DNA from: Methylobacterium oryzae
Lineage (GTDB): Bacteria > Pseudomonadota > Alphaproteobacteria > Rhizobiales > Beijerinckiaceae
Assembly (NCBI RefSeq): GCF_021398735.1
Contig: NZ_CP090349.1
Span: 3,863,001 to 3,927,000 of the forward strand
Direction of reading: 5' to 3'
Length of the DNA: 64,000 nt
The number at the start of each line of letters is the position of its first letter. Position 1 is the first letter of the stretch. Shown here in pieces: positions 1 through 64,000 of the stretch. The notes beneath the pieces are model-generated. The model was not told where the DNA came from. It was given only the letters and a program-made list of their open reading frames with translations, and searched no databases. The translations under genes were made by a program, and so were the position numbers.

Positions 1-804
1 CCGCTGCTGGCCGCCGCGCCGCTGCTCTATCCCTGGGTGAGCGCCCCGGCGCGCACGCCGCTGGCCGCCCTGTGGTTCACGGTGCCGTTCTTCGCGGTCC
101 GGGTCATCGCCTACCTCGCGGCCTGGACCTGGCTGGCGCTGCGCTTCGCCAGACCGTTCGACGCGCCCGGCGAGGGGCGGACCGTGCCGGCGGTGGGCCT
201 GCACGCGGTCATCGGCACGCTGTTCGTCACCGACGTCGTCGCCTCCCTGGATCCGCGGCTCGACTCCACCCTCCTGGGTCTCCTGGTGATGACGGCGTGG
301 AGCGGCCTCGCCTTCGCGGCGGCGATCCTGCTGGCCTGGGAGGAGCCGGAGCCCGTGGGGCGCGGCCGCACGGCCCCCGGCCGGGGCCGGCTCGTCCCCC
401 TCGTCGTGCTCCTCGGCCTCTGGGCCTACATGCACTTCGTGCAGTTCCTGATCGTCTGGTCGGCCAACCTGCCGCCCGAGGTGGCGTGGTACCTCGCCCG
501 CGGCGGCTGGGTCGGGCGGGCGCTGGCGATCGTGGCCGGCGCGGTCGTGGTCCTGGCCGGGCTCGCGACCCTGCGGCCGGGCCGCCCGACCACCCGGATC
601 CTGGCCGGCGCGGCGGTCGCCGTCCACGCCCTGGAGATGTTCTGGCTGATCACCCCGGCGGTGCGCGACCGCTTCGTCCTCCGGCCGAGCGACGTGCTGG
701 CCGCCGGCGCCGTGGCCTGCCTCGCGGCCGCTTTGCGCCCGCTGATGCGTCCGCGCGCAGACCGCGCGGCCGCGACCGCCCGCCGCGCCGGGAGGCCGGC
801 ATGA
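1..804 (+). CDS. ActF-like membrane protein of alternative complex III (5' end outside window)
   Basis: The frame is open from base 1, so the start lies upstream; 267 residues are visible. The protein is almost entirely hydrophobic, with about seven predicted membrane segments. A segment near the middle (AYMHFVQFLIVWSANLPPEV, followed by WYLAR) resembles the quinol-site helix region of ActF, a membrane subunit of alternative complex III that passes quinol electrons to a cytochrome oxidase. Its stop overlaps the next start by four bases and a complete cytochrome oxidase operon follows, which fits the ACIII-cox arrangement. The assignment to ActF rests on this motif and context; other ActC/NrfD-like quinone proteins are less likely. 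Confidence 0.7.
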   Translation, partial: PLLAAAPLLYPWVSAPARTPLAALWFTVPFFAVRVIAYLAAWTWLALRFARPFDAPGEGRTVPAVGLHAVIGTLFVTDVVASLDPRLDSTLLGLLVMTAWSGLAFAAAILLAWEEPEPVGRGRTAPGRGRLVPLVVLLGLWAYMHFVQFLIVWSANLPPEVAWYLARGGWVGRALAIVAGAVVVLAGLATLRPGRPTTRILAGAAVAVHALEMFWLITPAVRDRFVLRPSDVLAAGAVACLAAALRPLMRPRADRAAATARRAGRPA

Positions 805-1289
805 GCGCGGACGGACCCACCGGCCTGATCCCGGCGATCCTCGCGGGGCTGACCCTGCGCGGCAGCGGCCTCCTGAACGGGCGGCCGCCGCGCCCGGCGG
901 CCAACACCCAGCGCCATCCCGACGATCCCGGGCACGAGACGCGCGACGTCAACGTCCGCAACACCGTGCTGGTGATGGCGGGCCTCGCGCTCGCGGCGCT
1001 GGCGGTCGTCGGCGCGATGGTCTGGCTGATGGGCACCTTCGCGGCGAGCCAGCGCCGGGCGCTGCCCACCCTGACGCCGCAGCAGACGACGCGGCTGGCG
1101 CCGCCGCCGCCGAACCTGCAGGCCGACCCCTACGCCGACCTCGACCGCGAGCGGGCCGAGGCCGCGGCGCGCCTCTCCGGCTACGGCTACCGGGACGAGG
1201 CCCACACCCGCGCCCGCATCCCGATCGGGCGCGCCATGGACCTGACCGTCGGCCGCTCCCTCGAACCGGCGGAGCCCGCTGCGCGATGA
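801..1289 (+). CDS. Small single-pass membrane protein of the ACIII-cox operon
   Basis: This 162-residue protein has a polar N-terminus, one membrane helix at about residues 52-76, a proline-rich stretch (APPPPNLQ) and a C-terminal periplasmic tail. The tail contains a DPYADL...RLSGYGY...RIPIGRAMDL pattern that recurs in small proteins beside ActF and cytochrome oxidase genes. It overlaps both neighbours by a few bases (ATGA-type junctions), so it is probably translationally coupled to the ActF-like gene and coxM. An assembly or supercomplex role is an inference from position; no catalytic motif is visible. Confidence 0.65.
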   Translation: MSADGPTGLIPAILAGLTLRGSGLLNGRPPRPAANTQRHPDDPGHETRDVNVRNTVLVMAGLALAALAVVGAMVWLMGTFAASQRRALPTLTPQQTTRLAPPPPNLQADPYADLDRERAEAAARLSGYGYRDEAHTRARIPIGRAMDLTVGRSLEPAEPAAR

Positions 1290-2271
1290 CGCCGAGCCAC
1301 GATTCCCTCCAGCTCTGGCCCGCCGCGGTCTCCGCCACGGCGATCGAGACCGATTGGCTGATCCTGGCCTTCACGGTGCTGACGCTGCTGCTGACCGTGC
1401 CGGTCTTCGTGGCGATCACCTACTTCGCCCTGCGCTACCGCGAGGGCTCCGAGGCGGATCGGAGCCCCTCGGGCATCCGGTCGAACCTCATCGAGATCAG
1501 CTGGATGCTGATCCCGTTCCTGCTGACGCTGATCTTCTTCGTCTGGGGCGCCCGACTGTTCGTCGAGTCGAAGAACCCGCCCCCCGACGCCATGGTGGTC
1601 GAGGTGATCGGCCGGCAGTGGATGTGGAAGTTCCAGCACCCGACGGGCCAGTCCGAGATCAACAACCTGCACCTGCCGATCGGCCAGCCGATCCGGCTGC
1701 ACATCATCAGCCAGGACGTGATCCACGCCCTCTACCTGCCGGCCGTGCGGATGCAGGTGGCGGCCCTGCCCGACCGCTACACCGACCTGTGGTTCAAGGC
1801 CGAGAAAACCGGCACCTACCATCTCTACTGCTCGGAATATTGCGGCACCGACCATTCCGTGATGGGCGGCGAGGTCACCTTCATGAATCCCGGCGACTAC
1901 CAGGACTGGCTGACCCACGCCGGCGCGCAGCAGGGCAAGGTCGCGGCGGGCCGGGCGCTCTACGAGGCCTATGGCTGCGCCGGCTGCCACGACCCCGGTT
2001 CGTCCGTGAAGGCGCCGAGCCTCGCGGGCCTCTACGGCAGCCAAGTCAAGCTCGCGGACGGGCGCACCGTCACCGCCGACGACGCGTGGCTGCGCGAGAA
2101 GATCCTGAACCCGAACGGTGACCGGCTCGCCGGCGGTGGCAAGCAGGTGATGCCGAGCTTCGCCGGCCGGATCCCGGCGGACGAGCTCGGCACGCTGATC
2201 GATTTCCTGAAATCCTACGCGGGTCCGGCCTCCGGCAAGGCCGCGGACGCGACGCTGCCGGGAGCGACACG

Positions 2272-2275
<4 letters not shown>
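1286..2275 (+). CDS. coxM: Cytochrome c oxidase subunit II with fused cytochrome c domain (CoxM type)
   Basis: This 329-residue subunit II accepts electrons from cytochrome c and passes them to subunit I. Two membrane helices lie at about residues 24-48 and 70-92. The periplasmic cupredoxin domain has the CuA ligands His147 and Cys182-x3-Cys186-x3-His190-x2-Met193, with the aromatic QWMW entry at 111-114. A cytochrome c domain follows, with haem motif CAGCH at 231-235 and a likely axial Met in VMPSF (Met289). The fused haem domain is the hallmark of the CoxM branch of aa3-type oxidases in Bradyrhizobium and relatives (CoxB family). The start overlaps the preceding stop (ATGA) and the gene overlaps coxN. 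Confidence 0.93.
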
Positions 2276-3944
<1,669 letters not shown>

Positions 3945-3948
<4 letters not shown>

Positions 3949-4604
3949 GCGAGCCCCTCGCCGACGGCGTCGGGGTCGCCCGCGCCCACCATTTCGAGAG
4001 CGTGGCGCAGCAGCGCGAAGCGGCGACGCTCGGCATCTGGGCGTGGCTGATCACCGAATTGCTACTGTTCGCGGCCCTGTTCCTGGTGGCGCTGATCACC
4101 CGGATCCAGCACCCCGAGGCGACGGTCGCGGCGGCCAAGCACCTGAAGTTCTGGATCGGGGCCACCAACACCGTGGTGCTGATCTGCTCCAGCCTGACCA
4201 TGTCGATGGCGATCGAGTTCTCGCGCATGGGCTGGCAGCGCGCCATGGTCCGGGCGATGCTGGCGACCGCGGCTTTGGGCGGCCTGTTCCTCGTGCTCAA
4301 GGGCTACGAGTACTACGCCGACTGGGCCGAGCACATGATGCCGTTCCTCAGCGACAGGCCCTTCGCCCTCGCCGAGACGCCGGCGGCGCGGCTGTTCGTG
4401 AACCTCTACTACGTCGCGACGCTGCTCCACGCGCTGCACCTGTTCACCGGCATCACGCTCCTGCTCGGCATGACGTGGATGGCCGCCAGGGCCGGGTTCC
4501 TCGCCCGGCACCAGAACTGGATCGAGGTCTACGGCCTGTACTGGCACTTCATCGATCTGGTCTGGATCCTCGCCTTCCCGATCCTCTACGTGGTGAACCG
4601 GTAG
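3945..4604 (+). CDS. coxO: Cytochrome c oxidase subunit III (CoxO type)
   Basis: This 219-residue protein has five hydrophobic helices, shorter than the seven-helix CoxC and as expected for the CoxO/CtaE-short class. The motif [18 protein letters not shown] near residue 28 and the final [15 protein letters not shown] helix are characteristic of subunit III. The ATG overlaps the coxN stop. Subunit III stabilises the catalytic core and helps proton uptake. The next gene starts one base after its stop. Confidence 0.92.
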
Positions 4605-4605
4605 G

Positions 4606-4917
4606 ATGCGGAACCCCCTCGCGACCCTGAGCGCCGACGACCGCGCCCTGCTCCGGAAGCGCCTGCGCACGCCCGTCCTCACCTTCCTGGCGCTGCTCGC
4701 CCTGCTCGCCGTCAACGTGACGCTGGGCGCCACCCTCCCCTTCGCGCAGGTCTGGATCGTGGAGCTCGCGGTCGTCGCCGTGATGGTGGCGCTGATCCTC
4801 CTCGTCTCCATGGAGGTGATCCACGAGCCGCCCCTGATCCGGCTATTCTCGGGGCTCGGCTTCTTCTGGGTCGCCATCATGGTCGGCATGACGCTGACCG
4901 ACTATCTCGCCCGCTGA
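4606..4917 (+). CDS. coxP: Cytochrome c oxidase subunit IV (CoxP type)
   Basis: This 103-residue protein has three predicted membrane helices (about residues 20-40, 46-68 and 78-98), fitting the prokaryotic subunit IV (COX4_pro) size and topology. It starts two bases after the coxO stop, so it completes the coxMNOP operon. Sequence identity of this family is low; the call rests on size, topology and operon position. No gene follows on this strand for 78 bases, so this is probably the operon end. Confidence 0.8.
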   Translation: MRNPLATLSADDRALLRKRLRTPVLTFLALLALLAVNVTLGATLPFAQVWIVELAVVAVMVALILLVSMEVIHEPPLIRLFSGLGFFWVAIMVGMTLTDYLAR

Positions 4918-4995
4918 CCCGCGCGAAAGCCGTTGTCGGGACGGCCGAACGCTCCTAAACGGGGCCGCTTCCCCGCATGGCCCGGCTGAAAGACG

Positions 4996-5781
4996 ATGTG
5001 CGAACTGCTCGGCATGAGCGCCAACGTGCCGACCGACATCCGCTTCTCCTTCGCGGGCCTCGCCCGGCGCGGCGGCGAGACCGGGCCGCACGCCGACGGC
5101 TGGGGTATCAGCTTCTACGACGGCCGCACCTGCCGCAGCTTCCACGAGCCGGAGCCCAGCGCCCGCTCGCAGCTCGCCCGGCTCCTGCGCGACATGCCGA
5201 TCAAGAGCCGGATCGTGGTCGCCCATGTCCGCAAGGCCAATCGCGGCCGGGTCAGCCTGGAGAACACCCACCCGTTCTCCCGGGAATTGTGGGGCCGCCG
5301 CTGGACCTTCGCGCATAACGGTCAGCTCAAGGGCGTGAAGCGGCTGCCGCTGGGCGGCTTCATGCCGATCGGCTCCACCGACAGCGAGCACGCCTTCTGC
5401 TGGATGCTCGGCCGGCTCCAGGCCCGGTTCCGCGCCCTGCCCCGCCCCGAGACCCTCGACCGGGCGGTGGCCGACCTCGCGGGCGAGCTGCACGCGCTCG
5501 GCGTGTTCAACATGCTGCTCACCGACAGCCGCACCCTCTACGCCCATTGCGGCAAGCGCCTCTGCTACCTCACCCGCTGCGCCCCCTTCGGGAAGGCCAC
5601 CCTGATCGACGAGGACTGGCAGGTGGATTTCGCCCAGGAGACCACCGAGCACGACGTGGTGACGGTCATCGCCACGCAGGCGCTGACCCGGGACGAGTGC
5701 TGGACCGATCTCGCCCGCGGCGACGTCCTGACCCTGCGCGACGGGGCGATCCGGCTGTTGAGACCGGCCAACTTAGCTTAA
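4996..5781 (+). CDS. Class II glutamine amidotransferase (YafJ-like)
   Basis: This 261-residue cytoplasmic enzyme begins Met-Cys-Glu-Leu-Leu-Gly, placing Cys2 as the N-terminal nucleophile after Met removal, the mark of Ntn-type glutamine amidotransferases. The family features RRGGETGPHADGWG, the VVAHVRKAN strand and the HNG loop (FAHNGQLKG) are all present, as is TDSEHAFCWML. Members hydrolyse gamma-glutamyl amide bonds; the YafJ subgroup lacks a known acceptor domain, so the physiological substrate is unknown (the yeast relative DUG3 acts on glutathione). The gene stands alone between coxP and the stress sigma factor. Confidence 0.85.
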   Translation: MCELLGMSANVPTDIRFSFAGLARRGGETGPHADGWGISFYDGRTCRSFHEPEPSARSQLARLLRDMPIKSRIVVAHVRKANRGRVSLENTHPFSRELWGRRWTFAHNGQLKGVKRLPLGGFMPIGSTDSEHAFCWMLGRLQARFRALPRPETLDRAVADLAGELHALGVFNMLLTDSRTLYAHCGKRLCYLTRCAPFGKATLIDEDWQVDFAQETTEHDVVTVIATQALTRDECWTDLARGDVLTLRDGAIRLLRPANLA

Positions 5782-5809
5782 GTGTGTTTTGCCCGAGGGT
5801 GCATGGCCG

Positions 5810-5852
5810 CGGCCGATGCGCTAGAATCCCGGTAACAGGAGCGCATCGGCCG
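5810..5852. promoter_or_regulatory. Perfect 13-bp inverted repeat between the amidotransferase and the sigma factor gene
   Basis: The arms at 5810-5822 and 5840-5852 (core GGCCGATGCGCT / AGCGCATCGGCC) are exactly complementary with a 17-base loop. No T-run follows on either strand, so it is a poor intrinsic terminator. It may be an operator or a processing/stability hairpin ahead of the sigma factor gene; its function is unknown. Confidence 0.5.
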
Positions 5853-5944
5853 GACCTCACCACCGGTTCGAGCCGGCAAGCGCTCCGCCTCGACCCGCTC
5901 GGGACCACAGGTCGAGCCACGATGAGTTGACGAGCGCGATACGC

Positions 5945-6685
5945 ATGACCCGCGACGACACCGACACCGTCCTGTCCCAGGAGGACGGGACTCGGGATGG
6001 CCGCCCGAACCTGGCGCCCGGCATCCGCACGCATCTCGGGGAGCACCTGCGCACGGTCTACGACCGGATCGGCGAGGAGACGCTGCCGTCCCGCTTCGCC
6101 GAGCTGATCGAGAAGCTCGAGGCGGCGCTGCGCGCCCGGGGCGAGGCGATCGAGCCGGAATTCCGCAACGGCCTGCTCGCGGCCGTGCCGTCGCTGCGCG
6201 CCTTCGCGCTGTCGCTGACCTCGAACCCGGCCCGCTCGGACGACCTCGTCCAGGACACCCTGCTGAAGGGTTGGCAGCACCGCGCCCGGTTCCAGCCGGG
6301 GACGAACCTGAACGCGTGGCTGTTCACGATCCTGCGCAACATCTTCTACTCGGACCACCGCAAGCGTGTCCGCGAGGTCGAGGACCAGGACGGGTCCTAC
6401 GCGGCCCGGCTCGCCACCGCGCCGCACCAGGGCGACAGGCTCGACGTCGAGGACCTGCAGTCGGCGCTCGCCAAGCTGCCGCCGGACCAGCGCGAGGCGC
6501 TGGTGCTGGTCGGCGCCGAGGGCGTCTCCTACGAGGAGGCCGCGACGATCATGGGCTGCAAGGTCGGCACCGTGAAGAGCCGCGTCAGCCGCGCCCGCGG
6601 CCGCCTCGCGGAACTCCTGGGCTACGACGAGGAGGATCTCGGCTCCGACCGGTTCATCCAGTCGGCGATGCCCAAGGACGCGTAG
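5945..6685 (+). CDS. EcfG-type sigma factor with an N-terminal NepR-like anti-sigma domain (fusion)
   Basis: This is a 246-residue protein. Residues about 73-140 and 165-225 are sigma region 2 (LVQDTLLKGW, NAWLFTILRNIFYSDHRK) and region 4 (LPPDQREALVLV, YEEAATIMGCKVGTVKSRVS), closest to EcfG, the alphaproteobacterial general stress sigma factor. Residues about 24-62 match NepR, the anti-sigma factor that sequesters EcfG until phospho-PhyR releases it: a first helix HLGEHLRTVYDRI, then LPSRFAELIEKLEAAL. The two are normally separate genes; here they read through in one frame with no stop. The ATG at 5945 is preferred over the in-frame TTG at 5927. No phyR is present in the window. Whether the NepR part autoinhibits the sigma part or is vestigial is open. 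Confidence 0.8.
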   Translation: MTRDDTDTVLSQEDGTRDGRPNLAPGIRTHLGEHLRTVYDRIGEETLPSRFAELIEKLEAALRARGEAIEPEFRNGLLAAVPSLRAFALSLTSNPARSDDLVQDTLLKGWQHRARFQPGTNLNAWLFTILRNIFYSDHRKRVREVEDQDGSYAARLATAPHQGDRLDVEDLQSALAKLPPDQREALVLVGAEGVSYEEAATIMGCKVGTVKSRVSRARGRLAELLGYDEEDLGSDRFIQSAMPKDA

Positions 6686-6811
6686 GCGGCCGGCCAGCCG
6701 CGGTCCGGCGCTCCACAAAAAAAGATGCATCCGATTCCGGGGATCGGGCGTTACCGGCCCGAGCTTCGCTGCGCCAGCGCGGCGAAACACCACGGAACGG
6801 AGACGCACCGC

Positions 6812-7225
6812 ATGACCTTCAAGACCCTCATCGCCGCCTCGGCCCTCGCCCTGTCGCTGCCGCTGGCCGCTCAGGCCCAGGGTACCATCCCGGGCGCCGA
6901 GCGCGGCGCCGCCGCGGGTGCCGACGCGGCCGGCCCGATCGGCGGCATCGTCGGCGGCGCGGTCGGCGCGGCCACCGGCACGGTGGGCGGCATCCTCGGC
7001 GTCGACATGGCCCCGCGCTTTCGCAGCTACGTCCGCGAGCGCAACGTCCGCTCGTACGACTACGACGGCCGCGTCGCCGTCGGCACCACCCTGCCGAACT
7101 CGGGCGTGACCTACTACGACGTGCCGAGCGAGTACCGCGTGCAGCCGGGCTACCGCTACACCGTGGTGAACGACCGCCCGGTGCTGGTCGACCGCGGTCA
7201 CCGCATCGTCGAGGTCATCGACTAA
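6812..7225 (+). CDS. Secreted DUF1236 protein
   Basis: This 137-residue protein has a clear signal peptide (charged start, hydrophobic core, AQA cleavage near residue 21), a Gly/Ala-rich middle (GGIVGGAVGAATGTVGGI) and a C-terminal DUF1236 module (FRSYVRERNV..., VAVGTTLPNSGVTYYDVP, YRYTVVNDRPVLVDRGHRIV). DUF1236 proteins are periplasmic or envelope proteins common in Methylobacterium and Bradyrhizobium; their function is unknown. It lies between two NepR-related genes, so a link to the stress response is plausible, but no EcfG promoter is visible just upstream. The start is set by the signal peptide; in-frame codons upstream do not look coding. Confidence 0.75.
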   Translation: MTFKTLIAASALALSLPLAAQAQGTIPGAERGAAAGADAAGPIGGIVGGAVGAATGTVGGILGVDMAPRFRSYVRERNVRSYDYDGRVAVGTTLPNSGVTYYDVPSEYRVQPGYRYTVVNDRPVLVDRGHRIVEVID

Positions 7226-7231
7226 GACCCT

Positions 7232-7285
7232 GGGCCGGTCTCGTGCCGGCCCGAATGCCCCCGGAGCTTGGCTTCGGGGGCATTC
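7232..7285 (+). terminator. Double hairpin, probable transcription terminator
   Basis: There are two adjacent stem-loops after the DUF1236 gene: GGGCCGG/CCGGCCC (7232-7238 and 7246-7252), then a 15-bp stem at 7253-7267 and 7271-7285 with a 3-base loop and one G-U pair. The second is very stable but lacks a T-run, so termination efficiency is uncertain. Confidence 0.5.
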
Positions 7286-7357
7286 CCGCAGACGCGGCCG
7301 CCGGCGCAACGCTTCATCCGTCCGGCCGTTGACGACGGTTCGACCCGTGAGGCGACC

Positions 7358-7633
7358 ATGAGCGACACTCCCACCGATCCGAAATCCACCCTGCCGGAAC
7401 CGGTGCGCGACCATCTCGGCCAGCAGCTGCGTAGCGTCCTGCCGGTCGGGACCGACAAGCCGCGCTTCCTGGGCGACGACCCGGTGCCCGACGCGTTCGA
7501 GCCGCAGATCCGCAGGCTCGAGACCCGCTTGAAGACCCACGAGGAGGGCACCGGCGCCGTCGGGCAGGCCCTCGACCAGATCCTCGACGCCTTCGGGGTC
7601 AAGCCGTCGGACGACGACACGCGCGCGGGCTGA
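7358..7633 (+). CDS. Small NepR-like putative anti-sigma factor
   Basis: This 91-residue acidic protein has no membrane segment. Residues 16-27 (VRDHLGQQLRSV) look like NepR helix 1 and residues 42-57 (PVPDAFEPQIRRLETR) like the proline turn plus helix 2. A roughly 13-residue insert (PVGTDKPRFLGDD) lies between them, and a C-terminal helix follows. NepR proteins bind EcfG sigma factors and are displaced by PhyR. Location 1 kb downstream of the NepR-EcfG fusion supports the idea, but similarity is limited to this motif. The ATG at 7358 gives the NepR-like layout. Confidence 0.55.
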   Translation: MSDTPTDPKSTLPEPVRDHLGQQLRSVLPVGTDKPRFLGDDPVPDAFEPQIRRLETRLKTHEEGTGAVGQALDQILDAFGVKPSDDDTRAG

Positions 7634-7637
7634 GCCG

Positions 7638-8057
7638 TCAGACGCGCGGCTTCGTCGCCAGCAGGTCGCGGATCTCGGAGAGCAGCTTCACGTCGGCCGG
7701 CACCTCGTCGGGCTTCTTGACCTCGGCGTGCTGGAGACGGTTCATCGCCCGGATCACCAGGAACAGCACGAAGGCGACGATGGCGAAGTTGAGCGTCAGC
7801 GTCAGGAACTGGCCGTAGCCGAGGACGGCGCCCTGCTTCTTCGCGTCCACGTAGGGCAAGCCGGCCTGCACCTTGGACGAGAGCGGGATGTAGTAGTTCG
7901 AGAAATCGAGCCCGCCGGTGATCGCGCCGATCACCGGCATGAAGATGTCCTGCACGGCTGAATTGACGATGGCCCCGAAGGCCGCGCCGATGATCACGCC
8001 GACCGCGAGATCGACCACGTTCCCGCGCAGCGCGAATTTCTTGAATTCCTCGAGCAT
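7638..8057 (-). CDS. mscL: Large-conductance mechanosensitive channel MscL
   Basis: This 139-residue inner-membrane channel protects against hypo-osmotic shock. It shows the MscL layout: N-terminal amphipathic helix ([12 protein letters not shown]), TM1 with the pore-lining [18 protein letters not shown], a periplasmic loop (DFSNYYIPL), TM2 ([19 protein letters not shown]) and a charged C-terminal helix. The start is put at ATG 8057 because it matches the family N-terminus and has a GGAGGG ribosome site just upstream; a TTG at 8087 would only add ten residues. Its stop lies four bases from the convergent NepR-like gene stop. Confidence 0.95.
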
Positions 8058-8126
8058 CTCCGGAACCCCCTCCACGAACGCTGCCAAGGTAGGGGAGAAT
8101 CCCGCGGCGGCCAGCGCCCGGTCCGG

Positions 8127-9002
8127 CTAGACGGCCGGCGGCCGCGCCTCCGCACCGCTCTCGGGCTGCGCATCCGCCCCGGCCGCGGGCCGCTCCCCGG
8201 CCGGGAGCGCCGGCTCTGCCTTGAGCCGCCGGCGATACTGGGCGGCGACGACCGGGATGGTCAGCAGGTAGCCGCCGCTCACCGCCACCAGCGCCTCGAA
8301 CGGGTAACTGATCAGGATGCCGAAGGCCGCGACGCCGAACAGGAAGATCGGCAGGACGAGGCTGCGCGGCACCCGCTTGCCCATGGTCTTGCCCGAGTAG
8401 GTCGGGACCGTGGAGACCACCAGGAGGGCGATGCACAGCACGTAGATCAGGACCGCGGGCGCCGCCCAGGTCTCGATGCCGAAGCCCAGGAAGTGCAGGT
8501 AGAGCGGCAGCATCGCGGTGAGCGCCCCCGCCGGCGCCGGCATGCCGACGAAGAAGTCCTTCTTCCATTCCGGCCGGTTCGGGTCGTCCAGCATCGCGTT
8601 GAAGCGGGCGAGGCGCAGCGCCATGGCGATGGCGAAGATCAGCGCCACGATCCAGCCGACCGACTTCAGGTGGAACAGCACGAAGCCGTAGAGGATGAGC
8701 GCCGGGGCGCAGCCGAAATTCACGAAGTCGGCGAGCGAGTCGAGCTCGGCGCCGAAGCGCGACGTGCCCTTGAGCAGCCGCGCCACCCGCCCGTCGATGC
8801 CGTCGAGCACCCCGGCCACGACCACGGCGATGACGGCGGGCTCGAACTTGCCCTCGAAGGCGAGCCGGATCGCCGTCAGCCCGAGGCAGAGCGCCATCAG
8901 GGTGATCATGTTGGGCGCGATCATCCGGAACGGCACCGGCTTGAACCGGCGCGGCCGCGGCTCGTTCGGGTCGGGCGCGAAGGGCGGGAAGAGATCGTCC
9001 AT
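8127..9002 (-). CDS. pssA: CDP-diacylglycerol--serine O-phosphatidyltransferase
   Basis: This 291-residue membrane protein joins CDP-diacylglycerol and L-serine to give phosphatidylserine. The CDP-alcohol phosphotransferase signature D-G-x2-A-R-x8-G-x3-D-x3-D is complete (DGRVAR ... FGAELDSLAD, about residues 68-91). Several hydrophobic helices follow and the C-terminus is a polar Pro/Ala/Glu-rich tail. It lies 7 bases downstream of psd, which decarboxylates its product, so the two form a phosphatidylethanolamine operon transcribed psd-pssA. Confidence 0.93.
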   Translation of the reverse strand: MDDLFPPFAPDPNEPRPRRFKPVPFRMIAPNMITLMALCLGLTAIRLAFEGKFEPAVIAVVVAGVLDGIDGRVARLLKGTSRFGAELDSLADFVNFGCAPALILYGFVLFHLKSVGWIVALIFAIAMALRLARFNAMLDDPNRPEWKKDFFVGMPAPAGALTAMLPLYLHFLGFGIETWAAPAVLIYVLCIALLVVSTVPTYSGKTMGKRVPRSLVLPIFLFGVAAFGILISYPFEALVAVSGGYLLTIPVVAAQYRRRLKAEPALPAGERPAAGADAQPESGAEARPPAV

Positions 9003-9009
9003 GGCCGCC

Positions 9010-9720
9010 TCAGATCCGCTTGAACAGCCGCTCCGGGCCGCCGCCGAGATCGGCCAGCACCGTCTCGCCGGCCACCGCCTTCTGGCCGAGGCCGACCAGC
9101 ACGGTCGAGCCGGCCGGAAGGTACACGTCCACCCGCGAGCCGAAGCGGATCAGGCCGAACCGCTCGCCGACGCCGAGCACGTCGCCCGCCGCAACGAAGC
9201 CGACGATGCGCCGGGCCACGAGGCCGGCGATCTGCACCACGCCGACCCGCTTCGGCTGGCCGGCATGGGTCGTCTCGATGACCATGCCGTTGCGCTCGTT
9301 GTCGTCGCTGGCCTTGTCGAGCTCGGCGTTGAGGAACAGGCCCGGCGTGTAGTGGATCTGGCCGATCCGGCCCGCCACCGGCACCCGGTTCACGTGGCAG
9401 TCGAACACGTTCATGAACACGGAGACCCGCAGGGTCGGCACCTGCGGCAGGTCGAGCTCGGGCGGCGGCAGGACGGTGGCGATGAGGTTCACGCGCCCGT
9501 CGGCGGGCGAGATCACGAGCCCGTCCGCCACCGGGGTGACGCGCTCCGGATCGCGGAAGAAGTAGCAGACCCAGAGGGTGAGGATCAGGAAGATCCAGCC
9601 GAAGAACTGGGAGAAGTAGCCGGCCAGCACCGTCAGCACGATGCCGATCAGGATGAAGGGATAGCCCTCCTTGTGGATCGGCACGAGCGTCCGGCGGATC
9701 GTCTCGATCAGGTCGGTCAT
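9010..9720 (-). CDS. psd: Phosphatidylserine decarboxylase (short, type A)
   Basis: This 236-residue proenzyme makes phosphatidylethanolamine from phosphatidylserine. Two N-terminal hydrophobic segments (about residues 22-54) anchor it. The autocatalytic site of the short Psd class, [12 protein letters not shown], is present, with cleavage expected between Gly194 and Ser195 to leave a pyruvoyl group on the alpha chain. Further family motifs are SPADGRV and [13 protein letters not shown]. It is first gene of the psd-pssA pair; the 1.15 kb upstream is gene-free. Confidence 0.94.
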
Positions 9721-10532
9721 GGGCTCTTCGGACTCGAGGATGTCGCGGGCGGGCGGACGTGTCGGACGGGCGGATGGCAGTCCGCCGGGCCGCCGTCAAC
9801 TTTCCAGGGGTCGCGGGTCGCCGCGGGCTTGGGCGCCCGCTCCGGCCGGGGGGCGCTCCTGCGCCGATTCGGGCGCGAAACGCCGAGGCTCGCGGACACG
9901 CGTGATCGTCCCCGCGCGCGCGTGGCGCCGGGGGCATGGCCCGGGAGGCGAGCACGAGGGACGCGGGACGCCGCGGGAACCCAGGTGTCGGCCAAGTACG
10001 CGCGGGATCCGATCCCCGCGGCGCCCCGCGGCATCGGCCGGGCATGGTCCCCGGCCGGTGCCGTCTGTCTCGTCGCGGCGTCTCCGACGTCCCGGTCCTG
10101 CGACTCCCCGTGAGCGGTCTCGGTCGAGGTGCGCGCACGCCGTGCCCGCACCTCCGGAACCCGCATCGGCGCCGTGGCCTTCCAGCCGTTCCCCGCCTCG
10201 TAGTGGGCGGGTCCGCAGGTCGCTCAGGGTCGGCCCAGAGGCGGGTCGGCGCGGGGGCATCTCCTCACCCCGCCGGGCAGAGTGCCGCCCGGTCTCACGC
10301 CCGCATCCGAGGCACGCCCCGCACCGGTCCGTCGCCCGGGGCGATGGCGGCTGAGAGCCACCGACGCGGGCGCCGCCCCGTCCCCGGACCCGCACGGTCA
10401 GCCACCGGGCGGGCCCCCGAAGGACGCCCCGGGATCGCTCCCGGGCCGCCGCGGACAGGTGCGGTCAGGAAGCACAAAATAGGAACATTGTCAAGGCAAA
10501 CTGAGCCGCGCGCCGCCGTCGACGACGCTTCT

Positions 10533-10626
10533 CCGTCCTCGCGAGCGCAGCGAAGCGACCCAGGGCGGCGCGACGTCATTGAGCGGGGCGCGACCCTGGA
10601 TCGCTTCGCTCCGCTCGCGAGGACGG
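10533..10626. repeat. Dispersed palindromic repeat, copy A
   Basis: About 94 bp form a near-complete inverted repeat. The left arm begins CGTCCTCGCGAGCGCAGCGA and the right arm ends with its complement. Related copies sit at 24340-24431, 32044-32134 and 34857-34946. All four are intergenic, which fits a REP/BIME-like element. Confidence 0.75.
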
Positions 10627-10787
10627 CGGAATCCATCCCATGACCCGGAAACAAGATGAGAGTCAGGCGCAGGTCCCTCTCCCGTGCGAGAGAGGGATCG
10701 CGTCGCGGCGCGGCTGTGCCAACCCGCAGACGCCTGTCTTCCGGACCTTTGCAACACGATCGGGCATGCACCGTCGGCAGGTCCGGG

Positions 10788-10817
10788 TTTCGGGCTCGCC
10801 TGCGGCACCCCACGAAA
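10788..10817. repeat. Small hairpin element, copy 1 (shared with 50943-50972)
   Basis: The core CGGGCTCGCCTGCGGC (10791-10806) is identical to 50948-50963. Flanking arms TTTCG/CGAAA pair here, while the other copy has GTTCCGG/CCGGAAC; arms differ in sequence but both pair, which suggests the folded form matters. Both copies are intergenic. Confidence 0.5.
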
Positions 10818-10876
10818 TGATGGGGCGGGGGCGGACCGCCGGCCCGCCTCCCGAAATACCCGGCCCGCGCCCCCGG

Positions 10877-12256
10877 TCAGTCCGCCCGCCGGAGGCGGCT
10901 CGCGAAGAAGCCGTCGAGGCCGCCGCGGGCGCCTTCCAACTCCGGCAGGTGGCACGGCAGCGTGCGCAGGTCGCCGCGGTCGTCGATCAGCGCCGCGGCG
11001 CCGCCGACCTCCTCGGGCCGGACCGGCACCCGCGCGTAGCGGGGATCGCGGGCCAGGAACGCCGCCACCTGCGCCTCGCCCTCTTCCGGCTCCAGCGAGC
11101 AGGTGCAGTAGACGAGGAGGCCGCCCGGCCGCACCAGCCCGGCCGCGTGGTCGAGGAGCTTCGCCTGGAGCGCGGCGAGCCGCCCGATATCGGCCTCGGC
11201 CTTCGTCCAGGCCACGTCCGGATGGCGCCGGATCGTCCCGGTGGCCGAGCACGGCGCGTCGAGCAGCACGGCGTCGTGGTCCTGCGGCTCCAGGGCGAGG
11301 GCGTCGGCGACCACGACGTCGACGGCGAAGCCGAGCCGCGCGACGTTCTCGCGCAGGCGCTCCAGCCGCGGTGCGGACCGATCGACCGCCGTGACCCGGG
11401 CGCCGGTGGCGGCGAGCTGCAGGGTCTTGCCGCCGGGCGCCGCGCAGAGGTCGAGGACGCGGGTGCCGTCCCGCGGCGCCAGGAGCCGGGCCGGCAGCGC
11501 CGCGGCGGCGTCCTGGACCCACCACGCTCCCTCCTGGAAGCCCGGCAGCTCGGGGATGGCCGGGCCGTTCTCGGGCAGGCGCAGGGAGCCGGTCGGCAGG
11601 GTCACGGCGCCGAGCCGCGCGGCCCAGTCGGCGGGCTCGCCCCGCGGCGTCAGGTCGATGGCGGCCCCCGCGAGATGGGCGCGGGCGATCGCGGCCGCGC
11701 GCTCGGGCCCGTAGGCCGCGATCCAGCGACGGGCGAGCCAGTCCGGTGTGTTGACCGCCAGGGCGTCGGCGTCCGCGGCCAGGATCGCGTCGCGCTCGCG
11801 GGCGACCCGGCGCAGCACCGCGTTGACGAGCCCGGCGAGATGGGCCGTGCGGGTATCCGCCTTGGCGAGCCGCACGGCGAGGTCGACCGCGGCGTGGTCG
11901 GGGACCGCGAGGTCGAGGATCTGGGCGGTCGCGGTGGCCAGCAGGGCCGTGAGCTGCGGTTTGGCCGCGGGGAGCCCGCGCTCGAGCCGCGCGGCCAGGG
12001 CGGAGCGGATCAGCCCGTAGCGGCGGAAGGTCGCCACCGCGATGGCCCGCGCCAGCCCGGCATCGGCCGGCGCCAGCGCCTCGGCGCGGATCGCCTGGGC
12101 GAGGGCGTCGTCGAGGGCGGGGGGGCGCTCCTGGCCGATCAGGGCCGCGACCGCCTGCATCGCCGCGCGGCGCGCCCCCAGTCCCGCGATGTCCGGACCG
12201 GTCCCGCCCGGTGCCGCTGCGTTCCGCGTGTTGCGGCCTGTGTCCCGCGATGCCAC
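10877..12256 (-). CDS. rsmB: 16S rRNA (cytosine-967-C5)-methyltransferase RsmB
   Basis: About 459 residues. An N-terminal NusB-like helical RNA-binding domain (residues about 25-155) precedes a Rossmann methyltransferase. The SAM loop is DLCAAPGGKTLQ, the motif IV cysteine is in DAPCSATG, and the catalytic cysteine is in YCTCS, all RsmB/Fmu hallmarks. It methylates C967 of 16S rRNA. The start is uncertain: the frame stays open to a GTG at 12331, but that would overlap the divergent SDHAF4-like gene, and conservation begins near GLGARRAAMQAV; GTG 12256 is used here. Confidence 0.9.
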   Translation of the reverse strand: MASRDTGRNTRNAAAPGGTGPDIAGLGARRAAMQAVAALIGQERPPALDDALAQAIRAEALAPADAGLARAIAVATFRRYGLIRSALAARLERGLPAAKPQLTALLATATAQILDLAVPDHAAVDLAVRLAKADTRTAHLAGLVNAVLRRVARERDAILAADADALAVNTPDWLARRWIAAYGPERAAAIARAHLAGAAIDLTPRGEPADWAARLGAVTLPTGSLRLPENGPAIPELPGFQEGAWWVQDAAAALPARLLAPRDGTRVLDLCAAPGGKTLQLAATGARVTAVDRSAPRLERLRENVARLGFAVDVVVADALALEPQDHDAVLLDAPCSATGTIRRHPDVAWTKAEADIGRLAALQAKLLDHAAGLVRPGGLLVYCTCSLEPEEGEAQVAAFLARDPRYARVPVRPEEVGGAAALIDDRGDLRTLPCHLPELEGARGGLDGFFASRLRRAD

Positions 12257-12312
12257 TTCTGCTCCAGATCCGACGTCTTCCGGACCCACGCCCTCACACC
12301 CGAGCGAGCGCG

Positions 12313-12591
12313 ATGCAAGAGCCGACCGCACAAGACCTGCACCGACAGGACCCGCACCGACAGGACCCGCACCGACAGGACCCGGCCGAGGAGGCCGGAG
12401 ACGGCGCCGCCCCGCCCCGCATCCTCAGCCCGGCGGCGCAGCGCGCCCTCGCCGAGGCCGCCGAGCGCCGCGCGGCGATCGACGCCCGGGCCGCCGAGAT
12501 CAGCGCCAAGCCCGAGCGCCAGGGGCGCGGCGGCCTGGAGCCGGTCCGCTACGACGACTGGGAGGTGAAGGGCCTCGCGGTCGACTTCTGA
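12313..12591 (+). CDS. SDHAF4-like succinate dehydrogenase assembly factor (DUF1674)
   Basis: This 92-residue protein ends in the DUF1674/SDHAF4 signature GGLEPVRYDDWEVKGLAVDF. The mitochondrial relative SDHAF4 binds flavinylated SdhA and promotes its assembly with SdhB; a similar role here is inferred by family. The N-terminal third is unusual, with a HRQDP pentapeptide repeated three times by a 15-bp tandem repeat. The gene is divergent from rsmB and convergent with kdgT, and no sdh gene is in the window. Confidence 0.82.
   Translation: MQEPTAQDLHRQDPHRQDPHRQDPAEEAGDGAAPPRILSPAAQRALAEAAERRAAIDARAAEISAKPERQGRGGLEPVRYDDWEVKGLAVDF
12340..12384 (+). repeat. 15-bp in-frame tandem repeat, three copies
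   Basis: CACCGACAGGACCCG is repeated three times without mismatch inside the SDHAF4-like gene, encoding HRQDP x3. Because the unit is a multiple of three, copy-number change would not break the frame. Confidence 0.85.
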
Positions 12592-12610
12592 GGGACCCGC
12601 CGCGGGGCGC

Positions 12611-13621
12611 CTACTCGGCCGGGACCGCCAGCGGCGCGCCGGCCTCTTCCTCGGCCCGGGCCTCGGCCACGCCAGCCCCGAAGCGCCGGTACCAGAGCCC
12701 GGTCAGGATCGGCACGAGGATCGAGGTGACGATGATGCAGATCGTCACCAGCACGGTGGCGGTCTGCGCCGAGGGGGCGAATTGCGGGGCGACGGCGGCG
12801 ATCGCCAGCGGGTTGGCGGCCGCCGCCCCGGCGGTGGAGGAGGCGGCCAAACCGGCCGTGCCGGTCCCGCCCCCGATCGCCCGGTCGGCCACGATCAGCG
12901 GGATTCCGGTCAGGACGATCACCGCGAGCGCCAGCACGATACCGAGCCCCGCGAGCGGCGAGAGCAGGTTGTTGAGGTCGACCGTGTTCCCCAGCGCGAA
13001 GGCGAAGAACGGGATCATCAGCTGGCCGCCGGGCGCGAACAGGGCCCGGAGCTTCGGGTCGAGGTTGCCGAGGGCGAAGCCGACCAGGAAGGGCAGCACC
13101 GCGCCCACGAAGATCTGCGGCTCGAAATGCGCCGCCCCGGAGGCGCCGAGGATGATCATGCTCATCAGCGGGCCGGACTCGATCGAGGTCAGGATGAAGG
13201 CGCCGGCCTCCTCGCGGCTGCCGTAGGTCTGCATCAGCGAGGCGTAGAGGCCGCCATTGGTCATATCCATCGCGCAGACGATCGCCAGGATCGACAGGCC
13301 GGCGAAGAAGCCGGTCTGGATGCCCTCGGGCGGGATGAACAGCCCGGCCACCAGCACGATCACCCAGGCGGCGACGAGCTTGGTCGCCACCAGCGTCCCG
13401 GACTTGCGCAGCACCGTGCCGGTCGCCTTCAGGCTGACCGAGGCGCCCATGCAGAAGAACCAGACCGCCAGGATCGGGATCACGCCGGTCATGATCCCCT
13501 GCGTGAAGCCCTTGAAATAGGCCGGGGCGCCCGGCGCGAAGGTCTTGCACAGGGCCCCGAGCAGGAGCGGCACCAGCATCAGGCCGCCGGGAATCCTGTC
13601 GATCGCCGCCTTGATCTGCAT
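12611..13621 (-). CDS. kdgT: 2-keto-3-deoxygluconate permease family transporter
   Basis: This 336-residue membrane protein with about ten hydrophobic helices matches KdgT from its first residues ([57 protein letters not shown]). KdgT imports 2-keto-3-deoxygluconate, a pectin/alginate breakdown product, by proton symport. The start at ATG 13621 is fixed by the family N-terminus and a GGGAGGG ribosome site; the frame extends upstream without homology. No catabolic gene (kdgK, kdgA) is adjacent, so the true substrate is not shown by context. Confidence 0.85.
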
Positions 13622-13808
13622 GGCGCGTCCCTCCCGATCCGGGTCGTCCGCCGACGCGCCGGACCCGGGCGGGATCGCGGACGCCGCGCCGGCCCGCGCC
13701 TCTGTCGGGCGCCTCTCGGACCGGTGCGTCATCCTGTCGGGGCGCGCCGCGGGCCGTCAAGCGGCGCGCCGGCGCGGGGCTTGCCGAACGTGTCGCGCTG
13801 TCGGGCGC

Positions 13809-13833
13809 GGAACGTCGGACGCCGGGCCCCGTT
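13809..13833 (+). promoter_or_regulatory. Predicted EcfG (general stress) promoter for the cupin gene
   Basis: GGAAC at 13809-13813 and GTT at 13831-13833 are separated by 17 bases, and the base before GTT is C, giving GGAAC-N16-CGTT, the alphaproteobacterial EcfG consensus. The -10 element lies 28 bases before the ATG at 13861, a sensible leader length. Confidence 0.65.
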
Positions 13834-13860
13834 GGCGAGGTTCACCGGAGGGAGGCGACG

Positions 13861-14169
13861 ATGGCGACGACAGTATCGGCCCGGAGCGCGGCCGCGGGCC
13901 CGCACGGCGAGATCCACCTCGCCCGCGGCGAGCGGCTCGGCATGCGGATGTGGCGGGCCGAGGAGCCCAACGCCGACAAGCCGATGACCACCTCGGCGCA
14001 CGAGACGGTCGGCTACGTCATCAGCGGCCGGGCCGAACTCGTGCTGGAGGGCGAGACCGTGGCGCTCGCGCCGGGCGATTCCTACTGCGTGCCGGCCGGC
14101 GCGGCGCACACCTACCGGATCCTGGAGACCTTCACGGCCGTCGAGGCGACCGCCCCGCCGGCCGGGTGA
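13861..14169 (+). CDS. Small single-domain cupin protein
   Basis: This 102-residue cytoplasmic protein is one cupin barrel: motif 1 HETVGYVISGRAEL...G and motif 2 PGDSYCVPAGAAHTYR. Metal-ligand candidates are His48 and the histidine of AAHTYR. Substrate is unknown. A strong ribosome site (GGAGGGAGG) sits 6 bases before the ATG. A consensus EcfG promoter lies upstream, so it is probably a general stress gene. The stop is 21 bases from the convergent L,D-transpeptidase gene. Confidence 0.82.
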   Translation: MATTVSARSAAAGPHGEIHLARGERLGMRMWRAEEPNADKPMTTSAHETVGYVISGRAELVLEGETVALAPGDSYCVPAGAAHTYRILETFTAVEATAPPAG

Positions 14170-14190
14170 GGCCGGCGTGCCTCAGTGGGT

Positions 14191-14703
14191 TCAGTGGGTC
14201 ATGTAGACCTGCGTGCCGACATCGACCCGCGCGTAGAGGTCGACCACGTCCTGATTGTACATCCGGATGCAGCCGTAGGACGCGTAGGTGCCCACCGAGT
14301 TCGGCCGGTTGGTGCCGTGGATGGCGTACTCGCCGCCCGCGAGCGTCATCGCCGCCGCCCCCATGGGATTGTGCGGCGAGCCGCCCGCGATGAGGTTCGG
14401 CAACCGCGGGTTGTCGCGCTTCACCTCCGCGGGGGGCGACCAGGCGGGAGCGACGTACTTGCCGTCGATCGGCTTGATGCCGAACCACTGCTTGCCGGGA
14501 CGGCCCACCGCCACGGGATAGCGGATCGCCGTGCCGTCGCCGTTCACCAGGTAGAGCTTGCGCTGCGACACGCTGATCACCACCGAGCCCGGCGCGACGC
14601 CGTTGGCGAAGGGGACGATCTCGCGCGCCTGCGCCGCCTGGAAACAACCGGCCAGCATCGCGCCGGCCAAACCGAATAGAGCCGCCACCCGACCCGACAT
14701 CAC
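14191..14703 (-). CDS. L,D-transpeptidase (YkuD/ErfK family)
   Basis: This 170-residue exported enzyme forms 3-3 cross-links in peptidoglycan or attaches proteins to it. The YkuD catalytic motif is complete: His129 in YAIHGTNRP and Cys145 in SYGCIRM. The N-terminus is a signal peptide; Cys20 in LAGC is a possible lipobox, though an AQA signal-peptidase I site follows at residue 26. Start could be either of two adjacent ATG codons. A weak EcfG-like site (GGAAC-N17-ATT) lies 40-60 bases upstream. Confidence 0.9.
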   Translation of the reverse strand: MMSGRVAALFGLAGAMLAGCFQAAQAREIVPFANGVAPGSVVISVSQRKLYLVNGDGTAIRYPVAVGRPGKQWFGIKPIDGKYVAPAWSPPAEVKRDNPRLPNLIAGGSPHNPMGAAAMTLAGGEYAIHGTNRPNSVGTYASYGCIRMYNQDVVDLYARVDVGTQVYMTH

Positions 14704-14886
14704 CGCGATCCTCGCAAAGCTAGACTAGACGCGGGCAAGTAATCCCCGGCCGAGCTTACCGTTCCGAGAAAAGCTATGGTTGACGCGGGGTCATTCTGCG
14801 GATCCGCGGGGCACGGTAAAAGAGCAACCACGAACCAGAGTGTACGGGCCGTTGCCCCGCGGCGGGTCCGCCGCTCCGCGGGCGTG

Positions 14887-15525
14887 TCAGCGCTCGTGGA
14901 GTTCGCTCCCGCGCCGGTCCTCCGACTGCCAGCCGTGGCGCTCCAGTTCCGGGTCGAGATGCTCCTCCACCGGGTAGCCGACGCAGAGATAGGCCACGAG
15001 CCGCCACGTCTCCGGCACGGCCAGGATCGCCGTGACCGCCTCCGGCTCCAGGATCGAGACCCAGCCGACGCCGAGGCCGCGGGCCCGGGCGGCGAGCCAG
15101 AAACACTGCACCGCCCCCACGACCGAGTAGGCCAGGGTCTCGGGCATGCTGGCCCGGCCGAGGCCGAGGCCGGTCTCGGTGGCCGCGTCGCAGAAGGCGG
15201 CCAGATGGACCGGCGCCTCCCGCAGGCCGGCGAGCTTCAGGCCGCGGTACTGCGCGGCCCGATCGGTCGCGTAGCCCGCGGCCGCGGCTTCGTTGCAGCC
15301 GGCGAAGTTCTCCGCGACCGCGCGGCGGCGTCCCGGATCCGCGACCCGCACGAAGCGCCAGGGCCGGCTGTTGCCGACCGAGGGGGCCCGGTGGGCCGCC
15401 GCGAGGCAGGCGCGCAGGACGTCCTCGTCGACCGGATCTGTCCGGAAGCGGCGCACGTCGCGGCGCCACGCGAACAGCGCGTCGAGGTCGTGCAGGAAGG
15501 CGGCGTCGAAGGCGGGCGGGCCCAT
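14887..15525 (-). CDS. bluB: 5,6-dimethylbenzimidazole synthase BluB
   Basis: This 212-residue flavin destructase cleaves reduced FMN with oxygen to give 5,6-dimethylbenzimidazole, the lower ligand of vitamin B12. It has the BluB version of the nitroreductase fold: WRRDVRRFRTDPVDEDVL, AAHRAPSVGNSRPWRFVRV, GWVSILEPEAV and a C-terminal CVGYPVEEHLDPELERHGW. The start is ATG 15525. Other cob genes are absent. Upstream lies a 200-bp structured region ending in an intrinsic terminator only 44 bases before the ATG, which suggests transcription attenuation. Confidence 0.92.
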   Translation of the reverse strand: MGPPAFDAAFLHDLDALFAWRRDVRRFRTDPVDEDVLRACLAAAHRAPSVGNSRPWRFVRVADPGRRRAVAENFAGCNEAAAAGYATDRAAQYRGLKLAGLREAPVHLAAFCDAATETGLGLGRASMPETLAYSVVGAVQCFWLAARARGLGVGWVSILEPEAVTAILAVPETWRLVAYLCVGYPVEEHLDPELERHGWQSEDRRGSELHER

Positions 15526-15568
15526 GGTGCGGCTGGCATAGCCGCAACCCCGGCCCGACGGGAAACAG

Positions 15569-15594
15569 AAAAAAGGCCGCCCGAGGGGCGGCCT
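15569..15594 (-). terminator. Intrinsic terminator in the bluB leader
   Basis: The 8-bp stem GGCCGCCC/GGGCGGCC (15575-15582, 15586-15593) with a 3-base loop is followed on the minus strand by six T residues (15574-15569). There is no minus-strand gene upstream for it to serve; bluB starts 44 bases beyond, so it fits a leader attenuator or the end of a small RNA. Confidence 0.8.
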
Positions 15595-15697
15595 GAAGTC
15601 TTGGGTCTCGAAACCTCGGAGTGCCGGATCCTGGGATCCCGAGCGGCGACCGATGGCTGGGGAGCTGGGTGTCGGTCGCCGACCGGGCAGAACCCGG
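15595..15697 (-). promoter_or_regulatory. Structured region upstream of bluB, possible regulatory leader or small RNA
   Basis: On the minus strand, successive stems precede the terminator: CCGGG/CCCGG (15693-15697 with 15683-15687), a 10-bp stem of 15672-15681 with 15644-15653 around an 18-base loop, and CTCGG/CCGAG. I looked for the cobalamin riboswitch B12 box and the conserved core and did not find them. The 5' boundary is not determined; the RNA could begin anywhere up to about 15770. Confidence 0.45.
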
Positions 15698-15870
15698 CGA
15701 GGTTCGACGCCTGTTGTCGCGCCGCAACGCGGCCTGCAAAAGGCGTGAATCGGGCCAAACCGTGTTTTTTGTCGCTTGGGCGTGTCTCGCGGGACACGGC
15801 GCGCGCGACCCTTGCGGGCCGCGGCGGCGAGGCCCATCATCCGGCAAAGCATCGATGCACGGGAGCCGTG

Positions 15871-16245
15871 ATGACCGAGAGGACGAGCGCCGGGTCGAGG
15901 CCCGACGAGGCGGCGGGCCATGTCATCCCCTTCCCCGCCCGCGCGGCCCCTCCGCAGATCGCCTTCAACCGGGACGAGCTCCGCACGATCTTCAACCTCT
16001 ACGGCCGGCAGGTCGCCGCGGGCGAGTGGCGCGACTACGCCCTCGATTTCCGCCGCGACAAGGCGGTGTTCTCGATCTACCGGCGCTCCTCCGAGATGCC
16101 GCTCTACCGCATCGAAAAGGATCCCAAGCTCGCCCGGCGCCAGGGGGCCTACGCCGTCGTCGCCGCGAGCGGCCAGATCCTGAAGCGCGGTACCGAGCTC
16201 GCCCGGGTGATCGCCGTGCTGGAACCGGCACCGGCGGCGGTCTGA
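15871..16245 (+). CDS. DUF2794 domain protein
   Basis: This 124-residue cytoplasmic protein fits DUF2794, a family widespread in alphaproteobacteria without known function. The domain runs from about residue 31 to the end (FNRDELRTIFNLYGRQVAAG, EWRDYALDF, MPLYRIEKDPKLARRQGAY, GQILKRGTEL). The ATG at 15871 follows a GGGAG ribosome site. Neighbours on both sides are on the minus strand, so it is a single-gene unit, and its stop lies 10 bases from the convergent DapA-like gene. Confidence 0.85.
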   Translation: MTERTSAGSRPDEAAGHVIPFPARAAPPQIAFNRDELRTIFNLYGRQVAAGEWRDYALDFRRDKAVFSIYRRSSEMPLYRIEKDPKLARRQGAYAVVAASGQILKRGTELARVIAVLEPAPAAV

Positions 16246-16255
16246 CGGCGCCCGC

Positions 16256-17158
16256 TCAGGACAGGGACAGGCGCCGGACAGTCGCGGCGATCTCGGCCAC
16301 CGCCTCCGGCGCCAGGGGCCGGATCGGCCGCGGCGGCTCGGCGCGGCACAGGCCCATGAGATCGGCCAGGGTGTAGACCACCCGCAGGCTGGAATGCGTC
16401 CGGAACAGCGTCCAGAGGGGCTCCAGCCCGGCGTTGAGGGCGCGGGCCCGCTCGGTCTCGCCCGCCGCCACGGCCCGGACGATCGCCAGGCAGGTCCGGG
16501 GAAACAGGCCGCCCGCCACGCTGAACCACGCCGCGCCGCCGGCGATCAGCGCCTCGGTGACGTTCCAGTCGCCGCTGAACCCGATGGGGAAGCCCGCCGG
16601 GACGGCCTCCCGCAGGGTCGCGATCCCGGCGGCGGCCCGCGCCGGCTCCGGTGCGGCGCACTTGGCGGCCACGATCCCGGGCTGGCGGGCGATCCGGCCG
16701 ATCAGCGCCGGCGTGAAGTGGAAATGCGTGGTCGCGGGGTTGTCGTAGAGGACGAGGGGCAGGCCGCCCGCCTCCCCTACGGTCGCGAAATGCGCCTCGA
16801 CCTCCGCCTCGGTGAGCGGCGTGTACGAGACGGGGGCGAGGAGCCCGGCATCCGCGCCGGCCGCCCGCGCGTCCTGCGCGAGGCGGACGGCCTCGTCGGT
16901 GCGCAGGGCGCCGATGCCGACGAGGAGCGGGACCCGTCCGGCCACGGCCTCGGCGGCGATCGCCACCGCCCGGCGCCGCTCCTCGCGGCTCAGGTACGCG
17001 TAGGTCCCGGTGCTGCCGAGGAGGCCGATCGAGTCGACCCCGGCGGCCGCCAGGGGCTCCAGCAACCGGCGCAGCGCTTCCGCGTCGACGCGGCCGTCCG
17101 CGTCGCTCGGGGTGATCGGGAAAGCGGAGAGGCCGGAGAGGTCGGAGAGCGCGGGCAT
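16256..17158 (-). CDS. DapA/NanA-family lyase-like protein
   Basis: This 300-residue class I aldolase barrel belongs to the dihydrodipicolinate synthase / N-acetylneuraminate lyase family. The Schiff-base lysine is Lys166 (IVAAKCAAPEP), the conserved tyrosine Tyr138 (VLYDNPATT) and the substrate loop GSTGTYAYL at 48-56. Pyruvate or an alpha-keto acid is the expected nucleophilic substrate. It is unlikely to be the housekeeping DapA because the loop is GSTGTYAYL rather than GTTGE, and no lysine gene is nearby; sugar-acid dehydration or aldol cleavage is possible. Confidence 0.8.
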   Translation of the reverse strand: MPALSDLSGLSAFPITPSDADGRVDAEALRRLLEPLAAAGVDSIGLLGSTGTYAYLSREERRRAVAIAAEAVAGRVPLLVGIGALRTDEAVRLAQDARAAGADAGLLAPVSYTPLTEAEVEAHFATVGEAGGLPLVLYDNPATTHFHFTPALIGRIARQPGIVAAKCAAPEPARAAAGIATLREAVPAGFPIGFSGDWNVTEALIAGGAAWFSVAGGLFPRTCLAIVRAVAAGETERARALNAGLEPLWTLFRTHSSLRVVYTLADLMGLCRAEPPRPIRPLAPEAVAEIAATVRRLSLS

Positions 17159-17195
17159 GGCCCGAGCCTAGCGCATCCGCGCGCGGCGGCCAGGC

Positions 17196-17228
17196 AAAAA
17201 GAAACCCCGGCGGTGTCCCGCCGGGGTT
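17196..17228 (-). terminator. Intrinsic terminator of the Bax-inhibitor gene
   Basis: The stem AACCCCGGCGG/CCGCCGGGGTT (17203-17213, 17218-17228) with a 4-base loop is followed on the minus strand by TTCTTTTTG. It lies 28 bases after the stop of the 17256-18026 gene: a textbook rho-independent terminator. Confidence 0.85.
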
Positions 17229-17255
17229 CCCTCGTCCCGTCTTGTTCGGGTTGGC

Positions 17256-18026
17256 TTATCGGCGGTCGCCGATCAGGCTCAGCAGGAACTGGAACATGTT
17301 GATGAAGTCGAGATAGAGCGTCAGGGCGCCGTTCACCGACATCTTGGCCGCCATCTCGCCGTCGAAGCCGCCGTAGAGATACATCTCCTTGAGCTTCTGG
17401 GTGTCGTAGGCGGTCAGGCCCGCGAAGATCAGCACGCCCAGCACCGAGATGGCGAACTGGAGGGCCGACGAGGCGAAGAAGATGTTCACCAGCGACGCGA
17501 GGATGATGCCGATCAGGCCCATCATCAGGAACGAGCCCATGCCGGAGAGGCTGCGCCGGGTGGTGTAGCCCCACAGGCTGAGCGAGCCGAAGGCCGCCGC
17601 CGTGATGAAGAACACCTGCACCACGCTGCCCCCGGTGAACACCAGGAGAAGCGAGGACATCGAGGCGCCCATCACCGCCGCGAAGGCCCAGAACATCGTC
17701 CGGGCGGACGAGGCCGACATCCGGTCCATCCGCATGGAGAAGACGAAGATGAACGCCAGCGGGGCGAGCATCAGGACCCACTTCAGCGGGCTGAGGTAGA
17801 GGGTCTGACCGAACGGGGTCAGGATCGGGCGGGTGCCCTGGTAGGCCGCCACGGAGGCCATGTTCAGGCCGAGCGCGACGAGACCCGAGATGCCGAGCCC
17901 GACGATCATGTTGTTGTAGACGCCGAGCATGAAGGTGCGCAGGCCCTGATCGACCTCGACCTGGGTGCCGGCGTAGCCGGTCGGCTGCTGGGCGCCGTAC
18001 CGGAAGGGGCTGTTCTCGAATGCCAT
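17256..18026 (-). CDS. Bax inhibitor-1 / YccA family membrane protein
   Basis: This 256-residue protein has a polar N-terminus (about 30 residues) and seven hydrophobic helices. The family C-terminus is clear: LTAYDTQKLKEMY, then ALTLYLDFINMFQFLLSLIGDR. Bacterial BI-1 proteins are inner-membrane proteins that act as pH-gated calcium leak channels or modulate the FtsH protease; the role here is inferred by family. It is a monocistronic unit: its own promoter and terminator are visible. An 82-base leader follows the predicted start site. Confidence 0.9.
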   Translation of the reverse strand: MAFENSPFRYGAQQPTGYAGTQVEVDQGLRTFMLGVYNNMIVGLGISGLVALGLNMASVAAYQGTRPILTPFGQTLYLSPLKWVLMLAPLAFIFVFSMRMDRMSASSARTMFWAFAAVMGASMSSLLLVFTGGSVVQVFFITAAAFGSLSLWGYTTRRSLSGMGSFLMMGLIGIILASLVNIFFASSALQFAISVLGVLIFAGLTAYDTQKLKEMYLYGGFDGEMAAKMSVNGALTLYLDFINMFQFLLSLIGDRR

Positions 18027-18451
18027 GGGAGTTTCCTTGCGGAGGCTCTCTCAGCGTGGTGTTCGGTCGAGGCCCACGCAGGACCTCTGGCGCCGGGCTG
18101 GCGCCTCGGTCGGGAATATGTTGCGCCCGAAGCCGCGACACAAGTCCCCGGCCACGGTTCCCGGGCCGCTTTTCCGTGTCCGGCGGATGTATTTTTGTCC
18201 ATCTGGGCTGGGATTAAAATGCATTCCGCTCCGTCGTCGGGTTGTTCGACTGACGGTTGCCGCCGTCCAGGCGTTTCGATGCGCCTGCGCGAAGTCTTAA
18301 CGGCTTCCTTATGCCACGTGCGTCCGCGTGCGCCCCGGTTTCTCCGGTCCGGACCGCCAAGTCCCGGCGGGTTCGTGCTTGAAAGGCGGGTCCGCAGCCT
18401 CGAAGATCCGCTCTCGGGCGCGCGGGATCTGGGCGGCCCGGGAGGGGCGGT
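18027..18451. other. 425-bp interval upstream of the Bax-inhibitor gene, gene-free
   Basis: No coding frame, tRNA or repeat is recognisable. The left part carries the Bax-inhibitor promoter and leader; 18170-18451 is downstream of the PAS-protein gene and has no clear terminator. Confidence 0.55.
18115..18143 (-). promoter_or_regulatory. Sigma-70-like promoter of the Bax-inhibitor gene
   Basis: On the minus strand, TTGTGT (18143-18138) and CATATT (18120-18115) are separated by 17 bases. The site is correctly placed about 90 bases before the ATG at 18026. Predicted by eye. Confidence 0.45.
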
Positions 18452-19039
18452 TCAGTGCGTCATCCGGCGGGCCAGGGCACGGCCCAGACCCAGCAGCATC
18501 AGGTCGGCGGCCGCCCGCACCTCCGCGGGCATGTCGTCGGTGAGCGTCTCCTTGAGCGCGACGGCGAGGTCGGCCGCCCGCTCCAGCGGGTCGCCGCCCG
18601 CCATGGGCCTGCCGACTACGTAGCGGTCGCCGCCGTCGCGGATCTCGGTGATGTCCATCAGGATGCCGTGCGAGCGCTGCGGCTCGCCGTCCTCGTTCCG
18701 ATGGGTCCGCCCCCGGCTGAGGAGCCAGCGCACGGTGCCGTCCGCCTTGAACACGCGGTACTCGGCAAGGACCAGCCCGCTCGATCGGACGGCCCGGAGC
18801 ATGTGGTCCATCAACCACGTCATGTCCTCGGGATGCACCGCGGCCAGCGCCATCGGCCCGTTGATCGGACGGTCGGCGAGGTCGGGATTGCCGGTCAGCA
18901 GCCGGGCCGCGCCCGCGTCGTAGACGACCACGCCGCGGACGTGGTCCCACTCCCAGGCTCCCACAACGCACGAGGCTTCGAGAGCCGCCCGGAGACGGTC
19001 GGCGTTCTCCGCGTAGCCATCGATGACGTTGATGCGCAT
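18452..19039 (-). CDS. PAS-domain protein
   Basis: This 195-residue cytoplasmic protein has a PAS_3-type fold across residues 20-130: a core (VVGAWEWDHVRGVVVYDAGAARLL), then AAVHPEDMTWLMDHM, LAEYRVFKADGTVRWLLSRGR and GILMDITEIRD. A helical C-terminal tail follows and no kinase, GGDEF or HTH output domain is attached, so it probably acts by protein contact. ATG 19039 has a GAGGGG ribosome site; the frame stays open upstream without meaning. It diverges from the small gene at 19201. Confidence 0.8.
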   Translation of the reverse strand: MRINVIDGYAENADRLRAALEASCVVGAWEWDHVRGVVVYDAGAARLLTGNPDLADRPINGPMALAAVHPEDMTWLMDHMLRAVRSSGLVLAEYRVFKADGTVRWLLSRGRTHRNEDGEPQRSHGILMDITEIRDGGDRYVVGRPMAGGDPLERAADLAVALKETLTDDMPAEVRAAADLMLLGLGRALARRMTH

Positions 19040-19200
19040 GGTGGACGGTCCCCTCGGGCCGCTCGAAGCTCGAATGTCTAGCTCCGTACCAATCTTCCGG
19101 CGAAATGACAAAGAGTTCACTTGCGAATACCCCTTCACGGGGGCACCTCTTGTCATGGTTGGGAAATTTTCCCCCGTCGCGAGTGATTCGAGGGGCCGCC

Positions 19201-19524
19201 ATGGATGAGAACGGACTCGAATTCCTGCGGACGATTGCTGACCGGAAGGTGGAATCCTCCGCCGCGCGCGCGCTGAACAGGATTGCGCAGTCCCTCGATT
19301 TGCCGATCGAGGCGTTCTACGGTTTCGATCAATGCGGATCTGTGGACCGTCCGGCCATCGAGCGGGAGACGGAGCGGCTGCTGATGCTGGTCGGGGCCCA
19401 CCTGCGCCGACTCGATCCCGCGGCGCGGAGGCGATTCGGTGAGGCGGTCCTCGCTCTGGTCGGCCCCGAACCGACCGACGCATGCGCGCGCACCGCGGAG
19501 AATGCGGAGCGCGGCGACCCGTGA
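19201..19524 (+). CDS. Small protein of unknown function, possible HTH remnant
   Basis: This 107-residue protein is not recognised. Residues 18-34 (AARALNRIAQSLDLPIEAFY) look like the end of an Xre-type helix-turn-helix domain; a helical second half follows (ETERLLMLVGAHLRRLDPAA). Its first 60 codons use more A/T-ending codons (ATT, GCT, GGT, CAA, TCT) than neighbours, hinting at recent arrival. A GAGGGG ribosome site precedes the ATG. The 160 bases between it and the divergent PAS gene should carry both promoters. Confidence 0.55.
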   Translation: MDENGLEFLRTIADRKVESSAARALNRIAQSLDLPIEAFYGFDQCGSVDRPAIERETERLLMLVGAHLRRLDPAARRRFGEAVLALVGPEPTDACARTAENAERGDP

Positions 19525-19684
19525 GCGCGGGGTCCGACGGTTGGAAGCCCCTCCCCCACGGACCGAGGGCTCCGGTATCCTGCCGGACCGTCTCCGGCCG
19601 GGCGCGGTCCGCCGCTCTCGACGGCCTCGATCGCGGCCTCCGCCGGGGCTGAACCGGATAGGGAGCCTGCGGGGCCGGCCTCCG

Positions 19685-22261
19685 TCAGGCCTGCCGGAGA
19701 TACGGCGCCGGCTTCTGCCCCAGGATCCGCCACGTACCGACGAGCCCGAGGAGGATCGCCAGCGCCACCGCGGCCACGGCCGCGACCAGCGCGCCCGACA
19801 GGTCGAGGCGGAAGTCGAGGTGCATGACCTTGGCGACGATCACCCAGCCGACGAGCGTCCCGGCCAGGAGGCCGAACAGCGCCGTGGCGAGGCCCAGCGC
19901 CGCGTATTCGAGGGCGTAGGCGGTGAGCAGGCGCGCCCGGCTCGCGCCCAGCACCTTGAGCACGACGGCGTCGTAGAGCCGCGCCCGGTGCCCGGCCGCG
20001 ATGGCGCCGGCCAGCACGAACAGGCTCGCCAGCACCGCCACGGCGCTCGCCCCCCGGATCGCCAGGACCAGCCGGCCGACGAGGTCCCCGATCGCGTCGA
20101 GGGCGTCCTTCACCCGCACGGCGCTCACCGACGGGAAGGTCTTGGCGACGTCGCGCAGGATGCGGTTCTCGGCGGAAGCGTCGGTGCCGCCGGGCAGGGT
20201 CAGCGTCGCGAGGTCGGAATGCGGCGCGCCCCGGAAGGTGCCCGGCGAGAACACCATCACGAAGTTGATGCCGAGGTTGCGCCACTCCACCCGGCGCAGG
20301 TTGAAGATCGTCGCGGTGAGGTCGCGCCCGAGCACGTTCACCGTCACGGTGTCGCCGAGCTTCAGGCCGAGCTGGCGGGCGAGGTCGGCCTCGAAGGAGA
20401 CCAGCGGCTTCGCGCCCTGCTCCGGGCTCCACCACGCGCCCTCGGTGAGGCTGGAGCCGTCCGGCACCGTGTCGGCGTAGGTGATGCCCCGGTCGCCGTC
20501 GAGCACCCAGGCGGCGTCTTCCGGGGGGCGGATCTTGCTCGCCGGCACGCCGTTCAGGGCGACGATCCGGCCGCGCATCATCGGCACGTCCTCGATCTTC
20601 CCGCTCGGGGCCGAGCGCGCCAGGAACTCGCGGAACTGGGCGGCGTCCCGCGAGGGAATGTCCAGGAAGAAGAGATTCGGCGCCCGGGCCGGCAGGGTCG
20701 CGCTGATCGTGCGGCGGACGTTGGCGTCGATCAGGCTGAGCGTCACGAGGAGCGTCACGCCGAGGCCGAGCGACAGGACGATGGCGGGCGTCAGGGCGCC
20801 GGGCCGGTGCAGGTTGGCGAGCGCCATCCGGGGCGCCGGCCAGCGCGGGTGCGGCAGGCGGCGGGCGAGCGCCATCAGGCCGAGCGCCACCAGATGCAGC
20901 AGGCCGAACGCGATGGCTGCGGCCGCGATGAAGATCAGCGCGACGCGCCGGTCGAAGGCGGTCGCCACCGACAGGCCGACCAGGGCCGCGAGGCTGACGG
21001 CGAGCCAGATCCGGTAGCGCCAGCGCGGGCTGACGCGGGCCGGGTCGACCGTGTCGCGGAACAGCCCGGAGACCGGCACGTCGTGGGCGCGGCCGAGCGG
21101 CGTGATCGCGAAGGCGAAGGCCGTGATCAGCCCGTAGGCGGCCGCGAGTGCCAGTTCCCCCGGGGCCAGCGTCGGGTTCAGCGGCAGCGGCAGGTCGGCG
21201 GAGAACAGGGCGTCGAGGAGGAAGGGCAGGCTCGCGCCGATCGCGAGGCCGATCAGGGTGCCGAGGCCGGCGATCAGCATCACCTGCGTCAGGTACAGGG
21301 CGACCACCTGCGAGCCCGGCGCGCCGACGCTCTTGAGCGTCGCGATCGAGGGCCGCTTGCGCTCCACGAAGGCGTGGACGGCGTTGCCGACCCCGACGCC
21401 GCCGACGATCAGCGCGGTGAGTCCCACCAGGGTCAGGAACTGCGTGAAGCGCTCGATGCTCTTGGCGAAGCGCGGGTCGGCGTTGGTGCGCGAGCGGATC
21501 TCCCAGCCGGCCTCGGGGGTGGCGGCGCGGATCCGGGCCTGCGCCGCGTCGAGGTCGGCGTCCGGCGTGCCGGGCGGCAGGACCAGGCGGTAGCTCCAGC
21601 GGTTGAGGCTGCCGGGCTGGACGAGGCCGGTGGCGCGGAGCGTCGGCTCAGAGACCATCAGCCGCGGCCCGAAGCCGATGCCGCCGGCGATCTTGTCGGG
21701 CTCGGACACGATGGTGCCGCGGATCGCCACGTCGTGCCCGGCGAGCGCGATCCGGTCGCCGACCTTGACGTCGAGGCGGGTGAGCAGGGCCGGGTCGGCG
21801 AGCGCACCCGGCACGCCGTCGCGCTCCGCCAGCAGGTCGGCGAGGCGGCCCGGCGGGTCGGTCGCGAGGTCGCCCGCGGCCGGGTAGGTGGCGGGGTCGA
21901 CCGCCTTCAGCTCGACCAGGGCCGCGTCGCCGCTGCCCGCCACCGCCATGGCCCGCAGGGAGGCGACGATGTCGAGGCGGCCTTCGCGCGCCAGCGCCTG
22001 CCTCTCCGCGTCGGTCGCCTCGCGGTTGATGAGGTTGAAGGCGAGGTCGCCGCCGAGGATGCGCCGGCCTTCCCGGCCCAGCCCGTCGGACAGCGAGCGC
22101 GAGATCGACGCCACGCCCGCGATGGCCATGACGCCCAGCGCGATGCAGGCGAGGAACACCGCGAAGCCGTCGAGCCCGGCCCGCAACTCGCGCAGCGCGA
22201 GGCGCAGGGTGAGCGGGATCCGGCGGGGCGCGGGGTCGGGGCGGGTGATCGTGCCGTGCAT
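19685..22261 (-). CDS. ABC transporter permease, FtsX/YbbP-like
   Basis: This 858-residue inner-membrane protein contains two FtsX-type permease repeats, ten predicted helices and large periplasmic domains, like E. coli YbbP (MacB-superfamily). Helices group at about 25-45, 255-400 and 700-830; ends of the FtsX repeats (LTALIVGGVGVGNAV and ALEYAALGLATALFG) are recognisable. Its ATG overlaps the stop of the upstream ATPase gene (ATGA), and tesA lies divergently beyond, the same trio as E. coli tesA-ybbA-ybbP. Substrate is unknown; lipoprotein or lysophospholipid release has been suggested for the family. Confidence 0.88.
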   Translation of the reverse strand: MHGTITRPDPAPRRIPLTLRLALRELRAGLDGFAVFLACIALGVMAIAGVASISRSLSDGLGREGRRILGGDLAFNLINREATDAERQALAREGRLDIVASLRAMAVAGSGDAALVELKAVDPATYPAAGDLATDPPGRLADLLAERDGVPGALADPALLTRLDVKVGDRIALAGHDVAIRGTIVSEPDKIAGGIGFGPRLMVSEPTLRATGLVQPGSLNRWSYRLVLPPGTPDADLDAAQARIRAATPEAGWEIRSRTNADPRFAKSIERFTQFLTLVGLTALIVGGVGVGNAVHAFVERKRPSIATLKSVGAPGSQVVALYLTQVMLIAGLGTLIGLAIGASLPFLLDALFSADLPLPLNPTLAPGELALAAAYGLITAFAFAITPLGRAHDVPVSGLFRDTVDPARVSPRWRYRIWLAVSLAALVGLSVATAFDRRVALIFIAAAAIAFGLLHLVALGLMALARRLPHPRWPAPRMALANLHRPGALTPAIVLSLGLGVTLLVTLSLIDANVRRTISATLPARAPNLFFLDIPSRDAAQFREFLARSAPSGKIEDVPMMRGRIVALNGVPASKIRPPEDAAWVLDGDRGITYADTVPDGSSLTEGAWWSPEQGAKPLVSFEADLARQLGLKLGDTVTVNVLGRDLTATIFNLRRVEWRNLGINFVMVFSPGTFRGAPHSDLATLTLPGGTDASAENRILRDVAKTFPSVSAVRVKDALDAIGDLVGRLVLAIRGASAVAVLASLFVLAGAIAAGHRARLYDAVVLKVLGASRARLLTAYALEYAALGLATALFGLLAGTLVGWVIVAKVMHLDFRLDLSGALVAAVAAVALAILLGLVGTWRILGQKPAPYLRQA

Positions 22262-22962
22262 CAGGCGGTCACCGCCTCCTCGATCCGCCCCGAGCGCAGG
22301 CGCACGGTGCGGTCGCACAGGCGAGCGAGGCCGTTGTCGTGGGTGACGAGGACCAGTGTCGCGCCGCGGTCCCGTTTCAGCCGGAACAGCAGGTCGACGA
22401 TCTGGCGGCCGGTGGCTTCGTCGAGGTTGCCGGTGGGCTCGTCGGCCACGAGGATCGCCGGGTCGGGGGCGACCGCCCGGGCGATGGCGACGCGCTGCTG
22501 CTCGCCGCCGGAGAGCTGCGCCGGGTAATGGTGCAGCCGGTGCCCGAGGCCGACCGCCTCCAGCTCGGCGCGGGCCCGCTCCAGGGCGCCGGGCCGGTCG
22601 GCGAGTTCGAGCGGAAGGGCCACGTTCTCGAGCGCCGTCATGGTCGGCACGAGGTGGAAGGCCTGGAACACGATGCCGATCCGGCGCCCGCGGAACCGCG
22701 CCAGCGCGTCCTCGTCGAGGCGGACGAGATCGGTGTCCTCGATGACGACGCCGCCGGAATCGGGCCGCTCCAGCCCGGCCATCACCATCAGCAGCGTCGA
22801 CTTGCCGGAGCCGGACGGGCCGACGAGGCCGACCGCCTCGCCGCGGTCGACATTCAGCGAGATGCCGCGCAGGACGTGGACGCGGGCGGCGCCGCGGCCG
22901 AGGCTGAGATCGATGTCCGACAGCGCGATCGCGGGCTCGCGCAGCACCTTGCCTTGGCTCAC
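22261..22962 (-). CDS. ABC transporter ATP-binding protein, YbbA/LolD-like
   Basis: This is a 233-residue ATPase with Walker A GPSGSGKST, Q-loop VFQAFHLVPTMTALENV, signature LSGGEQQRVAIARA, Walker B ILVADEPTGNLDE and the H-loop VTHD. It powers the FtsX-like permease encoded just downstream. The start is uncertain: no ATG lies near the domain edge, and the frame is open to 23097; GTG 22962 (VSQGKVLREP) is chosen because it avoids overlap with the divergent tesA gene. Confidence 0.9.
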   Translation of the reverse strand: MSQGKVLREPAIALSDIDLSLGRGAARVHVLRGISLNVDRGEAVGLVGPSGSGKSTLLMVMAGLERPDSGGVVIEDTDLVRLDEDALARFRGRRIGIVFQAFHLVPTMTALENVALPLELADRPGALERARAELEAVGLGHRLHHYPAQLSGGEQQRVAIARAVAPDPAILVADEPTGNLDEATGRQIVDLLFRLKRDRGATLVLVTHDNGLARLCDRTVRLRSGRIEEAVTA

Positions 22963-23070
22963 CGGTGAGCCGATCTGTGGGCGATGACGAGCATGGCGCG
23001 CGAGGTCCTCACGTGGGGTCGATCCCTTCGGCTTCGATCTTGGCTCTACGGGCCGCGGGTGCACCGCGAT

Positions 23071-23778
23071 ATGGGTTCGGCATTGGGGCCGCGCCATGAC
23101 GCGCGCGCTGTGTTCCGGCGCACGGCCCTGTATGCCGCAGCGCTAGCGCTCCTGATGGTCCCTTTCATGACAGCCGTCGCGCCGGGAGCGCGGGCCGCGC
23201 CCGGCGAGCCGGTCAAGCTCGTCGCCCTCGGCGACAGCCTGACCGCGGGCTACAAGCTCCCGGCCGACGCCGCCTTCCCGACCGTGCTGGAGCGCCTGCT
23301 CAAGGCCAGGGGCGCGGACGTGACGGTCGCCAATGCCGGCGTCTCCGGCGACACCGCCACGGGCGGCCTCGACCGGGTCGACTGGTCCGTCCCGGACGGG
23401 ACCGCGGGCGTGATCCTCGAACTCGGCGCCAACGACATGCTGCGCGGCACTGACCCGAAGGTCACCGAGGGCGCGCTCTCGGCGATCATCGAGCGGCTGA
23501 AGGCGCGGGGCATCCCGGTCCTGCTCGCCGGCATGCAGGCCGCGCCCAACCTCGGACCCGACTACAAGGCCCGGTTCGACGCGATCTACCCGGCGCTCGC
23601 CAAACGCTACGGCCTGACCCTCTACCCGTTCTTCCTCGACGGGATCATCGGCGACCGGGCGCAGCACCTCGACGACATGATCCACCCGAACCGGCAGGGC
23701 GTGGAGACCATCGCTTCCCGCATGCTGCCGACGGTGGAGGGTTTCCTGGGGGGCCTCCGGCAGGGGGCGTCGCGGTAG
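23071..23778 (+). CDS. tesA: GDSL-family esterase, TesA-like (periplasmic)
   Basis: This 235-residue SGNH hydrolase has block I ALGDSLTAGYKLP (catalytic Ser), the block II glycine in NAGVSGDT, block III GANDMLRG (oxyanion Asn) and block V DDMIHPN (Asp/His). An N-terminal export signal covers about residues 14-43, ending ARA. TesA is a multifunctional thioesterase/arylesterase/lysophospholipase L1. The ATG at 23071 is preferred, though the frame reaches 22984. It is divergent from the ABC pair and one base ahead of the next start. Confidence 0.88.
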   Translation: MGSALGPRHDARAVFRRTALYAAALALLMVPFMTAVAPGARAAPGEPVKLVALGDSLTAGYKLPADAAFPTVLERLLKARGADVTVANAGVSGDTATGGLDRVDWSVPDGTAGVILELGANDMLRGTDPKVTEGALSAIIERLKARGIPVLLAGMQAAPNLGPDYKARFDAIYPALAKRYGLTLYPFFLDGIIGDRAQHLDDMIHPNRQGVETIASRMLPTVEGFLGGLRQGASR

Positions 23779-24317
23779 TGCCGCGCCTGTTCACCGGCCT
23801 CGCGGTGCCGCCCGCGATCGCCGACGCGCTCAGGGCCTGGCAGGGCGGCCTGCCCGGGGCCCGCTGGATCGAGCCGGGCGACTTCCACGTGACCCTGCGG
23901 TTCATCGGCGACGTCGACGCGACCACGGCCGACGACGTGGTGGAGGCGCTGTCCGAGATGCGGGTCCGCCCGGCCCTGACGGTGACGCTCGACGGCCTCG
24001 GCATCTTCGGCGGCGACAGGCCGCGGGCGCTCTACGCCTCGGTGGTGCCGGAGGCGGAGCTGACGGATCTCCAGGCCGAGCAGGAGCGGCTCGTGCGCCG
24101 GGCCGGGGTCGAGCCGGAGCGGCGGAAATTCACCCCGCACGTGACCCTGGCGCGTCTCCGGCGCGACGCCACGCCGGAGGCGGCGGCGATGTACCTGTCG
24201 CAGGCGCCGGTCTTCGCGCCGCTGACTTACACGTCGGACCGGGTGACGCTGTTCTCGGCGCGGGACTCGACCGGCGGCGGTCCGTACGTGGCGGAGGCGG
24301 AGTTCCCGTTCGCGTGA
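23778..24317 (+). CDS. thpR: RNA 2',3'-cyclic phosphodiesterase (2'-5' RNA ligase family)
   Basis: This 179-residue 2H-phosphoesterase has both catalytic HxTx motifs: His37-Val-Thr39 (DFHVTLRFIG) and His121-Val-Thr123 (TPHVTLARL). It opens 2',3'-cyclic phosphates on RNA ends; ligase activity is a reverse reaction seen in vitro. The GTG start overlaps the tesA stop by one base, so the two are translationally coupled. Ends 23 bases before repeat copy B. Confidence 0.88.
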   Translation: MPRLFTGLAVPPAIADALRAWQGGLPGARWIEPGDFHVTLRFIGDVDATTADDVVEALSEMRVRPALTVTLDGLGIFGGDRPRALYASVVPEAELTDLQAEQERLVRRAGVEPERRKFTPHVTLARLRRDATPEAAAMYLSQAPVFAPLTYTSDRVTLFSARDSTGGGPYVAEAEFPFA

Positions 24318-24339
24318 TGCGCCTAGGCTCGGTCGTTCA

Positions 24340-24431
24340 CGTCCTTGCGAGCGAAGCGAAGCAATCCAGAGTCGGCGACATCGCCCCGAACGTCGCGCTG
24401 CCCTGGGTCACTTCGCGTCGCTCGTGATGAC
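24340..24431. repeat. Dispersed palindromic repeat, copy B (degenerate right arm)
   Basis: The left arm CGTCCTTGCGAGCGAAGCGA at 24340 matches the other copies. The right arm, ending near 24431, has several changes, so its pairing is weaker. Lies between convergent thpR and coaA. Confidence 0.7.
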
Positions 24432-24480
24432 AGAGGTTCGGTCTTCATGCGGGCCGATCGCGCGATCTGCCCGAACCGGC

Positions 24481-25470
24481 CTACAGCCGCCGCAACGCCA
24501 CGCTCTCGATCCGGTGGCTCGCGCCCTTGGTCAGGATCAGGCTCGCCCGCTGGCGGGTCGGCACGATGTTCTCGCGCAGGTTCGGCAGGTTGATCGTCGT
24601 CCAGAGCCGGTCGGCGATGTCGAGGGCCTCGGTCTCGGCGATCTCGGCGTATTTCCGGAAGTACGAGCGCGGGTCGCGGAACGCCGTCTGCCGCAGCTTC
24701 ATGAAGCGCGTGACGTACCAGCGGTGCAGGTCGTCCTCGTGGCCGTCGAGATAGATCGAGAAGTCGAAGAAGTCGGACACGAACGGGATCGCGGTCCCGT
24801 CCCGCGGCAGCCGCGCCGGCTGGAGCACGTTCAGGCCCTCGACGATCAGGATGTCGGGGCTCTCCACGACCCGCTCCTCCCCGGGCACCCGGTCGTAGAC
24901 GAGGTGCGAGTAGAGCGGCGCGGTGACGCGCTTGTGGCCGGCCTTCACGTCGTGGAGGAAGCGAAGCAGCGCGGCGGTGTCGTAGCTCTCCGGGAAACCC
25001 TTGCGCTCCATCAGCCCGTTGGCGGCGAGCTCGGCGTTGGGCAGCAGGAACCCGTCGGTGGTGACGAGGTCGACCTTGGGGGTGTTGGGCCAGCGCGCCA
25101 GCAGGGCGGTCAGGATGCGGGCGGTCGTGGACTTGCCCACCGCCACCGACCCGGCGAGCCCGATGATGTAGGGCGCCTTGGTCTCGCGCTCGGCCATCAG
25201 AAAGCGCTGCGTCGCCTTGAACAGGCCCTGCGTCGCCGCGACGTACAGGGCGAGCAGACGGGACAGCGGCAGGTAGATCGCCACCACCTCCTCGACCGAG
25301 ATCGGGTCGTTGATCGATTGCAGCCGCTCCAGGTCTTCCTGGTTGAGGGTGAGCGGCGTGTCGGCGCGCAGCTGCGCCCATTCCTCGCGGCTGAAGCGGC
25401 GATACGGCGAGAGCCGGTCGGACACTTCGAGGATCGCCTCGACCGAGCCCGGCAGCGCGGCCGCGTTCAC
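24481..25470 (-). CDS. coaA: Pantothenate kinase type I
   Basis: This 329-residue kinase commits pantothenate to coenzyme A by ATP-dependent phosphorylation. P-loop [12 protein letters not shown] is at 104-115. Other CoaA signatures are [33 protein letters not shown] and [10 protein letters not shown]. The product is feedback inhibited by CoA in this family. The start is GTG at 25470, which overlaps the hisE stop by four bases (GTGA), so hisE and coaA are coupled. Confidence 0.95.
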
Positions 25471-25790
25471 GCGTGGCGCCTCGCGGCCTTCTCGGCGATG
25501 CCGCTCTGGGCCGTGCGACGCTCCAGCTCCGCCATCACGGCATCGAGCTCGACCCCGCCCGCCCGGAGCAGCACGACGAGGTGGTAGAGCACGTCGGCGG
25601 CCTCGTTCCGTAGGCCGGTCTTGTCGCCCTGCACGGCCGCGATCGCCGCCTCCACCGCCTCCTCGCCGAGCTTCTTGGCCGCCTTGGCGGGGCCCTCGGA
25701 CAGGAGCTTGGCCGTGTAGGAGGTGGCCGGATCGGTCCCGGCGCGGCTCGCCACGAGGGCGGCGAGGTCGGCGAGCGTGTAGGCGGTCAT
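25467..25790 (-). CDS. hisE: Phosphoribosyl-ATP pyrophosphatase HisE
   Basis: This 107-residue enzyme catalyses the second step of histidine synthesis, hydrolysing PR-ATP to PR-AMP. It has the all-alpha NTP pyrophosphohydrolase motif [18 protein letters not shown]...[14 protein letters not shown]. Start ATG 25790 ([12 protein letters not shown]) matches the family; sequence upstream does not. Other his genes are not in the window, though a hisF-hisE-coaA order is common in related genomes. Confidence 0.92.
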
Positions 25791-25932
25791 GAAGCGATCT
25801 GCATGTTGCGACGGCCCCTTATACAGATCAGGACCGGATTTCGGCAGGAAACTGCGCCACGGCCGCTCGGCGGGCAAGCGGAGCGGGTGAAGGCCGCCCG
25901 GCTTTGTCTGGGGATCACCCGTTGTCTTGGGT

Positions 25933-26880
25933 TCACCCGTTCGGCAGGTGCCGCGCCAGCGCCTCAAGCACGGCCATGCGGACGGCCACGCCCATCTCGA
26001 CCTGCTCGCGGATCAGCGACTGCGCCCCGTCGGCGATCTCGGAGGAGATCTCGACGCCGCGGTTCATCGGCCCCGGATGCATCACCAGGGCGTCGGGCTT
26101 GGCGAGCGCCAGCTTCTCGCCGTCGAGGCCGAAGTATCGGAAATACTCCTTCACGGACGGCACGAACGAGCCGTTCATGCGCTCCCGCTGGAGGCGCAGC
26201 ATCATCACGATGTCGCAGCCGACGAGGCCCTTGCGCATGTCCGTGAATGTCTCGACGCCGAAGCGCTCGATCCCGGAGGGCAGCAGCGTCGAGGGCGCGA
26301 TCAGGCGGACCCGCGCGCCCATGGCCTGGAGCAGGATGATGTTGGAGCGCGCCACCCGCGAGTGCAGGACGTCGCCGCAGATCGCCACCTGCAGGCCCTC
26401 GATCCGGCCCTTGTTGCGGCGGATGGTGAGCGCGTCGAGGAGGGCCTGGGTCGGGTGCTCGTGGGCGCCGTCGCCGGCATTGACCACCGCGCAGTCGACC
26501 TTGCGGGCGAGCAGGTGAACGGCGCCCGCCGATTCGTGACGGACCACGATGATGTCGGGCCGCATGGCGTTGAGCGTCGCGGCGGTGTCGATCAGGGTCT
26601 CGCCCTTCTTCACCGAGGACGAGGCCACCGACATGTTCATGACGTCGGCGCCGAGCCGCTTGCCGGCGAGCTCGAAGGACGATTGCGTCCGCGTCGAGGG
26701 TTCGAAGAACAGGTTGATCTGCGTGCGGCCCCGCAGGGTCGTGCGCTTCTTCTCCACCTGCCGCGAGATATCGACGGCGGATTCGGCGGCGTCGAGCAGC
26801 CCCTCGATGTCGGGCCGGGTCAGGCCCTCGATGCCGAGGAGGTGCCGGTGCGGGAAGGCCGGGGGCGCGGGCGTCGTCAT
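25933..26880 (-). CDS. pyrB: Aspartate carbamoyltransferase catalytic subunit
   Basis: This 315-residue enzyme makes N-carbamoyl-L-aspartate, the committed step of pyrimidine synthesis. Carbamoyl-phosphate loop is Ser62-Thr-Arg-Thr65 ([13 protein letters not shown]); also present are [10 protein letters not shown], the HPTQALLD loop and the [10 protein letters not shown] aspartate region. Start ATG 26880 gives the family length; an ATG at 26937 would add 19 residues. No pyrC follows downstream within the window; the next gene, hisE, is 142 bases away. Confidence 0.95.
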
Positions 26881-27107
26881 GATGAGGCCCGGGTGTATGT
26901 GCGGCGCGCCCGGGGGGCAAGGCTGTTCGGCGCTCATCCCGGTTCAGTCATGACGCTCGCTCCGTCAGGGGCTGCGGGCGTCACGGGTTCGAGGCCCAGG
27001 CTGTCCGTCCGGCGGCAGGATGGGGCGCGTCGCGCTCCGTCATCGACGGCGCGCGCCCATCGGCGCAGTCGCACTTCGAGAGGCGGCTGCGGCCTTTTTC
27101 CCGGCGG

Positions 27108-28061
27108 ATGGTAACCGCCCGCCCCCGCGCCACGTATCTGCCCGAACGGTCGGGATCCGTACGCTCCCGACCCCGCGCCGCTTGCCCGGGATCCAGACGC
27201 TTGGCCGCCTCCCCTGCCCTCGAAGCCCCCGAGACCGTCGACCGGCAGGGGCGCCGCTGGTTCTACCGCCACCCGCTGGTCATCCGGCTGGCGCACTGGA
27301 TCAACGCCTCGGTGCTGCTGGTGCTGCTGATGAGCGGCCTGCAGATCTTCAACGCCCACCCGGCGCTCTACTGGGGTTCGGTCTCGACCTTCGACAATCC
27401 GTCGCTCGCCATCACCAGCGAGCCCGGCCGCGACGGCACGACCCGCGGCGTCGTGACGGTCGGTTCCCACACCCTCGACACGACCGGCGTGCTCGGCCTG
27501 TCGAGGGAGGGCGGCACCGAGGTGGAGCGCGCCTTCCCGTCCTGGGCGACGCTGCCGGCCAACCAGGACCTGGCGACCGGGCGGCGTTGGCACTTCCTGT
27601 TCGCGTGGCTGCTGGTGATCAACGGGGCGATCTACCTGCTCTACGGCCTGGTCTCGGGCCAGCTCCGCCGCCGCCTGATCCCCGACGGCGACCAGATCCG
27701 CGACTTCGGCGGCTCCGTGAAGGAGCACCTGCTCCTGCGCTTCCCCGAGGGCACCGAGGCCAAGCGCTACAACGTCATCCAGAAGCTGACCTACCTCGTC
27801 CTCGTGCTCGGCCTGCTGCCCGCGATGGTGCTCGCAGGGCTCGCCATGTCGCCCGGGATGGACGCGGCCTGGCCGTGGCTCACCGAGCTGTTCGGCGGCC
27901 GGCAATCGGCGCGCAGCGTCCACTTCATCGCCGCCGGGCTGATCGTGCTGTTCGTGGTGGTCCACGTGCTGCTCGTGGTCGTCTCCGGGCTCGTCAACAA
28001 CATGCGCGGCATGATCACCGGCTGGTTCAGCCTCGGCCGCGACCGGGAGACCGCGCGATGA
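27108..28061 (+). CDS. Cytochrome b561-type membrane haem protein, partner of the molybdoenzyme
   Basis: At most 317 residues. Four or more membrane helices with haem-ligand histidines (RLAHWINASVLLVLLMSGLQ; RRWHFLFAWLLVING; HFIAAGLIVLFVVVHVLLVV) mark a Ni/Fe-hydrogenase-type cytochrome b. A 75-residue periplasmic loop separates helices 1 and 2. It overlaps the following molybdopterin oxidoreductase by four bases, so it very likely anchors and takes electrons from, or gives them to, that enzyme. The first 31 residues are Arg/Pro-rich and may not be translated; TTG 27201 would give 286 residues. Confidence 0.85.
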   Translation: MVTARPRATYLPERSGSVRSRPRAACPGSRRLAASPALEAPETVDRQGRRWFYRHPLVIRLAHWINASVLLVLLMSGLQIFNAHPALYWGSVSTFDNPSLAITSEPGRDGTTRGVVTVGSHTLDTTGVLGLSREGGTEVERAFPSWATLPANQDLATGRRWHFLFAWLLVINGAIYLLYGLVSGQLRRRLIPDGDQIRDFGGSVKEHLLLRFPEGTEAKRYNVIQKLTYLVLVLGLLPAMVLAGLAMSPGMDAAWPWLTELFGGRQSARSVHFIAAGLIVLFVVVHVLLVVVSGLVNNMRGMITGWFSLGRDRETAR

Positions 28062-29017
28062 TCCTCCACCGCCGCAAGCTCCTCACCGCGGGCGCCGGCC
28101 TGATGGGCACCGCGCTGCTGGCCGGCTGCGACAAGTTCGCCGGGACCGAGACGGGGCAGCGCACCCTCAAGGTCGGCGAGGACGCCAACGAATACGTCCA
28201 GCGCCTGCTGATGTCGCCGACGACCCTGGCCCGGGAATTCCCGGCCTCGATGATCTCGCCCTGGTTCAAGCCGAACGGCACGATCGACCCGCCGGACCGC
28301 GCCTACCGGGCGCTGGCGGCGCGGAACTTCTCGGACTTCAAGCTCTCCGTCGACGGGCTGGTCCAGACCCCGCTGTCGCTGAGCCTCGCGGACCTGCGCG
28401 CCCTGCCGTCGCGCACCCAGATCACCCGGCACGATTGCGTGGAGGGCTGGAGCTGCATCGGGCAATGGGGCGGCGTGCCGCTCGCCGAGGTGCTCAAGAA
28501 GGCCGGGCTGAAGCCGCAGGCGCGCTACGCGGTGTTCCACTGCGCCGACACGCTGGAGTTCGAGGCCGGTCCCAAGGGCGGTGGCAGAGGGCGCAACCAG
28601 GGCGCGTCCCTCTGGCGCCCGAGCCATCCGGGCGCGGTGCGCGACGCTTACGTGCAGCTCGCCGCCGCCGACGATTGGGGCGGCCCGGCCACCGCCACCG
28701 ACGCGCCCAAGGACGATTGGGGCCAGGGCAGCCCGGCCCCGGAGCCCGAGCCGGCGGGGATCCCGATCCGCTACTACGAGAGCATCGACCTCTACGACGC
28801 CTTCAACCCGCAGACGATCCTGGCCTACGACCTCAACGGCAAGCCGCTGCCGGTCTCGAACGGCGCGCCCCTGCGGCTGCGGGTCGAGCGCCAGCTCGGC
28901 TACAAGCAGGCCAAGTACGTGATGCGGGTCGAGATGGTGGAGTCGCTCGCCGGGATCGGCCAGGGCAGCGGCGGCTACTGGGAAGACCGCGGCTACGAGT
29001 GGTACGCGGGGATCTGA
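28058..29017 (+). CDS. Molybdopterin-dependent oxidoreductase, sulfite-oxidase fold
   Basis: This 319-residue exported enzyme starts with a short twin-arginine-like signal (HRRKLL) and a lipobox LAGC (Cys24). The molybdenum-ligand cysteine is in the HDCVEGWSCIGQWGGVPL segment (Cys127; Cys133 nearby). C-terminal family motifs follow: YYESIDLYDAFNPQTILAYD and VERQLGYKQAKYVMR. About 65 extra residues (172-236, rich in Gly, Trp, Asp and Pro) interrupt the domain before YYESIDL. The pairing with a cytochrome b resembles MsrP/MsrQ, but the cytochrome differs, so the substrate is unknown. Confidence 0.85.
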   Translation: MILHRRKLLTAGAGLMGTALLAGCDKFAGTETGQRTLKVGEDANEYVQRLLMSPTTLAREFPASMISPWFKPNGTIDPPDRAYRALAARNFSDFKLSVDGLVQTPLSLSLADLRALPSRTQITRHDCVEGWSCIGQWGGVPLAEVLKKAGLKPQARYAVFHCADTLEFEAGPKGGGRGRNQGASLWRPSHPGAVRDAYVQLAAADDWGGPATATDAPKDDWGQGSPAPEPEPAGIPIRYYESIDLYDAFNPQTILAYDLNGKPLPVSNGAPLRLRVERQLGYKQAKYVMRVEMVESLAGIGQGSGGYWEDRGYEWYAGI

Positions 29018-29317
29018 GGCGACTGACGGGATTTTGAGCTGCTGACGCGGCAAGTTCCGTGCTGGAGCCCGGGCCGCGTTTCATCCTGCATGGCCTCTTC
29101 CCCGGACAGGTGGAGCGACGCGGAACCTGATCAGGACCCGGCCCGAAAAGTGCCGCGCAGTGGCTCCCCCGAACAACCTCGCGATTTGACAACCCGCCGC
29201 CCGTGACCCACTTGTGCCCGGCGCGCGGCCCCGGCCCGACGGCGGGCATACGTCCCACGCGAATCTCGAACAGAATTCGTCCGTCGCGCCCAGGCTCCGT
29301 CAGGGGCAGAGGTCTGA
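29018..29317 (+). promoter_or_regulatory. 300-bp interval upstream of topA with a candidate promoter
   Basis: No gene is visible. TTGACA at 29186-29191 followed 17 bases later by CACTTG (29209-29214) is a possible sigma-70 promoter with a weak -10 element, leaving a leader of about 95 bases before the topA ATG. Confidence 0.4.
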
Positions 29318-32002
29318 ATGAAAGTCGTCGTCGTCGAGTCGCCGGCCAAAGCCAAGACGATCAATAAGTATCTCGGCCGCGACTATGAAGTCATCGCCTC
29401 CTTCGGGCATATCCGCGACCTGCCGCCCAAGGACGGCTCGGTGGATCCCGAGCAGGACTTCCACATGGTCTGGGAGCTGGCCGACCGCGGGGCGAGCCGG
29501 GTCTCGGAGATCGCCAAGGCGGTCAAGGGCGCCGACAAGCTGATCCTCGCCACCGACCCGGATCGCGAGGGCGAGGCGATCTCCTGGCACGTGCTGGAGG
29601 CGCTCACCGCCCGCAAGGCGCTCAAGGGCATCCCGGTCGAGCGCGTGACCTTCAACGCCATCACCAAGGCGTCGGTCGAGCAGGCGATGCGCAAGCCGCG
29701 GGAGATCGACCAGGCGCTGGTCGACGCCTACCTGGCGCGCCGGGCGCTCGATTATCTCGTCGGCTTCAACCTCTCGCCGGTCCTGTGGCGCAAGCTCCCG
29801 GGCGCCCGCTCGGCCGGGCGCGTGCAGTCCGTGGCGCTCCGCCTCGTCGTCGAGCGCGAGATGGAGATCGAGCGGTTCAAGCCGCGCGAGTACTGGACGC
29901 TCATCGCGACCCTGACGACCGCCGACGGCGCGACCTTCGAGGCCCGCCTCGTCGGCGCCGACGGCAAGCGCATCCAGCGCCTCGACGTCGGCACCGGCGA
30001 GGAGGCGGCGGCCTTCAAGCGCGACCTCGAACTCGCGACCTTCCAGGTGGCGAGCGTCGAGGCGAAGCCCGCCAAGCGCCACCCGCAGCCGCCCTTCACC
30101 ACCTCGACCCTCCAGCAGGAGGCCTCCCGCAAGCTCGGGATGGCGCCGGCCCAGACCATGCGGGTCGCCCAGCGGCTCTACGAGGGCGTCGATATCGGCG
30201 GCGAGACGGTCGGCATCATCACCTACATGCGGACCGACGGCGTCGACATGGCGCCGGAGGCGATCCAGGACGCCCGCCGGGTGATCGGCAAGGAGTTCGG
30301 CGACCGCTACGTGCCGGACGTTCCGCGCAAGTACAGCGTCAAGGCCAAGAACGCCCAGGAGGCCCACGAGGCGGTGCGCCCCACCGACATGGGCCGCCTG
30401 CCCAAGACGGTGGCGCGCCACCTCGAGCCCGAGCAGGCCCGGCTCTACGAGCTGATCTGGACCCGCACCATGGCCAGCCAGATGGAATCGGCCGAGCTGG
30501 AGCGGACCACCGTCGACGTCACCGCCAAGGTCGGACCGCGGACCATCGACCTGCGCGCCACCGGCCAGGTGGTGAAGTTCGACGGCTTCCTGACCCTCTA
30601 CCAGGAGGGCAAGGACGACGAGGAGGACGAGGAGAGCCGCCGCCTGCCGCCCATGAAGGCCGGCGACCCGCTCGCCCGCGAGCGGATCAGCTCGACCCAG
30701 CACTTCACCGAGCCGCCGCCGCGCTACTCCGAGGCGAGCCTCGTGAAGCGCATGGAGGAGCTCGGCATCGGCCGCCCGTCGACCTATGCCGCGGTTCTCC
30801 AGACCTTGCGGGATCGCGAATACGTCAAGATCGAGAAGAAGCGGCTGCAGCCGGAGGACAAGGGGCGGCTCGTCACGGGCTTCCTCGAGAGCTTCTTCCG
30901 GCGCTACGTCGAGTACGACTTCACCGCCGGCCTCGAGGAGCAGCTCGACCGGGTCTCCAACGCCGAGATCGACTGGCGGGCGGTGCTGCGCGACTTCTGG
31001 CGCGACTTCTCCGCGGCGATCGGTGAGACCAAGGAGCTGCGCGTCGCCGACGTGCTGGAGGCGCTGAACGGCCTCCTCGGGCCGCACATCTTCCCCGACA
31101 AGGGCGACGGCTCGAACCCGCGCACCTGCCCGACCTGCGGCTCAGGCCAGCTGTCGCTGAAGCTCGGCAAGTTCGGCGCCTTCATCGGCTGCTCGAACTA
31201 CCCGGAGTGCAAGTACACCCGGCAGCTCTCGGCCTCGGGCGTCGACGGCGACGGTGACGGCTCCTCGGCCGAGGGCGGCCAGCCGGGCGTGCGCGTGCTG
31301 GGCGACGATCCCGCGACCGGCCTGCCGGTGACGCTGCGCGACGGCCGGTTCGGGCCGTTCCTCCAGCTCGGCGAGGCCTCCGCCGAGAAGGGCGCCGAGA
31401 AGCCGAAGCGCTCGTCGCTGCCCAAGGGGCTCAGCCCCTCGGACGTGGATCTCAACAAGGCGCTGGCCCTGCTAGCGCTGCCCCGCGAGGTGGCCCGCCA
31501 CCCCGAGACCGGCGAGCCGATCCTGGCCAATCTCGGCCGGTTCGGACCCTACGTGCAGCACGGGAAGACCTACGCCAATCTCGGCAAGGACGACGACGTG
31601 CTGGAGATCGGGGCTAACCGCGCCATCGACCTGATCGTCGCCAAGGAGCAGGGCGGCGGACGCGGCCGCCCGGCCGCCGATCCCGGCCGGCCGCTCGGCA
31701 AGGACGAGGCCAGCGGCCGCGATCTCGTGGTCAAGGCCGGCAAGTACGGGCCCTACGTCACGGACGGCGAGGTCAACGCCACGCTGCCGAAGACGATGAG
31801 CGCCGAGGCGCTGACCCTCGACGAGGCGATCGCCCTGGTGAACGCCAAGCGCGCCGCGGGCGGCGGCAAGCCGGCAAAGCGCGGGGCGGTCCGGAAAGGG
31901 TCGGCGCGGGCCGCGAGCGGCGACAAGCCGGCGGCGAAGAAGACCGCCGCGAAGAAGCCTGCGGCCAAGAAGGCGGCAGCGAAGACGTCGAGCGCGGGCT
32001 GA
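29318..32002 (+). CDS. topA: DNA topoisomerase I
   Basis: This 894-residue type IA enzyme relaxes negative supercoils. The TOPRIM domain is at residues 1-120 (VVESPAKAKTINKYLG; acidic DPDREGEAISWH). The active-site Tyr303 is in GIITYMRTDG. A four-cysteine zinc ribbon (CPTCG...CSNYPEC) lies near 603-632, followed by three TopA C-terminal repeats with G-[RK]-[FY]-G-[PA]-[FY] motifs. The last 35 residues are a Lys/Ala-rich DNA-binding tail (AAKK repeats). Full length for the family. Confidence 0.97.
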   Translation: MKVVVVESPAKAKTINKYLGRDYEVIASFGHIRDLPPKDGSVDPEQDFHMVWELADRGASRVSEIAKAVKGADKLILATDPDREGEAISWHVLEALTARKALKGIPVERVTFNAITKASVEQAMRKPREIDQALVDAYLARRALDYLVGFNLSPVLWRKLPGARSAGRVQSVALRLVVEREMEIERFKPREYWTLIATLTTADGATFEARLVGADGKRIQRLDVGTGEEAAAFKRDLELATFQVASVEAKPAKRHPQPPFTTSTLQQEASRKLGMAPAQTMRVAQRLYEGVDIGGETVGIITYMRTDGVDMAPEAIQDARRVIGKEFGDRYVPDVPRKYSVKAKNAQEAHEAVRPTDMGRLPKTVARHLEPEQARLYELIWTRTMASQMESAELERTTVDVTAKVGPRTIDLRATGQVVKFDGFLTLYQEGKDDEEDEESRRLPPMKAGDPLARERISSTQHFTEPPPRYSEASLVKRMEELGIGRPSTYAAVLQTLRDREYVKIEKKRLQPEDKGRLVTGFLESFFRRYVEYDFTAGLEEQLDRVSNAEIDWRAVLRDFWRDFSAAIGETKELRVADVLEALNGLLGPHIFPDKGDGSNPRTCPTCGSGQLSLKLGKFGAFIGCSNYPECKYTRQLSASGVDGDGDGSSAEGGQPGVRVLGDDPATGLPVTLRDGRFGPFLQLGEASAEKGAEKPKRSSLPKGLSPSDVDLNKALALLALPREVARHPETGEPILANLGRFGPYVQHGKTYANLGKDDDVLEIGANRAIDLIVAKEQGGGRGRPAADPGRPLGKDEASGRDLVVKAGKYGPYVTDGEVNATLPKTMSAEALTLDEAIALVNAKRAAGGGKPAKRGAVRKGSARAASGDKPAAKKTAAKKPAAKKAAAKTSSAG

Positions 32003-32043
32003 AGCGTTCGTGGACGAGGCTGAGGCGGGCCGGCAAGCCCGCC

Positions 32044-32134
32044 CGTCCTTGCGAGCAGAGCGAAGCAATCCAGTGCAGCGCGAGGCGTTCGAACGTGGCG
32101 CCGACTGGGTTGATTCGCTCCGCTCGCAAGGACG
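32044..32134. repeat. Dispersed palindromic repeat, copy C
   Basis: The left arm CGTCCTTGCGAGCAGAGCGA starts 42 bases after the topA stop; the right arm ends GCTCGCAAGGACG at 32134. The element can fold into a long hairpin and may help end topA transcription. Confidence 0.72.
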
Positions 32135-32187
32135 TGGCAGAGGCAGCGTTGCCGCCCCTCACCGCGGGTAGCGGTCAGCGATCGGGT

Positions 32188-32376
32188 TCAGACCAGGTAG
32201 GTGATCGTCGCCGCCACGGCCGTCGCGAAGGTCGCGAGCGCGAGGGTGGTGGAGTTCATCAGCGCCCGGGCCGGCGGCACCGCGGCCGCGTCATCGTCGC
32301 AGCCGAAGGCGGCGCCGGCCGCGTGCTCGAAGCGGATCAACGTGAGGCGGCGGGCCTCGATCGCGGCGTCGCTCAT
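32188..32376 (-). CDS. Small single-pass membrane protein, predicted general stress gene
   Basis: This 62-residue protein is unrecognised. It has a soluble charged N-terminus (MSDAAIEARRLTLIRFEHAAG), a central acidic patch (CDDDAAA) and one C-terminal membrane helix (about 42-62). The ATG at 32376 has GGGAG upstream. A consensus EcfG promoter sits 45 bases before it, which supports the gene being real and part of the stress regulon. Confidence 0.6.
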   Translation of the reverse strand: MSDAAIEARRLTLIRFEHAAGAAFGCDDDAAAVPPARALMNSTTLALATFATAVAATITYLV

Positions 32377-32420
32377 GGACTGCGGCTCCCTGACCACGGT
32401 CAAGATTTATCTCCGCCACC

Positions 32421-32445
32421 AACGTCGATCGTCCCGTTCTGTTCC
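32421..32445 (-). promoter_or_regulatory. Predicted EcfG (general stress) promoter for the small membrane protein
   Basis: On the minus strand, GGAAC (32445-32441), 17 bases, then GTT (32423-32421), with C before GTT: an exact GGAAC-N16-CGTT. The leader to ATG 32376 would be about 38 bases. Confidence 0.65.
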
Positions 32446-32654
32446 GGGCGTCGCCTGTGGAAGCCGGGCATGCGGGTCACGAGAAAGCCTTAACCCATTG
32501 TTGTGCAACGTCGTGATGACGGCCCGGCGCGCGGAACCGTGTGCCGACACGGACGCGGCCCTCGCTCGCGGCGGCGCAGCATGCGATGATGCGACCGCCT
32601 CGCCGCAGGGCGAACGGCTTTGATGTTTATGGTTTGTTCCGCTATCATGCGGGG

Positions 32655-34808
<2,154 letters not shown>

Positions 34809-34856
34809 CGCCGGAGCGCCGGCGCGGCCGCGCCGCGTCGGTCGATGGCGCCGCGC

Positions 34857-34946
34857 CGTCATCGCGAGCGCAGCGAAGCAACCCAGCAGCGCCACGTTCG
34901 CCGAAGTCGCGCTGCCCTGGATCGCTTCGCTGCGCTCGCAAAGACG
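34857..34946. repeat. Dispersed palindromic repeat, copy D
   Basis: The left arm CGTCATCGCGAGCGCAGCGA begins 49 bases after the parE stop; the right arm CGCTGCGCTCGCAAAGACG ends at 34946. It sits between convergent parE and the PRC-barrel gene. Confidence 0.72.
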
Positions 34947-34968
34947 GGTGACCGGTTTCGGTCGCGCC

Positions 34969-35463
34969 TTATCGGGGCGGCGCGATCACCTTGGCCGGGT
35001 CGAAGGGCTGGGCCGCCGCCACCGTGTCCTTGCCCATGTTGAGGACCGCCGAGAATCGGTCGCCGCCGGGACGCAGCACGAGGGCGCCCGGCTCGACCGC
35101 GATGAGCTTGCTGCCGAGGCCGAGGAAGCCGCCGACGTCGATCACGACGGCCTTGAGCGTCCCGCCGTCGGCGATGAGCAGATCCTCGATCTTGCCGACG
35201 CTGTCGCCGGCGGCGTTGCGCACCGTCACGCCGATCATCTTCGTGGTCAGGAAGGTGACGGGCTTGAGCCCCTGACGCTTGGCGGCGTCCTCGGCGCTCG
35301 CCGCCTCCGTCAGCCGCCCGCCCCCCTTGCCGTCCGTCGAGGTTCCCGGTCCCGTGGCCGGCAGGATCGTGTCCTTGCCGATCACGCTGGCGTCCTGCGC
35401 GGAGGCCGGCGCGTTCGCGAGGCCGAGGGCCGCGAGCGACAGGAGAAGGATTCGGCTTCGCAT
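34969..35463 (-). CDS. Exported PRC-barrel domain protein
   Basis: This 164-residue protein has a signal peptide (MRSRILLLSLAALGLANAPA, cleaved near ASA-QD). After a 45-residue linker, a PRC-barrel beta domain (MIGVTVRNAAGDSVGKIEDLL, TLKAVVIDVGGFLGLGSKLIAV) runs to the end. PRC barrels bind RNA, metal or membrane partners; exported versions are common in Hyphomicrobiales and unassigned. A weak EcfG-like site (GGAAC-N17-ATT) lies at 35536-35560. Confidence 0.82.
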   Translation of the reverse strand: MRSRILLLSLAALGLANAPASAQDASVIGKDTILPATGPGTSTDGKGGGRLTEAASAEDAAKRQGLKPVTFLTTKMIGVTVRNAAGDSVGKIEDLLIADGGTLKAVVIDVGGFLGLGSKLIAVEPGALVLRPGGDRFSAVLNMGKDTVAAAQPFDPAKVIAPPR

Positions 35464-35610
35464 GGCTGATCGCTCCGCGCGCCCGGTCCTCGCGTGGAAG
35501 GCCCTGTCCGGGTCACTGAGGGGCGCCGCGGTCTCAATCGCGGGCGGCCCGCGCGGTTCCGGCCCTCCCTGTCGCACCCGCCGAGGCCGGTTCGCGGTCC
35601 CGAAACGCGA

Positions 35611-35638
35611 AAGGGCCCGGCCTTGCGGCCGGGCCCTT
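35611..35638 (-). terminator. Intrinsic terminator of the outer-membrane protein gene
   Basis: The 12-bp stem AAGGGCCCGGCC/GGCCGGGCCCTT with a 4-base loop lies 41 bases after the stop of the 35680-36546 gene. On the minus strand TTTCGCGTTTCG follows, a modest T-run. Confidence 0.7.
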
Positions 35639-35679
35639 CGGGAGCGCGGAGCCGGCAGAGCCGGCTCCGGCATCCGGTC

Positions 35680-36546
35680 TCAGTACGAGCCGAACTTGTA
35701 GTTCAGGCCGGCGCGGACGACGGCGAACTCGGTCTTGGCGGCGGCGCCGTTGAGGTAGGCGATGCCGTTCGGGGGCAGGAGGTTGCCGTAGAACACGCCG
35801 CCGGCCGAGTTCTTCTGGCGGTCGAGGCTGACGTACAGGCCTTCGACCTTCAGCGTCACGGCGTTCGAGCGGAAGAAGTTCAGGAACGAGTCGGTGGGCA
35901 GGGCGTACTCGACGCCGCCGCCGGCGGCCCAGCCGGTGCGGAAGCTGTCGCGGAAGCGGTTGCCGGCGAAGTTCTGGTCGTCCTGGCCCGAGCCGTAGGC
36001 GAAGCCGCCGGTGCCGTACACGAGGGTGCGGTCGAAGGCGTAGCCGAGGCGGCCGCGCACGGTGCCGAAGTAGTCCAGCCCGTTGCCGCTGGTGGCGACG
36101 AAGGCGCGCGGGGCGGCGAACGCGATGCCCGGGGCGCCGCCGAAGGCGTAGTTCTGGGTGCCGTTGGCGCGGCGGGCGAAGTCGACGTACTGGGCGTCGG
36201 CCTCGAAGCCGATCACGACGCCGGAGCCCGGGGTGAACTGGTAGTTGTAGCCGATCTGGGCGCCGCCCGAGAAGCCGTCGTTGTTGCTGCGGTTGTTGAC
36301 GCTGACGACGCCGGCGGTGCCGGGGGAGTTGATCAGCGAGCCGCCGGGCAGGGCGTAGTTGGTGGTGTTGCGGCTGTTGGCGTCGAAGCCGTAGCCGGCG
36401 TTCACACCGAAGTAGAAGCCGGTCCAGGTGAACACCGGCACCGGCGTGAACACCGGCGGCGGCGCGGCGCGGCGCGGAAGGTCGGCGGCGGACGCCGCGG
36501 CGGTCATGCCGGCGAGGACGGTGGATGCGAGGAGAAGCTTCTTCAT
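35680..36546 (-). CDS. Outer-membrane beta-barrel protein (Omp25/RopB-like porin)
   Basis: This 288-residue protein has a signal peptide (MKKLLLASTVLAGMTAAASA), the family start ADLPRRAAPPPVFTPVPVFTWTGFYFGVNAGYG and alternating amphipathic strands ending in FAVVRAGLNYKFGSY. Omp25/31-type barrels are abundant surface proteins of Hyphomicrobiales. Asn/Gly/Thr-rich loops point outward. Single-gene unit with its own terminator. Confidence 0.88.
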   Translation of the reverse strand: MKKLLLASTVLAGMTAAASAADLPRRAAPPPVFTPVPVFTWTGFYFGVNAGYGFDANSRNTTNYALPGGSLINSPGTAGVVSVNNRSNNDGFSGGAQIGYNYQFTPGSGVVIGFEADAQYVDFARRANGTQNYAFGGAPGIAFAAPRAFVATSGNGLDYFGTVRGRLGYAFDRTLVYGTGGFAYGSGQDDQNFAGNRFRDSFRTGWAAGGGVEYALPTDSFLNFFRSNAVTLKVEGLYVSLDRQKNSAGGVFYGNLLPPNGIAYLNGAAAKTEFAVVRAGLNYKFGSY

Positions 36547-36995
36547 GGTGGTGTTCGGTCCTGGGTTAGCTTGAGCCGGCAGCCTTCTAGGCGCTCTCGG
36601 ATGGCGGGTCTGTCGCTTTCCTGCAACAAGCCTCTTCAGGCTAGGGACATCCCGTCAACGAAAGATGAAGACTAGCCGGCCCTGCCCGACAGCAGACGGC
36701 CCGCTCGCGCGCTCGACGAGGGCGAGGAGAGCTGCAGAGACCGTGAAGACTAGCTGCCTTGCGCGCCGCGCATATTGGCGGCGGCCGGCGCGGGGCCGGC
36801 GACATCGCTCGCGGTCTCTGCAGGAGCCGTCGGCGGCGGACGTTTTATTCCGGCACAACTTCGACGAGAATGATTCTCGCGCGTAAGCGATCGATTAACC
36901 CTGTTGCCCGATGGTCCGTCGCTCGCGGGCCCGTCCCCGGGCCCCTGTCGCGCCCCAAACCGAATCCGGTCCCCCGCCGGCGGAGACCGCTGTCC
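36547..36995. other. 449-bp intergenic region with palindromes
   Basis: It holds the omp promoter side, a 12-bp inverted repeat CTGCAGAGACCG/CGGTCTCTGCAG (36732-36743 and 36812-36823), a direct repeat TGAAGACTAGC (36667 and 36744), and the 15-bp palindrome CGAGAATGATTCTCG at 36865-36879. No gene is convincing here. Confidence 0.55.
36865..36879. promoter_or_regulatory. 15-bp perfect palindrome, possible metalloregulator operator
   Basis: CGAGAATGATTCTCG is a 7-1-7 inverted repeat resembling the half-site arrangement of Fur-family boxes (AAT-n-ATT core). It lies 117 bases before the ATG at 36996 and 320 bases from the omp start. Confidence 0.35.
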
Positions 36996-37376
36996 ATGCA
37001 GAGCCCCGACGAACGGAGCCGGACGACCTTCGGCAAGCGCCGGACCGGCGAGGCTGCGCCCGGCGCGCAGGCCAGCCCGCGGACCGGCTCGACCGCCGCG
37101 CGGGTGGCGCGCGTCGAACCGAGGCGGAGCGCGGGCCCCCTGCCCTGGACGCTGCGCGTGGCGGGCTTGGTCGGGATCGTCGCGGTGATCGGCGCCTACC
37201 AGCTCGCGCGGCTGAGCCGGCCCGACGCGCCGACACCCGGGACTGCCGTCGCGACCGCGGCGCTCGCGCCGATGGCCGAGCCCGAGACGACCGGCGCCAT
37301 CGCGGCGGCCCGATCCGCCCGCACCACCCGCCTGGATCCCTGCGTCGCGCCCGCGGGCGACCGTCTCCGGCCCTGA
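36996..37376 (+). CDS. Small membrane-anchored protein of unknown function
   Basis: This 126-residue protein is unrecognised. A basic, low-complexity N-terminus of about 48 residues is followed by one membrane helix (LPWTLRVAGLVGIVAVIGAY) and a Pro/Ala-rich periplasmic tail containing a single Cys near the end. The tail is typical of small type II-anchored proteins in Methylobacterium. It has an ATG but no strong ribosome site, so the gene is plausible rather than certain. Confidence 0.45.
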   Translation: MQSPDERSRTTFGKRRTGEAAPGAQASPRTGSTAARVARVEPRRSAGPLPWTLRVAGLVGIVAVIGAYQLARLSRPDAPTPGTAVATAALAPMAEPETTGAIAAARSARTTRLDPCVAPAGDRLRP

Positions 37377-37437
37377 TCGGCGACCCTTCGCGCGGCCGAT
37401 CCCCTGTGCGCGGGCAGGCACTGTCGCCATTGCGAGA

Positions 37438-37465
37438 TTGACAAGTCGCGCCAAGGCCCTAACTG
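37438..37465 (+). promoter_or_regulatory. Sigma-70-like promoter of the helicase gene
   Basis: TTGACA (37438-37443), 16-base spacer, TAACTG (37460-37465). Leader of about 115 bases to the ATG at 37586, long enough for cold-type post-transcriptional control. Predicted by eye. Confidence 0.4.
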
Positions 37466-37585
37466 ACAGGGAGCATGCGCCCCGCGGCCCCGGGAGCGTC
37501 CGAGCGCCCCGCGCGAGCCTTTCCCAGCCGTTGCCGCGACGGTGTCCTTCGCGCCGGCCGGGCGCGCAACGGTTCCTGAACGCAG

Positions 37586-39163
<1,578 letters not shown>

Positions 39164-39264
39164 CAGACGTCTGTTCCGGCTTAACTGTCCGGCTACCAGG
39201 CAGCCGTATATTGGGTCAGGGCAACGACGCAGGCGCGTCGGTCGCCCCGGACCGCGGGATACGG

Positions 39265-40323
39265 ATGAGCCAGGAGACCTATTCGGATCGCGATCGCAGC
39301 TTCGCGTTGGCGAAGCGCAGCCACGATCTGATTCGCGACTACGGGCCCTCCGCGACGCCGCGCGCCTACGCCGTCTGGTACGCCTACGTCTCGGGAGAGC
39401 TGCCGCTCCTCGCTGACGCCGTGAAGCGTCTCACCACGCAGAACGGCTGCCTCACCGAGGGCGACATCGACGACCTGCACGAGACCTATCTCGACGGGCG
39501 CCGCCTCGCGAGCACCACCGACGACGTCAGCCGCATCGTCCTCAGCGAGATCGCGGCCGTCACCGAGATCCTGGACCTCTCCCTGGGCTCGACGGCGCAG
39601 TACAGCGAGTCGCTGCGCGCGGTCGCTCAGGACCTCTCCCAGGGCGTCCCGAGCCGGGCGCGGTTCGGCGAGATCGTCGCGACCCTGGCCGCCACGACGC
39701 GGGAGGTCGCCGCCAACAACCGGATTCTCGAAGCCCGCATGCGCGAGACCCGCAGCGAGATCGAGACCCTGCGCGAGAAGCTCGAGGCGACCCGGCGCGA
39801 GAGCCTGACCGACGCCCTGACGGGGCTCGCCAACCGCAAGCATTTCGAGGAGACGCTGAAAGCGTCGATGGAGACGGCCCGGGCGCGCAGCACGCCCATG
39901 AGCCTGATCATCCTCGACATCGATTTCTTCAAGCGCTTCAACGACCTGTACGGTCACCTCACGGGCGATCAGGTCCTGCGGCTCGTGGCGATCGTGATGC
40001 GCGAGAACGCCGGCAAGCAGGCGCAGCTCGCCCGGTTCGGCGGCGAGGAGTTCGGCATCATCCTGCCCGGGGTCGACCGGACGGTGGCCAAGCAGGTGGC
40101 CGAGACGGTCCGCGCCAGCGTCATGGGGCGCGAGCTGGTCAAGCGCTCGACCGGCGAGTCGCTCGGCAAGGTCACCATCTCGCTGGGCGTGGCGGTGCTG
40201 CGCCCGGGCGACACGCCCGCCTCGCTGATGGAGCGGGCCGACCTGTGCATGTTCGCGGCGAAGCGCGCCGGCCGGAACCGCTTCCTGGACGACGCCGCCG
40301 AGTCGCTGATGCAGGTGGCCTAG
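39265..40323 (+). CDS. Diguanylate cyclase (GGDEF)
   Basis: This 352-residue cytoplasmic enzyme makes cyclic di-GMP. The N-terminal 180 residues are helical, without membrane segments, ending in a coiled coil (ARMRETRSEIETLREKLEA). The GGDEF domain follows with DALTGLANRKHFE, DIDFFKRFND and the active site GGEEF at 259-263; the substrate Asn and metal Asp are kept. No RxxD inhibitory site is evident. The ATG at 39265 is chosen over an upstream in-frame ATG (39211). Confidence 0.9.
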   Translation: MSQETYSDRDRSFALAKRSHDLIRDYGPSATPRAYAVWYAYVSGELPLLADAVKRLTTQNGCLTEGDIDDLHETYLDGRRLASTTDDVSRIVLSEIAAVTEILDLSLGSTAQYSESLRAVAQDLSQGVPSRARFGEIVATLAATTREVAANNRILEARMRETRSEIETLREKLEATRRESLTDALTGLANRKHFEETLKASMETARARSTPMSLIILDIDFFKRFNDLYGHLTGDQVLRLVAIVMRENAGKQAQLARFGGEEFGIILPGVDRTVAKQVAETVRASVMGRELVKRSTGESLGKVTISLGVAVLRPGDTPASLMERADLCMFAAKRAGRNRFLDDAAESLMQVA

Positions 40324-40387
40324 AGCCGGCCCCGGCCGTGTCGCCGTCCGGCGACACGCGCCACCCGCGACGGCGGGCGCGGACCGG

Positions 40388-40765
40388 TCAGGCCTGCGCG
40401 GGCAGGCGGTCAGCCGAGACCGGCGTGATCGCCACCGACTCGCCGCAGCCGCAGGCCGAGGTCTGGTTCGGGTTGTTGAACACGAACTGCGAGGCCAGCT
40501 TGTTGGTGGTGAAGTCCATCTCGGTGCCGAGCAGGAACAGCACCGCCTTCGGATCGACGAACACGCGCACGCCGCGATCCTCGACCACGTCCTCTCCGGG
40601 CTTGGCCGCCTCGGCATATTCCATCGTGTAGGACATCCCGGCGCAACCGCCGTTCCGGACGCCGACGCGCAGCCCGGCGATCGGCCGGTCGGCCTCCGCC
40701 ATGATCGCCTTGATCCGATCGGCGGCGCGATCGGTCAGCGAGAGAACCTTGAAACCAGCGGACAT
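40388..40765 (-). CDS. IscA/SufA-type iron-sulfur assembly protein
   Basis: This 125-residue A-type carrier has the three ligand cysteines: Cys41 in NGGCAGMSY and Cys105/Cys107 in ACGCGES. It receives Fe-S clusters and passes them to apoproteins. ATG 40765 has a GGGAGGG ribosome site. Other suf or isc genes are missing from the window, so I cannot tell if this is SufA, IscA or ErpA. Confidence 0.92.
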   Translation of the reverse strand: MSAGFKVLSLTDRAADRIKAIMAEADRPIAGLRVGVRNGGCAGMSYTMEYAEAAKPGEDVVEDRGVRVFVDPKAVLFLLGTEMDFTTNKLASQFVFNNPNQTSACGCGESVAITPVSADRLPAQA

Positions 40766-40898
40766 CGTCACCCTCCCGCCCATCCGGGTTCAAGGCCCGG
40801 GGACGCGCATTCTGACGCGTACAAGATAAGCATTGGCCCGGGGCCGGTCCACCGCGGCGGGGTCACACCGGCCCGGCATTCGCCGCGCGGGAGCGCCC

Positions 40899-41927
40899 TC
40901 AGGCGGCCTCGCCGGTCAGTCGCGCGAAGGTCCCGAGATTGACGTTGCCGCCGCTGATCACCACGCCGACGCGCTTGTTCGTCACGTCCACGAGGCCGCT
41001 CAGCACCGCCGCCGCCGCGAGGCAGCCGGTCGGCTCGACCACGAGCTTCATCCGGCTGGCGAAGAACCGCATGGTCTCGACGAGCTGCGCGTCGGTGACG
41101 GTGAGGATGTCGGACACCCGCGCGCGGATGATCGCGAAGGTCAGGTCGCCCAGGGCCGTCGACTGCGCACCGTCGGCGATGGTGCGGGGCACCGGGATCG
41201 TGACGATCCGGCCCTCGCGGAACGAACGCTGCCCGTCATTGCCCGCCTCCGGCTCGACGCCGATCACCCGGCAGCCCGGTGACAGCTCCGCGGCGGCGAG
41301 GGCGCAGCCCGCGAGCTGGCCGCCACCGCCGAGGCAGGCCACCAGCACGTCGAGGGGGCCGACCGTCTCGATCAGCTCCTGCGCCAGCGTCCCCTGCCCG
41401 GCGATGACGTCGGGATGGTTGAAGGGCGGGATCAGCGTCAGGCCGCGGGCCTCGGCGATCTCGCGGCCCAGGGCCTCGCGATCCTGGGTGTAGCGGTCGT
41501 ACAGGACCACCTCGGCGCCGTAGCCGCGGGTGGCGGCGATCTTCGCCGCGGGGGCGTCGCCCGGCATGATGATCGTGGCGGGCGCTCCGAGCAGCCGGCT
41601 CGCCAGGGCGATCGCCTGGGCGTGGTTGCCCGAGGAGTAAGTGATGACCCCGCGGGTGCGGGCCGCCTCCGGCAGCGCGCTGATCGCGTTGTAGGCGCCG
41701 CGGAACTTGAAGGCGCCGGCCCGCTGCAGGTTCTCCGCCTTGAAGAACAGGCGCCCGCCGGTCATCGCGTCGGCCGTGCGGGAGGTCAGCACCGGGGTGC
41801 GGTGCGCGGCCCCGGCGATCCGCTCGGCGGCGCGGGCCACGTCCGCGAAGGTCGGAAGGCCGCCGGTGGCCGCGCCGGATTCGCCGTGTTGCGTGTCGTG
41901 CATGGTCGCCTGCATCGTTGCCTGCAT
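40899..41927 (-). CDS. PLP-dependent threonine/serine dehydratase family protein
   Basis: This 342-residue fold-type II PLP enzyme has the Schiff-base lysine in AGAFKFRGAYNAI, the SSGNHAQA cofactor loop and the phosphate-binding GGGGQLAG, with SGGN near the C-terminus. It lacks the ACT regulatory domain of biosynthetic IlvA, so it is a catabolic threonine dehydratase, serine racemase or 3-hydroxyaspartate dehydratase. Three in-frame ATGs (41927, 41915, 41903) occur in a short ATGCAGGC-type repeat; the first is used. Confidence 0.85.
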   Translation of the reverse strand: MQATMQATMHDTQHGESGAATGGLPTFADVARAAERIAGAAHRTPVLTSRTADAMTGGRLFFKAENLQRAGAFKFRGAYNAISALPEAARTRGVITYSSGNHAQAIALASRLLGAPATIIMPGDAPAAKIAATRGYGAEVVLYDRYTQDREALGREIAEARGLTLIPPFNHPDVIAGQGTLAQELIETVGPLDVLVACLGGGGQLAGCALAAAELSPGCRVIGVEPEAGNDGQRSFREGRIVTIPVPRTIADGAQSTALGDLTFAIIRARVSDILTVTDAQLVETMRFFASRMKLVVEPTGCLAAAAVLSGLVDVTNKRVGVVISGGNVNLGTFARLTGEAA

Positions 41928-42165
41928 CGTCGTCCGGGTACCATCCGCCCGGGGCCGCGCCGGAGCGAGGCCGGGCCGCAGCCCGTCATACGGGCCTTTC
42001 GACCCGCGCGCATCCCGCCGATCCACATGCGCAAGCGGAGCCATTCGCCGCCCCGCCGCTTATACCCAGCGACAACTTGGCAGGAACGCTGGGGGGCGGC
42101 ATCGCCATGGCAACAGAGATCACGCGCGCACCGGTGCGCCGCCCGCACGGCGGCAGGGCCTCGCC

Positions 42166-42384
42166 GTGAGCGCCCGCGACCGCGCTTCGGGCGACGCGGC
42201 GACCGAGGTCACCTTCCGGGGGCGCGGGCTGGCGCTGCGCACCGGCTCGCGCCTGATCCTGCTCGTCTGCCCGCTCTGCTCGCAGCGCAACGCGCGGCGG
42301 GGCGCCGAACGCGGCATCTGCGAGTGGTGCGCCTATGTGCCGTCGCCGGACCAGGCCGAGCCCGTGGATCGCGGGTGCTCCTGA
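42166..42384 (+). CDS. Small zinc-ribbon-like protein
   Basis: This 72-residue protein from a GTG start has a possible four-cysteine metal site: CPLC, then CEWC 16 residues later. A short polar N-terminus precedes. Not recognised as a named family; RNA/DNA binding is only an inference from the ribbon. GGCAGGG serves as ribosome site. Confidence 0.5.
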   Translation: MSARDRASGDAATEVTFRGRGLALRTGSRLILLVCPLCSQRNARRGAERGICEWCAYVPSPDQAEPVDRGCS

Positions 42385-42506
42385 GGCTCTGTCGCGTAAG
42401 ACGCCGAAATCACGATCTGGGATTGATTCTCAGCTAGTAACTATCTCCGGTTGCATATTGTGGCGCTGGTCCTCACACTCCCGCCGGGGGCCTGATGGGA
42501 GGGCAC

Positions 42507-42710
42507 ATGCAACCGTCCGAATGCTGCATCTTTCGGATGACCATCGCCTCCGTGATCGGCAGCTGCGTCACGCTCCTGCTCGTCCGGGGGCTCGATCCGC
42601 TCGTTGCCCTGCTGCTGATCCCGATCGGCGGCAGCGTGGCGACGGTTCTGGTGATTCTGCTGTTCCAGGCCGTGAGCCTGACGCTCGCGGCGCGGACCGG
42701 TCCGCACTGA
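42507..42710 (+). CDS. Small two-helix membrane protein
   Basis: This 67-residue protein is unrecognised. Two hydrophobic helices (about 14-32 and 38-60) are separated by a Gly/Pro turn (IPIGG). The N-terminus carries Cys-Cys (ECCIF). The ATG at 42507 follows a strong GGGAGGG site with good spacing; the in-frame ATG at 42495 does not. Its codon use is normal for the window. Confidence 0.55.
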   Translation: MQPSECCIFRMTIASVIGSCVTLLLVRGLDPLVALLLIPIGGSVATVLVILLFQAVSLTLAARTGPH

Positions 42711-42770
42711 CCGGCCGGTGGCGGCGCGGCTCGGATCCCTGTCCGACCCGCGCGCCGCGTCGGCCTCCGA

Positions 42771-44210
<1,440 letters not shown>

Positions 44211-44265
44211 CGTGTCTCAGCTCTCCGCTGTGGCGCGCGCGACTGCACCGTCGTTGACGCGGCGA

Positions 44266-44514
44266 TCAGGACGAGGTCTCCAGCGCGCTCAGCCGCTGCT
44301 CCATGGCCTTGATCGTCTTCTTGATCGATTGGAGATCCGCCTTCGCCTGCGTGCCGAGGCCGGTTTCGTAGGCGACGTAGATCTCCAATTCCTCGAGCTT
44401 CTCGGTATGACCCGTCAGGGTCGTCTTGATCGCTGCGACATCGCGCTTCACCTCGGCGATGTCGCTCTGCATCCGTTGAAGGACTGGCAGGACCAGATCG
44501 GTGACTTCGGACAC
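44266..44514 (-). CDS. Small coiled-coil protein inside the pdh operon
   Basis: This 82-residue acidic protein is almost fully helical with heptad spacing: MQSDIAEVKRDVAAIKTTL and QSIKKTIKAMEQRLSALETS. No known domain. It sits between pdhC and lpdA in the same direction with short gaps, so it is cotranscribed. A scaffolding or complex-binding role is speculative. Confidence 0.7.
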   Translation of the reverse strand: MSEVTDLVLPVLQRMQSDIAEVKRDVAAIKTTLTGHTEKLEELEIYVAYETGLGTQAKADLQSIKKTIKAMEQRLSALETSS

Positions 44515-44559
44515 GCGACTCTCCGTTGATCGCTCAGGCGATCATAACAGAGTCGCGCC

Positions 44560-45993
44560 TCACACCAGCATGCCCATCGGGTTCTCGATCAGCCCCTTGA
44601 AGGCCGAGACCAGCTCCGCACCCAGCGCCCCGTCGAGCACCCGGTGGTCGCACGACAGGGTGCACGTCATGACCTGGACCACGGCCGGCGCCCCGTCCTT
44701 CACGACCACGCGCTTCTCGCCCGCGCCCACCGCCAGGATGCTCGATTGCGGCGGGTTGATCACCGCGGTGAAGTGCTTGATGCCGAACATGCCGAGGTTC
44801 GACACCGAGGTGACGCCACCCTGGTACTCCTCGGGCTTCAGCTTCTTGGCGCGGGCGCGGGCCGCGAAATCCTTCATCTCGTTGGAGATGGTCGAGAGCG
44901 TCTTCTCGTCCGCCCGGCGGATCACCGGGGTGAACAGGCCGCCGTCGATCGCCACCGCGACGCCGACCTCGGCGTGCCTGAAGCGCAGGATCCGGTCCTC
45001 GGCCCAGACCGCGTTGGCGGCCGGAACGCGGGTCAGCGCGAGGCCCATCGCCTTGATGACGAAGTCGTTCACCGAGAGCTTGAAGGCGGGCTTGCCGTCC
45101 TTGTCCTTGCCGGCCGAGCCGTTCAGCGTCTCGCGCAGCTTCATCAGCGCGTCGAGCTCGCAATCCACCGTCAGGTAGAAGTGCGGGGCGACCTGCATCG
45201 CCTCAGTGAGGCGCTTGGCGATGGTCTTGCGCATGCCGTCGAGGGGCACCTCCTCGTAGGCATCCTTGGCGAAGAAGCCCTTGACCTGATCGGTCGTGAG
45301 CCCGGCCGGCGCGCCGCCCGCGGGGGCGGCCTTCGGGGCCGGTGCGGCCGCCTTCGGCGCCTCGGCGGCGGCCTGCGCGGCGGCGGGTGCCTTGGTGGAG
45401 CCGGAGGCCTTCGCGGCCTGGACGTCGCGGGCGATGATGCGGCCGTGCGGCCCGCTGCCCTGGACGGCGCCGAGGTCGACACCCTCCTGCTTGGCGATCC
45501 GCCGCGCCAGCGGCGAGGCGAAGACGCGGCCGCCCGGGCCGGCCTGCGCGCCACCCTGCGGAGCGCCGCTCGGCTGTGCGCCCTCCGGTGCGGCGTTCAC
45601 CCGCTCGTACGACATGTGGCCGCCGCCGGGCGTGGTGTTCTGGCCGGCCGCAGAGGCGTCGGCCTTCGGCTCGGGCTTGGACTCGGCCTTGGCCTCGCCG
45701 TTCGAGGCGGCCTTCGGCGCGCCGCCGGCCTGCACGCTCGACGGGTCCTCGCCCTCGGCGGCGATGATGGCGATCAAATCGTTGACCGGCACGTCCGCCG
45801 TGCCCTCGGGCACGAGGATCTTGGCGAGCACGCCCTCGTCGATGGCCTCCACCTCCATAGTGGCCTTGTCGGTCTCGATCTCGGCCAGCACGTCGCCGGA
45901 CTTGATCGGGTCGCCCTCCTTCTTCAGCCACTTGGCGAGGTTGCCCTTCTCCATGGTCGGGGAGAGCGCGGGCATCAGCACGTTGATCGGCAT
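44560..45993 (-). CDS. pdhC: Dihydrolipoamide acetyltransferase (E2) of pyruvate dehydrogenase
   Basis: The 477 residues form one N-terminal lipoyl domain (lipoylated Lys43 in [13 protein letters not shown]), an Ala/Pro-rich linker, a peripheral-subunit-binding domain ([29 protein letters not shown] near 160), a second linker and the catalytic domain. The latter ends with the active site [14 protein letters not shown] (His450, Asp454). It transfers acetyl to CoA. Family PDH-E2 of the alphaproteobacterial/mitochondrial type. Confidence 0.96.
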
Positions 45994-45997
45994 GGCA

Positions 45998-46186
45998 TCA
46001 GGTCTCGGGCAAGGCCGGGGCGGCCGGATCGTCGAAGGGGAAGAGGTCGTCGAGGGGGAAAGGGACGGCGTCGTAAGGCGGCCGCGGACGCGGGTCCGGC
46101 GCCCCGTCGACCTTCGCGGCGACGCGATGCGCGAGGACGGCCTCCAGATCCGCGTAGGTCGCCTGCCGGACGGCCGCCTCAGCCAT
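45998..46186 (-). pseudogene. Internally deleted Uma2-family (DUF820) remnant
   Basis: This 62-residue frame contains only the two ends of a Uma2 putative nuclease: the N-terminus ([20 protein letters not shown]) joined directly to a C-terminal stretch ([16 protein letters not shown]). The roughly 110-130 residues with the PD-(D/E)XK-like core are missing. Full-length Uma2 genes are numerous in Methylobacterium. It lies four bases after pdhC's start region inside the operon, so it may still be translated. Confidence 0.5.
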
Positions 46187-46201
46187 GGTCGGCCGCCATC
46201 A

Positions 46202-46489
46202 TCAGTTGAGACCGCCGGGGTCGAGCCCCTCGGCCTCCCAACCGGCGCGGATGCGCTCGACCGCCTCGTCCTCCGACATGTCGGTCTCCAGCGCGTAGGC
46301 GCGGGCGGCCTGACGGGCGAGGTCGGCCAGCAGCCGGCCCCAGGTCGCCGGATCGTCGAAGGAGCGGCGCAGGGCGACGCTCACCGCGCCGTCGACCACG
46401 GCCGCGCGCAGCACCTCGATGCCGCCCTGCTCCAGGGCGTCGGGCGGGATGGCGAGTTCGGCGAAGTCGGTGCTCGGATCCTGGCTCAT
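46202..46489 (-). CDS. DUF5076 protein of the pdh operon
   Basis: This 95-residue cytoplasmic protein matches DUF5076: [52 protein letters not shown] and a conserved C-terminus with [13 protein letters not shown]. This family is typically encoded next to PDH genes in alphaproteobacteria. The function is unknown; the position between pdhB and pdhC suggests a PDH role. Confidence 0.8.
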
Positions 46490-46548
46490 GGCGCGCCGGC
46501 TGTTCCTCGATCTGGCCGGGGCGGGCGACGGCGTCGCCCGCGCGCCCG

Positions 46549-47991
<1,443 letters not shown>

Positions 47992-48046
47992 GCTCAGCTC
48001 TGCGGTCGTCTTTTCGTTAGGGGGCGGCCAGCTTTGTCGTGCGCGC

Positions 48047-49132
48047 TCAGGCGTGCGCTTCGAGCAGGATGTCGGTCCAGAGCTCGGACGGATCCGGCTC
48101 GGGGTCGTTGGTGGCGAACTCGGCCGAGGCGTTGACGACCTCGCGGACCTTGGCGTCGGTGGCCTTCAGCTCGGCCTCGGGCACGGCGTGCAGCTCGAGC
48201 AGGCGCTTGCGCACCATCTCGATCGGGTCGTGCTCGTCGCGCATCTTCGAGACCTCGTCCTTGGTCCGGTACTTGGCCGGATCGGACATGGAGTGGCCGC
48301 GATAGCGGTAGGTCTGCATCTCCAGGATGTAGGGGCCCTGGCCGGTGCGGGCGTGCTCGATCGCCCGGGTCGCGGCCTCGCGCACCGTGCGGACGTCCAT
48401 GCCGTCGACCTGCTCGCCGGGGATGCCGAAGGAGAGGCCGCGCTTCGAGAAGTCCGTCTGCGCCGAGGCCCGGGCCACCGAGGTGCCCATGGCGTACCGG
48501 TTGTTCTCGATCACGTAGACGACCGGCAGCTTCCAGAGGGCCGCCATGTTGAAGCTCTCGTAGACCTGGCCCTGGTTGGCGGCGCCGTCGCCCATGTAGG
48601 TCAGGCTGACCTTGCCGTTCTCCCGGTAATGGTCGGCGAAGGCGAGGCCGGTGCCGAGCGAGACCTGCGCGCCGACGATGCCGTGGCCGCCGAAGAACTG
48701 CTTCTCGCGGCTGAACATGTGCATCGAGCCGCCCTTGCCGCGGCTGTAGCCGCCGCGGCGGCCGGTCAGCTCGGCCATGACGCCCTTCGGGTCCATGCCG
48801 CAGGCGAGCATGTGGCCGTGGTCGCGGTAGCCGGTGATGACCTGGTCGCCCTCGACCGAGGCCATCTGCATGCCGATCACCACGGCCTCCTGGCCGATGT
48901 AGAGGTGGCAGAAGCCGCCGATCAGGCCCATGCCGTAGAGCTGGCCGGCCTTCTCCTCGAAGCGCCGGATCAGCAGCATCTCGTGATAGGCGTGGAGATC
49001 CTCGTCCCGCGTGAACTGGGGCATGTTCGGCGCGGGGCGATGCGCCTCGGCGGCCTGAGGGCTCGCGGCCTGCACCGGCGCGGACGACGCGTCCTTGGCG
49101 GGCTCTTTGGCAGGCTCCTTGGCGGCGTCCAT
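48047..49132 (-). CDS. pdhA: Pyruvate dehydrogenase E1 alpha subunit
   Basis: This 361-residue subunit binds thiamine diphosphate through GDGAANQG (181-188) ... ENN (209-211). The phosphorylation-loop region [16 protein letters not shown] is conserved. It begins with a variable, Ala/Lys-rich 30-residue leader ([11 protein letters not shown]). First gene of the pdh series, with its promoter expected in 49133-49303. Known pathway: pyruvate to acetyl-CoA, feeding the TCA cycle. Confidence 0.96.
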
Positions 49133-49303
49133 CGGCGCTCTCCCCGTGATTCCACGCGACTTCGTGGGGGTGTAGGACAGCGACGATTGGAAAGCGAGGG
49201 CTGCCGCTCTGACAGGAAGCCGCTCTTGTCAGAGGACTTTCGGGACTAGGGAAAACGATCCCCTGGACTTCCGCGGGACGATCGCGGGACCTCCGCGGAC
49301 CTG

Positions 49304-49615
49304 TCAGGGCGTGATGATGACCACGTCGTTGGCGTGGACCCGGCCCAGGACGATCCGGGCGCGCTCCTCCAAGAGGTCGCGGTCGATCTGGTCGCTCTTG
49401 AGCAGGTTCACCCGGTGCTCCCAGACGGCGCGCTCGGCCTTCACGGCGGCGAGTTCCTGGCTGAGGCCGTAGGCGCGGATCTTCAGGGCCTTCTTGGCCT
49501 CGAGGCCACGGTTGCCACTCTCGGCCTGCCACACGAAATAGCCGACCACGAGCGCCGACAGGGTCCAGAGACCCAGCGGCAACACGACCATTCTGACTCG
49601 GCGGCGCACGACCAT
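49304..49615 (-). CDS. ftsB: Septum formation initiator (FtsB/DivIC family)
   Basis: This 103-residue bitopic membrane protein has a basic N-terminus (VVRRRVRM), one helix (about 9-31) and a periplasmic coiled coil (ALKIRAYGLSQELAAVKAERAVWEHRVNLL), ending in the family motif DLLEERARIVLG. FtsB bridges FtsL and FtsQ in the divisome. In alphaproteobacteria it commonly lies between eno and pdhA as here. Start ATG 49615 suits the short cytoplasmic leader. Confidence 0.85.
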   Translation of the reverse strand: MVVRRRVRMVVLPLGLWTLSALVVGYFVWQAESGNRGLEAKKALKIRAYGLSQELAAVKAERAVWEHRVNLLKSDQIDRDLLEERARIVLGRVHANDVVIITP

Positions 49616-49727
49616 GGCGCGACCCTCGCGCGGAAAGGTTAACGGTTCTTTTCGACCGCGCCGCGGTCGGGGCAGGACCGCGACAGGGCCGGACCGCGGC
49701 CGGGACGAACAGGGGCGAGCCTGAGGC

Positions 49728-50930
49728 ATGGACCTGACGCATCTGGGACGCTGGATCGCCGCGCACGCCACGGCGACCGACGACCACGACACCCTGCTCT
49801 CGGGCTTCTGCGAGTCGCTGGTCGAGGCCGGCCTGCCGGTCTGGCGGGTCAGCGTCATGGCGCCGGCCCTGGACCCGACGCTGCGCGGCGTCAGCCTGAA
49901 CTGGCACGCGGGCGAGGGCATGTCGTACGTCGCCAACGCCCACGGCGCCGACGAGGAGAGCGACTGGCTCCTGAGCCCCGTCTACGCCCTCGTGGAGACG
50001 GGCGAGACCTTCGGCCGCTGGCGCCTCGACGCGCCCGGGCTGGCCGTCGACTTTCCGGTCCTGAAGGCCCTCGGGGCGCAGGGCGGCGTCGACTACGTGC
50101 TGCACATCGCCGAGTTCGCTCCCGGCACCGCGCTGCGGGGCATCGCGGTCTCGTTCTGCACCCGCGCCGCCGCCGGCTTCACCGAGGCGGACCTCGCCGC
50201 GATCGCCGGTGTCCTGCCGTTCCTGACGCTGGCGATGGCCAAGATGGGCCTCGCCCACACGTTCCGGGAAGTCTCGGCCACCTATCTCGGCCGGTCGACC
50301 GCCGAGCGCATCCTCGACGGGCAGATCCGGAGGGGCGAGGGGCGGGCCGTGCCGGCGGCGATCCTGCTGACCGACCTGCGCGGCTTCACGGCCCTGGCCG
50401 ACCGGGTGGATCCGGCCGACATGGTCACGTGGCTCAACGAGCATTTCGACGCCCTCGGCGACCCGGTGGCGCGGCACGGCGGCGAGATCCTGAAGTTCCT
50501 CGGCGACGGCTTCCTGGCGATCTTCCCGGTCCCGGACGCCGACACCCTCCCCTGCCCGGTCTGCGGGGCCGCCCTCGACGCCGCGATCGAGGGGCTCGCC
50601 GCCAACGCGGCGCTCAATGCCCGCCGCCGCGCCGCGGGGCTGCCGGAGCTGCCGGCCGAGGGCGTCGTGCATTTCGGGACGGTGATGTACGGCAATGTCG
50701 GGACCGAGCGGCGCCTCGACTTCACGATCATCGGACGGGCGGTCAACGAGGCGAGCCGGATCGAGAGCCAGTGCGCCGCCCTCGGCCACGACCTCCTCGT
50801 GTCGGACTCCTTCGCCGAGCGGTGCGCCCGGCGGCTGGACCCGGTCGGGACGATCGAGTTGCGGGGCCTGTCGCGGCCGATGCGGGTCTGGACCGTGCCG
50901 GGGGAGCCGTCCGGTGCGGCGATGACCTGA
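49728..50930 (+). CDS. Class III adenylate cyclase
   Basis: 400 residues. The N-terminal 185 residues form a GAF-like or unknown sensor domain (no membrane helix). The class III catalytic domain starts near 195: metal-binding Asp in ILLTDLRGFTALADR, purine-specifying Lys in LKFLGDGFLAIF, Asp in RLDFTIIGRAVNEASRIES, which also holds the transition-state Asn and Arg. These residues predict ATP to cyclic AMP. A CPVC pair in the catalytic domain is notable. Lone gene on the plus strand between ftsB and eno. Confidence 0.88.
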   Translation: MDLTHLGRWIAAHATATDDHDTLLSGFCESLVEAGLPVWRVSVMAPALDPTLRGVSLNWHAGEGMSYVANAHGADEESDWLLSPVYALVETGETFGRWRLDAPGLAVDFPVLKALGAQGGVDYVLHIAEFAPGTALRGIAVSFCTRAAAGFTEADLAAIAGVLPFLTLAMAKMGLAHTFREVSATYLGRSTAERILDGQIRRGEGRAVPAAILLTDLRGFTALADRVDPADMVTWLNEHFDALGDPVARHGGEILKFLGDGFLAIFPVPDADTLPCPVCGAALDAAIEGLAANAALNARRRAAGLPELPAEGVVHFGTVMYGNVGTERRLDFTIIGRAVNEASRIESQCAALGHDLLVSDSFAERCARRLDPVGTIELRGLSRPMRVWTVPGEPSGAAMT

Positions 50931-50942
50931 GGCGAGCGCCGT

Positions 50943-50972
50943 GTTCCGGGCTCGCCTGCGGCGCACCGGAAC
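50943..50972. repeat. Small hairpin element, copy 2 (shared with 10788-10817)
   Basis: GTTCCGG/CCGGAAC arms (50943-50949, 50966-50972) enclose the same 16-base core as copy 1. Lies between the convergent cyclase and DUF3574 genes. Confidence 0.5.
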
Positions 50973-50999
50973 AAAGTGGGAGGCGCCGCGCCGACGTTG

Positions 51000-52735
<1,736 letters not shown>

Positions 52736-52886
52736 TCAGGGGTGCGGCGCATCGCGGCGGCTTATCCGTCAAGCCGCGGCCGGCGGCAAGCGCCGGGACG
52801 GTGACGGCGCACAGCCGGGTCCGCCCGGGAAAGCCTCGCGGATCAGGCGGATGCGCGCGGCGCCGGCAGGCTCTATATGGCCGGCC

Positions 52887-53339
52887 ATGACCTCTCCCGA
52901 CGATCTCCAGCTCGGCCAGCCGACGCCCCTTCCCACCTCGCCCGAGGAGGCGCGGCTCGACCGGGTCCCGAACCCGCACGCGGACACCGACTACGTCGCC
53001 CGGTTCACCGCGCCGGAATTCACCTCGATCTGCCCGGTCACCGGGCAGCCGGATTTCGCGATCCTAGTGATCGACTACGTGCCCGGTGACTGGCTGGTGG
53101 AGTCGAAGTCGCTGAAGCTCTACCTGGGGTCGTTCCGCAACCACGGAGCATTCCACGAGGATTGCACGGTGGCGATCGGCAAGCGGCTCCGCGACCTGCT
53201 GGAACCGCGCTACCTGCGAATCGGCGGGTTCTGGTATCCCCGCGGCGGAATCCCGATCGACGTCTTCTGGCAGACGGGCGAACTGCCGAAGAACGCGTGG
53301 CTGCCGGACCCGGGCGTGCCGCCCTATCGCGGACGCTGA
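52887..53339 (+). CDS. queF: NADPH-dependent 7-cyano-7-deazaguanine reductase
   Basis: This 150-residue unimodular QueF reduces preQ0 to preQ1 in queuosine synthesis. Cys49 in [12 protein letters not shown] forms the thioimide; the substrate strand [21 protein letters not shown] and [13 protein letters not shown] follow. Start ATG 52887 gives the usual 25-residue leader. Single gene; other que genes are outside the window. Confidence 0.95.
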
Positions 53340-53350
53340 CCGAACCAACG

Positions 53351-53380
53351 AAAAGGGCGACCGGCTCGCGCCGGTCGCCC
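53351..53380 (-). terminator. Intrinsic terminator shared by the convergent 53404 and queF genes
   Basis: The 11-bp stem GGGCGACCGGC/GCCGGTCGCCC (53355-53365, 53370-53380) is followed by TTTTCGTTGG on the minus strand. It is 24 bases after the stop of the Gly/Tyr-rich gene and 15 after the queF stop. Confidence 0.78.
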
Positions 53381-53403
53381 CCGATCCTGCAGGATCTCCG
53401 ATC

Positions 53404-53742
53404 TCAGTAGCCGTAGCCGTAGTAGCCGTAGCCCGGAGCGGCGTAGCCGTAGCCGCCGTAGACCGGGGCGTAGCCGTAGCCGTAGGACGGGGCGTAACCG
53501 TAGCCGCCGCCGTAGTAGCTGTCGCGGGCCGCACCCGCGGCGATCGCACCGGCCGCGAGGCCGGCGATGCCGAGGCCGATGGCGGCGCCGGTGCCGATGC
53601 CGCGACGGCCGCGGTAGTAGCCGTGGCCGTAGCCGCCGTAGCCACCGTGGTAGCCGTAAGGCCGCGCCTCGGCGCTCGTGGTGACGGCAACACTGCCGAG
53701 AGCCATGGCGGCGGCAGTGGCGATGATACCGATCTTGCGCAT
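53404..53742 (-). CDS. Gly/Tyr-rich secreted protein, predicted general stress gene
   Basis: This 112-residue protein has a signal peptide (MRKIGIIATAAAMALGSVAV, cleavage about ARA/EA-RP), a Gly/Tyr-rich part (GYHGGYGGYGHGYYRGRRG), a hydrophobic Gly/Ala stretch (AIGLGIAGLAAGAIAAGAA, possible glycine-zipper) and a Tyr-Gly tail of repeated GYGYAP-like units. Low-complexity surface or envelope proteins like this are frequent in Methylobacterium. Start ATG 53742 follows from the signal peptide; a consensus EcfG promoter lies 38 bases upstream. Confidence 0.75.
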   Translation of the reverse strand: MRKIGIIATAAAMALGSVAVTTSAEARPYGYHGGYGGYGHGYYRGRRGIGTGAAIGLGIAGLAAGAIAAGAARDSYYGGGYGYAPSYGYGYAPVYGGYGYAAPGYGYYGYGY

Positions 53743-54058
53743 AGTGTTCCTTCTCGATCCCTGATCGAACATGCCCAATAACGTGGCCGCATCCGGACAG
53801 TTCCAGATTTCACGCCGGACTTGCGTGCGGATCCGCACCCAGTCGGGATTATGAACCGTTGTTCAGCGTCGCCGCCGCTTCGATGAGTGCGGTCAAGCTT
53901 GGGTGTCTCTCTTCCGGAACCGCTCGAACTCTTGCGGCGAGTCTTCGGGAGCACCTGAAACGCCGCGGCGGGCCGGCGCGGCGGACGACCGGTCCCGGAG
54001 ATGGAAATCCGCCCCGCCGCGGGTCGGGCGTGCTACGGATCGGCCGGGAGGACCGACG
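53743..54058. other. 316-bp intergenic region with a stress promoter and a palindrome
   Basis: Besides the EcfG promoter it contains the perfect 14-bp palindrome GTGCGGATCCGCAC (53825-53838). The frames running through it show no convincing gene. Confidence 0.5.
53780..53804 (-). promoter_or_regulatory. Predicted EcfG (general stress) promoter for the Gly/Tyr-rich gene
   Basis: On the minus strand, GGAAC (53804-53800), 17 bases, GTT (53782-53780), with C before GTT: exact GGAAC-N16-CGTT. About 31 bases of leader to ATG 53742. Confidence 0.68.
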
Positions 54059-54733
54059 ATGGATGCCCTGACCCTGATCCGCGAGAGCCTCGCGCCGCTG
54101 GCCGGCAAGCGGGTCGTCGATATCGGGTGCGGCGCCGGGACGCTCGCGCGGCGGCTGGTCGACGCGGGCGCGCGGGTCACCGGGATCGATCCCGGCGCCG
54201 CGGCGCTCGCCCGGGCGCGGGCCGCCGTGCCGGAGGCGCGCTTCGAGGCCGCGACCGGCGAGGCCCTGCCCTTCCCGGACGCCAGCTTCGACGGCGCCGT
54301 GATGCTGAATTCCCTCCACCACGTCCCGGACCCGGCGGCGGCCCTCGCCGAGGCGGCCCGCGTCCTGGCCCCGGGCGGGCTGCTCGTCGTGGTGGAGCCC
54401 CTGGCGGAGGGCAGCTTCTTCGACGCGCTGCGGCCGATCGAGGACGAGACCGCGATCCGCGCCGCCGCCCAGAACGCCATCGCGGCCGCCCTCGCCCGCG
54501 GCGCCTACACGTGCCGCCGCGACGCGACGATCGCGCGGCGCGAGCGCTTCGACTCGCTCGACGCCTTCCTCGCCCGCGTCAGCGCCGTGGACCCGGCCCG
54601 CGAGGCGACCATCCGGGACCGGCGCTCCGTTGTCGAGGAGGCCTTCCTGAAGGCCGCCGCGCGCGAGGCCGACGGGCAGTTCGGCCTCGTCCAGCCCCTG
54701 CGGATCCACGTCCTGGAGCCGGCGGCCGCCTGA
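54059..54733 (+). CDS. Class I SAM-dependent methyltransferase
   Basis: 224 residues. Motif I VVDIGCGAGTLARRL (about 20-34), acidic loop GIDPGAAAL, motif post-I (FEAATGEALPFPDASFDGAVMLNSLHHV) and APGGLLVVVEP are UbiE/Ubie11-like. The substrate is not shown by sequence: quinone, lipid and small-molecule methylases share this form. ATG 54059 is chosen; the open frame upstream is non-coding. Convergent with kdsA (5-base gap). Confidence 0.8.
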   Translation: MDALTLIRESLAPLAGKRVVDIGCGAGTLARRLVDAGARVTGIDPGAAALARARAAVPEARFEAATGEALPFPDASFDGAVMLNSLHHVPDPAAALAEAARVLAPGGLLVVVEPLAEGSFFDALRPIEDETAIRAAAQNAIAAALARGAYTCRRDATIARRERFDSLDAFLARVSAVDPAREATIRDRRSVVEEAFLKAAAREADGQFGLVQPLRIHVLEPAAA

Positions 54734-54738
54734 GCCGG

Positions 54739-55593
54739 TCAGGCGGCCCGGCGCTTGGCGAGGCGGTCGAAGGCGAGGAGTTCCTCGAGCAGGGCCGGCA
54801 TGTCCTTCAGCGCCACCATGTTGGGGCCGTCGGAGGGCGCCCGGTCGGGGTCGGGATGGGTCTCGATGAACACCCCCGCCACGCCCACCGCCACGGCGGC
54901 GCGGGCGAGGACGGCGACGAATTCCCGCTGTCCGCCGGAACTCGCCCCCTGCCCGCCGGGCTGCTGCACCGAGTGGGTGGCGTCGAACACCACCGGCGCG
55001 CCCTGCGTGACCTGCGCCATGATCGGCAGGCTGCGCATGTCCGACACCAGCGTGTTGTAGCCGAACGAGGCGCCGCGCTCGGTGACGATGACGTTGGGGT
55101 TGCCCGCCTCCGTCACCTTGGCGGCGACGTGCTTCATGTCCCAGGGCGCCAGGAACTGGCCCTTCTTGATGTTGACCGCCCGGCCGGTCGCGGCGGCGGC
55201 CAGCAGCAGGTCGGTCTGGCGGCACAGGAAGGCGGGGATCTGGAGCACGTCCACCGCCTCGGCGGCGGGGGCGCACTGCTCGGCGGCGTGCACGTCGGTC
55301 AGCACCGGCAGCCCGAGGGTCTCGCGGATCTCGGCGAAGACCGGGAGCGCCCCGTCGAGGCCGATGCCCCGGGCGGCGCTGCCCGAGGTGCGGTTGGCCT
55401 TGTCGAAGGAGGTCTTGAACACGAGGCCGACGCCCAGACCCGCGGCCATCTCCTTGAGGGCGGCGGCGATCTCCAGGGCGTGCTGGCGCCCCTCGAGCTG
55501 GCACGGGCCGGCGATCAGCGTCAGCGGCAGATGGTTGGCGAAGCGCGCGTCGCCGACTTGGACGACGGGGCCGGGTGTCTCGATCTTCGACAT
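54739..55593 (-). CDS. kdsA: 3-deoxy-8-phosphooctulonate synthase (KDO8P synthase)
   Basis: This 284-residue enzyme condenses arabinose-5-phosphate with phosphoenolpyruvate to give KDO-8-phosphate for lipopolysaccharide. Signatures: [57 protein letters not shown] and [11 protein letters not shown]. The KdsA Cys in GPCQ identifies the metal-dependent type. Located 2 kb upstream of eno on the same strand; alphaproteobacteria often keep kdsA near eno. Confidence 0.95.
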
Positions 55594-55603
55594 GCCGGCC
55601 GGT

Positions 55604-56092
55604 CTAGCCCGCGCGGCGGATCCGCGAAAGCCCGGGCCGGGGCGCGACCCGACAGACCGTGCGGTCGTCTCGGAGGGCGTCCGCGCGCGGGCCGGTCTCG
55701 CACAGCATCAGGATCCGGCCGGCGCCACCCCGGCGCGGGGCATCGGCCAGCAGGCTGGCCTGGTGGAGGTTGAGCGCCAGCACCTCGACCGCGGCGGCGT
55801 CCGCCCCGGCGAGCGCCTGCGCGGCGCGGCCGATCAGGACGAAGTAGGCCGGCGCCGGCTCGCGCTCGCGGGAGGCCACGGTGATCCGAGCGGGGGCGCG
55901 ACAATCGAGGCTCAGCCGCTCGGCATCCTGCGCCCGGAACACCGCGACGGGGCCGGCCCGGCCGGCCAGGGAGGCGCCGGTGGTGCGGATCACCCGCGCG
56001 GCGAGGACGTCGCAGGCATCCGCCGCCCGGGCCGGGGCCGGCCCGAGGAGGAGCGCGCCGGCGAGGGCGGTCAGGGTGGTGAGGCGCAGCAT
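55604..56092 (-). CDS. Small exported protein of unknown function
   Basis: This 162-residue protein has a signal peptide ([23 protein letters not shown]). The mature part has four cysteines (two probable disulfides) and a domain with beta strands ([22 protein letters not shown]). It is not recognised. Start ATG 56092. It ends 11 bases before the kdsA start and is likely cotranscribed. Confidence 0.65.
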
Positions 56093-56273
56093 CGGGACAT
56101 CCGCGGCGGGAGACGGTCGCGCCCGGCATATAGCGCGCCCGGGAGATAGCGCGCCCTGCGGCGGGCGCGAAGCCGCGCCGCTCCGCGGGACGTGGACAGG
56201 GACACCCGGATGACCGATCTGAGCGGGCGGCGCGGCGCCGCACGCCGCTCGCAGATCAGGCTCCGACGCGGCC

Positions 56274-57284
56274 ATGCTCCGAACCCTCCTCGCTTCCGTC
56301 CTGCTGGCCCTGGTGCCGGCCGGGCACGCTTCCGCAGAGCCGCCCCAGCAGCCGACCTACGGGCCCGAACTCGAGGGCTTCGCCTACCCGTTCCCGGTGG
56401 AGCGGTTCCCGTTCACGTCGCAGCGCCAGCCGCTGCAGATGGCCTATCTCGACGTCCGCCCGGCGACGCCGAACGGCCGGACCGCCGTGCTCCTGCACGG
56501 CAAGAATTTCTGCGCCGCCACCTGGGAGAGCCAGATCCGGGCACTCAGCGCCGCGGGGTACCGGGTCATCGCGCCGGACCAGATCGGCTTCTGCAAGTCG
56601 AGCAAGCCGGCGGCCTACCAGTTCACCTTCCGGCAGCTCGCCGAGAACACCCGCGCGCTCCTGGAAAAGCTCGGGATCGAGCGGCCGATCCTGGTCGGCC
56701 ACTCGACGGGCGGCATGCTGGCGGCTCACTACGCCCTGCTCTACCCCAAGGCGGTGGAGCAACTCGTGCTGGTCAACCCGATCGGCCTGGAGGACTGGGC
56801 CGCCAAGGGCGTGCCGCCGACCTCGGTGGAGCAGTGGTACCAGCGCGAGCTGAAGGTGACGGCGGCCTCGATCCGGGCCTACGAGACGGCGACCTACTAT
56901 GCCGGCGCCTGGGAGCCCCGCTACGAGCCCTGGGTCACGATGCTCGCGGGCCTCAACAACGGCCCCGGCAAGGAGGCGGTCGCCTGGGACTCGGCCCTGC
57001 TCTACGACATGATCCTCACCCAGCCGGTGGTCTACCGGTTCCCGCAGATCGCGGTGCCGACGCTGCTCCTGATCGGTCAGAAGGACAACACGGCGATCGG
57101 CAAGGACCTCGCGCCGCCGGAGGTGCGGGCGAGCCTCGGCAACTATCCCGAGCTCGGCAAGGCGGCCGCCAGGGCCATCCCGGGCGCGCGGCTCGTGGAG
57201 TTCCCGGATCTCGGTCACGCGCCGCAGATGTCGGACCCGGAGGGGTTCAATGCGGCGCTGATCGCCGGGATCGCGGCGCGCTAG
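56274..57284 (+). CDS. Exported alpha/beta hydrolase
   Basis: This 336-residue protein has a signal peptide (MLRTLLASVLLALVPAGHASA). Alpha/beta hydrolase core: oxyanion strand TAVLLHGKNFCAATWE, nucleophile Ser144 in GHSTGG, Asp in LLLIGQKDNTAIG (about 267) and His in PDLGHAPQ (about 315). It is close to periplasmic epoxide hydrolase or esterase-like proteins of unclear substrate. Gene ends in a strong shared hairpin terminator. Confidence 0.87.
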   Translation: MLRTLLASVLLALVPAGHASAEPPQQPTYGPELEGFAYPFPVERFPFTSQRQPLQMAYLDVRPATPNGRTAVLLHGKNFCAATWESQIRALSAAGYRVIAPDQIGFCKSSKPAAYQFTFRQLAENTRALLEKLGIERPILVGHSTGGMLAAHYALLYPKAVEQLVLVNPIGLEDWAAKGVPPTSVEQWYQRELKVTAASIRAYETATYYAGAWEPRYEPWVTMLAGLNNGPGKEAVAWDSALLYDMILTQPVVYRFPQIAVPTLLLIGQKDNTAIGKDLAPPEVRASLGNYPELGKAAARAIPGARLVEFPDLGHAPQMSDPEGFNAALIAGIAAR

Positions 57285-57301
57285 GCGCCGCGCGCCGTCC
57301 T

Positions 57302-57340
57302 CCGTCGTCCCGGGGCGCTCGCAGCGCCCCGGGACGACGG
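57302..57340. terminator. 18-bp perfect hairpin, bidirectional terminator or repeat
   Basis: CCGTCGTCCCGGGGCGCT (57302-57319) and its exact complement (57323-57340) surround a 3-base loop. It lies between convergent genes with 17 and 20 bases to each stop. No T-run, so it may also be a repeat element; such GTCGTCCCGGGG palindromes are common in related genomes. Confidence 0.6.
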
Positions 57341-57359
57341 CGTGCCCGGCGCCTTGATC

Positions 57360-58535
57360 CTAGAAGTAGGACTTCAGCACGCCCCGGCGGCGGACGTCGA
57401 GGGTCGCGCAGTGGAACGAGCCGCCGAACGGGCCGTAGCTGAGGAACGGCGCCGGGATCGGGTCGAAGCCCCAGTCCTTCAGGGCCTTGATCAGCGTCGG
57501 CTGGCTCTGGTCGACGACGATCTTCTTCTCGGTGATCGCCAGGACGTTGATCGAGGTCCAGGGCGAGCACATCGAGATCTTGCTCATGAAGCCCTCGACC
57601 GGGTCGGGGCGCGGGGCGACCAGCACGTCCCACTTCTTGAGCACGGCCGGGAGCTTCTCGACGTCGACGTAGTCCGGGTTCACCAGAACCTTGCCGGGGG
57701 CGAGCGGCATGAACGACGAGTCGATGTGCATCGGCTGCGGGCAGCGGCTCTCGATCTCGTGGATGCGGAAGCCCGGGCCGAGGTGGCGGCGCAGCCACTC
57801 GATGCCCATCAGGTTGGTCACGTTCGAACGGGTCACGAACAGGTCGCGGCCGCAGCGGACGAAGTCGGCGGCGTCGAAGACCGGCTCGAACTCGTTGACC
57901 GTGAACTGCATGGGCTCGCCGGCCTTCAGGTTCGGCACCCGGTAATCGTAGTTGTAGAGGTCGTCGGTCAGCTGCGGGCGCGGCGCGGAGGTCCAGCGGG
58001 CGCCGGCGCGGAAGTACTCCTTGAACAGCGACCGGTAAGCGTCGCCCTCGAAGTAGCGCGAGCGCCAGCACATCGGGCTCTCGATGATCTCGTCGCCGAT
58101 GACGAGGTACGGATCGCGCGGGCAGGCGACGCAGAAGCCGCGGGAGGACCAGCGCGGCGCCTTGAACTTCTTCGAGAAGTCCACCGCGTCGGGACGGCGG
58201 ACCTTCACGCCCTCGCCGGCCAGGATGGTGATGAAGTTGTCGAGCTCGGCCTGGGCGAGCTTCTTCATGAACTTCGGATATTTCCAGCCGCTCGCCAGCC
58301 GGTAGAACGGCTGCGCGGCGCGCGGCAGGTTGAAGATCACCGTCAGGTGGTGAGTCGGGATCGTGGCGCCGTCGAGCGAGCCGACGATGACCTCCTCCAG
58401 CGGATCCCACTCGTTCCAGGCCATCACCGGCGACTGGGGAGCCGGCACGCCCGGTCCGGTTCCGTCCGGAAAGCCGCCCGCATGCGTGTCGTCGGTCACG
58501 GCCTCCAGGGCCGTGATCGGTGATTCGCGCTCCAT
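57360..58535 (-). CDS. Amidinotransferase (arginine:glycine amidinotransferase-like), candidate hopanoid-tailoring enzyme
   Basis: This 391-residue cytoplasmic enzyme is of the AGAT/StrB fold. Catalytic residues are in place: Asp231 (FVRCGRDLFVTRSNVTN), His270 (PQPMHIDSSFMPLAPGKV) and Cys376 (GGSFHCATLDVRRRG). The core has AGAT-like RDPYLVIGDEIIESPMCWRS and EYFRAGARWTSAPRP. AGAT moves the amidino group of arginine to glycine; StrB moves it to an aminocyclitol in streptomycin synthesis. It is divergent from hpnL-M-I-J-K, whose product is an aminocyclitol hopanoid, so amidination of that amine is a reasonable role. It could instead make guanidinoacetate. Confidence 0.88.
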   Translation of the reverse strand: MERESPITALEAVTDDTHAGGFPDGTGPGVPAPQSPVMAWNEWDPLEEVIVGSLDGATIPTHHLTVIFNLPRAAQPFYRLASGWKYPKFMKKLAQAELDNFITILAGEGVKVRRPDAVDFSKKFKAPRWSSRGFCVACPRDPYLVIGDEIIESPMCWRSRYFEGDAYRSLFKEYFRAGARWTSAPRPQLTDDLYNYDYRVPNLKAGEPMQFTVNEFEPVFDAADFVRCGRDLFVTRSNVTNLMGIEWLRRHLGPGFRIHEIESRCPQPMHIDSSFMPLAPGKVLVNPDYVDVEKLPAVLKKWDVLVAPRPDPVEGFMSKISMCSPWTSINVLAITEKKIVVDQSQPTLIKALKDWGFDPIPAPFLSYGPFGGSFHCATLDVRRRGVLKSYF

Positions 58536-58745
58536 GACGTGTGCCCCTTCTGCGACGTGCCGCGGCCTTCTGCGCGGGCTTCTCCGCCCCGCCGCCGCTT
58601 TGGCCCTCGGTGTGTCAAACGGGTGATAGACACCGCTAATCCGTGCTGCAACGTGACAGAAACGTTCCCGGGCCGATGGACCTATTTCTGCCGCGACCGT
58701 GACCGATTTCCCGCATCAAGCCTTACGCGAGCTTGAAAGACGACA

Positions 58746-59858
58746 ATGAAGCGCCTGACGACCTTGGCCTCGATCGCCGGTCTGTGCACGGTCGTCGGCC
58801 TGTTCATGTCCTCCGGCCTGGAGGATGTGTCGGCCGCCGTCGTGAGCGCCGGCTGGGGCGCCGCCCTGGTGGTGCTCGCGCGCTTCGTGGCCGTCGCCTG
58901 GGCGGGGCTCGGCTGGTACGTCGTGTTCCCCGCCGGCGCGACCAAGCTCGCCGACTGCATCTCGCTCCGCTTCGTCCGCGAGGGCATCAACACGCTGCTG
59001 CCCGTCGCCACCGTCGGCGGTGACTTCGTCGGCGCCCGCCTCCTGTCGAAGCGCAACGTTCCGGGCGCGCTCGCGGGCGCCAGCATGTTCGTCGACCTGA
59101 TGACCCAGGCGCTGACGCAGCTCCTGTTCACGGTGGCCGGCCTCGCCCTGCTGGTCCTGATCGCCGGCGACGGACCGATCGCCCACACGGTCGAGGGCGG
59201 GCTGGCCCTGGCGGTCCCGGCGCTCGGCGCCTTCTACCTGATCCAGCGCAAGGCCGGTCACCGCCTGATCCAGGCGCTGCTCAGCCGCTTCGCCTCCGGG
59301 CGCGAGTGGCGGGCCTTCGGCGCCATCGACCAGCTCTACGACAGCCTGCGCCGGCTCTACGGCAACCACGGTCGCTTCGCGTTGGCCCTGGTGGTCCACC
59401 TCGCCGGCTGGGTGATCGGCACGCTCGAGGTCTATGTCTGCCTGCGGTTCATGGGCTACCCGATCGACTTCGCGCAGGCGCTCATGATCGAGAGCCTCGC
59501 CCAGGCGGTGCGCGGCGCGGCCTTCGCGGTGCCCGGCGCCCTGGGCGCGCAGGAGGGCGGACTGATCGCCCTGTGCGGCCTGTTCAATATCCCGGCCGAG
59601 GCGGCGCTCGCCCTGTCGCTGGTCAAGCGCTTCGCCGATCTCGGCGTCGGGCTCCCGAGCCTCCTGCTCTGGCACCGGATCGAGTCCAGGCTCCGGTCCG
59701 AGACGCCGGAGGAAGAGGAGCGCGAGCCTGCGCCGGAGGCCGGGCGCAAGGCCAAGAGGGTCGCGCAGCCCGCCACCCTCGGCCCGTTCTACAGCTACGC
59801 TCCGCCGCGCATGGGGGCGCGGCTCGGCGACGGCGAGGAGTTGAAGAAGTGCGCCTGA
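58746..59858 (+). CDS. hpnL: Hopanoid-associated membrane protein HpnL
   Basis: This 370-residue protein is of the lysylphosphatidylglycerol synthase-TM / flippase-like family with about eight helices. Typical family segments are SLRFVREGINTLLPVATVGGDFVGARLL and RGAAFAVPGALGAQEGGLIALC. The 50-residue C-terminal tail is charged. HpnL is thought to help move hopanoids; the name rests on the order hpnL-hpnM-hpnI-hpnJ-hpnK seen here. It overlaps hpnM by ten bases. Confidence 0.87.
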   Translation: MKRLTTLASIAGLCTVVGLFMSSGLEDVSAAVVSAGWGAALVVLARFVAVAWAGLGWYVVFPAGATKLADCISLRFVREGINTLLPVATVGGDFVGARLLSKRNVPGALAGASMFVDLMTQALTQLLFTVAGLALLVLIAGDGPIAHTVEGGLALAVPALGAFYLIQRKAGHRLIQALLSRFASGREWRAFGAIDQLYDSLRRLYGNHGRFALALVVHLAGWVIGTLEVYVCLRFMGYPIDFAQALMIESLAQAVRGAAFAVPGALGAQEGGLIALCGLFNIPAEAALALSLVKRFADLGVGLPSLLLWHRIESRLRSETPEEEEREPAPEAGRKAKRVAQPATLGPFYSYAPPRMGARLGDGEELKKCA

Positions 59859-60472
59859 CCCGCCGGCTCGCGGCCGCCCTCATCGCCGCTCCCTTGGCCC
59901 TGACCCTGCTCGTCCCGGCCCCGTCACGGGCCGCGGACGATCCGGCCGTTCAGACCGTGCGCGACCTCTACGCCGCCTTCTCGGCCGCGCTGAAGGACGG
60001 GCCCGGCCCGCTGCCGGCCCGGGTCGAGGCCGTCGGCCCCGCGCTCGACAAGGCGTTCGACTTTCCCGCCATGACCCGCATCGCGGTGGGCTCGAAATGG
60101 TCGAGCTTCACCCCGGAGCAGCAGGCGGCGGTCATCGACGCCTTCAAGCGCAGCCTGACCGTCACCTACGCGAACCGGCTGGCACGCGCCGCCGGCGGCA
60201 AGTTCGACGTGACCCCGAAGGTCGAGGAGCGGGGCGCCCAGCGCGTGGTGCCGACCCGCGTCACCGCCGCGGACGGCGACGATTCCGCCGTGGACTTCGT
60301 CGTCAACGCCGACAACCGCATCCAGGACGTCCTGCTCAACGGCGACGTCAGCGAGATCGCTGCGCAGCGGAACGCCCTGTCGGCGCCGCTGAAGTCCGGG
60401 GGCGCCGACGGCGTCGTGAAGTTCCTCCGGGCGCGGGCCGACGGCATGCTCGCGGCCAAGCCGACGCCCTGA
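59849..60472 (+). CDS. hpnM: Hopanoid-associated periplasmic protein HpnM (MlaC family)
   Basis: This 207-residue exported protein from a GTG start (10-base overlap with hpnL) has a signal peptide (LAAALIAAPLALTLLVPAPS) cleaved near SRA-AD. The body is a Ttg2D/MlaC fold (FDFPAMTRIAVGSKWSSFTPEQ, YANRLARAAGGKFDVTPK, DFVVNADNRIQDVLLNG). MlaC relatives shuttle lipids between membranes, so HpnM is expected to carry hopanoids. Second gene in the cluster. Confidence 0.9.
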   Translation: MRLTRRLAAALIAAPLALTLLVPAPSRAADDPAVQTVRDLYAAFSAALKDGPGPLPARVEAVGPALDKAFDFPAMTRIAVGSKWSSFTPEQQAAVIDAFKRSLTVTYANRLARAAGGKFDVTPKVEERGAQRVVPTRVTAADGDDSAVDFVVNADNRIQDVLLNGDVSEIAAQRNALSAPLKSGGADGVVKFLRARADGMLAAKPTP

Positions 60473-60558
60473 GCGGCGCCGGCGCCTGCGCCGACCTGAA
60501 CCGGCCGTTCGCGGCCATCGCCGCCTCGGCGGCCGGACGATCGCACGGATCCGACCGG

Positions 60559-61767
60559 ATGGATGTCTCCTCCCTGGCGCTGCTCGGCCTCTCGTGGCTC
60601 TCGCTGCTCTGCCTGATCCTGGCGGCGGCGGGCTGCGTCTACGGGCTGGCCGCCGCCATGTGCGCGGGCCGCTACGCGGGCCGCCGCCCGCCGGTGCTGC
60701 CCGCCGGCGCGACGCGGCCCTCCGTGACCGTGCTGAAGCCGCTCTGCGGCCTCGAGCCCAATCTCTACGCGAATCTCGAGACCGTGCTGCGCCAGGACTA
60801 CGCCGGGCCGGTCCAGGTCCTGTTCGGCGTCCAGAAGCCCACCGATCCCGCGATCGGCGTGGTCGAGCGCCTGCAGCAGGCCTATCCCGAGGCCCGCATC
60901 GACCTCGTGATCGACGGCCGGCAGCACGGATCGAACCGCAAGGTCTCGAACCTGATCAACATGGCCGAGGCCATCGCCCACGACGTGGTGGTGCTGGCCG
61001 ACAGCGACATGGTGGTGGGGCCCGACTACCTCGAGCGCCTCGTCGCGGAGCTGTCCCAGGACGGCGTCACCGGCGTCACCTGCCTGTACCACGGGGTCCC
61101 GGCCTTCCGGGGCCTGTACGACCAGCTCTCGACGCTCGCGATCGACACCCACTTCCTGCCCAACGTCGTGATGGGCCTGAGCCTCGGTCTGGCGAAGCCC
61201 TGCTTCGGCTCTACCGTGGCCTTCACCCGGGCGAGCCTGGAGGCGGTCGGCGGCTTCCGCACCTTCCGCAACGATCTGGCGGACGATTACGCCATCGGCG
61301 CCGCCCTGCGCGGCCTCGGCGGCCGGGTGGTGATCCCGAGCTTCACGATCGGCCACACCAGCGTCGACACCGATCTCTCCGGCCTGTGGCGGCACGAGCT
61401 GCGCTGGAACCGGACGATCCGCACCGTCGACCCGGCGGGCTACGCCGGCTCGATCGTCACCCACGCCTTCCCGCTCGCGCTGCTGGGCGCGCTCCTGCCC
61501 GGCGCCGGCACCGGCGCCCTCTGGGTCGCCGCCGCGGCGCTGGCGAGCCGCGTGCTGCTCTGCCGGCAGCTGGAGCGGGCCTTCGGCCTCGCCCCGCACC
61601 CCTACGGACTGTTGCCGATCCGCGACATCCTCTCCTTCCTGAACTTCTCCTGGGCCTTCGTGTCGGGGGCGGTGACATGGAAAGGTCACGATTATCACGT
61701 GGTTGCGGATGGCACCCTGATCCCGGACGCCGAACTCGGCCGCGATGCCGGCGCGCCGCTCCGCTGA
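60559..61767 (+). CDS. hpnI: Hopanoid glycosyltransferase HpnI
   Basis: This 402-residue membrane GT2 enzyme has an N-terminal helix (about 8-32), a GT-A domain with SVTVLKPLCGLEPNLY, the metal-binding Asp148-x-Asp150 in LADSDMVVG and HELRWNRTIR as the R/QxxRW equivalent, then C-terminal helices. It resembles ceramide glucosyltransferase. HpnI adds N-acetylglucosamine to bacteriohopanetetrol in the known pathway. It precedes hpnJ by 57 bases. Confidence 0.93.
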   Translation: MDVSSLALLGLSWLSLLCLILAAAGCVYGLAAAMCAGRYAGRRPPVLPAGATRPSVTVLKPLCGLEPNLYANLETVLRQDYAGPVQVLFGVQKPTDPAIGVVERLQQAYPEARIDLVIDGRQHGSNRKVSNLINMAEAIAHDVVVLADSDMVVGPDYLERLVAELSQDGVTGVTCLYHGVPAFRGLYDQLSTLAIDTHFLPNVVMGLSLGLAKPCFGSTVAFTRASLEAVGGFRTFRNDLADDYAIGAALRGLGGRVVIPSFTIGHTSVDTDLSGLWRHELRWNRTIRTVDPAGYAGSIVTHAFPLALLGALLPGAGTGALWVAAAALASRVLLCRQLERAFGLAPHPYGLLPIRDILSFLNFSWAFVSGAVTWKGHDYHVVADGTLIPDAELGRDAGAPLR

Positions 61768-61824
61768 ACCCGGCTCCCTCGTCCTCCGCCCCTCCCCCGG
61801 CATTGCCCTGAGGCCTTGAACCCC

Positions 61825-63258
61825 ATGCGCACGCTCTTCCTCCAGGCCCCCACCTTCGACGGTTTCGACGGCGGTGCCGGCTCCCGTTACCAGGCCAAGC
61901 GCGAGATCAAGTCGTTCTGGTACCCGACCTGGCTGGCCCAGCCGGCCGCCCTGGTGCCGAACTCGAAGCTGATCGACGCGCCACCGCACAACATCAAGCT
62001 CGCCGAGATCGTGGCCCAGGCCAACGACTTCGACCTCGTCGTGCTCCACACCTCGGTGCCGTCGTTCAAGTCCGACGTGAAGACGATCGAGGCGCTCAAG
62101 GCCGCCAACCCGAAGCTCATCGCCGGCCTGATCGGCGCCAAGGTCGCGGTCGACGCCGCCGGCGCGATGGCCCAGGCCCCGGTGGTCGATTTCTGCGCCC
62201 GCAACGAGTTCGACTTCACCGTCAAGGAGGTCGCCGACGGCGTCCCGATGTCGGAGATCAAGGGGCTGTCCTATCGCGACGCCAACGGTGTCGTGGTCCA
62301 CAACGAGGACCGCGAGATCATGACCGACATGGATCAGCTGCCCTTCGTCACCAGCGTCTACAAGCGCGACCTGGAGATGGAGAAGTACTTCATCGGGTAC
62401 CTGAAGCACCCCTACATCTCGTTCTACTCGGGCCGGGGCTGCAAGAGCCGCTGCACCTTCTGCCTCTGGCCGCAGACGGTCGGCGGCCACACCTACCGCA
62501 CCCGCTCGGTCGCCCACGTGATCGAGGAGATCAAGTACTGCCTGAAGGAGTTCCCGCAGACCAAGGAGTTCTTCTTCGACGACGACACCTTCACCGACAA
62601 CCTGCCGCGCGCGGAGGAGATCGCCCGCGAACTCGGCAAGCTCGGCGTCACGTGGTCGTGCAACGCCAAGGCGAACGTGCCGCGCGAGACCCTGAAGGTG
62701 CTCAAAGAGAACGGCCTGCGCCTGCTGCTGGTCGGCTACGAGTCCGGCAACCAGCAGATCCTGCACAACATCAAGAAGGGCATGCGGGTCGAGGTCGCCG
62801 AGAAGTTCACCAAGGATTGCCACGACCTGGGCATCGCCATCCACGGCACCTTCATCCTCGGCCTGCCGGGCGAGACGAAGGAGACGATCCAGGAGACGAT
62901 CAACTTCGCCAAGCGGATCAACCCGCACACGATCCAGGTCTCGCTGGCGGCGCCCTACCCGGGCACCTTCCTGTACAAGCAGGCGGTGGAGAACGGCTGG
63001 CTCGACATCGAGAACGCTGAGCTCGTCGACGAGAACGGCGTGCAGGTCGCGCCGCTGCACTACCCGCACCTCTCGCACACCGAGATCTTCACCTCGGTCG
63101 AGGAGTTCTACAAGAAGTTCTACTTCCGGGCGCCGAAGATCGCCTCGATCGTCAGCGAGATGGTGCGCTCGCCCGACATGATGAAGCGCCGCCTGCGCGA
63201 GGGCGTCGAGTTCTACCGCTTCCTCAAGGAGCGTCAGGGCACCGCCAAGGCGGCCTGA
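61825..63258 (+). CDS. hpnJ: Hopanoid radical-SAM enzyme HpnJ
   Basis: This 477-residue enzyme has a cobalamin-binding-like N-terminal domain (about 1-140) and a radical-SAM core with Cys206-x3-Cys210-x2-Cys213 (GRGCKSRCTFCLWPQT), ligands of the 4Fe-4S cluster. The known HpnJ role is ring contraction of hopanoid-bound glucosamine into an aminocyclopentitol, giving the cyclitol ether. Start ATG 61825; TTG 61816 is an alternative. A cluster of hairpins separates it from hpnK. Confidence 0.93.
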   Translation: MRTLFLQAPTFDGFDGGAGSRYQAKREIKSFWYPTWLAQPAALVPNSKLIDAPPHNIKLAEIVAQANDFDLVVLHTSVPSFKSDVKTIEALKAANPKLIAGLIGAKVAVDAAGAMAQAPVVDFCARNEFDFTVKEVADGVPMSEIKGLSYRDANGVVVHNEDREIMTDMDQLPFVTSVYKRDLEMEKYFIGYLKHPYISFYSGRGCKSRCTFCLWPQTVGGHTYRTRSVAHVIEEIKYCLKEFPQTKEFFFDDDTFTDNLPRAEEIARELGKLGVTWSCNAKANVPRETLKVLKENGLRLLLVGYESGNQQILHNIKKGMRVEVAEKFTKDCHDLGIAIHGTFILGLPGETKETIQETINFAKRINPHTIQVSLAAPYPGTFLYKQAVENGWLDIENAELVDENGVQVAPLHYPHLSHTEIFTSVEEFYKKFYFRAPKIASIVSEMVRSPDMMKRRLREGVEFYRFLKERQGTAKAA

Positions 63259-63269
63259 AGTCAGAGGTC

Positions 63270-63358
63270 CGGGGACTGCGGTCCCGGCGGGGAGCGGGGC
63301 AGAGCCCCGCCCCTCTTCCAGGGCTCCGCCCTGGACCCGCGAGAGGGCGAGCCCTCTC
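63270..63358. repeat. Tandem hairpin element between hpnJ and hpnK
   Basis: Consecutive stem-loops: GGGAC/GTCCC near 63272-63286, GCGGGGC/GCCCCGC (63294-63300, 63304-63310), CCAGGGC/GCCCTGG (63318-63324, 63328-63334) and GAGAGGGC/GCCCTCTC (63341-63348, 63351-63358). Only 21 bases remain before hpnK. Similar clustered palindromes are frequent in related genomes. Confidence 0.65.
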
Positions 63359-63379
63359 GACACCCGTTACGAGGTTACC

Positions 63380-64000
63380 GTGAAGCGTCTGGTCGTCACC
63401 GCGGATGATTTCGGGCTGAGCCCCGAGGTCAACGAGGCCGTCGAGCAGGCCCATCGCGACGGGATCCTCACGGCGGCGAGCCTGATGGTCTCGGCGCCGG
63501 CCGCCGCCGACGCCGCGGCGCGGGCCCGGCGGATGCCGTCCCTGCGGGTCGGGCTGCACCTCGTCCTCGTGGAGGCGTGGCCGACCCTGCCGGCGGAACA
63601 GCTTCCCGACCTGACGGACGAGGCCGGCCTGATGCGGGCCGACATGGCCCGCCTCGGCCTCGACTTCGCCCGCAGGCCCGCGGCCCGGCGCCAGCTCGCC
63701 GCCGAGATCCGGGCTCAGTTCGAGGCCTACCGGGCCACCGGCCTGCCGCTGGACCACGTCAACGCCCACAAGCACTTCCACGTCCACCCGCTGATCGCCG
63801 GGGCAGTGCTGCGCGTCGGCCGCGACTTCGGGATGCGCGCCCTGCGGGTGCCGCGGGAGCCGCGCGAGATCCTGCGCCGCGCCGAGCTCGGCGCGCGGCC
63901 GCGAGCCGCCCTCGACATCGCGCCCTGGGCGGCGCTGCTCGCCGTCCGCGCCCGGCAGGCCGGGCTGCTGATCCCCGACCGCACCCTCGGCCTCGCGTGG
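63380..64000 (+). CDS. hpnK: Hopanoid N-acetylglucosamine deacetylase HpnK (3' end outside window)
   Basis: From GTG 63380 the frame stays open to the last base: 207 residues visible. It matches the YdjC/ChbG carbohydrate deacetylase family: TADDFGLSPEVNEAVEQAH at residues 7-25 with the Asp-Asp metal site, and the metal histidines in DHVNAHKHFHVHP (about 130-142). HpnK removes the acetyl group from hopanoid-GlcNAc, exposing the amine used by HpnJ's product. Only the C-terminal quarter appears to be missing. Confidence 0.92.
   Translation, partial: MKRLVVTADDFGLSPEVNEAVEQAHRDGILTAASLMVSAPAAADAAARARRMPSLRVGLHLVLVEAWPTLPAEQLPDLTDEAGLMRADMARLGLDFARRPAARRQLAAEIRAQFEAYRATGLPLDHVNAHKHFHVHPLIAGAVLRVGRDFGMRALRVPREPREILRRAELGARPRAALDIAPWAALLAVRARQAGLLIPDRTLGLAW

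Follow-up and report, generated by a model that had tools for sequence, protein, structure and literature searches.

A gene divergent from the hopanoid genes hpnLMIJK of Methylobacterium oryzae probably encodes a hopanoid amidinotransferase, an enzyme predicted to make a guanidine-substituted hopanoid. It lies near the end of the window (the whole stretch of 64,000 nt that was analysed), where we placed the following features:

54739-55593, KDO-8-phosphate synthase gene, 1.8 kb from the amidinotransferase gene
57360..58535, minus strand, AGAT-type amidinotransferase, 391 aa (open reading frame and similarity to solved relatives; D221, H270, C376)
58536..58745, divergent intergenic region of 210 bp between the start codons of the amidinotransferase gene and hpnL
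58746..59858, plus strand, hpnL, flippase-like membrane protein of the LPG_synthase_TM family, 370 aa (TIGR03476, 335 bits; PF03706, 91.9 bits)
59858..60472, plus strand, hpnM, MlaC-like, 5' end provisional (PF05494, 98.9 bits; TIGR03481, 102 bits, below the cut-off of 160.1)
60547..61767, plus strand, hpnI, glycosyltransferase making bacteriohopanetetrol (BHT) N-acetylglucosamine, start codon approximate (TIGR03472, 438 bits)
61816..63258, plus strand, hpnJ, radical SAM enzyme acting in BHT cyclitol ether synthesis (TIGR03471, 815 bits)
63380..64000, plus strand, hpnK, deacetylase giving BHT glucosamine, extending past the window end (NCBIfam, 280 bits for the piece in the window)

The NCBIfam cut-offs are 195.65 bits for HpnL, 310 for HpnI, 577.6 for HpnJ, 232.6 for HpnK and 160.1 for HpnM. 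Though HpnM stays under its NCBIfam cut-off, its Pfam MlaC score of 98.9 bits compares with a cut-off of 26, and the complete hpnK encodes 280 aa (locus L040) and scores 358 bits. An earlier sequence-only reading had described the gene as divergent from, and 210 bp away from, a complete hpnL-M-I-J-K set, and this layout holds, with HpnM identified by Pfam MlaC and hpnK completed beyond the window. The same reading had seen a 391-residue protein of the AGAT/StrB fold, which is borne out by near-full-length homology to human AGAT (345 bits across residues 31-390) and to StrB (251 bits across 36-390). Among relatives of solved structure found by sequence search, the top score belongs to SxtG of saxitoxin biosynthesis (PDB 6u1r; 440 bits), followed by human AGAT, HsvA (315 bits) and StrB, the inosamine-phosphate amidinotransferase of streptomycin biosynthesis, which has the lowest score of the seven solved sequences listed and is not the closest relative. 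StrB is described as working in an aminocyclitol pathway (PMC4887976). The window gene differs in context from SxtG and AGAT in that it sits among hopanoid genes, beside the hpn cluster, and we propose no connection with saxitoxin.

When aligned with human AGAT, the protein is identical in 168 of 349 columns (48%) and has the same catalytic Asp-His-Cys, AGAT D254, H303 and C407 corresponding to D221, H270 and C376. His270 and Cys376 had been correctly picked out in the sequence-only reading, while the Asp231 it named pairs with AGAT D264 and is not the catalytic Asp, which is D221. Equivalents of D221, H270 and C376 are invariant in all 32 aligned rows of the clade that contains the window's enzyme (the window clade). 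Across the same 32 rows, AGAT Arg322, which we take to have a role in substrate binding, is replaced by Tyr (28), Phe (3) or His (1), and AGAT Asn300 by Gln (29) or Thr (3); a StrB-like row keeps Arg at position 322, with Ala at 300 and Thr at 302. We considered these active-site letters as a signature of hopanoid enzymes and rejected them, as Tyr at the Arg322 position is present in both the window clade and its sister clade. The protein thus belongs to the AGAT-type amidinotransferases, and amidino transfer from L-arginine is predicted. Pfam assigns it to no family, NCBIfam gives a single weak dimethylargininase match far below the cut-off, and a PF02274 profile search of the source genome did not detect the gene; because this profile is blind to it, relatives were collected by protein queries.

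The association with hpn genes recurs well outside the window. We examined the flanks of the best 80 of 195 related loci, 72 of these 80 being from Methylobacterium/Methylorubrum. One or more of the hpnLMIJK genes flank the enzyme at 76 of the 80 loci, HpnJ at 74 and all five genes at 71. The amidinotransferase gene is under purifying selection (NG86 dN/dS of 0.006-0.22 against eight other Methylobacterium/Methylorubrum loci), which, together with the recurrence across the genus, argues that the arrangement is not due to chance. Moreover, three genomes from the genus of Paraburkholderia adhaesiva (L166, L167 and L168) have HpnL and the amidinotransferase joined in one reading frame of 710-752 aa, a new observation. 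The conserved neighbourhood and this fusion therefore tie the enzyme to hopanoids.

Presence of HpnJ follows the window clade even where the genes are apart. In the family sample, HpnJ was found in 17 of 17 window-clade genomes vs 45 of 199 overall (hypergeometric p of 6.6e-13, or 2.9e-12 without the window's own genome, the 17 coming from three genera and so not being independent). All eight genomes searched by locus also have HpnJ, including four with none in the enzyme's examined flank; in this search one alphaproteobacterial and two Syntrophobacteraceae MAGs have it though no hpn gene was seen in the examined flanks. Two distant HpnJ proteins, 45% identical in G585 (742 bits) and 50% identical in G782 (694 bits), exceed the cut-off of 577.6 and were not found beside the enzyme. 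In the tree, 22 window-clade rows are HpnJ-positive and none negative, the other 10 rows falling outside the HpnJ test; HpnJ is present, then, in every window-clade genome searched for it. The survey of gene and hpnJ co-occurrence proposed in the sequence-only reading thus comes out in favour within the window clade, with Methylobacterium as the one known guanidino-hopanoid maker whose genomes it covered.

Some counts speak against the assignment: near-full HpnJ is found without the amidinotransferase gene in 16 of 18 genomes of the Syntrophobacteraceae phylum, and 12 of 18 HpnJ genomes in a Pseudomonadota sample lack the gene. The two HpnJ genomes of the Syntrophobacteraceae phylum that carry it include the centre of the sample, leaving one fresh case (chance about 17/197); we therefore dropped as a test the result that both carriers fall among the 18 HpnJ genomes of 198 (p 0.008). 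Co-occurrence in the P. adhaesiva genus is uninformative because HpnJ is present in 76 of its 82 genomes (four clade genes, p 0.73).

The window clade (support 88/81) is separate from a sister group of 13 rows (91/93); the StrB-like row has a very long branch and joins next to the sister clade, a placement that is unsure. Sister-clade enzymes are 58-62% identical and occur in 15 genomes of the family sample (one of them, G172, known from a fragment), 14 without HpnJ and one, G102, with HpnJ in pieces. A gene occurring mostly in genomes without hpnIJK, which the sequence-only reading had named as evidence against a hopanoid role, is what we see in the sister clade (one of 15 with HpnJ) and not in the window clade. 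Tested as a counterexample, the sister clade forms its own group in the tree. Its annotated loci (L033, L035 and L036) have unrelated neighbours such as the genes of ribosomal proteins L35 and L20. Of the 15 genomes, 14 have the hopanoid side-chain gene hpnH, and the target of the sister-clade enzyme may be another amino hopanoid such as 35-aminobacteriohopanetriol; we know of no report of guanidinylated 35-aminobacteriohopanetriol.

The product that the enzyme would make has long been described. A guanidine-substituted BHT cyclitol ether is named for M. extorquens (PMC5358736) and guanidine hopanoids for other methylotrophs (PMC5358736, PMC5642901), which agrees with the sequence-only reading, and such lipids are traced to papers of 1985 and 1994 (PMC5642901). 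In the published steps, N-acetylglucosamine is attached to BHT by HpnI and deacetylated by HpnK, after which the amino cyclitol ether is formed by HpnJ. By family chemistry, Cys376 would then take the amidino group of L-arginine, releasing ornithine, and hand it on to the free cyclitol-ether amine and possibly to that of BHT glucosamine too. The flippase-like HpnL would probably serve to handle this cationic product or to translocate it. The hopanoid-tailoring role proposed in the sequence-only reading is thus supported by co-occurrence within the clade, neighbourhood, the HpnL fusion and the product named in the literature; which amine is modified, and arginine as donor, we infer.

Modification of BHT glucosamine before or instead of the HpnJ step, with the guanidine cyclitol ether then arising from guanidinylated glucosamine, overlaps with this explanation and seems to us rather unlikely. 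Guanidine-substituted BHT glucosamine is reported from Dolichospermum BIR53, and from Nostoc as unpublished data (PMC5642901), and both amines are equally compatible with neighbourhood and co-occurrence, which cannot separate them because hpnI, hpnJ and hpnK mostly travel together (PMC12583986); on the other hand, the M. extorquens compound is the guanidine cyclitol ether (PMC5358736), and no window-clade genome searched lacks HpnJ.

It is improbable that the enzyme is a metabolic amidinotransferase acting on a small amine, in guanidinoacetate or homoarginine synthesis, and is near hpn genes incidentally. The 48% identity to human AGAT and the unrelated neighbours of the sister clade would fit such a role, but hpn genes adjoin the enzyme at 76 of the best 80 loci, HpnJ is present in genomes even where none adjoins it, and HpnL is fused to it; the loss of AGAT Arg322 in all 32 window-clade rows also counts against it, yet Tyr is found there in the sister clade too. 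HsvA, a solved homologue of the same fold, acts on polyamines, and guanidinylation of a polyamine, or of another amino lipid or amino sugar such as a lipopolysaccharide part, would also suit the KDO-8-phosphate synthase gene of the window and the statement that HpnL function is not established (PMC12583986). We hold this to be about as improbable, since the KDO gene was seen at some of the 80 loci only, namely the ones closest to the window, vs hpn genes at 76, and the window clade tracks HpnJ within the family. Our confidence in a hopanoid amidinotransferase was lowered slightly because of this nearby gene and the dropped Syntrophobacteraceae-phylum test.

The fused open frames recall MprF, the lysyl-phosphatidylglycerol synthase and flippase, in predicted domain layout, with a PF03706 membrane domain (the LPG synthase TM region) joined to a catalytic domain. 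MprF has two domains, which make and translocate aminoacyl lipids (PMC8131360). Here, in contrast, the catalytic domain is an amidinotransferase, the presumed lipid is a hopanoid, and the shared frame is confined to the three P. adhaesiva-genus genomes, the genes being separate in the window. By this analogy HpnL and the amidinotransferase could, we tentatively suggest, work together on cationic hopanoids as synthase and flippase. An amino hopanoid would be guanidinylated at the inner leaflet by the enzyme, and HpnL, fused to it in Paraburkholderia, would carry the product across; by extension the sister-clade enzyme would guanidinylate another amino hopanoid.

If the assignment is right, this would be to our knowledge the first amidinotransferase of the AGAT fold to act on a membrane lipid. 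Sources of guanidine hopanoids would become predictable from genomes, a clean mutant could probe the role of a permanently cationic hopanoid, and HpnL would gain a testable role. Although the lipid is long known, we found no name for its enzyme and no paper pairing 'amidinotransferase' with 'hopanoid' in the literature searched, which excluded most subscription journals, so that an assignment elsewhere is possible. It speaks against the assignment that a 2025 survey of M. soli and M. oxalidis lists 63 lipids of five types with no guanidine class and lacks 'guanid' in its main text; the survey also reports no obvious further candidate genes near hpn clusters (PMC12583986). Both species (L106 and L066, the oxalidis strain name differing from the survey's) carry the gene beside hpn genes.

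Guanidine hopanoids have been proposed as biomarkers, of Geobacter among others, and cyanobacteria are a further source group (PMC5642901). Three protein searches gave 4743-5194 matches each; among the best 120 of each, most of them unnamed, no named row belongs to Geobacter sulfurreducens, Zymomonas mobilis, Dolichospermum or Aphanizomenon, all reported producers, and a Dolichospermum plasmid record holds only a 38% relative. Cyanobacterial members of the window clade in the tree come from Chlorogloeopsis, Xenococcaceae and Prochloraceae.

The amidinotransferase of the window probably amidinates a hopanoid amine, a reading that is well supported, while the cyclitol ether, the specific substrate proposed from the sequence alone, is less firmly supported. 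The gene and the genes on one side of it in this 6.65 Mb genome are:

57360-58535, minus strand: amidinotransferase, open frame of 391 aa
56274-57284: alpha/beta hydrolase, adjoining the amidinotransferase
54739-55593: KDO-8-phosphate synthase gene, past the hydrolase

On the other side, hpnL, hpnM, hpnI, hpnJ and hpnK begin 210 bp away in the opposite direction, and this divergent arrangement, described in the sequence-only reading, was borne out by annotation (HpnM falls below its NCBIfam cut-off, yet is a clear MlaC protein). Past the window end, hpnK is complete and is followed by hpnN and hpnH. A 291-aa protein without NCBIfam match at E 1e-8 lies between hpnK and hpnN just past the window (L040:12255-13130; L numbers denote loci with flanks found by contig scan), and is present in only part of 80 loci by tblastn. 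Paraburkholderia adhaesiva has a 72% identical relative of the hydrolase (L151, from about 14277), roughly 4 kb away from hpnJ.

The window enzyme is homologous over nearly its whole length to SxtG (440 bits), human AGAT (345), HsvA (315) and StrB (251), and, in the alignment columns retained for tree building, 98% identical to the Methylobacterium fujisawaense enzyme. AGAT's catalytic D254, H303 and C407 (PMC3684758) correspond to D221, H270 and C376; H270 and C376 thus stand as first named, while Asp231, originally named with them, is a different conserved aspartate matching AGAT D264. In the 32 rows of the window clade, the group of the window enzyme in our 52-row tree (support 88/81), AGAT Arg322 is replaced throughout and Asn300 is Gln in 29, so that, judged by these residues, the window-clade enzyme is distinct from AGAT proper. 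The Arg322 replacement was dropped as a mark of hopanoid activity, being common to the sister clade too. A 47% identical amidinotransferase (L053) lies within a seeming biosynthetic cluster on a Streptomyces plasmid.

Scanning contigs with the family alignment gave 195 relatives. Among the best 80 of these, 76 loci have one or more of hpnLMIJK in the examined flank, 74 have HpnJ there and 71 the complete set; the four with none are L054, L055, L099 and L105. The loci are not independent, 72 of the 80 belonging by record title to Methylobacterium or Methylorubrum. The amidinotransferase has hpnK, hpnN and hpnH on its other side in M. oxalidis (L066), is flanked by hpnN and hpnK in a Beijerinckiaceae MAG (L120), and adjoins hpnL in a Hyphomicrobiaceae MAG (L056).

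The hpnJ co-occurrence survey suggested by the sequence-only reading showed that the window-clade enzyme tracks HpnJ. The GTDB family sample (199 genomes) has an enzyme match in 33 and an HpnJ match in 48, or 45 after genomes G020, G060 and G091, with 26-27% matches only, were dropped from the HpnJ count. All 17 genomes with an enzyme at least 72% identical, the window's own included, have HpnJ, on the same contig in 15; the other two have broken contigs with HpnL beside the enzyme. The chance of 17/17 is 6.6e-13 assuming independent genomes, but these come from three genera and are not independent. HpnJ is also present in 8/8 genomes reached through loci, four of which (an alphaproteobacterial MAG, two Syntrophobacteraceae MAGs and P. 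adhaesiva) have no hpn gene in the enzyme's examined flank. Enzyme and HpnJ are 1.3 Mb apart on the same contig in P. adhaesiva and on separate contigs in the three MAGs; in all four, an HpnJ lies with HpnI, and in three also with HpnK. Against the HpnJ cut-off of 577.6 bits, the HpnJ of Syntrophobacteraceae Ch74 (L153, 45% identical) scores 742 and that of genome G782 (L149, 50% identical) 694. P. adhaesiva (L151, L154) carries two hpnJ copies, one clustered with hpnI, hpnK and hpnL, the other with no hpn neighbours detected.

Wider samples contributed little to the link with HpnJ or weighed against it. Among 198 genomes of the Syntrophobacteraceae phylum it occurs in two, both with HpnJ; G587, the centre of the sample, was picked for having the enzyme, which leaves G782 as the only fresh case, with a chance of about 17/197. 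Near-full-length HpnJ at 46% or more was found in 18 of the 198 (27 at E 1e-60; one more fragment at 49%), and the enzyme is missing from 16 of the 18. HpnJ is present in 76 of 82 genomes of the P. adhaesiva genus, and therefore the four clade genes there, one in the sample centre, are uninformative on co-occurrence (p 0.73). Of 398 Pseudomonadota, 18 have HpnJ and six the clade enzyme, all six from the window's genus; it is missing from the other 12 HpnJ genomes. With so many HpnJ genomes lacking it, the enzyme is an accessory of the HpnJ pathway, outside its core.

HpnJ was checked for the genomes behind 22 of the 32 window-clade rows, all of them positive and none negative; the other 10 rows include proteins named Chlorogloeopsis, Xenococcaceae and Prochloraceae. 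Guanidine hopanoids have been reported from cyanobacteria as a group (PMC5642901), and the literature searched gave no such report for these three. A Rhizonema protein, outside the tree, is 72% identical to the Chlorogloeopsis protein. The sister group contains two Bradyrhizobium plasmid genes and genomes from the window's family; apart from G102, which is HpnJ-positive, these family genomes lack HpnJ. The tree also attaches a StrB-like row to this group through a very long branch, a placement to be disregarded. We found hpnH above cut-off in 14 of 15 family genomes with a sister-clade enzyme (58-62% identical; few genera), the other being G102 (84% complete), versus 100/199 in the family sample and 0/10 genomes with more distant enzymes (25 genomes searched). 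A second guanidine hopanoid is one possible reading. At L033 and L037 (genus g17), in genomes with hpnH and no HpnJ, the sister-clade gene is divergent from the ribosomal protein L35 and L20 genes.

PMC5358736 names guanidine-substituted bacteriohopanetetrol (BHT) cyclitol ether as a compound of M. extorquens. PMC5642901 cites it from methylotrophs, Zymomonas mobilis, Geobacter sulfurreducens and cyanobacteria, and guanidine BHT glucosamine from Dolichospermum BIR53 and, as unpublished data, Nostoc. The pathway runs in the order HpnI, HpnK, HpnJ (PMC12583986), and AGAT-family enzymes transfer the arginine amidino group to an amine (PMC4887976); by exactly this chemistry, the amine freed by HpnK would become the guanidine group of the hopanoid, which would extend a known fold to a new class of substrate. 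Counting against the proposal, the 2025 survey's account of grown M. soli and M. oxalidis gives 63 lipids of five types with no guanidine class (PMC12583986), and in both species the gene lies beside hpn genes (L106, L066). Its passage on hpn clusters names no obvious candidate genes nearby apart from hpnA, B, L and M (PMC12583986), as would be expected if this gene was either overlooked or judged differently.

In three P. adhaesiva-genus genomes the enzyme lies inside an open frame of 752-777 codons, an unexpected candidate flippase fusion; the frames read as single stop-free chains of 710, 720 and 752 aa, in which HpnL comes first (TIGR03476, 264, 272 and 272 bits; cut-off 195.65) and the complete amidinotransferase after it:

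L166:9242-11374: HpnL and amidinotransferase, one open frame, MprF-like layout
L167:8234-10396: HpnL and amidinotransferase, one open frame, MprF-like layout
L168:5148-7406: HpnL and amidinotransferase, one open frame, MprF-like layout

In Burkholderia sp. H160, HpnL is a separate gene directly upstream of the enzyme, whose start ATG is ATC in two of the three fused loci, and the linker is open in all three despite dS of 0.24-0.82 among them. Because the linkers retain start-like codons (ATG in L166 and L168; GTG or TTG in L166 and L167), a separate enzyme could possibly arise from an internal start. No HpnL was found beside the enzyme in P. adhaesiva itself. HpnL is a member of PF03706, the membrane region of lysylphosphatidylglycerol synthase, which is shared with MprF; the two-domain MprF proteins synthesize aminoacyl lipids and translocate them (PMC8131360), and the fused chain, known here from open frames, has a similar layout. 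We infer that the product would be handled by HpnL, the function of which the 2025 survey describes as not established (PMC12583986). In three Burkholderia-group loci (L110:7487-8740, L166:11532-12755 and L167:6856-8106), HpnL and the amidinotransferase are immediately preceded by a gene for a 407-417-aa radical SAM protein; its nearest models are MoaA and BlsE, all far below cut-off, and it is possibly a further hopanoid-tailoring enzyme.
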